Under the pieces are notes generated by a model. The model had not been told where the DNA came from, did not search any database, and was given only the letters and a program-made list of their open reading frames with translations. From an uncultured Opitutia bacterium (lineage in GTDB: Bacteria; Verrucomicrobiota; Verrucomicrobiia; Opitutales; UBA953), in NCBI GenBank assembly GCA_903919185.1, contig CAIXHF010000025.1, positions 1 through 43,567 of the forward strand: a stretch of 43,567 bases of DNA. The letters run 5' to 3'. The translations under genes and the position numbers were made by a program. Of the stretch, positions 1 to 43,567 are shown one piece after another (the first letter of the stretch is position 1; every line of letters starts with the position of its first letter).

Positions 1-1
1 A

Positions 2-523
2 CGCTTCTCCGACCGGGCCCGTGCCCTCATGCAGGCCACGACTGACCGCTTCACCGACCCGCACGCCGTCGGATTCTTCTTCGCACCCGCGGGTCGCGAC
101 GACCTTTCGGTCCGGCAGAAAGACTGGTTTGATAACGCGGTCCCCGCCGGCAACTCCGCAATGATTCACGTGTGCGCGGAGGCCTACACGCTGACTGGCG
201 AAGACCGCTGGCGCCAAACCCTCGAAGACCTCGCGCAAGCCTACAGTGGCATGGCCCGCAATGTCCCCAACGGGGTCGCCCACGCTTTAGAAGGCCTCAC
301 GCACTACGCGATGGGGCACGCCGTCCTCAAGCACGGCCCCGGCACTAACCTGGACGCGCTCCAGGCTACCTTAAGTGGGCAGGTAAACACCTCAGCCCAC
401 GCCCGCCCCCATCGCCGCGTCTTACTCGTCCCTTCGCCGGAAACCCTCGGTTTCCAGCTTTGCGTCGGCCCGACCTGTCAGGCACCGACCAACGACCTAG
501 CGGAAATTGCGGACGCGCTGTGA
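2..523 (+). CDS. C-terminal part of a YyaL/DUF255-type (thioredoxin-domain) protein, 5' truncated
   Basis: The reading frame is open from the first bases, so the gene starts outside the window; about 173 C-terminal residues are visible. The stretch around 'GFFFAPAG..DDL..R.KDWFDNAVPAGNSAM' matches the end of the YyaL/SPATA20 family, where a DGA-x-PSGNS-like motif sits in an (alpha/alpha)6-barrel domain after an N-terminal DUF255 thioredoxin-like domain. The thioredoxin part would lie upstream and cannot be seen. The cellular role of this family is poorly defined. The tail ends in a short region with the pair C-x5-C (LCVGPTCQ). No terminator follows; the next gene starts about 55 bases on in the same direction, so co-transcription is possible. 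The family call rests on recalled motifs. Confidence 0.72.
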   Translation, partial: RFSDRARALMQATTDRFTDPHAVGFFFAPAGRDDLSVRQKDWFDNAVPAGNSAMIHVCAEAYTLTGEDRWRQTLEDLAQAYSGMARNVPNGVAHALEGLTHYAMGHAVLKHGPGTNLDALQATLSGQVNTSAHARPHRRVLLVPSPETLGFQLCVGPTCQAPTNDLAEIADAL

Positions 524-579
524 ACGGCGCCACTCCGCTCTTGCCCGTAAAGCGGGTCGTGGATTGATTGGGTGCAGCG

Positions 580-2325
580 ATGGCCGACGATCCCTCTTAC
601 GTCTATGGTCAGGGTCCGGGCAGCAAACGGACTCGCCGGTTGCTGCTGGGGTTGGTGCTGGTGGAGCAGAAAGGTTACCATGACTTGGCCTACCGTCCCA
701 ACTGGCCGCGCTTAGCCTGGGTCTTACCAGTGACGGCACTGGCGGCCTGGCTCCTGGGCTCCGAGGCCTACTACTTTAAAGAACGCTACATGGGCGGCAT
801 CACGACGACCCGGCGCGGGGACATGTACCTCTACTTCCCTGACTCTATCGGGAACTGGTTCGCCAACCTCCCGCTGACCAAGGAAGAAGTCCGGCGGCGG
901 GAACGGGCGCAGATGCTGAAGAGCCGCGAGGAATACGGGCGCATCGCCCACCTTCAACACAAAGGCGAATACTTCGTGACCGTGGCCAAAGCGGCGCTCG
1001 TCCGACAAGACTACGCCGAGTTCTCCAAGTACATCGGGACCGGCGCGAACCTCGCCCCCAAGAACCTCGAGGCGCAACGCCTTTGTGCCGACCTCTTCTT
1101 CGCCTTTGGCCGACCGCTCGACGCCTACCAGATCCTCGAGGAGTCCTTAGAATTCTCGCTGGATGACCAAGCGCACTTCCGGTCCTTCCTCTACCGCGGC
1201 TTCATGCTAGACCAGGATCAGCGCATCATCGACTGCGCGAAGAAGTACCTGCCGATAGCCGGCCTTAACGCGGGCATCAAGAGCGACCTGCAAATCGCCC
1301 AAGCCCAGGCCAACTTCCTCCGCGGAAACTACACCGAGACCTCGCGCCTGATCCAAGCCTACCAATTGGACCAAACGCCCGAAGGCTTCCTACTTAAGTG
1401 TCAAGTCCTCTGGGAAACCAACGAACGAGCCGAAGCTCTAAAGCTTCTCGACGCCGCCACCTCCGCCTATCCAGGGGTCACCCGCCTCCTCGAACTTAAA
1501 GCGAAATGGCTTAAGGATAACGGCAACTTTCCCGGAGCCCGCGATTGCCTCGACTTACTGTTCATCAAGGACCCGTCCAACCCTGGCCCGACCATCCAGT
1601 CGCTCTTCCTCATGCCCGGCCCCGAGAACGCCGCCAAGCGTGAGGGCATCATCGAAAAACTACTCCGCGAGCACGGCCGGAACGATCGGGTCATGCTCGA
1701 ATTGGCCCAGTATGCCAACGACAGTATCCAGCCGGCGCTGACCGGACGCTTACTCAAGTGGTCGGAGGAACGCCGCTTCCCCAACCGCCTGAAGTTTGCG
1801 CTCACCCACGCAGAGTGCCTCATCAACTCCCAGCAGCCGCACGCCGCCGTCATGCTCATCGAAGAGCTCATTCGCCAGAGCGACCGTGAACAGTGGATGA
1901 GCGAGACGCGTATCGCCTTCGACGCATTGCGCACCATCGGCTACTTCGCCGACGGCCAGCCTGAGATCGGTCTAATTAACTTGCAGCGCTTGATGCAGAA
2001 TAAGAATGTGCCGCCCCAGTTGCTGGTGGCGTCCGGCCGTAAACTCATCGCTGCCAAGCGCTACGTGGAGGCGAATAACATGCTCATCGCCGCACACCTG
2101 CAAAACGAGAATAACCAGTCCATCCTGCTGCAAATCGTACAGCTTAAGCTGGCGCATCCGCAGATTGCGGGCGACCTCGAGACCTACCTACGTCGCCTCA
2201 TGGCCACCCGAAAGCCACCCCGTGATGTCTTGGAGTCCGCGCTCCGTTCCGTCGGCTCGGACACCTTCCTCTTCTCTGGTGACCGTGAGCAGCTACTGAC
2301 GGACCTCGAGAAGCTACTCAACTAG
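580..2325 (+). CDS. membrane-anchored TPR-like repeat protein of unknown function
   Basis: This encodes 581 residues from the ATG at 580; a TTG at 568 in the same frame would add four residues. A short basic N-terminus (SKRTRR near residue 15) is followed by one hydrophobic helix at about residues 43-61. The rest is a long helical region rich in A, L, Y and E, with repeat-like pairs of helices (for example 'AEFSKYIGTGANLAPKNLEA', 'GRPLDAYQILEESLEF'), which is typical of tetratricopeptide superhelices. Such proteins usually scaffold protein-protein contacts at the membrane, but no partner is evident. The 3' end overlaps the convergent ApbE-like gene by eight bases. I do not recognise a named family. 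Confidence 0.75.
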   Translation: MADDPSYVYGQGPGSKRTRRLLLGLVLVEQKGYHDLAYRPNWPRLAWVLPVTALAAWLLGSEAYYFKERYMGGITTTRRGDMYLYFPDSIGNWFANLPLTKEEVRRRERAQMLKSREEYGRIAHLQHKGEYFVTVAKAALVRQDYAEFSKYIGTGANLAPKNLEAQRLCADLFFAFGRPLDAYQILEESLEFSLDDQAHFRSFLYRGFMLDQDQRIIDCAKKYLPIAGLNAGIKSDLQIAQAQANFLRGNYTETSRLIQAYQLDQTPEGFLLKCQVLWETNERAEALKLLDAATSAYPGVTRLLELKAKWLKDNGNFPGARDCLDLLFIKDPSNPGPTIQSLFLMPGPENAAKREGIIEKLLREHGRNDRVMLELAQYANDSIQPALTGRLLKWSEERRFPNRLKFALTHAECLINSQQPHAAVMLIEELIRQSDREQWMSETRIAFDALRTIGYFADGQPEIGLINLQRLMQNKNVPPQLLVASGRKLIAAKRYVEANNMLIAAHLQNENNQSILLQIVQLKLAHPQIAGDLETYLRRLMATRKPPRDVLESALRSVGSDTFLFSGDREQLLTDLEKLLN

Positions 2326-3256
2326 CCTCCGGTGTCGGCGTCGATTCTGGCGTCGGCGTGGAAGCGGGACGATCGGTGAGGTCGAAGTTCATCGCCGCAC
2401 CCAAGGCTGTCCCGTCTGGCAGCCAAGCCCCGCGGCTACAGCCTTGGCGGATGAGCTCTTCGGCTTCGGACGGGGATTGGACCGCCACGGCCATCGCGAT
2501 GCCCGCGGCTTCGAGGGCACCGGAGGCGAGCGCCCGTACGGGCGCGGCCAGCGTGACGCATTGACCCGTGCGCGGATCGACGAACTGCGTCGCCTGCCGT
2601 TCGTTGGATTTGCTCGCGAGGGCAAAGCGGCAGAGATTCATCTCCTTGTCCTTGCCCATACCGATGCGCCAGCCGTTGGAGTCACCCGGTGGATCCAAGG
2701 CCAACACAACGCCCCCGCCGCCCATGATGAGCGCACGGTGGATACCCCAGCTGTTCTCGAGCATGTCCGCGATACGGTCGACGGCGAGCCCACGGATGAT
2801 GGCCCCGAAGTCGACAGCTGCACCTGACTTCACGCACGTGAATTCAGTACCCGCGAGCTTGAACTCAGCACCGCGGAAATCATTGTAGACCTTATTCCAT
2901 TCGGCGTCATCCGGGTTAAACGACGGCGTCCCGCGGGCTTCCCAATAGCGAAATAATGTTCCAGCGGTGACGTCGAAGGCGCCCGCGGATTCTTCCTTCA
3001 GCGCTTGGGAAAAATTCCAGAGCGTCTGGAAATGGTCGCCCGCGGCCACGAGGGCACCATCGGGCATGCCATTGACCCCAGCGAGCGGGCCGCTGTCATG
3101 GCGGGCGTCGACTTGGAAGTCTAGTTCGTCGATGGCGTAGAAGATCGATTCCGCGGCGCGCTCGGCATAGGAACGGTCTTCGTCCGCGATGCGAATCCAG
3201 AAGCGCGTGCCCATGGCCTCATGGGAGAAATTATGGATGACGTTGCGTTCGCTCAT
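2318..3256 (-). CDS. ApbE-like (FAD:protein FMN transferase) family protein, apparently degenerate
   Basis: The 312-residue protein has the ApbE layout: H-x2-MGT near residue 14, 'GAFDVTAGTLFRYW' near 92, 'AVDFGAIIRGLAVDRIAD' near 150, a glycine-rich 'IMGGGGVV' and 'FVDPRTG'. ApbE enzymes move FMN from FAD to a threonine of redox proteins such as NqrC or RnfG, using Mg2+. Several hallmarks are altered here. The usual TSG-x-YER segment reads 'LASKSNERQ', the His before IDPrTG is Gln, and the late D-x3-T metal-ligand motif (aDalaTal) reads 'SGALEAAGIAM'. It may therefore be inactive or have another role. No signal peptide or lipobox is seen. The tail carries TPTPE repeats. It is the last gene of the leftward unit, 11 bases after the preceding membrane protein. 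Confidence 0.75.
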   Translation of the reverse strand: MSERNVIHNFSHEAMGTRFWIRIADEDRSYAERAAESIFYAIDELDFQVDARHDSGPLAGVNGMPDGALVAAGDHFQTLWNFSQALKEESAGAFDVTAGTLFRYWEARGTPSFNPDDAEWNKVYNDFRGAEFKLAGTEFTCVKSGAAVDFGAIIRGLAVDRIADMLENSWGIHRALIMGGGGVVLALDPPGDSNGWRIGMGKDKEMNLCRFALASKSNERQATQFVDPRTGQCVTLAAPVRALASGALEAAGIAMAVAVQSPSEAEELIRQGCSRGAWLPDGTALGAAMNFDLTDRPASTPTPESTPTPEAS

Positions 3257-3267
3257 GGAGAAAGGGG

Positions 3268-4671
3268 TTAAAATGCGTGACAGGGTTTAGCTTTATATTC
3301 GACCGAACTGTCTAGCAATACCCAGTATAACTCGGACTCGCGAAGTTTTAGCGTAAAGGTCTCGTATCCCGGAACTGCCGGCGGGCTCAAATCCGTCTGC
3401 AGGAGGAACCTGACGGGGGCTTGATCGGAGCCAGCAAACTCGCCATAGCCGACCTGGAGTCCGCGGAGATAATAAGGGAGGGGCCAGTAATGTCCGCCCT
3501 GAACGGCCACATAAAAAGGCTTCCCTGGATGCGCCAACTGCCAATCTGAACGGTAACTGGCAAGGTCCCGCGGTAGCTGGCGGATATGCGAAACGGTCGG
3601 AGTATGCTCTTCGAGCACGTGATGCGAAGATAGCACGAAAACCGTTGCTCCAAGAAAACCAGCGACCCATGTCCAGACGCGGCCTTCCGCTAAGACTGGC
3701 CAGACCATCGTCAGGCTCAAACAAACCGGCAGGAAGAGCAGCCACGGAGTTTTGTAAGGCAAGGCGAGGTGAAAGAGGAAACAACCAACGGCGAGGGCCA
3801 GCGGGACGTCTTCGGCGGAACGCGGACCACCACGAACCAGGCGAATCCCCACCAACGCGGCCAACCAGAGTCCGACGGTCCACCAATACCCGGGATTGGT
3901 GAGCACCAAAGTATCCTCGTTGCCCGAGGCGACGGCGAAGGAACGCCACAATTGGTGACCCCAAGCAATCATGCCTTCCCAGTCGGTGAACAAAACCGTC
4001 TGGAGGCTGACCCAGACGACGATCGCACCCAAGGTCGCCCAACCGACCCGACGCCACGACAGCGTCTCACGGGCGAAGCCGAGTAACGCCAACAAGAGGA
4101 TACCCAGGTAGGCCGCTGCCGTGACCTTACAGGCCAAGGTCAAACCAAAGGCTACGCCGGAAAAGATGGTCCACCACGCTGGCCGCTCGCCGCCCGCCGA
4201 CTGAATCCACAGCAGCACGCCCCAAATAAAACCAGCCACGAGCAAAGGCTCTTGGATGAAGTAATGACCGAAGTAGCAACCTGCCGAACCAACCAGGAGC
4301 AGGACCGAAGCCAAGAAACGCGTCGGCCACGAGACTTCGCGCAGAAAGAGCGGCGTCGCACAGACCAGCAGGTAGAAAAGGAACGGGATAAGTCCGAGGT
4401 CTACTTCGCGGGCATCGTCAAACTTCAGCGCGCGCAAGGCGAACACCGCTTTGGTTCCAACGGCCAAGGCAGGTCCATGAAACTTGTCTTGATTATCACT
4501 GTACGGTACGCCTGCGGCCAAATCCTTCGCCAAGGACCATTGGACGGCTTCGTCGGCATGTAAAGCGGAGGGATGGTCCGATCCTGCCTGACAGGCCAAA
4601 AGTACCCCCACCCACCCCAGCACCCCGATGGCTGCCAGTCCGACCAACAGGGGTTTGGTGAAACGGCCCAT
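3268..4671 (-). CDS. multi-pass membrane protein, TIGR03663-like (dolichyl-P-mannose mannosyltransferase-related)
   Basis: The protein has 467 residues, with an N-terminal helix and about ten further hydrophobic segments. Near the N-terminus are 'HADEAVQW' and 'KFHGPAL'; an invariant DE pair followed by an HGP triplet is the recalled hallmark of family TIGR03663, which resembles the PMT/GT-C mannosyltransferases of Pfam PF02366. GT-C enzymes use polyprenyl-phosphate sugars and place a conserved acidic residue in the first outer loop, where this DE lies. The substrate is unknown. A soluble C-terminal part of about 100 residues follows the last helix. It starts three bases after the thioesterase stop and is followed closely by the ApbE-like gene, so it is probably co-transcribed. 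The family assignment is from memory of the motif. Confidence 0.7.
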   Translation of the reverse strand: MGRFTKPLLVGLAAIGVLGWVGVLLACQAGSDHPSALHADEAVQWSLAKDLAAGVPYSDNQDKFHGPALAVGTKAVFALRALKFDDAREVDLGLIPFLFYLLVCATPLFLREVSWPTRFLASVLLLVGSAGCYFGHYFIQEPLLVAGFIWGVLLWIQSAGGERPAWWTIFSGVAFGLTLACKVTAAAYLGILLLALLGFARETLSWRRVGWATLGAIVVWVSLQTVLFTDWEGMIAWGHQLWRSFAVASGNEDTLVLTNPGYWWTVGLWLAALVGIRLVRGGPRSAEDVPLALAVGCFLFHLALPYKTPWLLFLPVCLSLTMVWPVLAEGRVWTWVAGFLGATVFVLSSHHVLEEHTPTVSHIRQLPRDLASYRSDWQLAHPGKPFYVAVQGGHYWPLPYYLRGLQVGYGEFAGSDQAPVRFLLQTDLSPPAVPGYETFTLKLRESELYWVLLDSSVEYKAKPCHAF

Positions 4672-4674
4672 GCC

Positions 4675-5097
4675 TCAGACTTCTCCGAAGTGGCGCTGTA
4701 GGGCCTGCTTGATTTCGAGCGGGACCAAGGCGGCGGACATTGGGCCCTGACCGTCCCGCCACGCATAGACGGTCGTGAGCTTGCCCTGGGCGACGGCGCG
4801 TTCCCCGACGTGGGCGTCGAAGATCCAGACGAGTTTCTTGTCGCCGATTTCGGCCGGGGTCAGCGTTACCTTCACGACGTCCTCGCGGTAGATCGGAAAA
4901 AGGTAATCGCACTCCACGCGGACCCGCGGGAAGCCAGAAAGTTTGGCACCATCGGTCTTCAGGAAAGGCAGGTGGAGGTGGCGGAAGATAGCCTCTTCGG
5001 TGGCCTCGACCCAGAAGAAGATGGTCGAGAAATGCACAATCCCCGCGGCGTCGGTGTCCGAGAAATGCGCGCGGTATTCAGCCGGGAAGGTCACCAT
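4675..5097 (-). CDS. acyl-CoA thioesterase, YbgC/4-hydroxybenzoyl-CoA thioesterase family
   Basis: This 140-residue single hot-dog domain hydrolyses an acyl-CoA thioester, judging by family. The segment 'DTDAAGIVHFSTIFFWVEATEEAIFR' contains the family signature, with the catalytic Asp in D-x2-G-(I/V)-V-(H/Y). This copy has His where YbgC of Tol-Pal clusters usually has Tyr. I chose the ATG at 5097; a TTG at 5109 adds four residues. No good Shine-Dalgarno sequence supports either. There is no tol/pal gene next to it; its neighbours are a VWA protein upstream and a GT-C-like membrane protein three bases downstream. The substrate cannot be predicted. Length matches the family norm of about 130-140 residues. 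Confidence 0.82.
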   Translation of the reverse strand: MVTFPAEYRAHFSDTDAAGIVHFSTIFFWVEATEEAIFRHLHLPFLKTDGAKLSGFPRVRVECDYLFPIYREDVVKVTLTPAEIGDKKLVWIFDAHVGERAVAQGKLTTVYAWRDGQGPMSAALVPLEIKQALQRHFGEV

Positions 5098-5142
5098 GCC
5101 CCTATGCAAACGAAGTCGCCCGATGGTGCAACCGCCAAGGTA

Positions 5143-6243
5143 TCACGGAGCCCGCCGGCCCGCCCGTAACCAGCGGACGTTGATGGAGGCCCCACCCGAA
5201 GCCTCGACGCAGCGCTGCAGGAAGCCCTGAGGCTCTCCCTGAATGGAGAACAGGTATAACCGCGGACCTTGCCCCTGCTCGGCCTGCCGGAAGGCTTGGA
5301 GCCAGAGTTCTTGCCACCGCCCCGCTGGCAAGGTGCGGCCCACCGGATGGTAAGAACTATCCGAATAAACCAGGGACGGATGACCCTTCCGTTTCTCGTC
5401 GTAGACGCGGATGCCATCCTGGAAATCCGAGAACACCACCAACGCGTCATACTTCTCGACCAACAACCGGTCGACCCAGGCCCCGAGGGAGCCTTTCTCA
5501 CACGGCAGGCGGAGGCGGGCCAGTAGCTGACGTCCCGCCGGCGTGAGCGCGGACTCCACCGTCTGCGAAGGAGCTTCGGTCAACCGCGGGGCTTCGCCGC
5601 GGAAGGTTCGGCCGTAGACGATGTGGTCCTCGACCGCCACGATGCGGGCCCCATCGAAGAGAAAGACATCGGCGTCGGGGTACTGCTTGCGAATCTCCGC
5701 CGTCACCCGCTCGAGGTAGGGCTTCATCGAGCCTGAGCAGTCCAAGTAGACGGCCACGTGCTGCGCGCGGATGGTGGCGCCCATGACGGGCTTGCCGACG
5801 AAGTGCTGACCGGTCCCATTGGCTCCGCCGAACCCCATACCCTTCCCCGCCCCATTACTGGCGGACGCCAGGCCCTTGGCCCCGCCCGCCGGGCCGGCGA
5901 GCGTACCGCTGACCGGCGGGAGGCTGGGCAGCGACACGCTAGCATTAGCGTTGTTCACCGCCAAGCGCTGACGTGGCTGGAAGTTGGCCTTCGGCCGCGC
6001 CTTCACCGCGTGCTCAGCCGAGCCAGCCGCGGTCGAGCCCGACGCCGTCACAAAGACCGAGGGCCCTTCCTCGCGCAATCGGGACGGCGGCGAGCGAAAT
6101 ACAATCCAACAGGCCGCCACGAGCAGCCCACCGTGCACCAGCAAGGAGGCCAGTAAACTCGACCATGTGCGGGTCTGCTGACGGGTGCGCGTAAAGGAGT
6201 CGTGATCCACATCAGCGAGTGGACGTAACCGCACGCCAGCCAC
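5143..6243 (-). CDS. membrane-anchored VWA-domain protein (paralogue 1)
   Basis: The protein has 366 residues. After a charged N-terminus comes one hydrophobic helix (about residues 29-49), then a low-complexity Gly/Ala linker, then a von Willebrand A-like domain opening with 'VAVYLDCSGSM' (D-x-S-x-S MIDAS metal site, residues 168-172). The domain continues with 'TAEIRKQYPDADVFLFDG' and 'DALVVFSDFQDG'. The predicted topology places the VWA domain outside the cytoplasm. It is clearly a paralogue of the gene just upstream (same MIDAS context, same 'FVG.PVMGA' before it, same 'GPRLYLFS...EPQ' near the end), so a tandem duplication is likely. The start taken is a GTG; there is no ribosome site to settle it. 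VWA domains bind proteins through Mg2+; the partner is unknown. Confidence 0.75.
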   Translation of the reverse strand: MAGVRLRPLADVDHDSFTRTRQQTRTWSSLLASLLVHGGLLVAACWIVFRSPPSRLREEGPSVFVTASGSTAAGSAEHAVKARPKANFQPRQRLAVNNANASVSLPSLPPVSGTLAGPAGGAKGLASASNGAGKGMGFGGANGTGQHFVGKPVMGATIRAQHVAVYLDCSGSMKPYLERVTAEIRKQYPDADVFLFDGARIVAVEDHIVYGRTFRGEAPRLTEAPSQTVESALTPAGRQLLARLRLPCEKGSLGAWVDRLLVEKYDALVVFSDFQDGIRVYDEKRKGHPSLVYSDSSYHPVGRTLPAGRWQELWLQAFRQAEQGQGPRLYLFSIQGEPQGFLQRCVEASGGASINVRWLRAGRRAP

Positions 6244-6301
6244 AAGGAGATGAACCTGTGGTTCATTCCCTGAAGCTTAGCCCCGAGATTACCCTAAGGG
6301 C

Positions 6302-7648
6302 TTAGCGGGCAGGCTTGTAAGCCTTGGCGGCCGGGGGCTGCATAGCGGCCGGATCCGTCGAAATTGCCTTATCTCCAGCCGTTGCCGGGTCGACCGGTTC
6401 GGGTGGAGGCTGACCACCGGTACGGAGCCAAGTCACCATCTTGATCTGACCGCCCGAGCCCGTCGCACACTGCGAAAGTAGCGCCTGGGGTTCCTGCTCG
6501 GTTGAGAATAAATAGAGACGCGGACCTTTTCCATCGCGGGCATCGTTGAAGGCCTTGAGCCATTCCTGCTCCCAGCGCTTTTCGTCAGGCTTACGATTGT
6601 CGGCACCACGCGCGACATCCGTACGGACGCCGTCGTAATAGACCACCGGGAAACCGCCACCTTGGACCTTGGCATCAGCCTTCTGGCCCTTGATGCGGTA
6701 TTGGGTTACGCCATCCTGAAAATCGGAGAACAAGATCAAGGCATCATAAGCCTTCTCTTCCTTCATGATGTCAATCCATGCACCCGCGGAACCTTGCTTA
6801 AAGTTATCGTCGTATTTCTTGAGGATATTCTTTCCCGATCCCGTGAGTTTCTTCGGATCGGTTTCGCGGGCACCTGTACCAAAGGAACGAATGGGCTGTC
6901 CCTTAAAGTGCTTTCCGCCCGTGACGAAACCATCCTGGGCATAGATAAAGAGCCCGTTGTACATGTAGACGTCGGCGTCCGGGAACTGCTTGCGGATTTC
7001 CGTTTCTACACGGTCAAGGTAGCCAGACATAGACCCGGAAGCGTCCATGAAGACAGCGATGCGCTGCGCGAAGATTTTAGCGCCCATGACGGGGCGGCCG
7101 ACGAAATTCTTGCCGTTGCCGACACCGACGCCCATGCCGGAACCAATCCCGCCACCGGAACCGCCGCCAAAGCCCTTGGACGAGCCGCCGGACATCATGC
7201 CAGAAATCATCGAGGCGCTGCTCGAGGTGGGAAGCTCCGGCAGGGAAATAGTCGCAGTGGTGCTCTTGGACGTGATACGGGCCGCATTCTTAGCCAAGGC
7301 CTTCACGTTCTTCGGCTTAATCTTCGTCTCGTAGTTCTTGGCCTTGTCACCGGCCGAGCCACCACCCGCGCCCGTCGCAAAGGCATTCGGATCTTTCTTG
7401 GACGACTCCTTCGTCACCGAGATGATCAGGAACGCGGCGATGAGGATGAGGGCCACGTGCACGCCCACTGAAACGATAAAACCCTCGCCACCGAAGCGAC
7501 TCCAGAAAGGCAACTGGCGGCGACCAGAACCCAAGGTCGCATCTCCTAACTCCAACTCCTCGGCCGGAGGAAGAGGCGGAGGCATGGAAGGAGGCAAAGA
7601 CGCGTTGCTGTCCTCGGGCGGTGGAGGTGGGGGGATATCGTCACTCAT
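6302..7648 (-). CDS. membrane-anchored VWA-domain protein (paralogue 2) with Pro-rich cytoplasmic head
   Basis: The 448-residue protein begins with a Pro-rich head (PPPPPPEDS, PPSMPPPLPP), then one membrane helix at about residues 57-77, a Lys/Ala stretch, a Gly/Ser/Met-rich linker, and a VWA-like domain with 'AVFMDASGSMSGYL' (MIDAS D-x-S-x-S at 202-206). The layout of cytoplasmic Pro-rich head, one helix and periplasmic domain resembles TonB-type anchored proteins, but no TonB C-terminal domain is visible. The C-terminus is again Pro/Ala-rich. It is the first gene of the leftward unit; the gap to its paralogue is 58 bases. I do not recognise a named family. The pair may act together, for example as subunits of one envelope assembly, but this is inference. 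Confidence 0.75.
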   Translation of the reverse strand: MSDDIPPPPPPEDSNASLPPSMPPPLPPAEELELGDATLGSGRRQLPFWSRFGGEGFIVSVGVHVALILIAAFLIISVTKESSKKDPNAFATGAGGGSAGDKAKNYETKIKPKNVKALAKNAARITSKSTTATISLPELPTSSSASMISGMMSGGSSKGFGGGSGGGIGSGMGVGVGNGKNFVGRPVMGAKIFAQRIAVFMDASGSMSGYLDRVETEIRKQFPDADVYMYNGLFIYAQDGFVTGGKHFKGQPIRSFGTGARETDPKKLTGSGKNILKKYDDNFKQGSAGAWIDIMKEEKAYDALILFSDFQDGVTQYRIKGQKADAKVQGGGFPVVYYDGVRTDVARGADNRKPDEKRWEQEWLKAFNDARDGKGPRLYLFSTEQEPQALLSQCATGSGGQIKMVTWLRTGGQPPPEPVDPATAGDKAISTDPAAMQPPAAKAYKPAR

Positions 7649-7794
7649 AGCCTACCCATGGATACTCTGCTGCTAGGCTCTATCTTCAAACCCCATTTTT
7701 CACCCGGCAGTCCGTCAAGACGCCTTTCCACGAATGCCCGAAAAAAGGGCTTGCGGCTGCCCGTGCCTGCCCTTCTTCTTCGCCTCCCACTGAT

Positions 7795-7869
7795 TGCAGG
7801 GTGGAGCAGCCCGGTTAGCTCGTCAGGCTCATAACCTGAAGGTCGTAGGTTCAAATCCTACCCCTGCAC
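7795..7869 (+). tRNA. tRNA-Met (anticodon CAT), initiator-like
   Basis: A full cloverleaf can be drawn. The acceptor TGCAGGG pairs with CCCTGCA (7862-7868), the D stem GAGC pairs with GCTC, the anticodon stem TCAGG/CCTGA holds loop CTCATAA, and the T stem GTAGG/CCTAC holds loop TTCAAAT. The A11-T24 pair in the D stem and the 'GGAGCAGCCCGG' arm look like an initiator tRNA. However, the anticodon stem has A-T at 29-41 instead of three G-C pairs, and positions 1 and 72 can pair. The discriminator reads C and no CCA end is encoded (ACC-TA follows). Initiator identity is therefore probable, not certain. Confidence 0.88.
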
Positions 7870-8021
7870 CTAATTTTAAGTCATTCTTGGTCAGTTAATT
7901 ACCAAATAGGTAGAAATACCTGTATTTTAGTCCTTGTCAGACCAGGGGCTTAATGAATGATATCCCGTATTAACTTTGTCCTACGGGGCAATGGGGTAAG
8001 TAAGATAAAGCAGTAAAAAAC
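7870..8021 (+). other. AT-rich stretch between tRNA-Met and a strong terminator; possible small RNA or tRNA trailer
   Basis: No reading frame of note lies here. The base composition is clearly more A/T-rich than the flanks. It holds a small hairpin with a GAAA tetraloop (AATAGGTA / TACC-tg-TATT, 7905-7926) and a second one just before it (TTGGT/ACCAA, 7888-7905). A poor promoter-like match (TTGTCA, then ATGATA after 17 bases) occurs near 7936-7964. The stretch runs into the perfect 13-bp terminator at 8022. It is either a long trailer of the tRNA transcript or a separate short RNA; the sequence alone does not decide. Confidence 0.35.
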
Positions 8022-8060
8022 AGCCGGCTTGCATAGGGGTATGCAAGCCGGCTCCTTTTT
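8022..8060. terminator. strong intrinsic terminator, usable on both strands
   Basis: A perfect 13-bp stem AGCCGGCTTGCAT / ATGCAAGCCGGCT with loop AGGGGT is followed by CCTTTTT on the plus strand and flanked by AAAAAA on the other side, so it can also stop leftward transcription. On the plus strand it would end the transcript from tRNA-Met or from an RNA starting in the AT-rich gap. Confidence 0.8.
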
Positions 8061-8099
8061 GGGCAGATGCGAACGGCCACCCACCTGGCGAAACAAAAC

Positions 8100-8134
8100 G
8101 GCCCGGTCACCTTTTACAGTGGCCGGGCCTTTTT
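8100..8134. terminator. intrinsic terminator after pilC, usable on both strands
   Basis: An 11-bp stem GGCCCGGTCAC / GTGGCCGGGCC (one G-T pair) with an 8-base loop lies just past the pilC stop. Read leftward it is followed by CGTTTTG; read rightward by TTTTT. It most likely ends the leftward pil transcript. Confidence 0.75.
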
Positions 8135-8152
8135 GCGTCTAGCCACTAAACC

Positions 8153-9397
8153 TTAGCCACCACCGGTCATCTTCGTGATGAGCGCGATGAGCGGGAGGAA
8201 CATCGCGAGCACGATCGTACCGACGACCACAGCGAGGAACACGATGAGCACCGGCTCGATGATCGAGGTCAGGGCGGTCACGGCGTTGTCGATATCTTCG
8301 TCGTAGATATCGGCGACGCGATTGAGCATCTCCGGCAGCTGGCCTGTCTCTTCGCCGACCTGAATCATGGACGTCACCATCGCCGGGAAGACGCCGCTCT
8401 GGGCGAGCGGGACGGACAGTGCTTCACCGTCGCGGACGCGGTCATGCACCCGCTCGAGGGACTTCGCGATGACGACGTTGTCGAGCGTGTCGCGGGTAAT
8501 CGTAATCGCCTGCAGGATCGGCACGCCCGAAGCCATCAGGGTACCGAAGGTACGCGCAAAGCGGGAGACCGAGACAATCTTCACAAACTCACCAATCTTC
8601 GGTAGCTTAAAGATAATGCGGTCGAAGATCTCTTTGCCCTTCTCCGAACTCAACCACCACTTGAGGCCAGAGTAGACACCAAAGATGGCGATCGGGGTGA
8701 TGTACCAGAAATCGACTAGGAACGTGGAAAACGCGACGACATACTTGGTCAGGGCCGGCATGTTGGCTCGCTGCCCTTCGAGCATCTTCTGGAAGGACGG
8801 CACCACCTTCACCATGAGGATATAAACGATAATGATGGCGACTGTGACGACCACGCCTGGGTAGACCAACGCGGACTTGACCTTCTTCTGGATGCGTTGG
8901 GACTTTTCACGGAACTTGGCGAGACGGTCGAGGACCTTGTCGAGCACACCGCCCGCTTCACCGGCCTTCACCATGTTGACGAAGAGACGGTCAAAGACCT
9001 TGGGGTGAGCCTGGAGGGCTTCGGAGAAGTTATTACCCTGGGAGACGCTGTCGGCGATGTTGGCTAGGACTTCCTTGAAGTGCGGGTTGAGCTCCTGCTT
9101 GTGAATCAACTCGAGGGCGCGGAGCAAGGGCAAGCCCGCGACGATGAGCGTCGCCAACTGGCGCGTCATGATCGTGACATTCTCCTCGGAAACCTTGGCG
9201 CCGAAGGTGAAGCTGGACTTCTTGGGGGCGCTGCTGGCAACGACGGCCTTAGCGGCACCGCCATCGCTGGCGAGGGTCGTTACCATGAGGCCGCGGGCCA
9301 TGAGCTTTTGACGGGCCTGCTCATCACTAGCGGCTTCGATTTTACCGGAGGTCTGCGCACCACTACGGTCGATGGCGCTGTACTTGTATTCGGGCAT
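8153..9397 (-). CDS. pilC: type IV pilus / type II secretion inner-membrane platform protein (PilC/GspF family)
   Basis: The 414-residue protein opens with 'MPEYKYSAIDRSGAQTSGKIEA', the usual start of PilC/GspF, and contains two T2SSF domains (about residues 75-195 and 275-400), each with its helical bundle and membrane helices ('VYPGVVVTVAIIIVYILMVKVVP', 'WYITPIAIFGVYSGL', 'IEPVLIVFLAVVVGTIVLAMFLP'). PilC is the inner-membrane platform that couples the PilB and PilT motors to pilin insertion and removal. It is the last gene of the pilB-pilT-pilB-pilC run, 22 bases after the second PilB-like ATPase. The start codon is preceded by a pyrimidine-rich stretch, not by a Shine-Dalgarno sequence. 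The pilin and alignment genes are not in the window. Confidence 0.92.
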   Translation of the reverse strand: MPEYKYSAIDRSGAQTSGKIEAASDEQARQKLMARGLMVTTLASDGGAAKAVVASSAPKKSSFTFGAKVSEENVTIMTRQLATLIVAGLPLLRALELIHKQELNPHFKEVLANIADSVSQGNNFSEALQAHPKVFDRLFVNMVKAGEAGGVLDKVLDRLAKFREKSQRIQKKVKSALVYPGVVVTVAIIIVYILMVKVVPSFQKMLEGQRANMPALTKYVVAFSTFLVDFWYITPIAIFGVYSGLKWWLSSEKGKEIFDRIIFKLPKIGEFVKIVSVSRFARTFGTLMASGVPILQAITITRDTLDNVVIAKSLERVHDRVRDGEALSVPLAQSGVFPAMVTSMIQVGEETGQLPEMLNRVADIYDEDIDNAVTALTSIIEPVLIVFLAVVVGTIVLAMFLPLIALITKMTGGG

Positions 9398-9419
9398 GGG
9401 AGTGGGGTGAGGTTAAAGG

Positions 9420-11102
9420 TTAGGTGTATTTAAGGACTTCTTCGATCGTCGTGTGGCCGTCGAAAATGCATCGGATGCCGTCTTCACGGAGCGGGCGCAT
9501 ACCCACTTCGATGGCCTTCTGCTTGAGGACGAGCGTCGGGGCACGCTGGGAAATCATCGTGCGCAGGGAATCAGTAATCGTCATGAGCTCGAAGAGGCCT
9601 TGACGACCGCGGTAACCCGAACGACTGCACTCAGCGCAACCCTTACCGAAGTAGAACTTCTTGTTCGTGATCTCAAGCGCATCGACGTCGAGCATGTTGA
9701 TGACTTCCTTGTCCGGCTCATAGGCCGTGCGGCAGACCTTACAGATGCGGCGCAAGAGACGCTGGGCGAGGATGCCTTCCAAAGAAGCGGAAATAAGGAA
9801 CGGCTCCAGACCCATATCGATGAGTCGAGTCACGGCGCCAGGGGCGTCGTTGGTGTGAAGGGTGGACAACACGACGTGACCGGTCAGCGAGGCCTGCACG
9901 GCGATCTGGGCGGTCTCGAGATCTCGAATTTCGCCGACCATGATGGTGTCGGGATCTTGACGCAGGAAGGAGCGCAGCGCCGCGGCGAAGGTCAGGCCGA
10001 CCTGGTGGTTAATCGGCACCTGCATGATACCTTCGACTTCATACTCAACAGGGTCTTCGGCGGTGAGGATTTTGACGTCCTCGGTGTTTACCTCGCGCAA
10101 GGCAGAGTAAAGCGTGGTCGTCTTACCCGAGCCGGTCGGGCCGGTAACGATGAAGATACCGTTCGGGCGGTTTACCATCGCCCGAATCCCTTCCTTGATA
10201 TCTTCCTGCATCGACAGGGCGTCGAGGCTCAGGTTGACGACGGTCTTGTCCAAAATACGCAACACGACGGACTCGCCGAACTGGGTCGGGAGCGTGGATA
10301 CACGAAGGTCGATAGCCCGTCCGCCGATCGTGGTCTTAATGCGACCATCCTGGGGAATGCGACGTTCAGCGATGTTCAGCGCCGAGAGGACCTTGACGCG
10401 GGCGATGACGGCCGAAGCCAGGTTCTTGGGCGGAGGGGCCATTTCGTACAACGAACCGTCGATGCGGTAACGGATACGGAACTGGTCCTCAAAGGGCTCG
10501 AAGTGAATGTCGGACGCCTTGGCCTTGACGGCTTCCTGCAGAACGAGGTCAACGAAGCGGATGATTGGGGCCAGGCTAGCGGCGGCCACGACGTCTTCAT
10601 CGTTCGTGGCGGCAGCGGCGCCTTCCTCGAACTCGCCTAGGAGGTCTTCCATCGAAGTCGCGGAGGCTTCACCGTAGACGCGGATAACCGCTGATTCGAC
10701 CATGTCTGGGTCAGCCACAGCCAACTCGATGTCGCGTTTCAGGATGAACGTCAGTTCGTTGATGGCGGAGGAATTGAAGGCGTCCTTAGCGACGAGGGTC
10801 AGCTTGCCGGCTTCGTCCGCCACGGGCACGACCATGTACTTGTGCGCCTGAGCAGGCTTGAGCGTGCGAGTCAGTTCATCGGCAAGGTCGGCCGGGATGG
10901 CCGAGTAATACTGAACCTGCAGGTGGTCAGCGACGGCCTGCAGCAAGGTCGGTCGGTCGGCCAAGCCAGCGTCAATCAGGCTGTCGGCGAAGGACTTTCC
11001 GGTCGTCGCGTGCGACTCCCAAAGTTCGTCGGATTGGGTCTGGTCGACAAGGCCGGCTTCGAGCGCGATATCGCGCATGACGTCACTGTGGTCTTCAAAC
11101 AT
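9420..11102 (-). CDS. type IV pilus assembly ATPase, PilB/GspE family (second copy)
   Basis: The protein has 560 residues. The N-terminal half has a MshEN/GspE-N-type fold ('[25 protein letters not shown]'). The C-terminal half is a secretion ATPase with Walker A '[15 protein letters not shown]', an Asp box, Walker B '[16 protein letters not shown]', a His box ('[19 protein letters not shown]') and the tetracysteine zinc site (CKVC ... [13 protein letters not shown]). PilB-type motors hydrolyse ATP to push pilin into the fibre. An acidic Ala-rich linker (around '[16 protein letters not shown]') joins the halves. It lies 21 bases after pilT and 22 before pilC. A second PilB-like gene lies two genes upstream; which of the two drives extension cannot be read from the sequence. 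Confidence 0.9.
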
Positions 11103-11123
11103 GGGGAATGGGCGGGTGAGGGG

Positions 11124-12197
11124 TTATTTCTTGAGGGCGACGGGATTGAGGCGGGCACGCATCATCTCGGAGTCCTGGCAGTAGTTCATCACTTCCTCTT
11201 CGGCAACCTTACCTTGATTGAACAAGGCAAGGAGATCGGAATCCAGCGTGCGCATTCCGCGCGCAGCACCCGTCTCGATGTCGGAGGTGATTTGGAAAGT
11301 CTTGTTCTCGCGGATCTTCGCGGCGATGCCGTCGGTCCGAATCATAATCTCGTAGGCCGCGACGCGCTTATCGTCCACGGTGCGCAGGAGGCACTGGGAG
11401 ACGACGGCGACAATCGAGGAAGAAAGCTGGACGCGAATCTGGTCACGGGCCCCTGCGGGGAAAGCATCCAGGATACGGTCGACGGTGCGGGCGGCCCCAG
11501 TGGTATGGAGTGTGCCGAATACCAGGTGGCCAGTCTCTGCAGCCGAGACGGCGGCCTCGATGGTCTCGAGGTCGCGCATTTCACCAATGAGGATAACATC
11601 GGGGTCCTGGCGGAGGGCGGCGCGGACGCCTTCGGCGAAGGAGGGGACGTCGTTGTGGACTTCCCGTTGCGTGACCACGCAGCCCTTGTGGGCGTGATAA
11701 TACTCGATGGGGTCCTCGATCGTGACGATGTGACCGTCCTCGTTCTCGTTGATCCAGTTAATCATCGAAGCGAGGGTCGTGGACTTACCGGAACCGGTCG
11801 GACCCGTCACCAGGATGAGCCCGCGCGGACGGCGCAGGAGGTCCTTGATCATCGGCGGCAGGCGGAGCTGCTCGAGCGTGAAGATTGCCGTGGGAATGAG
11901 GCGCAGGACCATCCCGAGCACGCCTTTACCGCGGTAGACGTTGACGCGGAAACGGGCCTTCTTGTGGAAAGAGAAACCAAAGTCGCAGCCGCCGTCGCGC
12001 TTGAGGCGCTCGACTTGCTCGGAGGGCGTAATGGAGCTCACCAAGGCTTGGGTATCCTCGCTCGTGAGCGCGGCGCCTTCAATCGAGACCACACTGCCAC
12101 TGACGCGGAGACTCGGCGCCCGGCCGACGTGCAGGTGCAAGTCGGAAGCGCCATTCTCAATCATGGCTTCCAGGAGCTGGTTAATCTCGTACGCCAT
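11124..12197 (-). CDS. pilT: type IV pilus retraction ATPase PilT
   Basis: The 357-residue protein matches PilT in length and order: N-terminal PAS-like part ('[23 protein letters not shown]'), Walker A '[19 protein letters not shown]', Asp box '[12 protein letters not shown]', Walker B '[19 protein letters not shown]', His box '[16 protein letters not shown]' and a C-terminal segment '[14 protein letters not shown]' in the place of the AIRNLIRE motif. There is no zinc tetracysteine site, as expected for PilT and in contrast to its PilB-like neighbours. PilT depolymerises pili to power twitching and DNA uptake. It starts seven bases after the first PilB-like gene and is surely in the same transcript. 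Confidence 0.93.
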
Positions 12198-12204
12198 GAC
12201 AAAC

Positions 12205-13920
12205 TTAGATGACGTCGTCGGCGACGGTAGCGCCCATCACTTCCTCAACCGTGGTCATACCTGAAGCGACCTTACGCTGGCCGTCTTCGCGCATGGTGCG
12301 CATGCCGGCCTCACGGGCCTTGCGGCGCAGGTCGACGAGGTTCGCGCCCGCGTAAATCATTTCCTGAATTTCTTCGGTGATGACGAAAAGTTCAAAGACC
12401 CCACGACGGCCCTTGTAACCACGTTCACCACACTTAGCACAACCGGCACCCTTCATGGGGGTCGCCCCAGCGATGTCCTGCTCGGACATGCCGATGGTGT
12501 AGAGTTCCTTCGCGGTCGGCTTGTACGGCTGTGCGCACGACTGGCAGACGCGACGCACGAGGCGTTGGGCCAGGGCGCCGCGCAAAGCGGCGGACACTAG
12601 GAACGGCTTCACGCCGATATCGACGAGTCGCGTCACGGCGCTGACGGAGTCGTTGGTGTGGAGGGTGGAGAACACCATGTGGCCGGTCAGGGCTGCATTG
12701 ATCGAAATTTCCGCGGTCTCAAAATCTCGAATTTCACCGATCATGATGATGTTCGGCGCCTGCCGGAGCATGGCGCGGAGGGCGGCGGCGAAGGTCATGC
12801 CGACGTCGCGCTTCACCTGCACCTGATTGATACCGCCCATCTGGTACTCGACCGGATCTTCGACGGTGATAATCTTACGGTCGGGCTTGTTGATGTAATT
12901 CAACGCCGAATACAAGGTGGTCGACTTACCGGAACCGGTCGGACCCGTAACGAGGAAGACGCCATCCGAACCGGAGATGAGGCTTTGGAACTTGGCTTGG
13001 TCATCCGCAAAGAACCCGAGCTCCGGCAGACCGAGCTTGAGGCCTTCCTTGTCGAGGATTCGCATGACAATCGATTCACCGTAGACGGTCGGGAGAACAG
13101 ACACACGTAAGTCGATGTCACGACCGCCGGTGCGGGCCTGAATACGTCCGTCCTGCGGGATACGCTTTTCGGCGAGCGAGACTTCCGCCATCAGCTTGAG
13201 ACGAGAGATAACGGAGGCCTGCAGGCGCTTGGGTGGGCCCTTCATTTCCTGGAGCACACCGTCGATACGAAAACGCACGCGGAACCGCTTTTCCAAGGGC
13301 TCCAAGTGAATATCCGAAGCCTTACGGCGGATGGCGTCGACGATGAGGGAGTTGACGTAACGGATGATCGGCGCGTCGTCTTCCTTGGCATCCCCACCCT
13401 GCGGGAGCTCAACGGACAGACCGTCTTCCGAGGCTTTACCGAAGACTTCCTCGTAGGAAACGCTGACCTGACCACCACTATAGCAGCGGGCAATGGCGGT
13501 ACGAAGTTCATCCGGCGGCGCGAGTTTCGGATTAAGCGTGAGCTTGAGGACACGGGCCAGGGAATCGAGGCTTTCGGTATCGAGCGGGTCAGCGATAGCG
13601 ACGAGGAGTTCCACCCCGTCCATCTGCAACGGCAGGATATTGGAACGCTCCGCTTGGTCGCGGCTAATAAGCTTCAATAATTCATCAGCCGGGGAAACCT
13701 GCGAAAGGTCGACAACTTCCATGTCGAACTCGATACCGAGGGCTTCGGTAATCTTCGCCCAGGTAACCTTGCCGTTCTCGACGAGGTTAGCCAAGGCGAG
13801 CGTATCGGGGTTGCCATCCGGGCTTGCAGCCACGGCCGCACGGGCCTCGGCGACGTCGCCCGCGGTTACGAGGGCTTTGTCCTGAATGAATTGGATGACG
13901 AAATCGTCGGCGGTCGTCAC
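12205..13920 (-). CDS. type IV pilus / type II secretion ATPase, PilB/GspE family (first copy)
   Basis: About 571 residues from a GTG at 13920. The open frame runs to 14121, but that would overlap coaE and give an implausible N-terminus; no ATG lies between. AAGGA sits about ten bases before the GTG. The protein has an MshEN-type N-terminal domain ('[24 protein letters not shown]'), Walker A '[19 protein letters not shown]', Walker B '[19 protein letters not shown]' (APN instead of the common DPD), His box '[19 protein letters not shown]' and the zinc tetracysteine (CQSC ... [13 protein letters not shown]). It heads the four-gene pil run. Whether it extends pili or serves another filament is open. 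Confidence 0.88.
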
Positions 13921-13961
13921 AGTGGGGGTATCCTTGGCGGAAGGTGGGGTGATAAGTGCAT
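13917..13961 (-). other. possible 14-codon Pro-rich leader ORF overlapping the pilB-like start
   Basis: On the minus strand an ATG at 13961 opens a 14-codon frame, [14 protein letters not shown], whose TGA overlaps the GTG proposed for the PilB-like ATPase (GTGA). Two PP pairs are present. AGGAG directly abuts the ATG, which is too close for normal ribosome binding. It could couple translation to the ATPase or be chance; nothing else supports it. Confidence 0.2.
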
Positions 13962-14033
13962 CTCCTAGGGGTGGAACTGCACGAGAGCCTTGAAACCTAA
14001 ATCCCACCCCCTCCTCGGCAATCGCAAAAGCGG

Positions 14034-14624
14034 TCAAATAGCGGACTTCTCGACGGCCGTGAGCTGAGCCACTAATCGCCTCACCTGCGCCTCCAAGGCG
14101 GACAAGTCTCCATCGTTCCAAAGGATATGATTAGATTTCGCAAACTTTTGAACTAGAGGTATTTGCGAATTAATCCTCACTTGGGCGTCCGTCCGCGAAA
14201 GGCCTCTGGCCTCCAAACGAGTCAAACGAACGTCATCCGAGCAAGCCACACAAACGACACAAGCATACTCGGCCTCCAATCCTTTCTCAAAAAGCAAAGG
14301 GATTTCGACCACATGATGCTGCGTCGCATCGGCCACCGCAGCTTGGCGGAGCCGGGCGACCTCCGGATGCACCATGCCTTCGAGGAAAGCGAGCTCAGCG
14401 GGGGCGCCAAAAACCTTGCGACCAATCCAAGCCCGATCAGGCAAACCATCCGTCCCCAGTGCTTCCCGACCCCAGCGCGCAACGAGCTGAAGGACGATGT
14501 CCGGGCGAACCAGAACCGAGCGCGCCAGCTGGTCGGCATCGACGACCTTAAAGCCCAAGCGCGCAAACATGGCTAAGGCTGCGGACTTGCCGCAACCAAT
14601 GCCACCCGTGAGCCCTAGGACCAT
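14034..14624 (-). CDS. coaE: dephospho-CoA kinase
   Basis: The 196-residue protein starts '[17 protein letters not shown]', the P-loop of CoaE, with '[12 protein letters not shown]' after it and '[13 protein letters not shown]' in the middle, both typical. It phosphorylates the 3'-hydroxyl of dephospho-CoA to give coenzyme A, the last step of CoA synthesis, in the cytoplasm. It lies 39 bases after ftsH and 113 bases before the PilB-like gene; coaE is often near pil genes in other bacteria (pilB-pilC-pilD-coaE), which supports the grouping. Length is normal for the family. Confidence 0.93.
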
Positions 14625-14663
14625 GCAAGGACCCTAACCCGCTTTTACGCCCAAGGGCAAACC

Positions 14664-16639
<1,976 letters not shown>

Positions 16640-16643
<4 letters not shown>

Positions 16644-18058
16644 CGGGGGAGGTCTGAACTTAAGCAGGGGCTAAGCCAAGTCAACCGGAGAGCCCCCTTC
16701 TGCGGTCCGACCAGACGGGCGAAGTGCGCCGGCGGCTGACCAGGAACCCAATAAATTGTATTATCAACTAGCACCACGGGCAGGGATTCTCGCTGTTCCA
16801 CGGGGATTTTTCGGTTAATGAGCAGGTCCGAGAGCTTGGCCGAACCGGGCGACCCCAACGGCTGGTAGCGATCGCCCTCCATGCGGCCGCGCCATGCCAA
16901 GTCTAGGCCATGCGGGACATTTAGGTAAGCGACTGAGTCAGCGGGGATGTCCCCCCGGGACAACTTTGCCCAGAGGGCATCGTCTACGTCCACTCTTTCC
17001 GCCAAAAGGCCGCTCGCGTCGTCGAACTGTCCGAGCACCAACGGACGCAGCTCAGGCCCAAAAGCGACCGCCACCGACCTCGGCAAAAAGAGCCGCCCAC
17101 TCTTATGGACCACGAGCTGGGCAAGTAAAGTCGCCTGCGCGTCGCGGGCAGTGACGAGCGCGGCGACCAGCGGCTCCAGGGACGGACCACTGGCCGAAGA
17201 TAACCCCTGCTCGGCGAGGAAACGGCTCAAAACGGCATGAGCCAAAGCAGCCGGGCGACCGTGCAAGGCAACTGTACCGACGGATCCATCGGGCCGGACG
17301 GTGCAGCCGAGTTCATCGGCCCAAGCCAAGAGGGCCGTGTGCGCATCATCCAGGTGACGGGCGGATGCGCCAAAGCCTTGGGTAAACGTCGGACCCAAAG
17401 CTTCCGTCCCACCCTGCCCCACCCACGCACGGACACGATTACGGACCGCGATGGGTTGCAGGTTGGTCGCATCTTCGTGCCAGGGAATCGCCCCAGCGGA
17501 TAAAGCCGCGAGGAGCTCGGCCTTCGTTAGCCGCGCCCCGATCAGCGGTCGCCAATGGACGTGACCCGCGCGGAATGCTTGCCATTCCCGCGGAGCCGCC
17601 AAGCCGGCGAGGCCAGCACCGCGCGCCAAGCGCATGAGCATGGTTTCCACGACGTCATCCAAATGATGGGCGGTGGCGATTACCCGCAGGCCCTGCGCCG
17701 CACGTTGTTGCGCAAAGAAGTCCATGCGGGCCGCACGCAGCTCGGCTTCGGAGGCGAGACCGACTGCACCCCGCTCGCCGACAACGCAAGGGACGTCAAG
17801 GGCAGCGCACAGGGCCTGCACGAAGCGCGCATCGCCCTCCGCAGCTTCGCCTCGCACGCGGTGGTTGAAGTGGAGGACGCGCAACCGTGGCCGCAGAGTT
17901 TCATCCGCCCACAAGGCCAGCAACAGATAGACGGAATCAGCGCCACCCGACACGGCTACCCCAATGAGTTCAGTCGGCAAAAGTCCGCCCTTCGCTAAAT
18001 GCGGCCAAGCCGCGACGGACGCGCGCAGGTCGAGGAGGGAGGGAAGGGCCGGACTCAC
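16640..18058 (-). CDS. tilS: tRNA(Ile)-lysidine synthase TilS
   Basis: TilS uses ATP and lysine to modify C34 of the CAT-anticodon tRNA-Ile so that it reads AUA. The protein (472 residues from a GTG at 18058) has the N-type ATP pyrophosphatase loop 'AVSGGADSVYLLLAL', then 'RVLHFNHRVRGEAAEGDARFV', 'ATAHHLDDVVETMLMRLARGAGL', and a C-terminal TilS domain ('YQPLGSPGSAKLSDLLINRKIP'). The open frame runs upstream to 18352, but that would overlap serS, and homology begins only after the GTG. It follows serS by 46 bases and overlaps ftsH by four bases. Confidence 0.92.
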
Positions 18059-18104
18059 GAAACAAACATAGCCGACCGCCCTGCCCTGCCAACCTAAAGT
18101 AATC

Positions 18105-19373
18105 TTAGAACGACAAGATCTCCTTGCCGTACCAGCGGCGCAAGGCCTCGGGGATGCGCACGGTGCCGTCGGGCTGTAGGTTGTTCTCGAGGATCGCCGC
18201 CAGAACGCGCGGCAAGCCGAGGCCAGAGCCGTTGAGGGTGTGCACAAACTCGGGCTTCCCATCCTTCGGACGGAAGCGTATCCCCGCGCGGCGGGCCTGG
18301 AAGTCGGTGAAGTTGGAGCAGCTCGAAACCTCGAGCCAGCGCTTCTGCCCACCGGCCCAGACTTCGAGGTCGTACTGCTTGCTGTGCGAGAAACCGATGT
18401 CGCCCGCGCAGATCAAGAGCACGCGGTAAGGGAGATTTAGCTTCTGCAGCAGGCGCTCGGCGTCGCCGCGCAGGAGCTCGAGTTCAGCAAAGGATTGGTC
18501 GGGGTGGACCCACTTCACGAGCTCGACCTTATCGAACTGGTGCAAGCGATTGAGGCCACGCACGTGTGCGCCCCAGCTGCCGGCTTCGCGACGGAAGCAC
18601 GGCGTATAACCACAGCGCTTCATCGGCAAGGAAGCCTCGTCGAGGATCTCGTCGCGGAAGAAGTTCGTCACCGGCACCTCCGCCGTCGGGATCATATAGA
18701 AATCATCCGTCTGCGCATGATACATCTGGCCTTCTTTGTCCGGCAGCTGGCCGGTGGCAGTCGCGCTGGCGGCGTTCACCATCAAGGGGGCGTGGACTTC
18801 GGTGTAGCCGTTGCTGCCAGCCTCCTCGAGGAAGTATTGAATGAGCGCGCGAACGAGGCGGGCCATGTCGCCGACGTAGAACGGAAAGCCTGCGCCGGTG
18901 ACCTTCACGCCGCGCTCGAAATCGATGGCCTTATTAAACCAAGCGATATCCCAGTGCGCCTTAGCGGCGGCGGAAACCAGCTGGGCGGGGTCGCCCCAGG
19001 TAGAGACGACCTGATTGTCGGCTTCGGTGCGTCCTTCGGGCACAGAATCGTGAGGAATATTAGGGACGGAAAGGGCGACGGCCTTCATCTGCTCCTCGAC
19101 CTCCGAAACTTTCTTCTCGAGCTCCTTCACCTTGGCGGAGGCCGTCTTCATCTCGACCACCTTAGCCTGGAACTCGGGCGAGCCCTTGGGCAAGGCGGCC
19201 ATCTCTTTGTTCGCGGCGTTCTGGGCGGAACGAGCGACTTCGAATTCGGCCACCGCATGGCGGCGGGCTTCATCGGCGGCCAAAACGGCGTCGAGGTCGA
19301 CTTGGAATTTCTTCCGGGCGATGCCCTTACGGACGAGGTCGATGTTTTCGCGAAGGAACTTGGGATCCAGCAT
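18105..19373 (-). CDS. serS: seryl-tRNA synthetase
   Basis: The 422-residue class II synthetase charges tRNA-Ser. It begins 'MLDPKFLRENIDLVRKGIARKK' and has the long N-terminal antiparallel coiled coil that grips the tRNA variable arm (about residues 30-105, rich in K, E and A). Later come motif 2 'CFRREAGSWGAHVRGLNRLHQFDKVE' and motif 3 'NGSGLGLPRVLAAILENNLQ'. Length matches bacterial SerRS. No T-box or other leader is apparent in the 44 bases upstream. It sits between the zinc-ribbon membrane protein and tilS in the same direction. Confidence 0.96.
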   Translation of the reverse strand: MLDPKFLRENIDLVRKGIARKKFQVDLDAVLAADEARRHAVAEFEVARSAQNAANKEMAALPKGSPEFQAKVVEMKTASAKVKELEKKVSEVEEQMKAVALSVPNIPHDSVPEGRTEADNQVVSTWGDPAQLVSAAAKAHWDIAWFNKAIDFERGVKVTGAGFPFYVGDMARLVRALIQYFLEEAGSNGYTEVHAPLMVNAASATATGQLPDKEGQMYHAQTDDFYMIPTAEVPVTNFFRDEILDEASLPMKRCGYTPCFRREAGSWGAHVRGLNRLHQFDKVELVKWVHPDQSFAELELLRGDAERLLQKLNLPYRVLLICAGDIGFSHSKQYDLEVWAGGQKRWLEVSSCSNFTDFQARRAGIRFRPKDGKPEFVHTLNGSGLGLPRVLAAILENNLQPDGTVRIPEALRRWYGKEILSF

Positions 19374-19417
19374 AGGCCGACTTTGCCCAATTCACCCGCC
19401 CAAGGGCAACGGGGAAG

Positions 19418-20092
19418 TCATCGGCGTAGATAAATTCGTCCAGCCAAGTAGCGGGCCAACCAAGCCGCCTGCTCCCGATCCGTGCTGGTCCCGACTTTCA
19501 AGGGGTCGCCTTGGCGTAATTTTAGGACGCACTCGTAGGTGGTCTGGTAACCGCTTTTCCGGCGACTGGTTACCTCCACGACCTCGGCCGAAACGACGTC
19601 CATCCACTTAGCCGACTTCGTCCAATAAAGCCCAAGTCCACCCTTCCGGATACGCAGGACCCCATCTTGGCCGGACTGGATGATGACCCGGCCGAAGGTC
19701 GACATGAAGGCGACACCGAAAAGGATGACGGAGCCAATCAGGAAAGGGAGGCCGAAAAGCGATAGCATCCAATTAAACTCCCCGGACTTGATCTGCCTAC
19801 CGTAAATACCGCCCAGCGACCCACCGGCCCAGACCAACATAAACGGCCAAAGAATCAGCGCAGCCCAACTCGCGGTCGAGAGCACAATCTGGAAACCCGT
19901 CAGGTTCTCCGTCAACTGGAGACCCTTGGGCGGATTCTCTGACGATGCTGGGCGCTGCGCTAAAGGCTTCGCTGCCCGGCAGGCGTCGACGGTCGAAGTG
20001 CGCTCACAGAGCCGGCAATACGCCAAGTCACCGGCGGGAGTGATTTCCGTTGGCAAAATCGGCAGGCCACACGCGGGGCAGTGAATCGTCAC
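19418..20092 (-). CDS. zinc-ribbon membrane protein of unknown function
   Basis: The 224-residue protein starts with a zinc-ribbon-like pair of CxxC motifs (C5/C8 and C26/C29), then a polar linker, two hydrophobic helices ('IVLSTASWAALILWPFMLVWAGG' and 'LSLFGLPFLIGSVILFGVAFM'), and a C-terminal domain of about 90 residues rich in beta strands ('GVLRIRKGGLGLYWTKSAKW', 'TTYECVLKLRQGDPLKVGTS') that could be PH-like. It resembles small bacterial membrane proteins that combine a rubredoxin-like knuckle with a membrane hairpin; I know no function. It lies between ndk and serS in the same direction, separated from ndk by a probable terminator. Confidence 0.72.
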   Translation of the reverse strand: MTIHCPACGLPILPTEITPAGDLAYCRLCERTSTVDACRAAKPLAQRPASSENPPKGLQLTENLTGFQIVLSTASWAALILWPFMLVWAGGSLGGIYGRQIKSGEFNWMLSLFGLPFLIGSVILFGVAFMSTFGRVIIQSGQDGVLRIRKGGLGLYWTKSAKWMDVVSAEVVEVTSRRKSGYQTTYECVLKLRQGDPLKVGTSTDREQAAWLARYLAGRIYLRR

Positions 20093-20149
20093 GACGTCAA
20101 ACTACCCTTCCTAGCACGACGGGCAAGCCTCCCGACCGCACCAAAGAAA

Positions 20150-20178
20150 CAGCCCACCAAGCCGAAGCCGATGGGCTG
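20150..20178 (-). terminator. probable intrinsic terminator after ndk
   Basis: Read leftward, CAGCCCA and TGGGCTG form a 7-bp stem around a 15-base GC-rich loop, followed by TTTCTTT. It lies 25 bases after the ndk stop and before the next gene. The stem is moderate and the T stretch is interrupted, so some read-through is likely. Confidence 0.5.
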
Positions 20179-20202
20179 CCCAACGATACGATCCAGGGAA
20201 AA

Positions 20203-20637
20203 TTAAACGCGAACGGCGGCCGGCGCGAAGACCTCTTCGGAGCGGAAGAAGCGACGGATTTCAGCGGCCGCTGCTTCTGGGCTGTCGGAAGCGTGGCAAA
20301 CATTGCGCATCATCTCGGTGCCGAAGTCGCCACGGATTGTCCCCTGGGGGGCGACCTTGGAGTTCGTCGGGCCCAAGAGTTCACGAACACGGGCAATGAC
20401 GTTATCACCACTGAGGACCGCGATGATGACCGGACGGGAGGCCATGAAGGCCTCTATTTCCGGGTAGAAGGGCTTATCGGCGACGTGGGCGTAGTGCTCG
20501 CGGAGCTGGGCGAAGGTCAACTGAGCCAGCTTGCAGGCTTGAAGGTCGAAGCCGGCGGCTTCAAAGCGAGCCAAGACGGTGCCGCAGAGACGGCGCTCCA
20601 TACAATCGGGCTTTAAGATGATAAGGGTCTGTTCCAT
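20203..20637 (-). CDS. ndk: nucleoside diphosphate kinase
   Basis: The 144-residue enzyme passes the terminal phosphate of ATP to other nucleoside diphosphates through a phosphohistidine. It starts 'MEQTLIILKPDCMERRLCG' (the usual T-L-x-I-(I/L)-KPD start), and the active-site segment reads 'RNVCHASDSPEAAAAEI' (usually N-x-(V/I)-H-G-SDS, here with Ala for Gly). Length is that of the family. It is one of the few genes here with a good ribosome site: GGAGGG eight bases before the ATG. It is 83 bases downstream of ispF. Confidence 0.94.
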   Translation of the reverse strand: MEQTLIILKPDCMERRLCGTVLARFEAAGFDLQACKLAQLTFAQLREHYAHVADKPFYPEIEAFMASRPVIIAVLSGDNVIARVRELLGPTNSKVAPQGTIRGDFGTEMMRNVCHASDSPEAAAAEIRRFFRSEEVFAPAAVRV

Positions 20638-20720
20638 AGCGTTGCCCTCCGAGGAGAGGGTTGTTCAGTCTTCAGATTTGAGGCCGCGTTGACAAGCCTG
20701 AAAGTCAAAAAATCCCCTAT

Positions 20721-21209
20721 TTACCCCCTATAAATAAGGCAAATGGCCTGAACGGCTAGGCCCTTACCCTGCCCTAAGGCGTCCATCCCCTCATTCGTGG
20801 TCGCCTTAATACCCACCTGGGAGGCCTCGATTCCAAGAATCCCCGCCACGCTTGCGCGAATCGCTGTTACATACGCCATGATTTTCGGACGCTCTCCGAT
20901 GAGCACTAGGTCAACATTGCCGACCTTCCAACCCAAGGCAGCGGCCTCGGCTACCGCCCGACGGGCGATGATCGCTGAATCCATCCCGGCAAGGGCGGCA
21001 TCGTTGTTGGGAAAATAGTGCCCAATATCACGCAGGCCAGCTGCACCCAAAATCGCATCCGCCACGGCATGCAGCAAGACATCGGCATCGGAATGGCCGT
21101 CCGGACCGACATCCGAGGGAATCTTCACGCCACCCAAGATACAGGGGCGACCAGCCACCAACGGGTGGATGTCGTAACCGAGGCCGACGCGGAAAGGTGG
21201 CTGGGACAT
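20721..21209 (-). CDS. ispF: 2-C-methyl-D-erythritol 2,4-cyclodiphosphate synthase
   Basis: The 162-residue enzyme of the non-mevalonate (MEP) isoprenoid pathway makes the cyclic diphosphate from CDP-ME-2-phosphate. The metal site D-x-H lies in 'GLGYDIHPL' (D13, H15) with the third ligand His in 'GHSDADVLLHA'. 'DIGHYFPNND' and 'KATTNEGMDALGQGKGLAVQAI' match the later family blocks. Length matches the homotrimeric enzyme. AAGAAGG lies just before the ATG. ispD, often fused or adjacent, is not seen here. It opens the leftward run that continues into ndk. Confidence 0.94.
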   Translation of the reverse strand: MSQPPFRVGLGYDIHPLVAGRPCILGGVKIPSDVGPDGHSDADVLLHAVADAILGAAGLRDIGHYFPNNDAALAGMDSAIIARRAVAEAAALGWKVGNVDLVLIGERPKIMAYVTAIRASVAGILGIEASQVGIKATTNEGMDALGQGKGLAVQAICLIYRG

Positions 21210-21307
21210 GCCTTCTTCTAGGCCAACTTTCGGGGAAAGGGAAGCCCGCGCACAAAAACCCTTGAAAGGCGGACTCCACTGGACAGCGTAAGGGCTTCAG
21301 TCAGTTA

Positions 21308-21382
21308 GGCGCGGTAGCCAAGTGGTAAGGCCGGGCTCTGCAAAAGCCCCATGCGTCGGTTCAATTCCGACCCGCGCCTCCA
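21308..21382 (+). tRNA. tRNA-Cys (anticodon GCA)
   Basis: The acceptor stem GGCGCGG / CCGCGCC, anticodon stem GGGCT / AGCCC with loop CTGCAAA, and T stem GTCGG / CCGAC can all be drawn. The discriminator is T, the known identity base for tRNA-Cys, and the CCA end is encoded (21380-21382). A strong hairpin follows 11 bases later. Confidence 0.95.
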
Positions 21383-21392
21383 ATTTAAAACA

Positions 21393-21422
21393 AGCAGGGC
21401 GTCCCCACCGGGACGCCCTGCT
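21393..21422. terminator. intrinsic terminator shared by tRNA-Cys (+) and argG (-)
   Basis: A perfect 13-bp stem AGCAGGGCGTCCC / GGGACGCCCTGCT with a 4-base loop lies between the two convergent units. Leftward it is followed by TTGTTTTAAATT, rightward by ATCTTTGCCTTT, so it probably serves the arg transcript best and also the tRNA. Confidence 0.82.
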
Positions 21423-21443
21423 ATCTTTGCCTTTCTAGTAGCC

Positions 21444-22700
21444 TTAGCGGATCGTCTTACTGAGGTTGGCAACGCCGTTAACCTTCGAATTCACGCGCAG
21501 GCGCAGGCCGTTAAGACGAATGAAGCCAGTGGCGTCGTCCTGATTATAGGCCTTGGTCGGATCCGCCTCCATCGTGGCGATGTGCGGATTGTAGAGCGAA
21601 CGCGGGCTCTTCCGGCCAGCGACGTACGTACCGCCCTTATAGAGCTTCACCCGGACGGTACCAGTGACGTTGCGTTGCGACTCAGTAATGAGGGCCTGGA
21701 GAGCGAGGCGCTCGGGGGCATACCAGAAGCCGTTGTAGACGAGGGTCGCGTAGCGCGGGACGAGCGAGTCGCGGAGGTGCATGACCTCGCGGTCCATAGT
21801 GAGCGATTCGATCTGACGGTGGGCGAAGTGCAGGATGGTGCCGCCAGGGGTCTCGTAGACGCCGCGGCTCTTCATGCCGACAAAACGGTTCTCGACCATG
21901 TCAACACGGCCGACGCCATGACGGCCACCGAGCTTGTTGAGCGTGCGCATGACGCCGAGGGGGTCGAGCTTCTTGCCGTTAACGGCGATGCAATCGCCTT
22001 GGCGAAACTCGAGTTCGACGTACTCGGGCTTATTCGGAGCATCTTCCGGCGAAACCGAGAGTTTGAACATCGCCTTATTGGCAGGCGCAAACGCGTCCAT
22101 CCAAGGGTCTTCGAGAATGCCGGCTTCGTAGGAGATGTGCAGGAGATTACGGTCCGAGGAGTAAGGCTTCTTGGCGCTGGCCTCGACGGGGATCTTATGG
22201 TCGGCGCAATAGGCGATCATCTCGGCGCGGCCCGGGAAGTCCTTGCGGAAGGCCTCATTGCGCCAAGGCGCGATGATTTCTAGGTCCGGGGCCAGGGCGG
22301 CACAGGTGAGTTCGAAGCGGACCTGGTCATTGCCCTTACCGGTGGCGCCGTGGGCGATGGCGGTCGCGCCTTCCTTGCGGGCGATCTCGACCATACGCTT
22401 AGCGATGAGCGGACGCGCGATGGAGGTGCCGAGGTAGTACTGGCCTTCGTAGATGGCGCCAGCCTGCATCATCGGGTAGATGAAGTCGCGGGCAAATTCG
22501 GCCTGGAGGTCATCGATATACAGTTTAGAGGCGCCCGTCTTCATGGCCTTCTGCTTGAGGCCCTTGAGTTCATCTTCTTGGCCGATGTCGGCACAGAACG
22601 CGATCATCTCGGCGTTGTGCTTGTCCTTAATCCAGGAAAGGAGGACGGAGGTGTCGAGGCCGCCAGAGTAGGCGAGGACGATTTTCTTCTGCTTGCTCAT
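21444..22700 (-). CDS. argG: argininosuccinate synthase
   Basis: The 418-residue enzyme joins citrulline and aspartate using ATP. The ATP pyrophosphatase loop is '[16 protein letters not shown]' near the N-terminus, followed by '[13 protein letters not shown]' and the signature '[17 protein letters not shown]'. It belongs to the ordinary bacterial type, with '[25 protein letters not shown]' later. It is the last gene of the arg run, 18 bases after argF, and is followed by a strong terminator. argH, which would finish arginine, is not in the window. Confidence 0.96.
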
Positions 22701-22718
22701 GTTGTATAGGAAAAGGGA

Positions 22719-23666
22719 TCAACCGCGGTGGGCGGCGAGGTGCGCGAGGATGGCCTTCTGCACGTGCAGGCGGTTCTCGGCTTGGTCAAAGATGATACTC
22801 TGCGGGCTCGCCAAGACCTCGGCGGAGACTTCTTCGCCCGGATGCGCCGGGAGGCAGTGCATGAAATAGGCGCTGGGCTTTGCGAGGGCCATCAGCTGCG
22901 CGTTGACCTGATAAGGCTGCATGAGCTTCAGGCGCTCGGCCTTCTCGGCCTCCATGCCCATGCTCACCCAGACGTCCGTATAGACCATGTCGGCGCCACG
23001 CACGGCCGCGGCGGCATCGGTCGTGAAGGTAAAGGTTTCCTTCAAGCCGTCGGCCTTGAGCTGCGCGCGGATCTCCGGACGAGGCTCGTAGCCAGCGGGA
23101 CCGGCTAAAGCCATTTCCACGCCGAGGGCGGCGCCGCCGAGTACAAACGAGTTCGCCATGTTGCAGGCGGCGTCACCAAGGAACGCGACCTTCTTGCCCT
23201 TGAGCGACGCGGCATACTGCTCCGGACGGCCGGGCGCATAACGTTCGGCGAGCGTGAACATGTCCGTCATGAACTGACAGGGATGCAGGAAATCCGACAA
23301 GGCATTGACAATCGGCATCGTGCCGCACCGAGCAAACTCCTCGAGGAGGGCGTGCTCGTGGCAACGAATGACCATCCCGTGCAGGTAGCGCGACAGGACC
23401 TTGGCCGTGTCGGCCACGGTCTCGCCCCGCGAGAGCTGGAGGTCATCGGCATTGAGCATGACCGGCTGGCCGCCGAGCTCATGGACGCCGACCTGAAAGG
23501 AAACACGCGTCCGGGTACTCTTCTTAAAAAACATCAAGCCCCACGACTGGTGGGTGAGGTCCGAGGGGGTCGCGCGACCACGGGTGGCCTTTAGCGCGGC
23601 GGCGTGGGCGAACACCGTCGCGGTTTCAGCGGCGGAAAGGTCGGTCTCCTTTAGGAAGTGACGCAT
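22719..23666 (-). CDS. argF: ornithine carbamoyltransferase
   Basis: The 315-residue enzyme makes citrulline from ornithine and carbamoyl phosphate. The carbamoyl-phosphate loop S-T-R-T is in 'KKSTRTRVSFQVG', the HPCQ motif in 'DFLHPCQFMTD', the ornithine-side motif in 'YFMHCLPAHPGEEV' and the late Arg in 'QAENRLH'. The HCLPAH segment has Pro where many bacterial enzymes have Arg; human OTC also lacks Arg at that position, so activity is still expected. It lies 67 bases after argD and 18 before argG, all leftward. Confidence 0.95.
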   Translation of the reverse strand: MRHFLKETDLSAAETATVFAHAAALKATRGRATPSDLTHQSWGLMFFKKSTRTRVSFQVGVHELGGQPVMLNADDLQLSRGETVADTAKVLSRYLHGMVIRCHEHALLEEFARCGTMPIVNALSDFLHPCQFMTDMFTLAERYAPGRPEQYAASLKGKKVAFLGDAACNMANSFVLGGAALGVEMALAGPAGYEPRPEIRAQLKADGLKETFTFTTDAAAAVRGADMVYTDVWVSMGMEAEKAERLKLMQPYQVNAQLMALAKPSAYFMHCLPAHPGEEVSAEVLASPQSIIFDQAENRLHVQKAILAHLAAHRG

Positions 23667-23733
23667 CTCGGAAAGCGTTTAAAGATAGGTAGGGAAACCC
23701 GTTTGGACAGCGGAAAATAGGTGACGAAAGGGC

Positions 23734-24954
23734 TTAGGCGACCTTCCAGTCGCGTAAGACCTTCGTCAGGACCGCTACGGACTCCGCCAACTCGGACTCC
23801 GTCGCCACCAAGGGGGGCAATAACCGGACGGCGACACCACCGGCAGGCGCGGTCAGCAGACCGGCGGCGCGGAGGGCGGTGACGACGGGGACTGGGTCGA
23901 TGGTCAGGATCACGCCGACCATGTAGCCAGCGCCGCGAACTTCCTTCACGAGGTCGGGACGTAAGGCCACGAGACCCCGCAGGGCGGCATGCCAAGCCGG
24001 GGACTGCGCGGTGACCTTAGCGAGGAGCTTTTCTGACTCGATGACTTCCAGGACGGCCAGGCCAGCGGTGGCCGCCAAGGCGCCGCCACCGAAGGTCGTG
24101 CCGTGAGAGCCAGCCTGGAAGAGGTCGTCGTGCGGAGGAGCCATCCAGATAGCGCCGATGGGGAAACCGCCACCGAGGCCCTTGGCCATGGCGATGGCAT
24201 CGGGCTTCACGCCAGCGCGTTCAAAGGCAAAGAAATTACCGGTCCGGCCGATGCCGCACTGGATTTCGTCAATCAGTAGCAGAACGTTCCGTTCCGTGCA
24301 AAGTTTACGCAGACCCTGCAGAAACTCGGTCGTCGCCGGGAAGACCCCGCCCTCCCCTTGAATAGTTTCGACCAGCACCGCCGCGGTGGTCTGAGCGTCG
24401 ATGGCCTTATCCCAAGCGGCGAGGTCATTGAGTGGCGCAGCGGTGAAGCCAGAGAGTAAGGGACGAAAGCCTTTTTGGATCTTCTCCTGCGGCGTGGCGG
24501 ACATGCCGCCAAAGGTGCGCCCATGAAAGGCCTTCTCAGCGACGACGACACCGATGCACGTGCCTTCGGTGCCGGACTTCCGCAGGCCATGCAGACGCGC
24601 GAGCTTCAGGAGGCCTTCATTGGCCTCGGCACCACTGTTGCAGAAGATGACCCGCCCCGGACCGCAATAACGACTCAGCGCGGCGGCCAGACGGCCTTGT
24701 GGCTCATTGCGGTAGAGATTGCTGACATGAACCAGCTTCCCGGCCTGCTCAGCGACCCGCTGGACCCAAACGGGGTGGGCATGGCCCAGCGCGTTCACGG
24801 CAATGCCGGTGGCGAAATCGAGGTAACACTTACCGGCGGCGTCCCAGACGCGACACCCCTCGCCCCGCACCAAGGTGACGGGCGGAGCCCCATAATTCCG
24901 GGCCAGATACTGCTCGTAGAGCGCGGCGGTCGGGTCTGCGGATTCTGCGTTCAT
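23734..24954 (-). CDS. argD: acetylornithine aminotransferase
   Basis: The 406-residue class III PLP aminotransferase converts N-acetylglutamate semialdehyde to N-acetylornithine. Visible are 'YLDFATGIAVNALGHAHP', 'CNSGAEANEGLLKLAR' (cofactor phosphate), 'LLIDEIQCGIGRTG' (the Asp that pairs with the PLP nitrogen) and the Schiff-base Lys in 'IAMAKGLGGGFPIGA'. Its ATG shares one base with the argB stop (TGATG), so the two are translationally coupled. As in other bacteria it could also serve lysine synthesis, but that cannot be read here. Confidence 0.94.
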   Translation of the reverse strand: MNAESADPTAALYEQYLARNYGAPPVTLVRGEGCRVWDAAGKCYLDFATGIAVNALGHAHPVWVQRVAEQAGKLVHVSNLYRNEPQGRLAAALSRYCGPGRVIFCNSGAEANEGLLKLARLHGLRKSGTEGTCIGVVVAEKAFHGRTFGGMSATPQEKIQKGFRPLLSGFTAAPLNDLAAWDKAIDAQTTAAVLVETIQGEGGVFPATTEFLQGLRKLCTERNVLLLIDEIQCGIGRTGNFFAFERAGVKPDAIAMAKGLGGGFPIGAIWMAPPHDDLFQAGSHGTTFGGGALAATAGLAVLEVIESEKLLAKVTAQSPAWHAALRGLVALRPDLVKEVRGAGYMVGVILTIDPVPVVTALRAAGLLTAPAGGVAVRLLPPLVATESELAESVAVLTKVLRDWKVA

Positions 24955-25838
24955 CAGCCGTGGACGATTTCGGTCCCGATGCCCTTGTCCGTGAAGACTT
25001 CCAGCAATAGGGCGTGCGGAACACGGCCATCGATGAAGTGGACACGACGCACGCCTTCCTTGAGGGCCCGCACGGCGCTATCGACCTTGGGAATCATCCC
25101 GCCGGCAATCACGCCCTTACGCTTGAGCTCGTCGACTTCACTGACCTTGAGCGTGGTGATGAGCGTAGAGGGGTCCTTCGGGTCGGCTAAGAGGCCGGGG
25201 ACGTCGCTCATAAAAATCAAGCGGCGAGCCCGGAGAGAATTGGCAACCGCAGCGGCGGCGACATCGGCGTTGGTGTTATACGCCTGATCATCGGCGTCCA
25301 AGGCGATGGGCGAAACTACCGGCAAGTGGCCATCGGCCAGCGCTTTCTTGATGAGCTTCGTCTTCACGAACTTAATGTCACCGACGAAGCCGATGTCGCA
25401 AGGCTTCCCCTGCTCGTCCGTGCCCAGAAACTTCTCGCACAGGTTAACGTGATTACCGGGCATGCCGAGGGGGTTAGCCCCCCGGGCCTTAAGGGATTCG
25501 CAGATTTGGCCGTTAATCTCTCCGTTGAGGGTCTCTTCGACGATCTTCACGGTCGCGGCGTCGGTGACGCGCATGCCGCCCCGGAACTCGGATTTGATAC
25601 CCGCCTTATCCATCGCGCGGGTGATGGCCTTGCCGCCGCCGTGCACGACGACGACCTGGATACCGACCGCCGCGAGAAAAGCGATATCCGTGGCGACGCG
25701 GTCGCGACCCTCGGGATTGGGGTCATCCATGAAGCTACCGCCGTACTTCACCACGAAGGTGGAGCCACGGAACTTCTGGATATACGGGAGGGCTTCGAGA
25801 AGGACCTCGGATTTATTATGCGCGGCTTGCGTGCTCAT
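24954..25838 (-). CDS. argB: acetylglutamate kinase
   Basis: The 294-residue kinase phosphorylates N-acetylglutamate. It has the amino acid kinase fold with '[10 protein letters not shown]' (usually KYGGNAM), '[10 protein letters not shown]', 'GFVGDI', '[13 protein letters not shown]' and '[12 protein letters not shown]'. An N-terminal helix ('[16 protein letters not shown]') precedes the first strand; this extra helix is the hallmark of hexameric, arginine-inhibited forms, so feedback control by arginine is likely. It lies 55 bases after argJ and overlaps argD by one base. Confidence 0.94.
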
Positions 25839-25893
25839 CAGACGGACGGGAAGTGTCAGCGGACTGGCGGGGCGAGCAAACGGAAAATGACCC

Positions 25894-27123
25894 CTACTCG
25901 CTCTTGTTGAAATTAACGTAACCGTCCGTGAGGTCCGCCGCCAGCAGCCGGAACTGCGCAGCGCCCAAGTGTAGGTCCAAACGCACCCGAAACTGGCGAG
26001 CCGTCACGACTTCCTTCCACTTCGGCTTATTCTCGGGCAACGGGCGGCCACCTAGGACGGCGGGGACGTCCTCGTAATGGATATCCAGTTTGGTCTCATC
26101 GAGGCCGGTGCGCGCATAGCCAGCCGCGTCGGCCAAGCGCCCCCAATTCGGGTCTTCCCCGAACCAAGATGACTTCACGAGGAGCGAGTTGCCGATGGCG
26201 CGCGCAATCTTCTCGGCGTCGGCCCGGTTGCGGGCACCGGAAACCTCGACGGACACGACCTTCGTGATCTTCTCGCCATCACCGACGATCTTCTCGGCGA
26301 GGGCGAAGCAGACGCGGTCCAGGGCTTCTTGGAACAGGCTGTTGAGTTCAGCCGGAGCGCCCGGACCGACCTGCACTTGGGCGACGCCCGAAGCGAGGAG
26401 GATGACCGTGTCGTTGGTGGACATGTCGCCGTCGACACTCACGCAGTTAAAGGACTGGTCCGAGGAGGCCTTCAGGGCCGTCTTCAGGAAAGCAGGCTCA
26501 GCGGCGGCATCCGTACAGACGAACGCCAACATCGTAGCCATATTAGGCTCAATCATCCCGGCGCCCTTAGCGAAGCCAGCGATGGTGACCGTCTGGCCGT
26601 GCCAAGTAAAACGGGCGGTGCAGGTCTTCGGTCGAGTATCAGAGGTCAGAATCGCGTTGGCGGCACGCACGCCTTCAGCCGAGTCACACGATAAGCGCGC
26701 AGCGGCGGCGGCGGCCCCAGCTGCGATCTTCGCCATCGGGAGGAGTTCGCCGATACGGCCGGTCGAACAAACCAAGAAAGGCTCGCCCGCATGGCCAGCG
26801 GCCTCGGCGCCCAGCTGAGCCATGCGCACGGCATCCGCGTCGCCTTGGCTCGACGTGCACGCGTTGGCGTTGCCACTGTTCGCAATCACGCCGCGCACCC
26901 GCCCCTGCGCGGAGAGTAGCGTGGCTTGCGAGATACGGACGGGGCCGGCCTTGACGTCGTTCGTGGTGAACACGCCAGCGGCAGCACATAGTTGGTCGGC
27001 GACGATGAGCGTGAGGTCGAGGCGGTCTTGGCCCTTGTTACGGATATCGCAGCCGGCAGCGCCGACGCGGAAGCCGGGGACGTCCGACACACCGGGGGAA
27101 TCGTTCGTGAATTCGATGGACAT
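25894..27123 (-). CDS. argJ: glutamate N-acetyltransferase / ornithine acetyltransferase ArgJ
   Basis: The 409-residue enzyme recycles acetyl from N-acetylornithine to glutamate. The self-cleavage and nucleophile site is in '[20 protein letters not shown]', where the Thr of ATM becomes the N-terminus of the beta chain. Upstream lie '[20 protein letters not shown]' and '[12 protein letters not shown]', typical of the family. With ArgJ in the cluster, a separate ArgE and possibly ArgA are not needed. Whether it can also use acetyl-CoA (bifunctional type) cannot be decided by eye. It starts seven bases after argC. Confidence 0.95.
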
Positions 27124-27130
27124 GGAAAGC

Positions 27131-28180
27131 TTAGCGGAGGCCAGCGGTCTCGGACCAACCCATGAGGAGGTTCAACGCCTGCACGGCCTGGCCGCCAGCA
27201 CCCTTCAGGAGGTTGTCGATGACCGCGGTGATGATGAGATTACCCGTGCGCGCATCGGCGACGACGGACATCGCTACACGGTTCGTGTTGGCCACGTGAG
27301 CGGTGTCCGGGAAGTCGCCCGACTTCAGCACGGAAACAAACGGACGACCAGCATAGGCCTGCTGCCAGACGGCTTCGACCTGCGCGGCGGTGACGCCAGC
27401 GGCGGGCACGACAATGGTCGTGGCGATACCGCGGTGCATGGGGGCGAGGTGCGGGTTAAACTGTACGACGACGGGCTGGCCGGCGGCGGCGGCAAATTGC
27501 TCTTCGATCTCGGCGATGTGGCGGTGACCCGGGATACCGTAAGCCTTGATGGAGCTATCCCGCTCACAGAAAAGGTAACCAACATCGGCCTTCTTGCCGG
27601 CGCCCGAAATGCCACTGTAGGAATTGATGATCAGCCGGCCCGGCTCGGGCTTCACGAGGCCAGCCCGCAAGAGCGGCACGAGCGGCACTTGAATGCTCGT
27701 CGGGTAGCAACCCGGGCACGCGATGAGTTGCGCCTGTTTCCACGTATCGTCGAGCTGGAGCTCGGGCACGACATAACGGGCCGCGGCGGCGAGGGCGGGC
27801 GCCGGGTGGTCGTGGCCATAGTATTTTTTGTAAAGCCCGAGGTCGCGGAGGCGGAAGTCAGCGGAAAGGTCGAGGACCCGTTTGCCAGCGGCGATGAGCG
27901 GCTGGGCGAATTCCACGGCGACACCATGGGGCAACGCCAAGAACCAGACCGCCACATCGGAGGCCGCGCATTCAGCGGGTGAGGACGCCGAGAAGAGCAA
28001 GCCCGCGTCAACGATACCCCGCAGGCGCGGAATCTCGTCGGCCACGGCCTTACCGGCCAAGGTGCGAGAGCAGACAGCGGCGAGCTGGACATGGGGGTGG
28101 CGGGCAAGGACGCGGACGAGCTCTTCTCCGGTGTACCCGGAGGCGCCGACGATGCCAACTTTAGTCAGAGGCTGCGACAT
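27131..28180 (-). CDS. argC: N-acetyl-gamma-glutamyl-phosphate reductase
   Basis: The 349-residue NADPH-dependent reductase has the nucleotide loop 'VGIVGASGYTGEELVRVLARHP', the catalytic Cys in 'IACPGCYPTSIQVPL' and 'NSYSGISGAGKKA', all of the long (type 1) ArgC form. It is the first gene of the arg run. The 109 bases upstream contain the rpsI terminator but no convincing promoter or ARG-box operator that I can see. GATAAT lies a few bases before the ATG but is too close to act as a normal -10 box unless the message is leaderless. Confidence 0.95.
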   Translation of the reverse strand: MSQPLTKVGIVGASGYTGEELVRVLARHPHVQLAAVCSRTLAGKAVADEIPRLRGIVDAGLLFSASSPAECAASDVAVWFLALPHGVAVEFAQPLIAAGKRVLDLSADFRLRDLGLYKKYYGHDHPAPALAAAARYVVPELQLDDTWKQAQLIACPGCYPTSIQVPLVPLLRAGLVKPEPGRLIINSYSGISGAGKKADVGYLFCERDSSIKAYGIPGHRHIAEIEEQFAAAAGQPVVVQFNPHLAPMHRGIATTIVVPAAGVTAAQVEAVWQQAYAGRPFVSVLKSGDFPDTAHVANTNRVAMSVVADARTGNLIITAVIDNLLKGAGGQAVQALNLLMGWSETAGLR

Positions 28181-28244
28181 AACGGTATTATCAGATGATT
28201 AGACGACGATTGGGTGCTTGGACACAGAAAACTAGACAACAAAA

Positions 28245-28265
28245 AGGCCCCGGAGTCCGGGGCCT
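28245..28265 (-). terminator. intrinsic terminator after rpsI
   Basis: A perfect 9-bp stem AGGCCCCGG / CCGGGGCCT with a 3-base loop; read leftward it is followed by TTTTTGTTG. It lies 24 bases past the rpsI stop and separates the ribosomal genes from the arg run. Confidence 0.82.
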
Positions 28266-28289
28266 GGTGTTTTCCTGTCTCTCGGCGGT

Positions 28290-28691
28290 TTAGCGCTTAG
28301 AGAACTGGAAGCGCTTGCGGGCACCAGGACGACCGGGCTTCTTACGTTCGCGCATACGACCATCGCGGGTCAGCAGGCCTTCCTTCTTGAGGGGGGCGCG
28401 GAGCTCGGGGTTCATCTTCTGGATCGCACGAGCGAGGCCATGGGAGATGGCACCGGCTTGGCCGTTAGGGCCGCCGCCGATGACGAGGACGATGACGTCG
28501 ACCTGCCCTTCGAGACCGGCGGTGCGGATCGGGGCGGTGGCGGACTTAACGAGGGCCTCGGTGTAGAGGTACTCTTCCAGGGGCTTACCGTTGATAGAGA
28601 TGGAGCCGGTACCAGTCGTGAGACGGATACGAGCCGAGGCGGTCTTGCGACGGCCGACGGCAGTGATGGCGGTGGACTTGGTGGCGCTCAT
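28290..28691 (-). CDS. rpsI: 30S ribosomal protein S9
   Basis: The 133-residue protein has the S9 pattern: 'AVGRRKTASARIRL' at the start, 'VLVIGGGPNGQAGAISHGLARAI' in the middle and the basic tail 'RKKPGRPGARKRFQFSKR', whose last residues reach the P-site tRNA in the ribosome. The usual tail is GRKK-(P/Y)-G-x-x-(K/G)-AR-(R/K)-x2-QFSKR. It follows rplM by 19 bases, the universal bacterial rplM-rpsI pair. The start is preceded by a C/T-rich run, not by a Shine-Dalgarno sequence. Confidence 0.96.
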   Translation of the reverse strand: MSATKSTAITAVGRRKTASARIRLTTGTGSISINGKPLEEYLYTEALVKSATAPIRTAGLEGQVDVIVLVIGGGPNGQAGAISHGLARAIQKMNPELRAPLKKEGLLTRDGRMRERKKPGRPGARKRFQFSKR

Positions 28692-28710
28692 TTAGAAAGA
28701 AATTAGGCGA

Positions 28711-29154
28711 TTAGACCTTCTTGAACTCAGGGAACGGCACCGGGTTGGAGGCGTCGTGCTCATGCTTGTCGCCAGCGAAGACGCGCAGCTTGAGAAGCAT
28801 GTCGTTGGCGAGGCGGTTCTTAGGGAGCATGCCCTTGACGGCATGGGTAACCAAGAACTCGGGGCGACGCTCGCGCATGGCAGCGGCGGTGCGGCGGTAG
28901 GCGGTACCGACCCAACCGGTGTAGAACATGTACGTCTTGTCCGTTTCCTTGGAACCGGTAAGGCGCACCTTGTCGGCGTTGATTACGATGACGTAGTCAC
29001 CCGTGTCGACGTGGGGGGTGTAGGTCGGCTTGTGGCGGCCGCGGAGGACATTGGCGATTTTGACGGCGAGACGGCCGAGGACCTGATCCTTGGCGTCGAT
29101 GACGTACCAGGTCTTGTCCTTGAGCTGCACGTTCTTGGCTAGCGTGGTCTTCAT
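28711..29154 (-). CDS. rplM: 50S ribosomal protein L13
   Basis: The 147-residue protein has the L13 blocks 'WYVIDAKDQVLGRLAVKIANVLRGRHKPTYTPHVDTGDYVIVINADKV' (abridged here by its ends), 'YTGWVGTAYRRTAAAMRERRPEFLV' and 'AVKGMLPKNRLANDMLLKLRVF'. It binds 23S rRNA early in large-subunit assembly. The first 22 bases before the ATG are C/T-rich (CCGACTTTCCCTCTTT) with no purine-rich ribosome site. A TTGACG hexamer lies about 40 bases upstream but has no good -10 partner. It is followed by rpsI. Confidence 0.96.
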   Translation of the reverse strand: MKTTLAKNVQLKDKTWYVIDAKDQVLGRLAVKIANVLRGRHKPTYTPHVDTGDYVIVINADKVRLTGSKETDKTYMFYTGWVGTAYRRTAAAMRERRPEFLVTHAVKGMLPKNRLANDMLLKLRVFAGDKHEHDASNPVPFPEFKKV

Positions 29155-29259
29155 AAAGAGGGAAAGTCGGAAAATGAGAAGTCACCCACCTCCGTCAACA
29201 CCCGAATATGGGATTTGAGGGGAAAGTGCCCCCCAGGGGTGGTCTGGGGCTAAAAACAA

Positions 29260-29287
29260 GAAAGGCGCGACCTGAGTCGCGCCTTTC
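29260..29287 (-). terminator. intrinsic terminator after the outer-membrane-type gene
   Basis: A perfect 12-bp stem GAAAGGCGCGAC / GTCGCGCCTTTC with a CTGA loop; read leftward it is followed by TTGTTTTTAG. It lies 24 bases past the stop of the preceding gene. Confidence 0.82.
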
Positions 29288-29311
29288 GGGGGAAAGCCCT
29301 AAGCTCGGGGC

Positions 29312-30085
29312 TTAGAACTTGAAGTTAGCGTAAGCCTTGAGCCAGACGGTCTTCCCGTCGGTCTTGGCTTGGCCGTCGGTGTTGTAGGTCCAGTTGAGGC
29401 CGAGACCCACCTTGGCACCGGTGCCGATGGCACGAGTCACATCGGCGGAAGCGCCGACGTAGATGTAGGAATTAGCGACGTCGTAGGAGGAATTGCCGGC
29501 GTCAACGAGACCGACGTAAGCCTTGGTTTCGAGGTCGAAGCCCGGGATGCCGAGGTTCTTGCCTTCGAAGTCCTTGGAGCCAGCGACCACGAGGTTGGTC
29601 TGCTTGAGGTCCGTATTGTAGTAGAGGAACGCCGAGGCGCGGATGAAGGAACCAGGCTTCTGGGCGATGCCGACGTAGAACTCGCGGCTGTTGTTGATGC
29701 GGGTGAAGCCATTGCCAGCGAGGGTCGCCACTGCGGTCGAGTTGCTCGTGCGGGACACGCCGAATTCGATCGTGCCGACGCCATTGAGGTCGGTGCGACC
29801 ACCGATGTTGAGCGTGCGCTCGAAGTTGTCGGCGTTGAAGTAACTGACGTAAGCGGAGACGCCGGCAAAGCCTGGGACGGCAGACTCGACGCTGACCGTG
29901 GACTGAATTAAGCCATCGGTGCTGGAGCGCTCCTTACCACGGAAGACGTTCTTCGCTTCCCAAGAGAAGCGGCCGCTAACGGAGATGTCCGAGCTGGGAA
30001 CGACAACGGGGGTCGGGGCGGTTTGAGCGTGAGCGATACCCGCGGTGAAAACAGCGAGGGCGAGGGCGGTGAGGGTGTTCTTCAT
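29312..30085 (-). CDS. secreted outer-membrane beta-barrel-type protein
   Basis: The 257-residue protein has a clear signal peptide (residues 1-20, MKNT... ending AHA-Q). The mature part alternates polar and hydrophobic residues in about ten amphipathic strands ('VSGRFSWEAKNVFRGKE', 'VSAYVSYFNAD', 'RASAFLYYNTD', 'VGLGLNWTYNTDG') and ends in Phe (KAYANFKF), the usual signal for barrel insertion by BamA. The 'NVFRGKERSS' start resembles small outer-membrane proteins of the TorF type, whose role is unknown. It stands alone between two terminators, so it has its own promoter. It may be a small porin; the substrate is unknown. Confidence 0.75.
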   Translation of the reverse strand: MKNTLTALALAVFTAGIAHAQTAPTPVVVPSSDISVSGRFSWEAKNVFRGKERSSTDGLIQSTVSVESAVPGFAGVSAYVSYFNADNFERTLNIGGRTDLNGVGTIEFGVSRTSNSTAVATLAGNGFTRINNSREFYVGIAQKPGSFIRASAFLYYNTDLKQTNLVVAGSKDFEGKNLGIPGFDLETKAYVGLVDAGNSSYDVANSYIYVGASADVTRAIGTGAKVGLGLNWTYNTDGQAKTDGKTVWLKAYANFKF

Positions 30086-30121
30086 AGTTTGGTCAGGAGT
30101 GAATTTTGTAGCCTAAAAATA

Positions 30122-30157
30122 AGCGATGGCAAGCCCCTTTCGGAGCCTGCCATCGCT
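30122..30157 (-). terminator. intrinsic terminator after icd
   Basis: A 10-bp perfect stem AGCGATGGCA / TGCCATCGCT around a 16-base GC-rich loop; read leftward it is followed by TATTTTTA. It lies 29 bases past the icd stop. Confidence 0.8.
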
Positions 30158-30186
30158 GGTAAAACCTTACTATAGAAACCAGGAAG

Positions 30187-31446
30187 TTACATCGCCGCGA
30201 TGATCGCGTCACCAAACTCGGAACACTTGATTTCGGTCGCACCCTGCATCTGGCGAGCGAAGTCATAGGTCACCCGGCCGCCACCAATGGCGCCGTTGAG
30301 CCCCTTCAGGACAAGGTCAGCGGCCTCGGTCCAACCCATGTAACGGAGCATCATCTCCCCCGAGAGGACGACCGAGCCCGGATTAACGACGTCCTTGTTG
30401 GCGTACTTCGGGGCCGTGCCGTGGGTCGCCTCAAAGATGGCGTGGCCGGTAAGGTAGTTAATGTTGCCGCCAGGCGCGATCCCGATGCCGCCGACCTGGG
30501 CCGCCAAGGCGTCGGAGAGGTAGTCGCCGTTCAGGTTAAGCGTCGCGATGACGTCGAAGTCGGTCGGGCGCGTGAGGATCTGCTGGAGGGTGATATCGGC
30601 GATGGCGTCCTTGATGATGAGGCCAGCGCCCGGCAGACCTTCCGGGATTTTGCACCACGGGCCGCCGTCGATTTCGACCGCGCCGAACTCGCTCTTGGCG
30701 AGGTCGTAACCCCACTTCATGAAGGCCCCTTCGGTGTACTTCATGATGTTGCCCTTGTGGACCAAGGTCAGCGATTTGCGCTTGTTCTCGATAGCGTACT
30801 GGAGGGCCGAGCGAATGAGACGCTCGGAACCTGGGCGGGACACGGGCTTGATGCCGAGGCCGACCGTGGCCGGCTGCTCGGCGCCAAAACGAATCTTCGA
30901 AAATTCCTTGGGAAAGTTGGTCTTAATGAACTCCAACGTCTTCAGGGCGATTTCCGAACCCGCTTCAAAGTCGATGCCGGCGTAGATGTCTTCGGTGTTC
31001 TCGCGGAAGATGACCATGTTGACCTTGCCGGGGTTTTTGACGGGCGAAGGCACGCCGACGAACCACTGCACCGGGCGCAGGCAAACGTAGAGGTCAAGCT
31101 GCTGACGCAGGGCGACGTTCAGGGAGCGGATGCCGCCGCCAGTTGGGGTCGTCAACGGCCCCTTAATGCCCACGAGGTAATCGCGGAAAGCGGTGAGGGT
31201 CTCCTCCGGGAGCCAGTTCTGCGTCTTATTGTAAGACTTCTCGCCCGCAAGAACTTCGAGCCATTGGATCTGGCGCTGGCCGGCATAGGCCTTGGCCACG
31301 GCGGCATCGAGAACGCGGACGGAGGCACGCCAGATATCCGGACCCGTGCCGTCCCCTTCAATGAAGGGAATGATGGGGCGGTCGGGGACCGTGAGTTTGC
31401 CGTGGGCGATGGTGATGCGGCCGGCGTTGGCAGGAGGGGTGCTCAT
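30187..31446 (-). CDS. icd: isocitrate dehydrogenase, NADP-type
   Basis: The 419-residue enzyme of the TCA cycle converts isocitrate to 2-oxoglutarate. '[28 protein letters not shown]' contains the substrate-binding Ser that is phosphorylated in E. coli; '[13 protein letters not shown]' holds the catalytic Tyr; '[27 protein letters not shown]' holds the KY pair that selects NADP over NAD in the E. coli-like subfamily. Length fits that subfamily. It is a single-gene unit, with its own terminator, and a C/T-rich stretch before the ATG. Whether it is controlled by an IDH kinase cannot be seen. Confidence 0.95.
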
Positions 31447-31526
31447 TGGGAAGGGTTAGCAGGGGAAACAAAGACTGCGCAGGGGCGTTTTCAAGCCAAC
31501 ACCACCCGCGACCCCTAGAAACAGAA

Positions 31527-31550
31527 AAGGACCCTCTTTCGAGGGTCCTT
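31527..31550 (-). terminator. intrinsic terminator after the ribbon-helix-helix/Lys-tail gene
   Basis: A perfect 10-bp stem AAGGACCCTC / GAGGGTCCTT with a TTTC loop; read leftward it continues into TTCTGTTTC. It lies 57 bases after the stop of the RHH gene and before icd. Confidence 0.7.
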
Positions 31551-31607
31551 GTGTTACCGGGGGTACCGGCGGCCATCCGTCACGAAGGACGGAAAGACTA
31601 GGAAGAA

Positions 31608-31673
31608 TTACTTCTTCTTAGCTTTGGTGGCCTTCTTGGCGCTCTTCTTAGCAGCAGCCTTTTTCTTTGCCAT
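31608..31673 (-). CDS. possible separately translated 21-residue Lys/Ala-rich peptide
   Basis: An ATG at 31673, in frame with the RHH gene, is preceded by AAGGA seven bases upstream, one of the best Shine-Dalgarno sites in the window. It would give MAKKKAAAKKSAKKATKAKKK, about half Lys, resembling tails of histone H1-like nucleoid proteins. The RHH gene itself starts at a GTG without a ribosome site, so this internal start may be the stronger one. Internal initiation is an inference; the tail could equally be only the end of the longer protein. Confidence 0.4.
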   Translation of the reverse strand: MAKKKAAAKKSAKKATKAKKK

Positions 31674-32003
31674 AGTTTTTTCCTTATTTTGGATCGTTGT
31701 TGGGTTAGAGGGCAGCGCCTGAAGCGCCACCCTGACGATTCGCCCTACACTTACCCTGGCGTTGCGCGCCTGACGGGTGATACGAGTGCGGAGCTCCGAC
31801 GGTACGCGGAAAGAAACTTGGCGAGAGCGAGTAGGCTCTAAGGCCGGACGGGCATCATCATAGCAGTCGAGCGCATGACGAATGACTTCACTGAGAGTCG
31901 ACAAACCGGACCGATGCTGAAAGGCGACCGCATCAGAATGGAGCTTCGGGGGAAGCGACACGGTGATCAGGCTTTCGCTGGGGGTTTCGGTTCGGTTCGT
32001 CAC
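31608..32003 (-). CDS. double ribbon-helix-helix DNA-binding protein with Lys-rich tail
   Basis: The 131-residue protein starts at a GTG (32003). Two RHH-like units stand in tandem: residues 11-48 (strand 'SLITVSLPPKL', then two helices) and 61-97 (strand 'RQVSFRVPSEL', then two helices). RHH proteins usually dimerise so that two strands enter the major groove; here one chain could supply both. The last 21 residues, MAKKKAAAKKSAKKATKAKKK, are a histone-H1-like basic tail. That tail begins at an in-frame ATG with a good ribosome site, so it may also be made alone (separate entry). The gene is divergent from a metal-export ATPase and could regulate itself or that gene. No close named family is recognised. 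Confidence 0.7.
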   Translation of the reverse strand: MTNRTETPSESLITVSLPPKLHSDAVAFQHRSGLSTLSEVIRHALDCYDDARPALEPTRSRQVSFRVPSELRTRITRQARNARVSVGRIVRVALQALPSNPTTIQNKEKTMAKKKAAAKKSAKKATKAKKK

Positions 32004-32008
32004 GTTGC

Positions 32009-32025
32009 GGTTAACTCTGGGTTAA
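32009..32025. promoter_or_regulatory. GGTTAA direct repeat next to the RHH gene start (candidate operator)
   Basis: Two GGTTAA copies (32009-32014 and 32020-32025) lie 11 bases apart, one helical turn, six bases upstream of the RHH start codon. RHH repressors usually bind short repeats spaced about one turn apart and often control their own genes. No binding evidence exists; six-base repeats can occur by chance. Confidence 0.3.
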
Positions 32026-32168
32026 GGTGTAGGCATTAATCGCGACTGCGCAAGAGGAATTTTCGTAATCGACGCCGACGGACTTTCGCCGCTCGCAGTT
32101 TCGCCGCCAACAAAATCGTAAACGCAGATTCACTACAGCGACTTTGACTTGTGTTCATCGTAGCGAGA

Positions 32169-32197
32169 TTGACGCACGTAAATTTCGCGCGTAGAAG
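32169..32197 (+). promoter_or_regulatory. candidate promoter of the P1B-4 ATPase, with an imperfect dyad
   Basis: TTGACG (32169-32174) and TAGAAG (32192-32197) are 17 bases apart. Alternatively AAGAAT (32195-32200) lies 20 bases from the -35 box, the long spacing seen at MerR-controlled promoters. An imperfect dyad ACGCACG / CGCGCGT (32172-32178, 32186-32192) fills the spacer. Transcription would begin at or next to the ATG at 32204, giving a leaderless message. Matches to consensus are 4 of 6 for each -10 candidate, so this is tentative. Confidence 0.35.
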
Positions 32198-32203
32198 AAT
32201 CGC

Positions 32204-34105
32204 ATGCATGACGAAGCTCCAGGCGAATGGAAAAAAAATGCGATCTTGGCGTTGACCTGCGGAGTTTTTGGCCTCGCGGCGCTCGCTTGCAGTCACTTTT
32301 TGGCACCACCGAGCGAGTGGGCCTGGTGTGCTCCCGCACTCCTCGCGCTCGCCAGCCTCGCCGGCGGTTGGGATGCAGCGGTCGACGCCTGGGCGGCGCT
32401 CCGTGAGCGCCGCATCGACGTCCACTTGCTGATGTTGCTCGCCGCCGGCGGTGCCTGGATCGTCGGCCACCCGGAGGAAGGCGTCCTCCTCCTTTTCCTC
32501 TTCAGCACCGCGGGCGCCATCGAGCATTATGCGATGGATCGCACCCGCGGAGCTATCGACGCCCTGCTCGATAAAGCCCCTAAACAGGCCCGTTTACTGG
32601 GTTCTGACGGCAACGAGAGCGTCGTGGCGGTCTCCGCCCTGCAACCCGGTCAAATCGTCCTCGTGCTTCCTGGCGAACTCGTTCCGGCCGATGGAATCGT
32701 CACCGAAGGTGAGAGTGGTATCGACGAGTCCAACCTAACCGGCGAAGCCAAGCCCGTGGACAAAGGACCCGGCTCCAGCGTCTCCAGCGGAACGCTGAAT
32801 AGCTGGGGGCGGCTAGTCGTCCGCGTGACCAAGGCCGAAAAGGATAGCGCCCTCCACCGCATTGTGGCCCTCATCCGCGAGGCTCAAGAGAGCAAGGCCC
32901 CGGCGCAACGTGCCATCGACCGCTGGGGCGATACCTACGCCATCTTCACCTTGACTGCTTCGGCCGCCTTCTTCGGCCTGCAACTGCTCCTGGGGCGCCC
33001 GGCGTTGGGCACCGAAGATTCCGCCCTCTACCGTGCCATGACGTTGCTGGTCGTGCTCAGCCCCTGTGCCTTGGTGCTCTCGGTGCCCTCCGCGGTCTTG
33101 GCCGCCATCGCCAACGGCGCCCGCCATGGCATCCTCTTTCGTGGGGGCGCTGCGGTGGAACGCCTCGCCGACGTCGACTGCGTCTGTTTCGATAAGACTG
33201 GCACTTTGACTGCCGGCGAACCCGCCGTCGCGGCGTTAGAGGTCTTCCCTGCGAACGCCGACCGCCGACGGGCGCTCAATGCCCTGCTCTCTATCGAGGC
33301 CAACTCGACCCATCCCTTCGCCGTAGGCATCGTCAAAGCCTGCCAAGCCGAAGGCGCTATCACCCAAGCTGTCACCGGACTCTCTAACTCGCCTGGCCAA
33401 GGCATCGCCGGCACCGTTGAGGGCACCCGCTGGAGTGTGGGCTCCTGTGAATTCGTCGGTGGGCACGACCTCCCCGGTGCCCCAGTCGCCGCCGGCGCTA
33501 TCGTCAGCGAGGTCTGGGCCTCCGACGGCTCCGTACAGGTCCGGGCGACGCTCGTCGACGCCATCCGGCCAGCCAGTGCCCCTACCCTAGCCGCCCTCCA
33601 TCAACAAGGTATCCGTTCGGTCATGCTCACGGGGGATCGCGAAGAAGCGGCCGCCGTCGCCGCCCAGCTGGTCGGCATCCAAAGTTACCGCGCAGGCCTC
33701 ACGCCGGATGCCAAGATGCAATCCATCCGCAAGCTATCGACCGAAGGCCACGTGGTCGCGATGGTCGGGGATGGCGTTAATGACGCCCCGAGCCTCGCCG
33801 CGGCCGACGTGGCCATCGGGATGGGTGGACGCGGGAGCGACGCCGCCCTCGAGTCCAGCGATGTCGTCCTGACCGATGACCGAATCGAACGCCTGCTGAC
33901 GGCCATCGACCTGAGCCAAGCCGCCCGGACGGCCATCCGCGTGAATATCGTGATTTCGGTGGGAGCCGCCTTCACGATGGCCGCCATCGTCATCTTCAAG
34001 GGCGCCCCGCTCACCCTCGGCGTCGCCGTCCATGAAGGCAGCACGGTAATCGTGTGCCTTAATGGACTGCGCCTGCTCGCCCACCGGGCCCGCCGGGGCG
34101 TCTGA
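32204..34105 (+). CDS. metal-transporting P1B-type ATPase, P1B-4 (Co/Fe/Ni export-like)
   Basis: The 633-residue pump moves a metal ion out of the cytoplasm at the cost of ATP. It has no N-terminal HMA or His-rich domain. Order: membrane helices, actuator domain with TGE (179-181), 'LLVVLSPCALVLSVPSAV' with SPC (286-288) instead of CPC, phosphorylation site DKTGT (D330), the HP motif (370-371), GDGVND (522-527) and a last helix with HEGST (610-614). SPC together with HEG-(G/S)-T is the signature of subgroup P1B-4 (CoaT/CtpD), linked to Co2+, Ni2+ or Fe2+ export. The exact metal is not predictable. No Shine-Dalgarno site precedes the ATG. It is divergent from the RHH gene. Confidence 0.88.
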   Translation: MHDEAPGEWKKNAILALTCGVFGLAALACSHFLAPPSEWAWCAPALLALASLAGGWDAAVDAWAALRERRIDVHLLMLLAAGGAWIVGHPEEGVLLLFLFSTAGAIEHYAMDRTRGAIDALLDKAPKQARLLGSDGNESVVAVSALQPGQIVLVLPGELVPADGIVTEGESGIDESNLTGEAKPVDKGPGSSVSSGTLNSWGRLVVRVTKAEKDSALHRIVALIREAQESKAPAQRAIDRWGDTYAIFTLTASAAFFGLQLLLGRPALGTEDSALYRAMTLLVVLSPCALVLSVPSAVLAAIANGARHGILFRGGAAVERLADVDCVCFDKTGTLTAGEPAVAALEVFPANADRRRALNALLSIEANSTHPFAVGIVKACQAEGAITQAVTGLSNSPGQGIAGTVEGTRWSVGSCEFVGGHDLPGAPVAAGAIVSEVWASDGSVQVRATLVDAIRPASAPTLAALHQQGIRSVMLTGDREEAAAVAAQLVGIQSYRAGLTPDAKMQSIRKLSTEGHVVAMVGDGVNDAPSLAAADVAIGMGGRGSDAALESSDVVLTDDRIERLLTAIDLSQAARTAIRVNIVISVGAAFTMAAIVIFKGAPLTLGVAVHEGSTVIVCLNGLRLLAHRARRGV

Positions 34106-34125
34106 CGCCCCCGACAGCCGATGGC

Positions 34126-35847
34126 TTAGCGGAAATCGTTCCCAGCCTCATCCATCAGCTTGAACGTCTCCACGTGGAACGCGGCGTCATGCTTGAAGAG
34201 AAGTCGGACATTACAGGATTTCTCGAGGTCGATGAAGAAATCCTTATCCTCGAGCTTAATGCGGTCGAGGTTGATGGGGTGGAGGACAATGCGGATGACA
34301 ATCTCGCCCGAGGCCTTGCGCTCAGTGCGGAGTCGACGGATGAGACCCAAGAGTTTACGCTGAACCTCGACCGAGACCGTGCGCGGGTTCTTCACGATGC
34401 CGCGGCCTTGGCAATGCGGGCACGCGGTGTACATCGAGGTCGTGTTCGACTCGGTGTGACGCTGGCGGGTCATTTGCAGTACCCCGAGCTGTGAAATCGG
34501 CAAGATCTGGTGCTTCGCGCGGTCGTTCTCCATGGCCTCGCGCAAGGTGTCGAAGACCTTCTTACGGTCCTTGGCGTTCTTCATGTCGATCGTGTCGATC
34601 ATGATGAGGCCACCCAGGTTACGGAGCTGAATCTGGCGAGCGGCCTCGGTCACGGCCTCCAAATTAGCCTGCGTGATAAAACTACCGTCCTTCCCTTCCT
34701 TGCCGCGGTGGGAGCCCGTGTTGACGTCGATGGCCGTGAGGGCCTCGGTCTCGTCGATGACGATTTCGCCGCCACTCGGGAGCGGGACGCGCCGCTGGAA
34801 GAGCTGCTCAATCTGACGCTCGATATTGTAGCGCTCAAAAACCGGGATGGGGTCACTGTAGTGTTCGACGCGCGAACGGGAACGCGGGGAAATCTCCCCC
34901 ACGAGGTCCTGGACCAGCTTGAAGTCGCCCGGGTTGTCGACAAGGATGCGGTCGACTTCTTCCGTGAGGAAGTCGCGGACAGTGCGCTCAATGAGGCCCG
35001 GCTCTTGATACAGGAGCACCGGCTTGCGGTCGGGCGCGTTAATCTTCTCGACGATGGCCTGCCAACGCTTGAGCAGCATGTGCAGGTCGCGCACGAACCA
35101 GCGGGCTTCCTTGCGCTCCCCAGCCGTGCGGATGATGACGCCCATGCCTTCCGGAATGGTCAACGAACGGAGGATGTCCTTCAGGCGGTCGCGCTCGGCA
35201 TTGTCTTCGATTTTACGGGAAACGCCGCAAGCGCCACTGAACGGCATCAGGACGACGTAGCGTCCCGGCAAGGCGATGTTCGTCGTCGAGCGAGGACCCT
35301 TGGTGCCGATCTGATCTTTAACGACCTGAATGACGATGTCGGAGCCAGCTGGAAAGAGTTGCGGGATGTCCTTGGCCTGGTAGCGGGCCTTGCGCTGCTT
35401 CTGCTCGGCGGATTCGTTGTCGCGGATGAATTCGACCTGCGAATCGTTCGCCGCTGGGAGCATGTCCCAGTAGTGAAGGAACGCGTTCTTCGGCTGACCG
35501 ATGTCGACAAAGGCGGCCTTGAGGCCCGCCTCTAGATTCTGCACGCGGCCCTTGAAGATGGCGCCGACCATGCGGTTCTCGCCCTTGTGCTCGATCTCAA
35601 ACTTGTCGAGGATGCCATTCGTTAGGAGCGAGACGCGCTTCTCCAAAGTCTCGGCGTTGATGACGAGCTCGCGGTACGTGTTGCGGTCCTTGGAGAAGTG
35701 CTTGACGATACGCTGCAGCAGGGGGAGCTCCTTGCGGCGGCGAGCGGCCTCTTCGGCGAGCTTCTGCTGATCCACCCCGGTAGTCGGCGGCGTGCCTTCT
35801 TCTGGGGAATCTTCTAGGTGATCTTCGGGTTCGGTATTTTCGGACAT
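34126..35847 (-). CDS. ribonuclease E/G family endoribonuclease
   Basis: About 573 residues from the ATG at 35847; the open frame extends to 35901 but would overlap rodA. An acidic N-terminal extension of about 35 residues and a basic patch precede the S1 domain ('RMVGAIFKGRVQNLEAGLKAAFVDIGQPKNAFLHYWD', abridged by its ends). The RNase H-like catalytic core contains 'TAIDVNTGSHRGKEG' and 'GGLIMIDTIDMKNAKDR' (the two catalytic Asp residues), and the zinc-link 'CPHCQGRG' is near 490. The C-terminal scaffold arm of E. coli RNase E is missing, so it resembles RNase G or short RNase E. It cuts AU-rich single-stranded RNA in mRNA decay and rRNA processing. It starts seven bases after rodA. Confidence 0.92.
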   Translation of the reverse strand: MSENTEPEDHLEDSPEEGTPPTTGVDQQKLAEEAARRRKELPLLQRIVKHFSKDRNTYRELVINAETLEKRVSLLTNGILDKFEIEHKGENRMVGAIFKGRVQNLEAGLKAAFVDIGQPKNAFLHYWDMLPAANDSQVEFIRDNESAEQKQRKARYQAKDIPQLFPAGSDIVIQVVKDQIGTKGPRSTTNIALPGRYVVLMPFSGACGVSRKIEDNAERDRLKDILRSLTIPEGMGVIIRTAGERKEARWFVRDLHMLLKRWQAIVEKINAPDRKPVLLYQEPGLIERTVRDFLTEEVDRILVDNPGDFKLVQDLVGEISPRSRSRVEHYSDPIPVFERYNIERQIEQLFQRRVPLPSGGEIVIDETEALTAIDVNTGSHRGKEGKDGSFITQANLEAVTEAARQIQLRNLGGLIMIDTIDMKNAKDRKKVFDTLREAMENDRAKHQILPISQLGVLQMTRQRHTESNTTSMYTACPHCQGRGIVKNPRTVSVEVQRKLLGLIRRLRTERKASGEIVIRIVLHPINLDRIKLEDKDFFIDLEKSCNVRLLFKHDAAFHVETFKLMDEAGNDFR

Positions 35848-35854
35848 CTCGGAA

Positions 35855-37198
35855 TTAGGCCGTAAGGCCGGTTGCCGGAGAGCCTTCATGTTCGCCGCCA
35901 CCAGCCGAATGCCGGTGGACGCTCTGGACTAATCCAAGGAGCAGGAAGCAGCTGAGCACGAAAGACCCCCCGTAGCTGAGGAAAGGTAGTGGAACGCCCG
36001 CAACGGGCATCAAATCGATGTTCATCCCTAGGTTGATCACGACGTGCGTGCCCAGGACGGTGGCGGCGCCGAGGGCCAACAGAGAACCAAAACGGTCGGC
36101 GGCGCGCGCCGCGGTGCGGACCACGCGCCAAAAAAGCAAGGCGAACGCAGTGATTACCATCAGCCCCCCGGCAAAACCAATTTCTTCGGCCATGCCCGAA
36201 AAGAGAAAATCATTATGCGCGGCCGCTTCCGGGAGGTAGCCGAAACGTGCCTGCGTACCTTTGCCCACGCCCTGCCCGGTCAAGCCACCTCGACCGACCG
36301 CAATGACGGCCTGCCTGACGTTCCAGGTGGCGTTAAGGCCACTGGGGTCAATCACATCGGGAGCGACGAAGGACATGATGCGGTCGAGCTGGTAATTCTT
36401 GAGCAGAGAGAATCCGACCTCTTGGGGATTCATTTTAAGGTAGTTACGGTAGGCGACAAACGGGTCCACAGGACTTGGGTTGGCCTTAGCGTGTTGATCG
36501 ACCTTGGCCGCGTATTCGCGCAGATCCAGCGCCACCACTCCCACCAGTAAAAGGGCGGCGGCTCCAGCCACCAGGAAGAACCTGAAACTCAGGCCGGCAA
36601 CGAATAGGAGGGCGAATGACAGCGGCAGGTAGATGAGAGCCGACCCTAGGTCAGGTTGCACAAAAATCAAGCCAAAGGGCAGGAGCGTAGCCCCGGCAAC
36701 CTTAAGGACGGTCGGCCAGGTCGCCCGAAAAGAACCAATGGGATTCAGCGCCAACAACGCGGCGATAAAAATGAGGACGGAAACCTTGGCGAACTCGGAT
36801 GGCTGAATGGAAAAAGGCCCGAAATCCATCCAGCGCCATGCCCCGTAGACGCTCCGGATAAAACTGCCAAGGTTTAGCTTGAGCAGCGCGCACGCCGCCA
36901 CCGGCAAGAGCAACAAAACTCCCACGATATAGATATGGCGGGCATGGACGCGGAGTTTCCGGTAATCGAACGATGAAACCACCCAGTAAGCCAGCCAGCC
37001 CAAGCCCAGAAAAATGACCTGCGAACGGGCATAGGACGTCTGCCGAGAGCTCCCCGCGGAATCGATGGCGATGACCCCAAGGGTGCTCAAAAGAGCAATA
37101 ATCACTACCTGCGTCCAGTCGGTCCGCCATGAGAAATTGGCAAATTTATCCCACCAGAGGGAGGCCGTGGAGCCTTCTTCATGATTACGGAGTGACAT
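35855..37198 (-). CDS. rodA: rod-shape-determining SEDS protein RodA
   Basis: The 447-residue membrane protein (about ten helices) is the SEDS glycosyltransferase that polymerises lipid II for the side wall. Visible blocks are 'DFGPFSIQPSEFAKV', 'FVQPDLGSALIYLPL', 'IAVGRGGLTGQGVGKGTQ', 'LPEAAAHNDFLFSGMAEEIGF' and 'GVPLPFLSYGGSF'; the Asp in 'QPDLGS' matches the residue known to be needed for activity. I chose the ATG at 37198 because the open frame upstream (to 37336) overlaps the divergent rny promoter region and has no membrane-protein character. A GGGAGG lies 13 bases before the ATG. RodA rather than FtsW is favoured by the sequence style, though mre genes are not nearby. Confidence 0.88.
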   Translation of the reverse strand: MSLRNHEEGSTASLWWDKFANFSWRTDWTQVVIIALLSTLGVIAIDSAGSSRQTSYARSQVIFLGLGWLAYWVVSSFDYRKLRVHARHIYIVGVLLLLPVAACALLKLNLGSFIRSVYGAWRWMDFGPFSIQPSEFAKVSVLIFIAALLALNPIGSFRATWPTVLKVAGATLLPFGLIFVQPDLGSALIYLPLSFALLFVAGLSFRFFLVAGAAALLLVGVVALDLREYAAKVDQHAKANPSPVDPFVAYRNYLKMNPQEVGFSLLKNYQLDRIMSFVAPDVIDPSGLNATWNVRQAVIAVGRGGLTGQGVGKGTQARFGYLPEAAAHNDFLFSGMAEEIGFAGGLMVITAFALLFWRVVRTAARAADRFGSLLALGAATVLGTHVVINLGMNIDLMPVAGVPLPFLSYGGSFVLSCFLLLGLVQSVHRHSAGGGEHEGSPATGLTA

Positions 37199-37315
37199 GC
37201 CATCTAAACAACCTCCCAAACCCCAAGGTGCAAGGCGAACCTCCCGAAAGGGCTTGCGGACAAGAGCCCGAACGCAAGGGTAACGGGCCGTGGGCTTCCC
37301 GCCCGCACCGTAACC

Positions 37316-38752
37316 ATGGCCGAGGCCGCCGACCAAAGTATCCTTGCCGCCGTGGCTTTCTCGTCAGGTGCCATCGTGGCCTACGCAGTCGCCAAATGGC
37401 GTGAATCGACCTTGGGTGCCCTCCGGGAGGCACGCTTAAAGAATGAAATTGAACTGGCCCGCCGCGAAGCGACGGTCGAAGCCGCCGAACTGCACGCCCA
37501 AGCCCAAGATGAGCAACGCGAGGCCCACCGGATTCTCGCGGAAGCGAAGGCCGAAGCTCAAGCGGCGGAAAGCCTCAAGGCCGACAGCCTCCGCCAACGC
37601 GACTTCCTCTCCCGGGAGGCGCTCCGGCTTTCCGGGCTGACGCCCGAAGATGCTAAGCGCCAAGCCATGGCCGACCTGCAGAAGCAATACGAGACCGAGG
37701 CCCGCCGACTACGCCACGAGATGCTCGACCGCCCGGAACAGGACGTCGCCGACGAAGCCCGCCGCATCTTACTCGCGGCTATGCAGCGCCTGACGACGCA
37801 GACGACGCAGGACGCAACCGCGGTGTCCGTCGATATCCCTTCCGAGGACATGAAGGGTCGCCTCATCGGCCGCGAGGGTCGTAATATTCGCACCTTCGAA
37901 CAAGCGACAGGCGCGACGCTGATGATCGACGAAACCCCTGGTATGGTGCTGATTTCGTGCTTCGACCCCGTCCGCCGGGAGATTGCGCGCATTGCCCTAG
38001 ACCGCATCATCAAGAACGGGAATGTCGCGCCGAGCCTCATTGAAGATCTTGTCCGCAAGGCCGCCGACGAAGTCGTCCGCCATGCCCAACGCCTCGGCCG
38101 TGATGCTGTCCGCGACCTTGGCCTGCCGCCGATGGATGGACGCATCGAAGAGTTACTCGGGCGCCTCCACTTCCGACTGTCCTCCAACCAGAACACGCTC
38201 GCCCATTCGATCGAGGTCGCCCAGCTCTGCGCCGTCTTAGCCGGCGAACTGGGGCTCGACCCCATTCCCGCCAAGCGCGCGGGACTCCTGCATGATTTAG
38301 GCAAAGCCATGGAAGCGGAAGACGGCGGTAGTCATGCCCTCATCGGTGCCGCCCTGCTCCGCCGACTCGGCGAAGAGCCCCGCGTGGTCAATGCGGTCGC
38401 CGCCCACCACCGCGAGGTCGAAGCCGAAAGCCTCTACGCGCCGTTGGTGATGATCGCCGATGCGGCCTCGGGCTCACGGCCCGGCGCCCGCTCCTCGACG
38501 CTCGAAAGCTACGTCCAGCGGGTGAAGAACTTGGAAGCCCTGGCCCTCGGCTTCGAAGGCATCCGGGAGGCCTACGCCTTCCAATCTGGACGCGAACTCC
38601 GGGTTATTGTCGACCCCGGTCAGGTCGATGACTTTGGAGCGACCGAACTACTCCGCCGCCTCCGTAGCGCCATCGAGGAAAAGCTATCCTATCAAGGGAC
38701 GGTCAAAATCATCCTCATTCGGGAACAGCGGTTCACGGACGAAGCCCGCTAA
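37316..38752 (+). CDS. rny: ribonuclease Y
   Basis: The 478-residue membrane-bound endoribonuclease starts turnover of many mRNAs. It has an N-terminal hydrophobic helix (about residues 8-26), a long Ala/Glu-rich coiled coil (about 30-150), a KH domain 'IPSEDMKGRLIGREGRNIRTFEQATGA' (abridged) and an HD domain with the metal motif in 'RAGLLHDLGKAME' followed by 'AAHHREVEAES'. Length is a little under the usual 510-520, mostly because the coiled coil is shorter. No Shine-Dalgarno site precedes the ATG. An RNase E/G gene is two genes away on the other strand, so both decay systems coexist here. Confidence 0.94.
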   Translation: MAEAADQSILAAVAFSSGAIVAYAVAKWRESTLGALREARLKNEIELARREATVEAAELHAQAQDEQREAHRILAEAKAEAQAAESLKADSLRQRDFLSREALRLSGLTPEDAKRQAMADLQKQYETEARRLRHEMLDRPEQDVADEARRILLAAMQRLTTQTTQDATAVSVDIPSEDMKGRLIGREGRNIRTFEQATGATLMIDETPGMVLISCFDPVRREIARIALDRIIKNGNVAPSLIEDLVRKAADEVVRHAQRLGRDAVRDLGLPPMDGRIEELLGRLHFRLSSNQNTLAHSIEVAQLCAVLAGELGLDPIPAKRAGLLHDLGKAMEAEDGGSHALIGAALLRRLGEEPRVVNAVAAHHREVEAESLYAPLVMIADAASGSRPGARSSTLESYVQRVKNLEALALGFEGIREAYAFQSGRELRVIVDPGQVDDFGATELLRRLRSAIEEKLSYQGTVKIILIREQRFTDEAR

Positions 38753-38793
38753 AGCAGTAATTTCCTCTCCCTGACGAGTTTAGGGTCAATTAA

Positions 38794-38815
38794 GTGAACA
38801 TAGTTTCACCTTTTT
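38794..38815 (+). terminator. weak intrinsic terminator after rny
   Basis: A short stem GTGAA / TTCAC with a 6-base loop is followed by CTTTTT. The stem is only five A/T-containing pairs, so termination may be partial, which would let rny transcription run on into the next gene. Confidence 0.4.
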
Positions 38816-38869
38816 AGACCTCGGGGGGACTTTCTTATTGTTAACTAGAAAGGGTTGTTTTATTCACAA

Positions 38870-39007
38870 CGGTTCCGAGACACCCGTCTCGGCTAATAAC
38901 CGGACCTCCCCGCCTTCCTTCGAAGCGACGGGTATTTACCGGAGACCCGGCCTTTCTGCCACAACGGCGGAAACGGCCTTCACCAGGCGACCGAACATCC
39001 GGTCGCC
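38870..39007 (+). promoter_or_regulatory. strongly structured 5' leader of the Arg/Gly-rich protein gene
   Basis: The 270 bases between rny and the next gene hold no reading frame of note but several stable hairpins in series. (1) CGGTT-CCGAGAC / GTCTCGG-AACCG (38870-38902, 12 pairs with one bulge). (2) GGCC...GCC / GGC...GGCC (38949-38978). (3) A perfect 8-bp stem GGCGACCG / CGGTCGCC (38986-39007), only 15 bases before the ATG at 39023. A weak promoter-like pair (TTGTTA at 38838, TATTCA at 38861, 17-base spacing) would start the RNA close to hairpin 1. The hairpins lack T-runs, so they are not terminators. I do not recognise a known riboswitch class. Confidence 0.45.
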
Positions 39008-39022
39008 ACACCAAGAGAAACC

Positions 39023-39997
39023 ATGAGCCAAGAAAACCCCGGGCAGGACGACACGTCCACCCACACCCCCGCCCCTACGGCGGAACAGAACACGACCCCC
39101 GCCGCCCCGGCGCCTCGTATCACCGAATCCAAGCTGGAATCCGCTCACGCGGAACTTCCTCCCCTTTCCGTGATTGGCGCCTCCAGCGAACCCGCCGCTA
39201 AACCCGGTACTATCGTCGCGCCGAAGCAATTCGGCCGTCGTGGCGTCCCGCAGAACGTCGCCCCTAGCGGTAAGGCCGAGAACGCTCGCCCTTCCATCGG
39301 CGTGATCGCAAATCCCGCTGAAGTCACCGAGAACCTCTCGGGCGAACTCTCCAAGCAGCCGGCCCAGAACCAGCCGCCGCGCGAACGTCGCGAACCTCGG
39401 GCCGAAGGCGACCGCCCTCGCCGCGAAGATCGTCCGCGTCGTGAAGATCGTCCAGAAGGCGCCGCTGCCGAAGAAGGCCGCCAGCCTGGCATCCCGAGCG
39501 ACCGCCAGCGCCGCGAACCCCGTGAACCGCGCCCCGAAGGTGCCCCTGGCCCGCGTCGCGAACCACGCGAACCGCGTGCCGAAGGTGACCATCGCCCGCG
39601 GGCCGAAGGCGACCGTCCGCATGCCGAAGGTGACCGCCCACGTCGCGAAGATCGCCCGCGTCGCGAAGATCGCCCGCGTATCCAGATTGAACCCGTCGTC
39701 ATCCCCGTGCAGGCACCGATTGGTTTCTGGGCTTCGCTGAAGCGTAAGCTCGCGACCTTATTCGGTATCCCGACCAAGGCCGTCTTTGTGCCAACCGCCG
39801 GTGGCGAACAAGCCCGTGGCGAACAGCGTGGCAACCGTGGTGGCTTCCGTGGCGAACAGCGCGGCGACCGTGGCGGCGACCGTGGTGGCCGTGGTCGTGG
39901 CGACCGTGGTGGCCGTGGTGGCGATCGCGGCGGCCGTGGCCGTGGCGGCGATTTCCGCGGAGGTCAAGGCGACCGCCGAGGCCCTCGCGAAGGCTAA
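39023..39997 (+). CDS. Arg/Gly-rich, largely disordered protein (RGG-box type), unknown function
   Basis: The 324-residue protein has a polar Pro/Ala/Thr-rich N-terminal third, then repeated charged blocks (RRED-RP, REPRAEGD-RP, REPRE) at about 120-225, a short hydrophobic or ordered patch 'APIGFWASLKRKLATLFGIPTKAVFVP' (abridged by its ends, about 230-260), and a C-terminal RGG box of some 55 residues (RGGDRGGRGRGG). RGG boxes bind RNA and can drive phase separation in eukaryotes and in some bacterial RNA helicases. Here no helicase or catalytic domain is attached. The gene follows rny and ends at a strong terminator. RNA binding is an inference from composition. AAGAG six bases before the ATG may serve the ribosome. 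Confidence 0.7.
   Translation: MSQENPGQDDTSTHTPAPTAEQNTTPAAPAPRITESKLESAHAELPPLSVIGASSEPAAKPGTIVAPKQFGRRGVPQNVAPSGKAENARPSIGVIANPAEVTENLSGELSKQPAQNQPPRERREPRAEGDRPRREDRPRREDRPEGAAAEEGRQPGIPSDRQRREPREPRPEGAPGPRREPREPRAEGDHRPRAEGDRPHAEGDRPRREDRPRREDRPRIQIEPVVIPVQAPIGFWASLKRKLATLFGIPTKAVFVPTAGGEQARGEQRGNRGGFRGEQRGDRGGDRGGRGRGDRGGRGGDRGGRGRGGDFRGGQGDRRGPREG
39641..39676 (+). repeat. perfect 18-bp tandem duplication inside the Arg-rich gene
   Basis: Two identical 18-base units (39641-39658 and 39659-39676) encode RREDRP twice. A near copy, RREDRP-RREDRP, is at about 39418-39453 with third-base changes. Such repeats can expand or contract by slippage in units of six residues without a frameshift. 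Confidence 0.85.
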
Positions 39998-40003
39998 ACG
40001 AAA

Positions 40004-40035
40004 CGGGGGCGCTTAACGGCGCCCCCGCTCTTTTT
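40004..40035 (+). terminator. intrinsic terminator between the Arg/Gly-rich gene and murA
   Basis: A perfect 9-bp stem CGGGGGCGC / GCGCCCCCG with a 6-base loop is followed by CTCTTTTT. The murA ATG is only eight bases past the T-run, so no room remains for a promoter after the stem; murA must be made by read-through or from a promoter inside the upstream gene. Confidence 0.78.
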
Positions 40036-40042
40036 CTGAACC

Positions 40043-41335
40043 ATGCTCGAAGTCGCACGCATCGTCGGAGGTCACCGCTTAAGCGGAACAGTCCAAGCCG
40101 CCGGCGCTAAGAACGCCGCCCTGCCTTTACTGGCAGCGTGTTTGCTCACGTCCGAAACAGTGACGCTGCACAATGTGCCCGACCTCAGCGACGTGCGCTT
40201 CATGGCGGAAATTCTCCGCCACCAAGGGGCGACGGTAACAAACCCGACGCCTGGCACCTGGGTAATCCACGCACAAGAGATTACCCACCGCACGCCCTAC
40301 GACCTCGTGCGCAAGATGCGCGCTTCGGTCTGCCTGCTCGGTGCCCTCGTCGGCCGCCTACACCAGGCGGAGATGGCCATCCCTGGTGGTTGCGTCATCG
40401 GCCCGCGCCCCATCGACCTCCACCTGAAAGGCCTCGAAGCCCTTGGCTGTATCGTCACGGTGGAAGGTGGCGTGGTTTCCGTCGACGCCGCCCGTGCCCG
40501 CGGCAGCCTCGTTTTCATGGGCGGCCCGATGGGCAGCACGGTCCTCGGGACGGCCAATCTCGTCATGGCCGCGTCGCTGACGCCGGGCGAAACGCATATC
40601 GAATGCGCGGCTCGCGAGCCAGAAGTCGTCGACCTCTGTGAACTATTGCTAAAGATGGGGGCAGACATTCGCGGCCACGGCACCGAGGTCATCACCATCA
40701 AGGGCGTCGAACGTCTGCGGGGGGCCGAGCACACCGTCATCCCCGACCGCATCGAAACGGGCACCTACCTGGTCGCCGGTGCCATCACCGGCGGAGACGT
40801 CACGGTCACGGGCGCCGAAGCCGCCCACCTCGGCGCCTTCCTCGACAAACTGCGCGAAGCCGGCGTCGGTGTCGAAACGGGCCCAGGCTTCATCCGCGCT
40901 TTCGGTTGTCCGACGCGTACGGTCGACATCATCACTGAACCTTATCCCGGCTTCCCGACCGACCTGCAGGCGCAATTCATGGCCCTCCAACTGCTGGTCG
41001 ACGGACGCAGCACGGTCACAGAAAAAGTCTACCCACACCGCTTCATGCACGCGGCGGAACTCCAACGTATGGGCGCAGAAATCGCCATCGATGGCGCCAC
41101 CGCCGCGGTCTACGGCGACCGCCCGCTGTCCGGCGCGCCCGTGATGGCCTCCGACCTCCGAGCCTCCGCCGCCCTCATCCTCGCCGCGCTGACAGCTAAG
41201 GGGGAAACCTGGGTGCAACGGCTCTACCACCTCGACCGCGGGTACGAACGCTTCGAGGAACGCCTCCGCTCACTCGGCGCCGACATTGAACGACTCCCCG
41301 CTTCCGCGATGCCGAAAGGCTTCGCTGAGGACTGA
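40043..41335 (+). CDS. murA: UDP-N-acetylglucosamine 1-carboxyvinyltransferase MurA
   Basis: The 430-residue enzyme transfers enolpyruvate from PEP to UDP-GlcNAc, the first committed step of peptidoglycan synthesis. 'VQAAGAKNAALPLLAACLL' holds the catalytic Lys; the loop 'EMAIPGGCVIGPRPIDLHLKGLEALG' holds the Cys that is the fosfomycin target; 'PDRIETGTYLVAGAITGGDV' and 'TEPYPGFPTDLQAQFMAL' are typical later blocks. The Cys is present, so sensitivity to fosfomycin is expected on this basis. Length is normal. It begins eight bases after a terminator T-run and ends 37 bases before ruvB. Confidence 0.96.
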   Translation: MLEVARIVGGHRLSGTVQAAGAKNAALPLLAACLLTSETVTLHNVPDLSDVRFMAEILRHQGATVTNPTPGTWVIHAQEITHRTPYDLVRKMRASVCLLGALVGRLHQAEMAIPGGCVIGPRPIDLHLKGLEALGCIVTVEGGVVSVDAARARGSLVFMGGPMGSTVLGTANLVMAASLTPGETHIECAAREPEVVDLCELLLKMGADIRGHGTEVITIKGVERLRGAEHTVIPDRIETGTYLVAGAITGGDVTVTGAEAAHLGAFLDKLREAGVGVETGPGFIRAFGCPTRTVDIITEPYPGFPTDLQAQFMALQLLVDGRSTVTEKVYPHRFMHAAELQRMGAEIAIDGATAAVYGDRPLSGAPVMASDLRASAALILAALTAKGETWVQRLYHLDRGYERFEERLRSLGADIERLPASAMPKGFAED

Positions 41336-41372
41336 GGGTTGCCATCGCTCCCCGACTCGACACGTTACCGCC

Positions 41373-42419
41373 ATGGCCCGCGCGCAGGATGATGCAGAAT
41401 CGACCCAACCCGCCGCCGGCAAGGCCGCGGTGAGCGCGCCCAACCGCCCGCTCGACCAAGCACTACGCCCCCCTTCCCTCGCTGATTTCGTTGGCCAACC
41501 GCGCACAGTGGAACGCCTCCGCGTGATGGTCGGGGCCGCTCGCCGCGAAGGGCGCACGCTCGACCACATCCTGCTCCACGGCCCGCCCGGCCTCGGCAAG
41601 ACCACCCTGGCGATGATCCTCGCTGAAGAAATGGGCCGACCCATTCGCGTGACTTCTGGACCGGTCGTCGAAAAGGCCTCCGACCTCGCCGGCCTGCTGA
41701 CTAGCCTGCAAGAGGGCGAGCTGCTCTTCATCGACGAGATCCATCGGATTCCGAAGACCGTCGAAGAGTTCCTCTACTCCGCGATGGAGGACTTCCGCAT
41801 CGATATCATGATCGACCAAGGGCCCAACGCGCGCAGCGTGCGCCTCGACCTACCGAAGTTCACGTTGGTCGGTGCGACCACGCGCACTGGCCTGCTGACC
41901 GCACCGTTACGCAGCCGCTTCACCCTGCAGACGCGCCTGGATTACTACACGCGCGAACAGCTGCTGACGATTGTCGCCCGCAATGCGAAGTTACTCAACC
42001 TCGACCTAGATCAAGGGGGCGCAGAAGAAGTCGCCCGCCGCGCCCGCGGCACACCCCGTATCGTTAATAACCTGCTGCGCTTCACGCGCGATTACGCGCT
42101 CGAACGCGCCGCCGGCAAGGCCGATGCCGCCGTCACGGCCGCCGCCCTCGAGTTACTCGAGATCGACCAAAATGGGCTCGACGACATGGATCACCGCTTC
42201 CTCCGGGCCATGGCCCAGAAACATAACGGCGGCCCAGTGGGACTGAGCAGTATCGGGGCTTCCATCGGCGAAGACGCCCACACGCTCGAAGAGGTCCATG
42301 AACCGTTCCTCGTCCAGGAAGGCTATGTGACCCGCACCCCCCAAGGGCGCGTCCTAACGGATAAAGGCTGGCTGGCCGCAGGCTTAACCCCGCCGAGCCG
42401 CGACGGCGCCGCACTCTGA
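41373..42419 (+). CDS. ruvB: Holliday junction branch migration helicase RuvB
   Basis: The 348-residue AAA+ motor drives branch migration with RuvA. It has an N-terminal tail, 'LADFVGQPRTVERL', Walker A 'LLHGPPGLGKTTLAMILAEEM', Walker B 'LLFIDEIHRI', sensor 1 'LVGATTRTGLLTAPLRSRF', the Arg finger region 'RARGTPRIVNNLLRFTRDYA' and a winged-helix C-terminus 'VGLSSIGASIGEDAHTLEEVHEPFLVQEGYVTRTPQGRV' (abridged). I chose the ATG at 41373; the frame is open back to 41286 but that would overlap murA. ruvA and ruvC are not in the window. The gene is 37 bases after murA. Confidence 0.96.
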   Translation: MARAQDDAESTQPAAGKAAVSAPNRPLDQALRPPSLADFVGQPRTVERLRVMVGAARREGRTLDHILLHGPPGLGKTTLAMILAEEMGRPIRVTSGPVVEKASDLAGLLTSLQEGELLFIDEIHRIPKTVEEFLYSAMEDFRIDIMIDQGPNARSVRLDLPKFTLVGATTRTGLLTAPLRSRFTLQTRLDYYTREQLLTIVARNAKLLNLDLDQGGAEEVARRARGTPRIVNNLLRFTRDYALERAAGKADAAVTAAALELLEIDQNGLDDMDHRFLRAMAQKHNGGPVGLSSIGASIGEDAHTLEEVHEPFLVQEGYVTRTPQGRVLTDKGWLAAGLTPPSRDGAAL

Positions 42420-42465
42420 CGCTGGACATCGTCGGTTTCCGTCCGTTAGGTTCACTTTCACTCTT

Positions 42466-43230
42466 ATGGCAAAACGTTGGGTCATCAAACTCGGTTCCGG
42501 CTTGCTCACCCGCAAGGACGGCAAGGTCGATCGCGTCCAGATTGGTCGCATCGCCGACCAAGTCGCCGGCCTGATGCAGAAAGGCATCGAGGTCGTCATC
42601 GTCTCCTCCGGCGCCGTCGCCGCCGGGATGACCGCCATGAACCTGGAGAAGCGCCCGAAGGACGCCCGCGAGCTGCAAGCCTGCGCTACCGTCGGCCAAC
42701 CTGAGTTGATGTCTGCTTACGGTCGGCACTTTGCCCGCCATGGCCTGCTCGGTTCGCAGATGCTGCTGACCTATTGGGACCTCGATAGCCGCGCCTGCAC
42801 GCGCAATGCCCGCGCCACCTTAGATCTCCTCCTGAAGCGCAAGCGGTTCGTCCCGATCATCAACGAGAACGACGCCATCGCGGACGAAGAAATCCGCGTG
42901 GGCGACAACGATCGGCTCTCCGCACACGTTGCCGCGCTGGTCGGCGCCGACTTGCTCATCATCCTTTCCGGTGTCGATGGACTGATGACGAAGTCCGACG
43001 GCACCGGCGACCGTATCCCTAAGGTCACGAAGATTAATGACGCCATCCGCGGACTCGCGGGCGGCGCCGGTTCCGAACGCAACGTCGGCGGCATGGTGAC
43101 AAAGTTACAGGCTGCGGAAATCGCCGCCGAAGGCGGTGTGGACACCATCATCGCACACGGCCGTAAGGCCAACGTCCTGCTGGAACTCGCCGCCGGCAAG
43201 AAACTCGGGACGCGCTTCTCCCTGCGATGA
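42466..43230 (+). CDS. proB: glutamate 5-kinase, short form without PUA domain
   Basis: The 254-residue kinase makes gamma-glutamyl phosphate, the first step of proline synthesis. Blocks of the amino acid kinase fold are visible: 'WVIKLGSGLLT', 'VVIVSSGAVAAGM', 'VPIINENDAI', 'GDNDRLSAHVAALVGADLLIILSGVDGL' and 'GGMVTKLQAAEIAAEGGVDTIIAHG'. The E. coli enzyme has about 367 residues with a C-terminal PUA domain; here the protein stops right after the kinase domain, with no frameshift evident because proA follows at once. Its TGA overlaps the proA ATG (ATGA), so the two are coupled. The start is preceded by a C/T-rich stretch. Confidence 0.94.
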   Translation: MAKRWVIKLGSGLLTRKDGKVDRVQIGRIADQVAGLMQKGIEVVIVSSGAVAAGMTAMNLEKRPKDARELQACATVGQPELMSAYGRHFARHGLLGSQMLLTYWDLDSRACTRNARATLDLLLKRKRFVPIINENDAIADEEIRVGDNDRLSAHVAALVGADLLIILSGVDGLMTKSDGTGDRIPKVTKINDAIRGLAGGAGSERNVGGMVTKLQAAEIAAEGGVDTIIAHGRKANVLLELAAGKKLGTRFSLR

Positions 43231-43567
43231 GCGACTTGCTACAGCGCGTGACGGCTCTGGCCCGGGCGGCCAAGGCAGCTTCGCGCGCCGTGGCCCTCTC
43301 TTCGACGGCGACCCGCGACCAGGCTCTCCGTGCCGCTGCCCACGCCCTCCGCGCCGCTGAGCCCACCATCCTCGCGGCCAACGCGCAAGACCTCGCCGCC
43401 GCCCAAGCCAAAGGCCTAACGGCGGCGATGACCGACCGCCTTCGCCTCGACCACGGCCGCCTCGAAGCGATTGCCGTCGCCTGCGAAGACGTCGCTAAGC
43501 TCCCCGATCCCGTTGGTGAAGTCACCGAAGCCTGGGACCGCCCAAACGGCCTAAAGATTATCCGCCG
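43227..43567 (+). CDS. proA: gamma-glutamyl phosphate reductase, 5' part
   Basis: The first 113 codons of ProA are visible; the gene runs off the window. The protein begins 'MSDLLQRVTALARAAKAASRAVALSST' with 'ILAANAQDLAAAQAKGLTAAMTDRLRLD' and 'LPDPVGEVTEAWDRPNGLKI', the usual N-terminal pattern of the enzyme that reduces gamma-glutamyl phosphate to glutamate semialdehyde with NADPH. The catalytic Cys lies beyond the window. The ATG overlaps the proB stop by four bases (ATGA). The pair proB-proA is the ordinary bacterial proline operon. Confidence 0.93.
   Translation, partial: MSDLLQRVTALARAAKAASRAVALSSTATRDQALRAAAHALRAAEPTILAANAQDLAAAQAKGLTAAMTDRLRLDHGRLEAIAVACEDVAKLPDPVGEVTEAWDRPNGLKIIR

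What the first reader, a model, noticed from the sequence alone, without database searches (positions are those of the whole stretch)
31608..32003. One chain with two ribbon-helix-helix units and a histone-like polylysine tail, with an internal start for the tail
Seen: two strand-helix-helix RHH patterns in tandem (residues 11-48 and 61-97), then MAKKKAAAKKSAKKATKAKKK. The tail has its own in-frame ATG with AAGGA seven bases upstream, whereas the full-length start is a GTG with no ribosome site. Known: RHH repressors act as dimers with one unit per chain; H1-like Lys/Ala tails bind DNA without sequence preference. Inference: the gene may make two products, a sequence-specific single-chain pseudo-dimer with a sticky tail and a free basic peptide, from one frame.
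Basis: partly seen in the sequence, partly recalled or inferred. Interest (0 to 1): 0.62.

Follow-up and report, generated by a model that had tools for sequence, protein, structure and literature searches.

The report
DNA-binding protein with histone-like tail
This bacterial gene makes one protein chain that folds like a two-part DNA clamp (a double ribbon-helix-helix) with a sticky, histone-H1-like tail; close and distant relatives keep a possible second start site at the tail, so the same gene may also make the tail as a separate tiny protein.

Summary
ORF 31608-32003(-) is real: 131 aa with two strand-helix-helix units (AlphaFold E10-17/H19-32/H37-47 and E61-68/H69-81/H86-95), then a 21-aa Lys/Ala tail that has its own in-frame ATG (31673) and AAGGA seven bases upstream. 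The best PDB match is F-plasmid TraY, a single-chain RHH pseudo-dimer (Z 10.3), so one chain with two units is already a known form. The fusion is not an accident. It is in frame in all 44 genus-level loci where the junction can be read, and homologues with the same layout occur across the order, with tails from about 5 to more than 230 residues. In the genus, AAGGA-ATG is invariant (44/44), and the 11 codons before the ATG show no synonymous change although amino acids there do change. That points to constraint on the nucleotides. A Met at the start of the tail recurs in several other families (f2, f4, f5, f6, f61, f75), but the AAGGA does not: the sister genus lacks it. Most genes here lack a Shine-Dalgarno, so its absence at the GTG means nothing. 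Most likely this is a nucleoid-associated or global DNA-binding protein, with a plausible but unproven second product (the free tail). New variant of known kinds; no expression data exist.

The parts
31608..32003 (-). Whole ORF, 131 aa, GTG start: RHH unit 1, RHH unit 2, linker, Lys/Ala-rich tail
   Evidence: homologues in the same frame
31863..31976 (-). RHH unit 1 (residues 10-47: strand 10-17, helices 19-32 and 37-47)
   Evidence: AlphaFold model; matches RHH_1 by sequence in relatives (L053)
31719..31823 (-). RHH unit 2 (residues 61-95: strand 61-68, helices 69-81 and 86-95)
   Evidence: Pfam RHH_1, 19.6 bits, E 0.0009, just below the gathering cut-off
31674..31745 (-). Residues 87-110: stretch before the tail ATG with strongly suppressed synonymous change (mean difference 0.059 against 0.285 over residues 1-110; none in the last 11 codons)
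31710..31732 (-). Potential 9-bp RNA hairpin inside the coding sequence, ending 36 nt upstream of the tail ATG; arms kept in the sister genus while the loop changes (no compensatory changes, so only suggestive)
31681..31685 (-). AAGGA, Shine-Dalgarno-like, 7 nt before the tail ATG; invariant in 44/44 genus-level loci, absent in the sister genus
31608..31673 (-). Tail with its own in-frame ATG: MAKKKAAAKKSAKKATKAKKK (21 aa); candidate separate small protein
   Evidence: junction Met in other families
31594..31624 (-). RNA hairpin spanning the stop codon, with compensatory changes in its outer stem
31577..31592 (-). Second 3' hairpin, with compensatory changes
31527..31550 (-). Intrinsic terminator of the transcript
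32026..32053 (-). Promoter-like TTGCGC-N16-TACACC, placed the same way in the genus-level loci; implies a short leader with no Shine-Dalgarno before the GTG
   Evidence: read by eye; does not pass the sigma-70 consensus scan

Best explanation
The gene encodes a chromosomal DNA-binding protein: a TraY-like single-chain RHH pseudo-dimer, whose antiparallel two-strand ribbon would sit in the major groove, followed by a disordered Lys/Ala tail that binds DNA through charge. [quoted passage not shown] In addition, ribosomes probably start at the in-frame ATG at the head of the tail and make some free 21-aa basic peptide. Shown by computation: the predicted fold, the conserved fusion, the conserved internal ATG, and constraint on the nucleotides before it. 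Inferred: DNA binding, the nucleoid role, and real initiation at the internal ATG (which I put at about one in two).
For: Fold: (TraY chains Z 8.7-10.3, rmsd 2.7-3.5 over 93-97 residues). Relatives L053 and L082 match RHH_1 in two stretches. The two units plus a K-rich tail are typical of the 38 matching genomes of the order in the class search and the 46 of 103 with the broader profile (sequences). The longer tails match Pfam HC2 weakly (E 3e-5 to 0.014, below cut-off). It is a single copy in conserved chromosomal synteny (P-type ATPase and/or RNase E/G gene, then this gene, icd and a predicted outer-membrane protein), as far as each contig reaches. Internal start: AAGGA-N7-ATG in 44/44 genus-level loci. 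No synonymous change in the 11 codons before the ATG, while 33 minority amino-acid cells occur in residues 99-110 (permutation 0/20000). Met is 11 times enriched at the junction across the order (16/478 against 15/4934 positions, Fisher p 9e-10, rows not independent), is usually followed by Ala or Pro, and lies in fairly accessible RNA (67th to 99th percentile of its transcript).
Against: No expression, DNA-binding or proteomic data. AAGGA is absent in the sister genus L120, and the junction Met is missing in the well-sampled family f3 and in some others. AAG-GAA is an ordinary Lys-Glu pair in a basic linker, and A-rich codons make the site look accessible anyway. The nucleotide constraint could serve another RNA element. 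The species are related, so the statistics overstate independence. Nothing tested shows sequence-specific DNA binding.
Confidence: 0.58

Rival explanations
1. One product only: the RHH-RHH-tail protein. The junction Met is the fossil start codon of a once separate histone-like gene that fused to the RHH gene, and the AAGGA is a coincidence of Lys-Glu codons.
For: The fusion is always in frame. AAGGA is limited to one genus. Met is absent in f3 and others; the tree needs only 6 changes, so the Met is clustered by descent.
Against: It does not explain the lack of synonymous change in the 11 codons before the ATG while amino acids do change, nor why Met followed by Ala or Pro persists beside hypervariable tails in seven families.
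Confidence: 0.35
2. The nucleotide constraint around the junction serves an RNA element (an internal hairpin, processing site or 3'-end-derived small RNA reaching to the terminator) rather than a start codon.
For: A hairpin whose arms are kept while its loop changes in the sister genus. Covarying hairpins downstream, including one across the stop codon (8 pairs changed on both sides, 0/500 shuffles).
Against: Helix 1 has no compensatory change. The tail itself changes synonymously and by whole-codon indels, so it is coding. No Rfam match above chance, and no internal promoter found by the consensus scan.
Confidence: 0.2
3. An antitoxin or plasmid-type RHH regulator (toxin-antitoxin, plasmid copy control or relaxosome protein) that happens to carry a basic tail.
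For: RHH_1 and weak antitoxin or ORF56 family matches; TraY is the nearest fold.
Against: The neighbours are a P-type ATPase gene and icd in conserved synteny in the genus-level loci. There is no evident small partner gene beside it. It is a single copy in its genome and found only in the order and two class genomes of the sample.
Confidence: 0.04

Closest known systems
TraY of the F plasmid relaxosome (PDB 9f10, 9f0x and related; PMC12117103)
   Same: A single chain holding two RHH units folded as a pseudo-dimer; best fold match, Z 10.3, rmsd 2.9 over 94 residues. The paper says F TraY is a monomer with the whole RHH dimer fold in one polypeptide.
   Different: Only about 12% identity, chromosomal setting without conjugation genes, a Lys/Ala tail, and a possible internal start.
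CdbA of Myxococcus xanthus (PMC7156744), an RHH nucleoid-associated protein
   Same: Precedent for an RHH protein that binds genome-wide and organizes the nucleoid rather than acting as a classical transcription factor.
   Different: CdbA is a tetramer with one unit per chain, binds c-di-GMP, and no Lys/Ala tail is described in the passages read.
Histone H1-like tails: chlamydial Hc2 (PF07382) and Lys-rich tails of actinobacterial HU (HupB/HupS)
   Same: Low-complexity Lys/Ala repeats, variable in length; HC2 matches the long tails of relatives weakly.
   Different: Hc2 stands alone and HupS is an HU fold (own knowledge). Here the partner is a tandem RHH, and the window's tail is only 21 residues.
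Rpn genes-within-genes (RpnL/RpnS; PMC10327210)
   Different: Those are toxins with an antitoxin product; here both candidate products would bind DNA, and the internal product is unproven.

Membership tests
Ribbon-helix-helix (CopG/Arc/MetJ) superfamily | Strand-helix-helix unit matching RHH profiles | tested here: met
   All 34 core sequences match RHH_1 at E up to 1, best 1.1e-11; L053 and L082 match above the cut-off with two stretches. The window protein itself scores 19.6-20.4 against a cut-off of 20.5.
Ribbon-helix-helix (CopG/Arc/MetJ) superfamily | Two units packed as an antiparallel ribbon dimer | tested here: met
   Intramolecular in the AlphaFold model: both units align end to end with TraY and single-chain Arc. 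Model confidence is moderate (pLDDT about 80, pTM 0.52).
Ribbon-helix-helix (CopG/Arc/MetJ) superfamily | DNA binding through the ribbon | not testable with these tools
   Needs EMSA or ChIP-seq.
TraY family of conjugation proteins | Single-chain tandem RHH fold | tested here: met
   Z 10.3 to 9f10_E.
TraY family of conjugation proteins | Encoded with a relaxase and oriT | tested here: not met
   Neighbours are a P-type ATPase gene, RNase E/G gene and icd; chromosomal synteny across the genus.
Histone H1-like (Hc1/Hc2) proteins | Match above cut-off to PF07382 or the NCBIfam H1-like models | tested here: not met
   Window: no match. Long-tailed relatives: HC2 up to 24.7 bits against a cut-off of 40; hist_H1_lk_Burk 27.9 against 80.
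Type II antitoxins of RHH type | Adjacent toxin gene | tested here: not met
   No evident small partner ORF beside it; neighbours are housekeeping-type genes.
Gene-within-gene (internal in-frame start) | Conserved internal start codon and initiation signal | tested here: met
   Genus: ATG and AAGGA 44/44. Order: junction Met enriched, AAGGA not conserved.
Gene-within-gene (internal in-frame start) | Separate C-terminal product made in the cell | not testable with these tools
   Needs initiation-site ribosome profiling or N-terminal proteomics.

The most novel reading that the evidence does not exclude
An order-wide chromatin gene that, from one reading frame, makes both a targeted architectural protein (single-chain RHH plus H1-like tail) and a free H1-like protein by internal initiation in a largely Shine-Dalgarno-free translation system, with the tail hypervariable in length between species (about 5 to more than 230 residues).
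Probability: 0.42. Interest if true: 0.72.

Novelty: new variant of a known kind. Interest (0 to 1): 0.5.

Why it matters
Single-chain tandem RHH proteins are known from plasmids, and H1-like tails from HU and chlamydial proteins. The combination as a conserved chromosomal gene of Opitutales-type Verrucomicrobiota was not found in the curated families or papers searched. If confirmed it would be a lineage-specific nucleoid protein, and a test case for how internal starts work where Shine-Dalgarno signals are rare.

Tried and rejected
Separate genes with a stop between them: rejected, no stop or frameshift in any readable junction. An internal sigma-70 promoter for the tail: none found, though the scan is crude and also misses the conserved promoter-like site upstream of the GTG. 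A known RNA family: Rfam hits all at chance level. Toxin-antitoxin or mobile element: no partner, conserved housekeeping synteny. The GTG start as doubtful because it lacks a Shine-Dalgarno: rejected, most starts in the window lack one, and some Verrucomicrobia are reported as SD-scarce (PMC10783764). A pattern search for AAGGA-N5-9-ATGGCNAARAARAARG in 286 class genomes found only the genus plus one hit in a distant family (G012), not followed further. VIA-align and Foldseek listed no solved structure described as RHH plus a K-rich tail; absence there proves nothing. Five literature searches found no description of an RHH protein with an H1-like tail in Verrucomicrobiota. A first automatic cut of the tail boundaries used the wrong RHH unit in several rows and was replaced; even there two rows with a visible junction Met (L051, L131) fall outside the counting window, so 16 is an undercount.

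Full report
WHAT WAS CHECKED. The ORF at 31608-32003 on the minus strand exists as described: 131 codons, GTG start, one internal ATG at 31673 that begins MAKKKAAAKKSAKKATKAKKK, and AAGGA at 31681-31685. It is a single copy in its genome.

STRUCTURE. AlphaFold on 17 homologues gives two consecutive strand-helix-helix units (10-47 and 61-95) at pLDDT about 80 and a disordered tail below 50. The best PDB matches are the TraY chains of the F relaxosome (Foldseek E 2.4e-3; VIA-align Z 10.3, rmsd 2.9 over 94 residues), then DndE, single-chain Arc and AvtR, with VirC2 lower at Z 4.3. The TraY paper states that F TraY holds the whole RHH dimer fold in one polypeptide (PMC12117103). So the pseudo-dimer is well supported as a model, but it is not a new architecture. 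By sequence, unit 2 of the window protein scores just under Pfam's RHH_1 cut-off; all 34 core sequences match RHH_1 and some relatives match with two stretches.

RELATIVES IN THE GENUS. 45 public loci were found. In every one where the junction can be read (44), the RHH part, linker and tail are in one frame with no stop. The exception, L045, has an in-frame deletion that joins RHH1 to the tail. The order P-type ATPase, this gene, icd, predicted outer-membrane protein is kept as far as the contigs reach; in L042 the RNase E/G gene lies next to it instead.

RELATIVES BEYOND THE GENUS. With the genus profile, 40 of 286 class genomes match, 38 of them in the order. With a broader profile, 46 of 103 order genomes match. 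Most of these proteins have two RHH units and a Lys-rich C-terminus, from a few residues (AKKGKK) to more than 230 residues of AKKAAPKK-type repeats; a few weak or divergent members lack a clear tail (for example L118, L128). The fusion is therefore the ordinary state of the family, not an oddity of this genome. Record titles mostly name the genus-level relatives Opitutae, Opitutales or Verrucomicrobiota bacteria.

THE INTERNAL START. Three lines favour it. (a) In the genus, AAGGA and ATG are invariant in 44 of 44 loci. (b) Among 18 dereplicated members, residues 87-110 have a mean synonymous difference of 0.059 against 0.285 over residues 1-110, and the last 11 codons have none, while amino acids in that stretch do change (I/T, Q/P, N/K/T, E/D, K/T, T/P). 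No permutation of codon columns in 20,000 gave a block as low. Constraint on the nucleotides with freedom in the protein is what a translation or RNA signal would produce. (c) Across the order a Met sits at the linker-tail junction far more often than elsewhere in the C-terminal part (16 of 478 against 15 of 4934 positions), typically followed by Ala or Pro as at true N-termini, in f1 (three genera), f2, f4, f5, f6, f61 and f75. These sites are among the more accessible parts of their transcripts.

Three cautions. The AAGGA is limited to the genus, and the sister genus L120 has the ATG in a Shine-Dalgarno-free context. Family f3 and several others have no junction Met; the tree needs at least 4 to 6 changes of this character. 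And Lys-Glu codons easily look like AAGGA. Most genes in the window have no Shine-Dalgarno, and some Verrucomicrobia are listed as SD-scarce (PMC10783764), so a site without one can still start translation, and the plain GTG is not suspicious.

THE 3' END. The transcript ends in a set of hairpins: one spanning the stop codon, a second with compensatory changes, and an intrinsic terminator. On 20 sequences the proposed pairs covary more than in any of 500 shuffles; the shuffles do not allow for relatedness. The hairpin inside the coding sequence upstream of the tail has nearly invariant arms but no compensatory changes, so it is only suggestive. The role of these structures is unknown; stability or regulation of the message is the simplest reading.

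HOW IT MOST LIKELY WORKS. The pseudo-dimer places the ribbon on DNA, and the tail adds charge-based affinity and perhaps bridging. An RHH protein that organizes the nucleoid is known (CdbA, PMC7156744), and Lys-rich tails play that part on HU and in chlamydial histone-like proteins (own knowledge; weak HC2 matches to the long tails). I judge a nucleoid-associated or global regulator role most likely, but nothing here measures binding. Whether a free tail peptide is made is about even odds.

NOVELTY. Each part is known: single-chain RHH, H1-like tails, and separately translated C-terminal parts (Rpn proteins, PMC10327210, abstract seen). The combination, its spread through the order and the conserved junction start were not found in the families and papers searched. 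I file it as a new variant of a known kind.

Noticed in passing
window 31594-31624 and 31577-31592 (minus strand): A hairpin across the stop codon and a second 3' hairpin covary between species and lead to a conserved terminator at 31527-31550.
   Followed up: partly
L045:3001-3201: One metagenome genome carries an in-frame deletion that leaves RHH unit 1 joined directly to the tail (66 aa); it could be real or an assembly error.
   Followed up: no
window 31980-32053 (minus strand): A promoter-like TTGCGC-N16-TAnnnn and the block GTTAACCGCAACGTGACGAACCGAACC around the GTG are nearly invariant across the genus, including third codon positions; possibly promoter plus operator.
   Followed up: partly
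L052, L058, L059, L060, L067, L070: The tails of distant family members are long, hypervariable Lys/Ala/Pro/Val repeats, with lengths differing several-fold even within a family.
   Followed up: no
L053:1861-3108: In several family f3 genomes the gene lies just upstream of an ORF that looks like an aspartate aminotransferase (read by eye, not searched), unlike the icd neighbour in the window.
   Followed up: no
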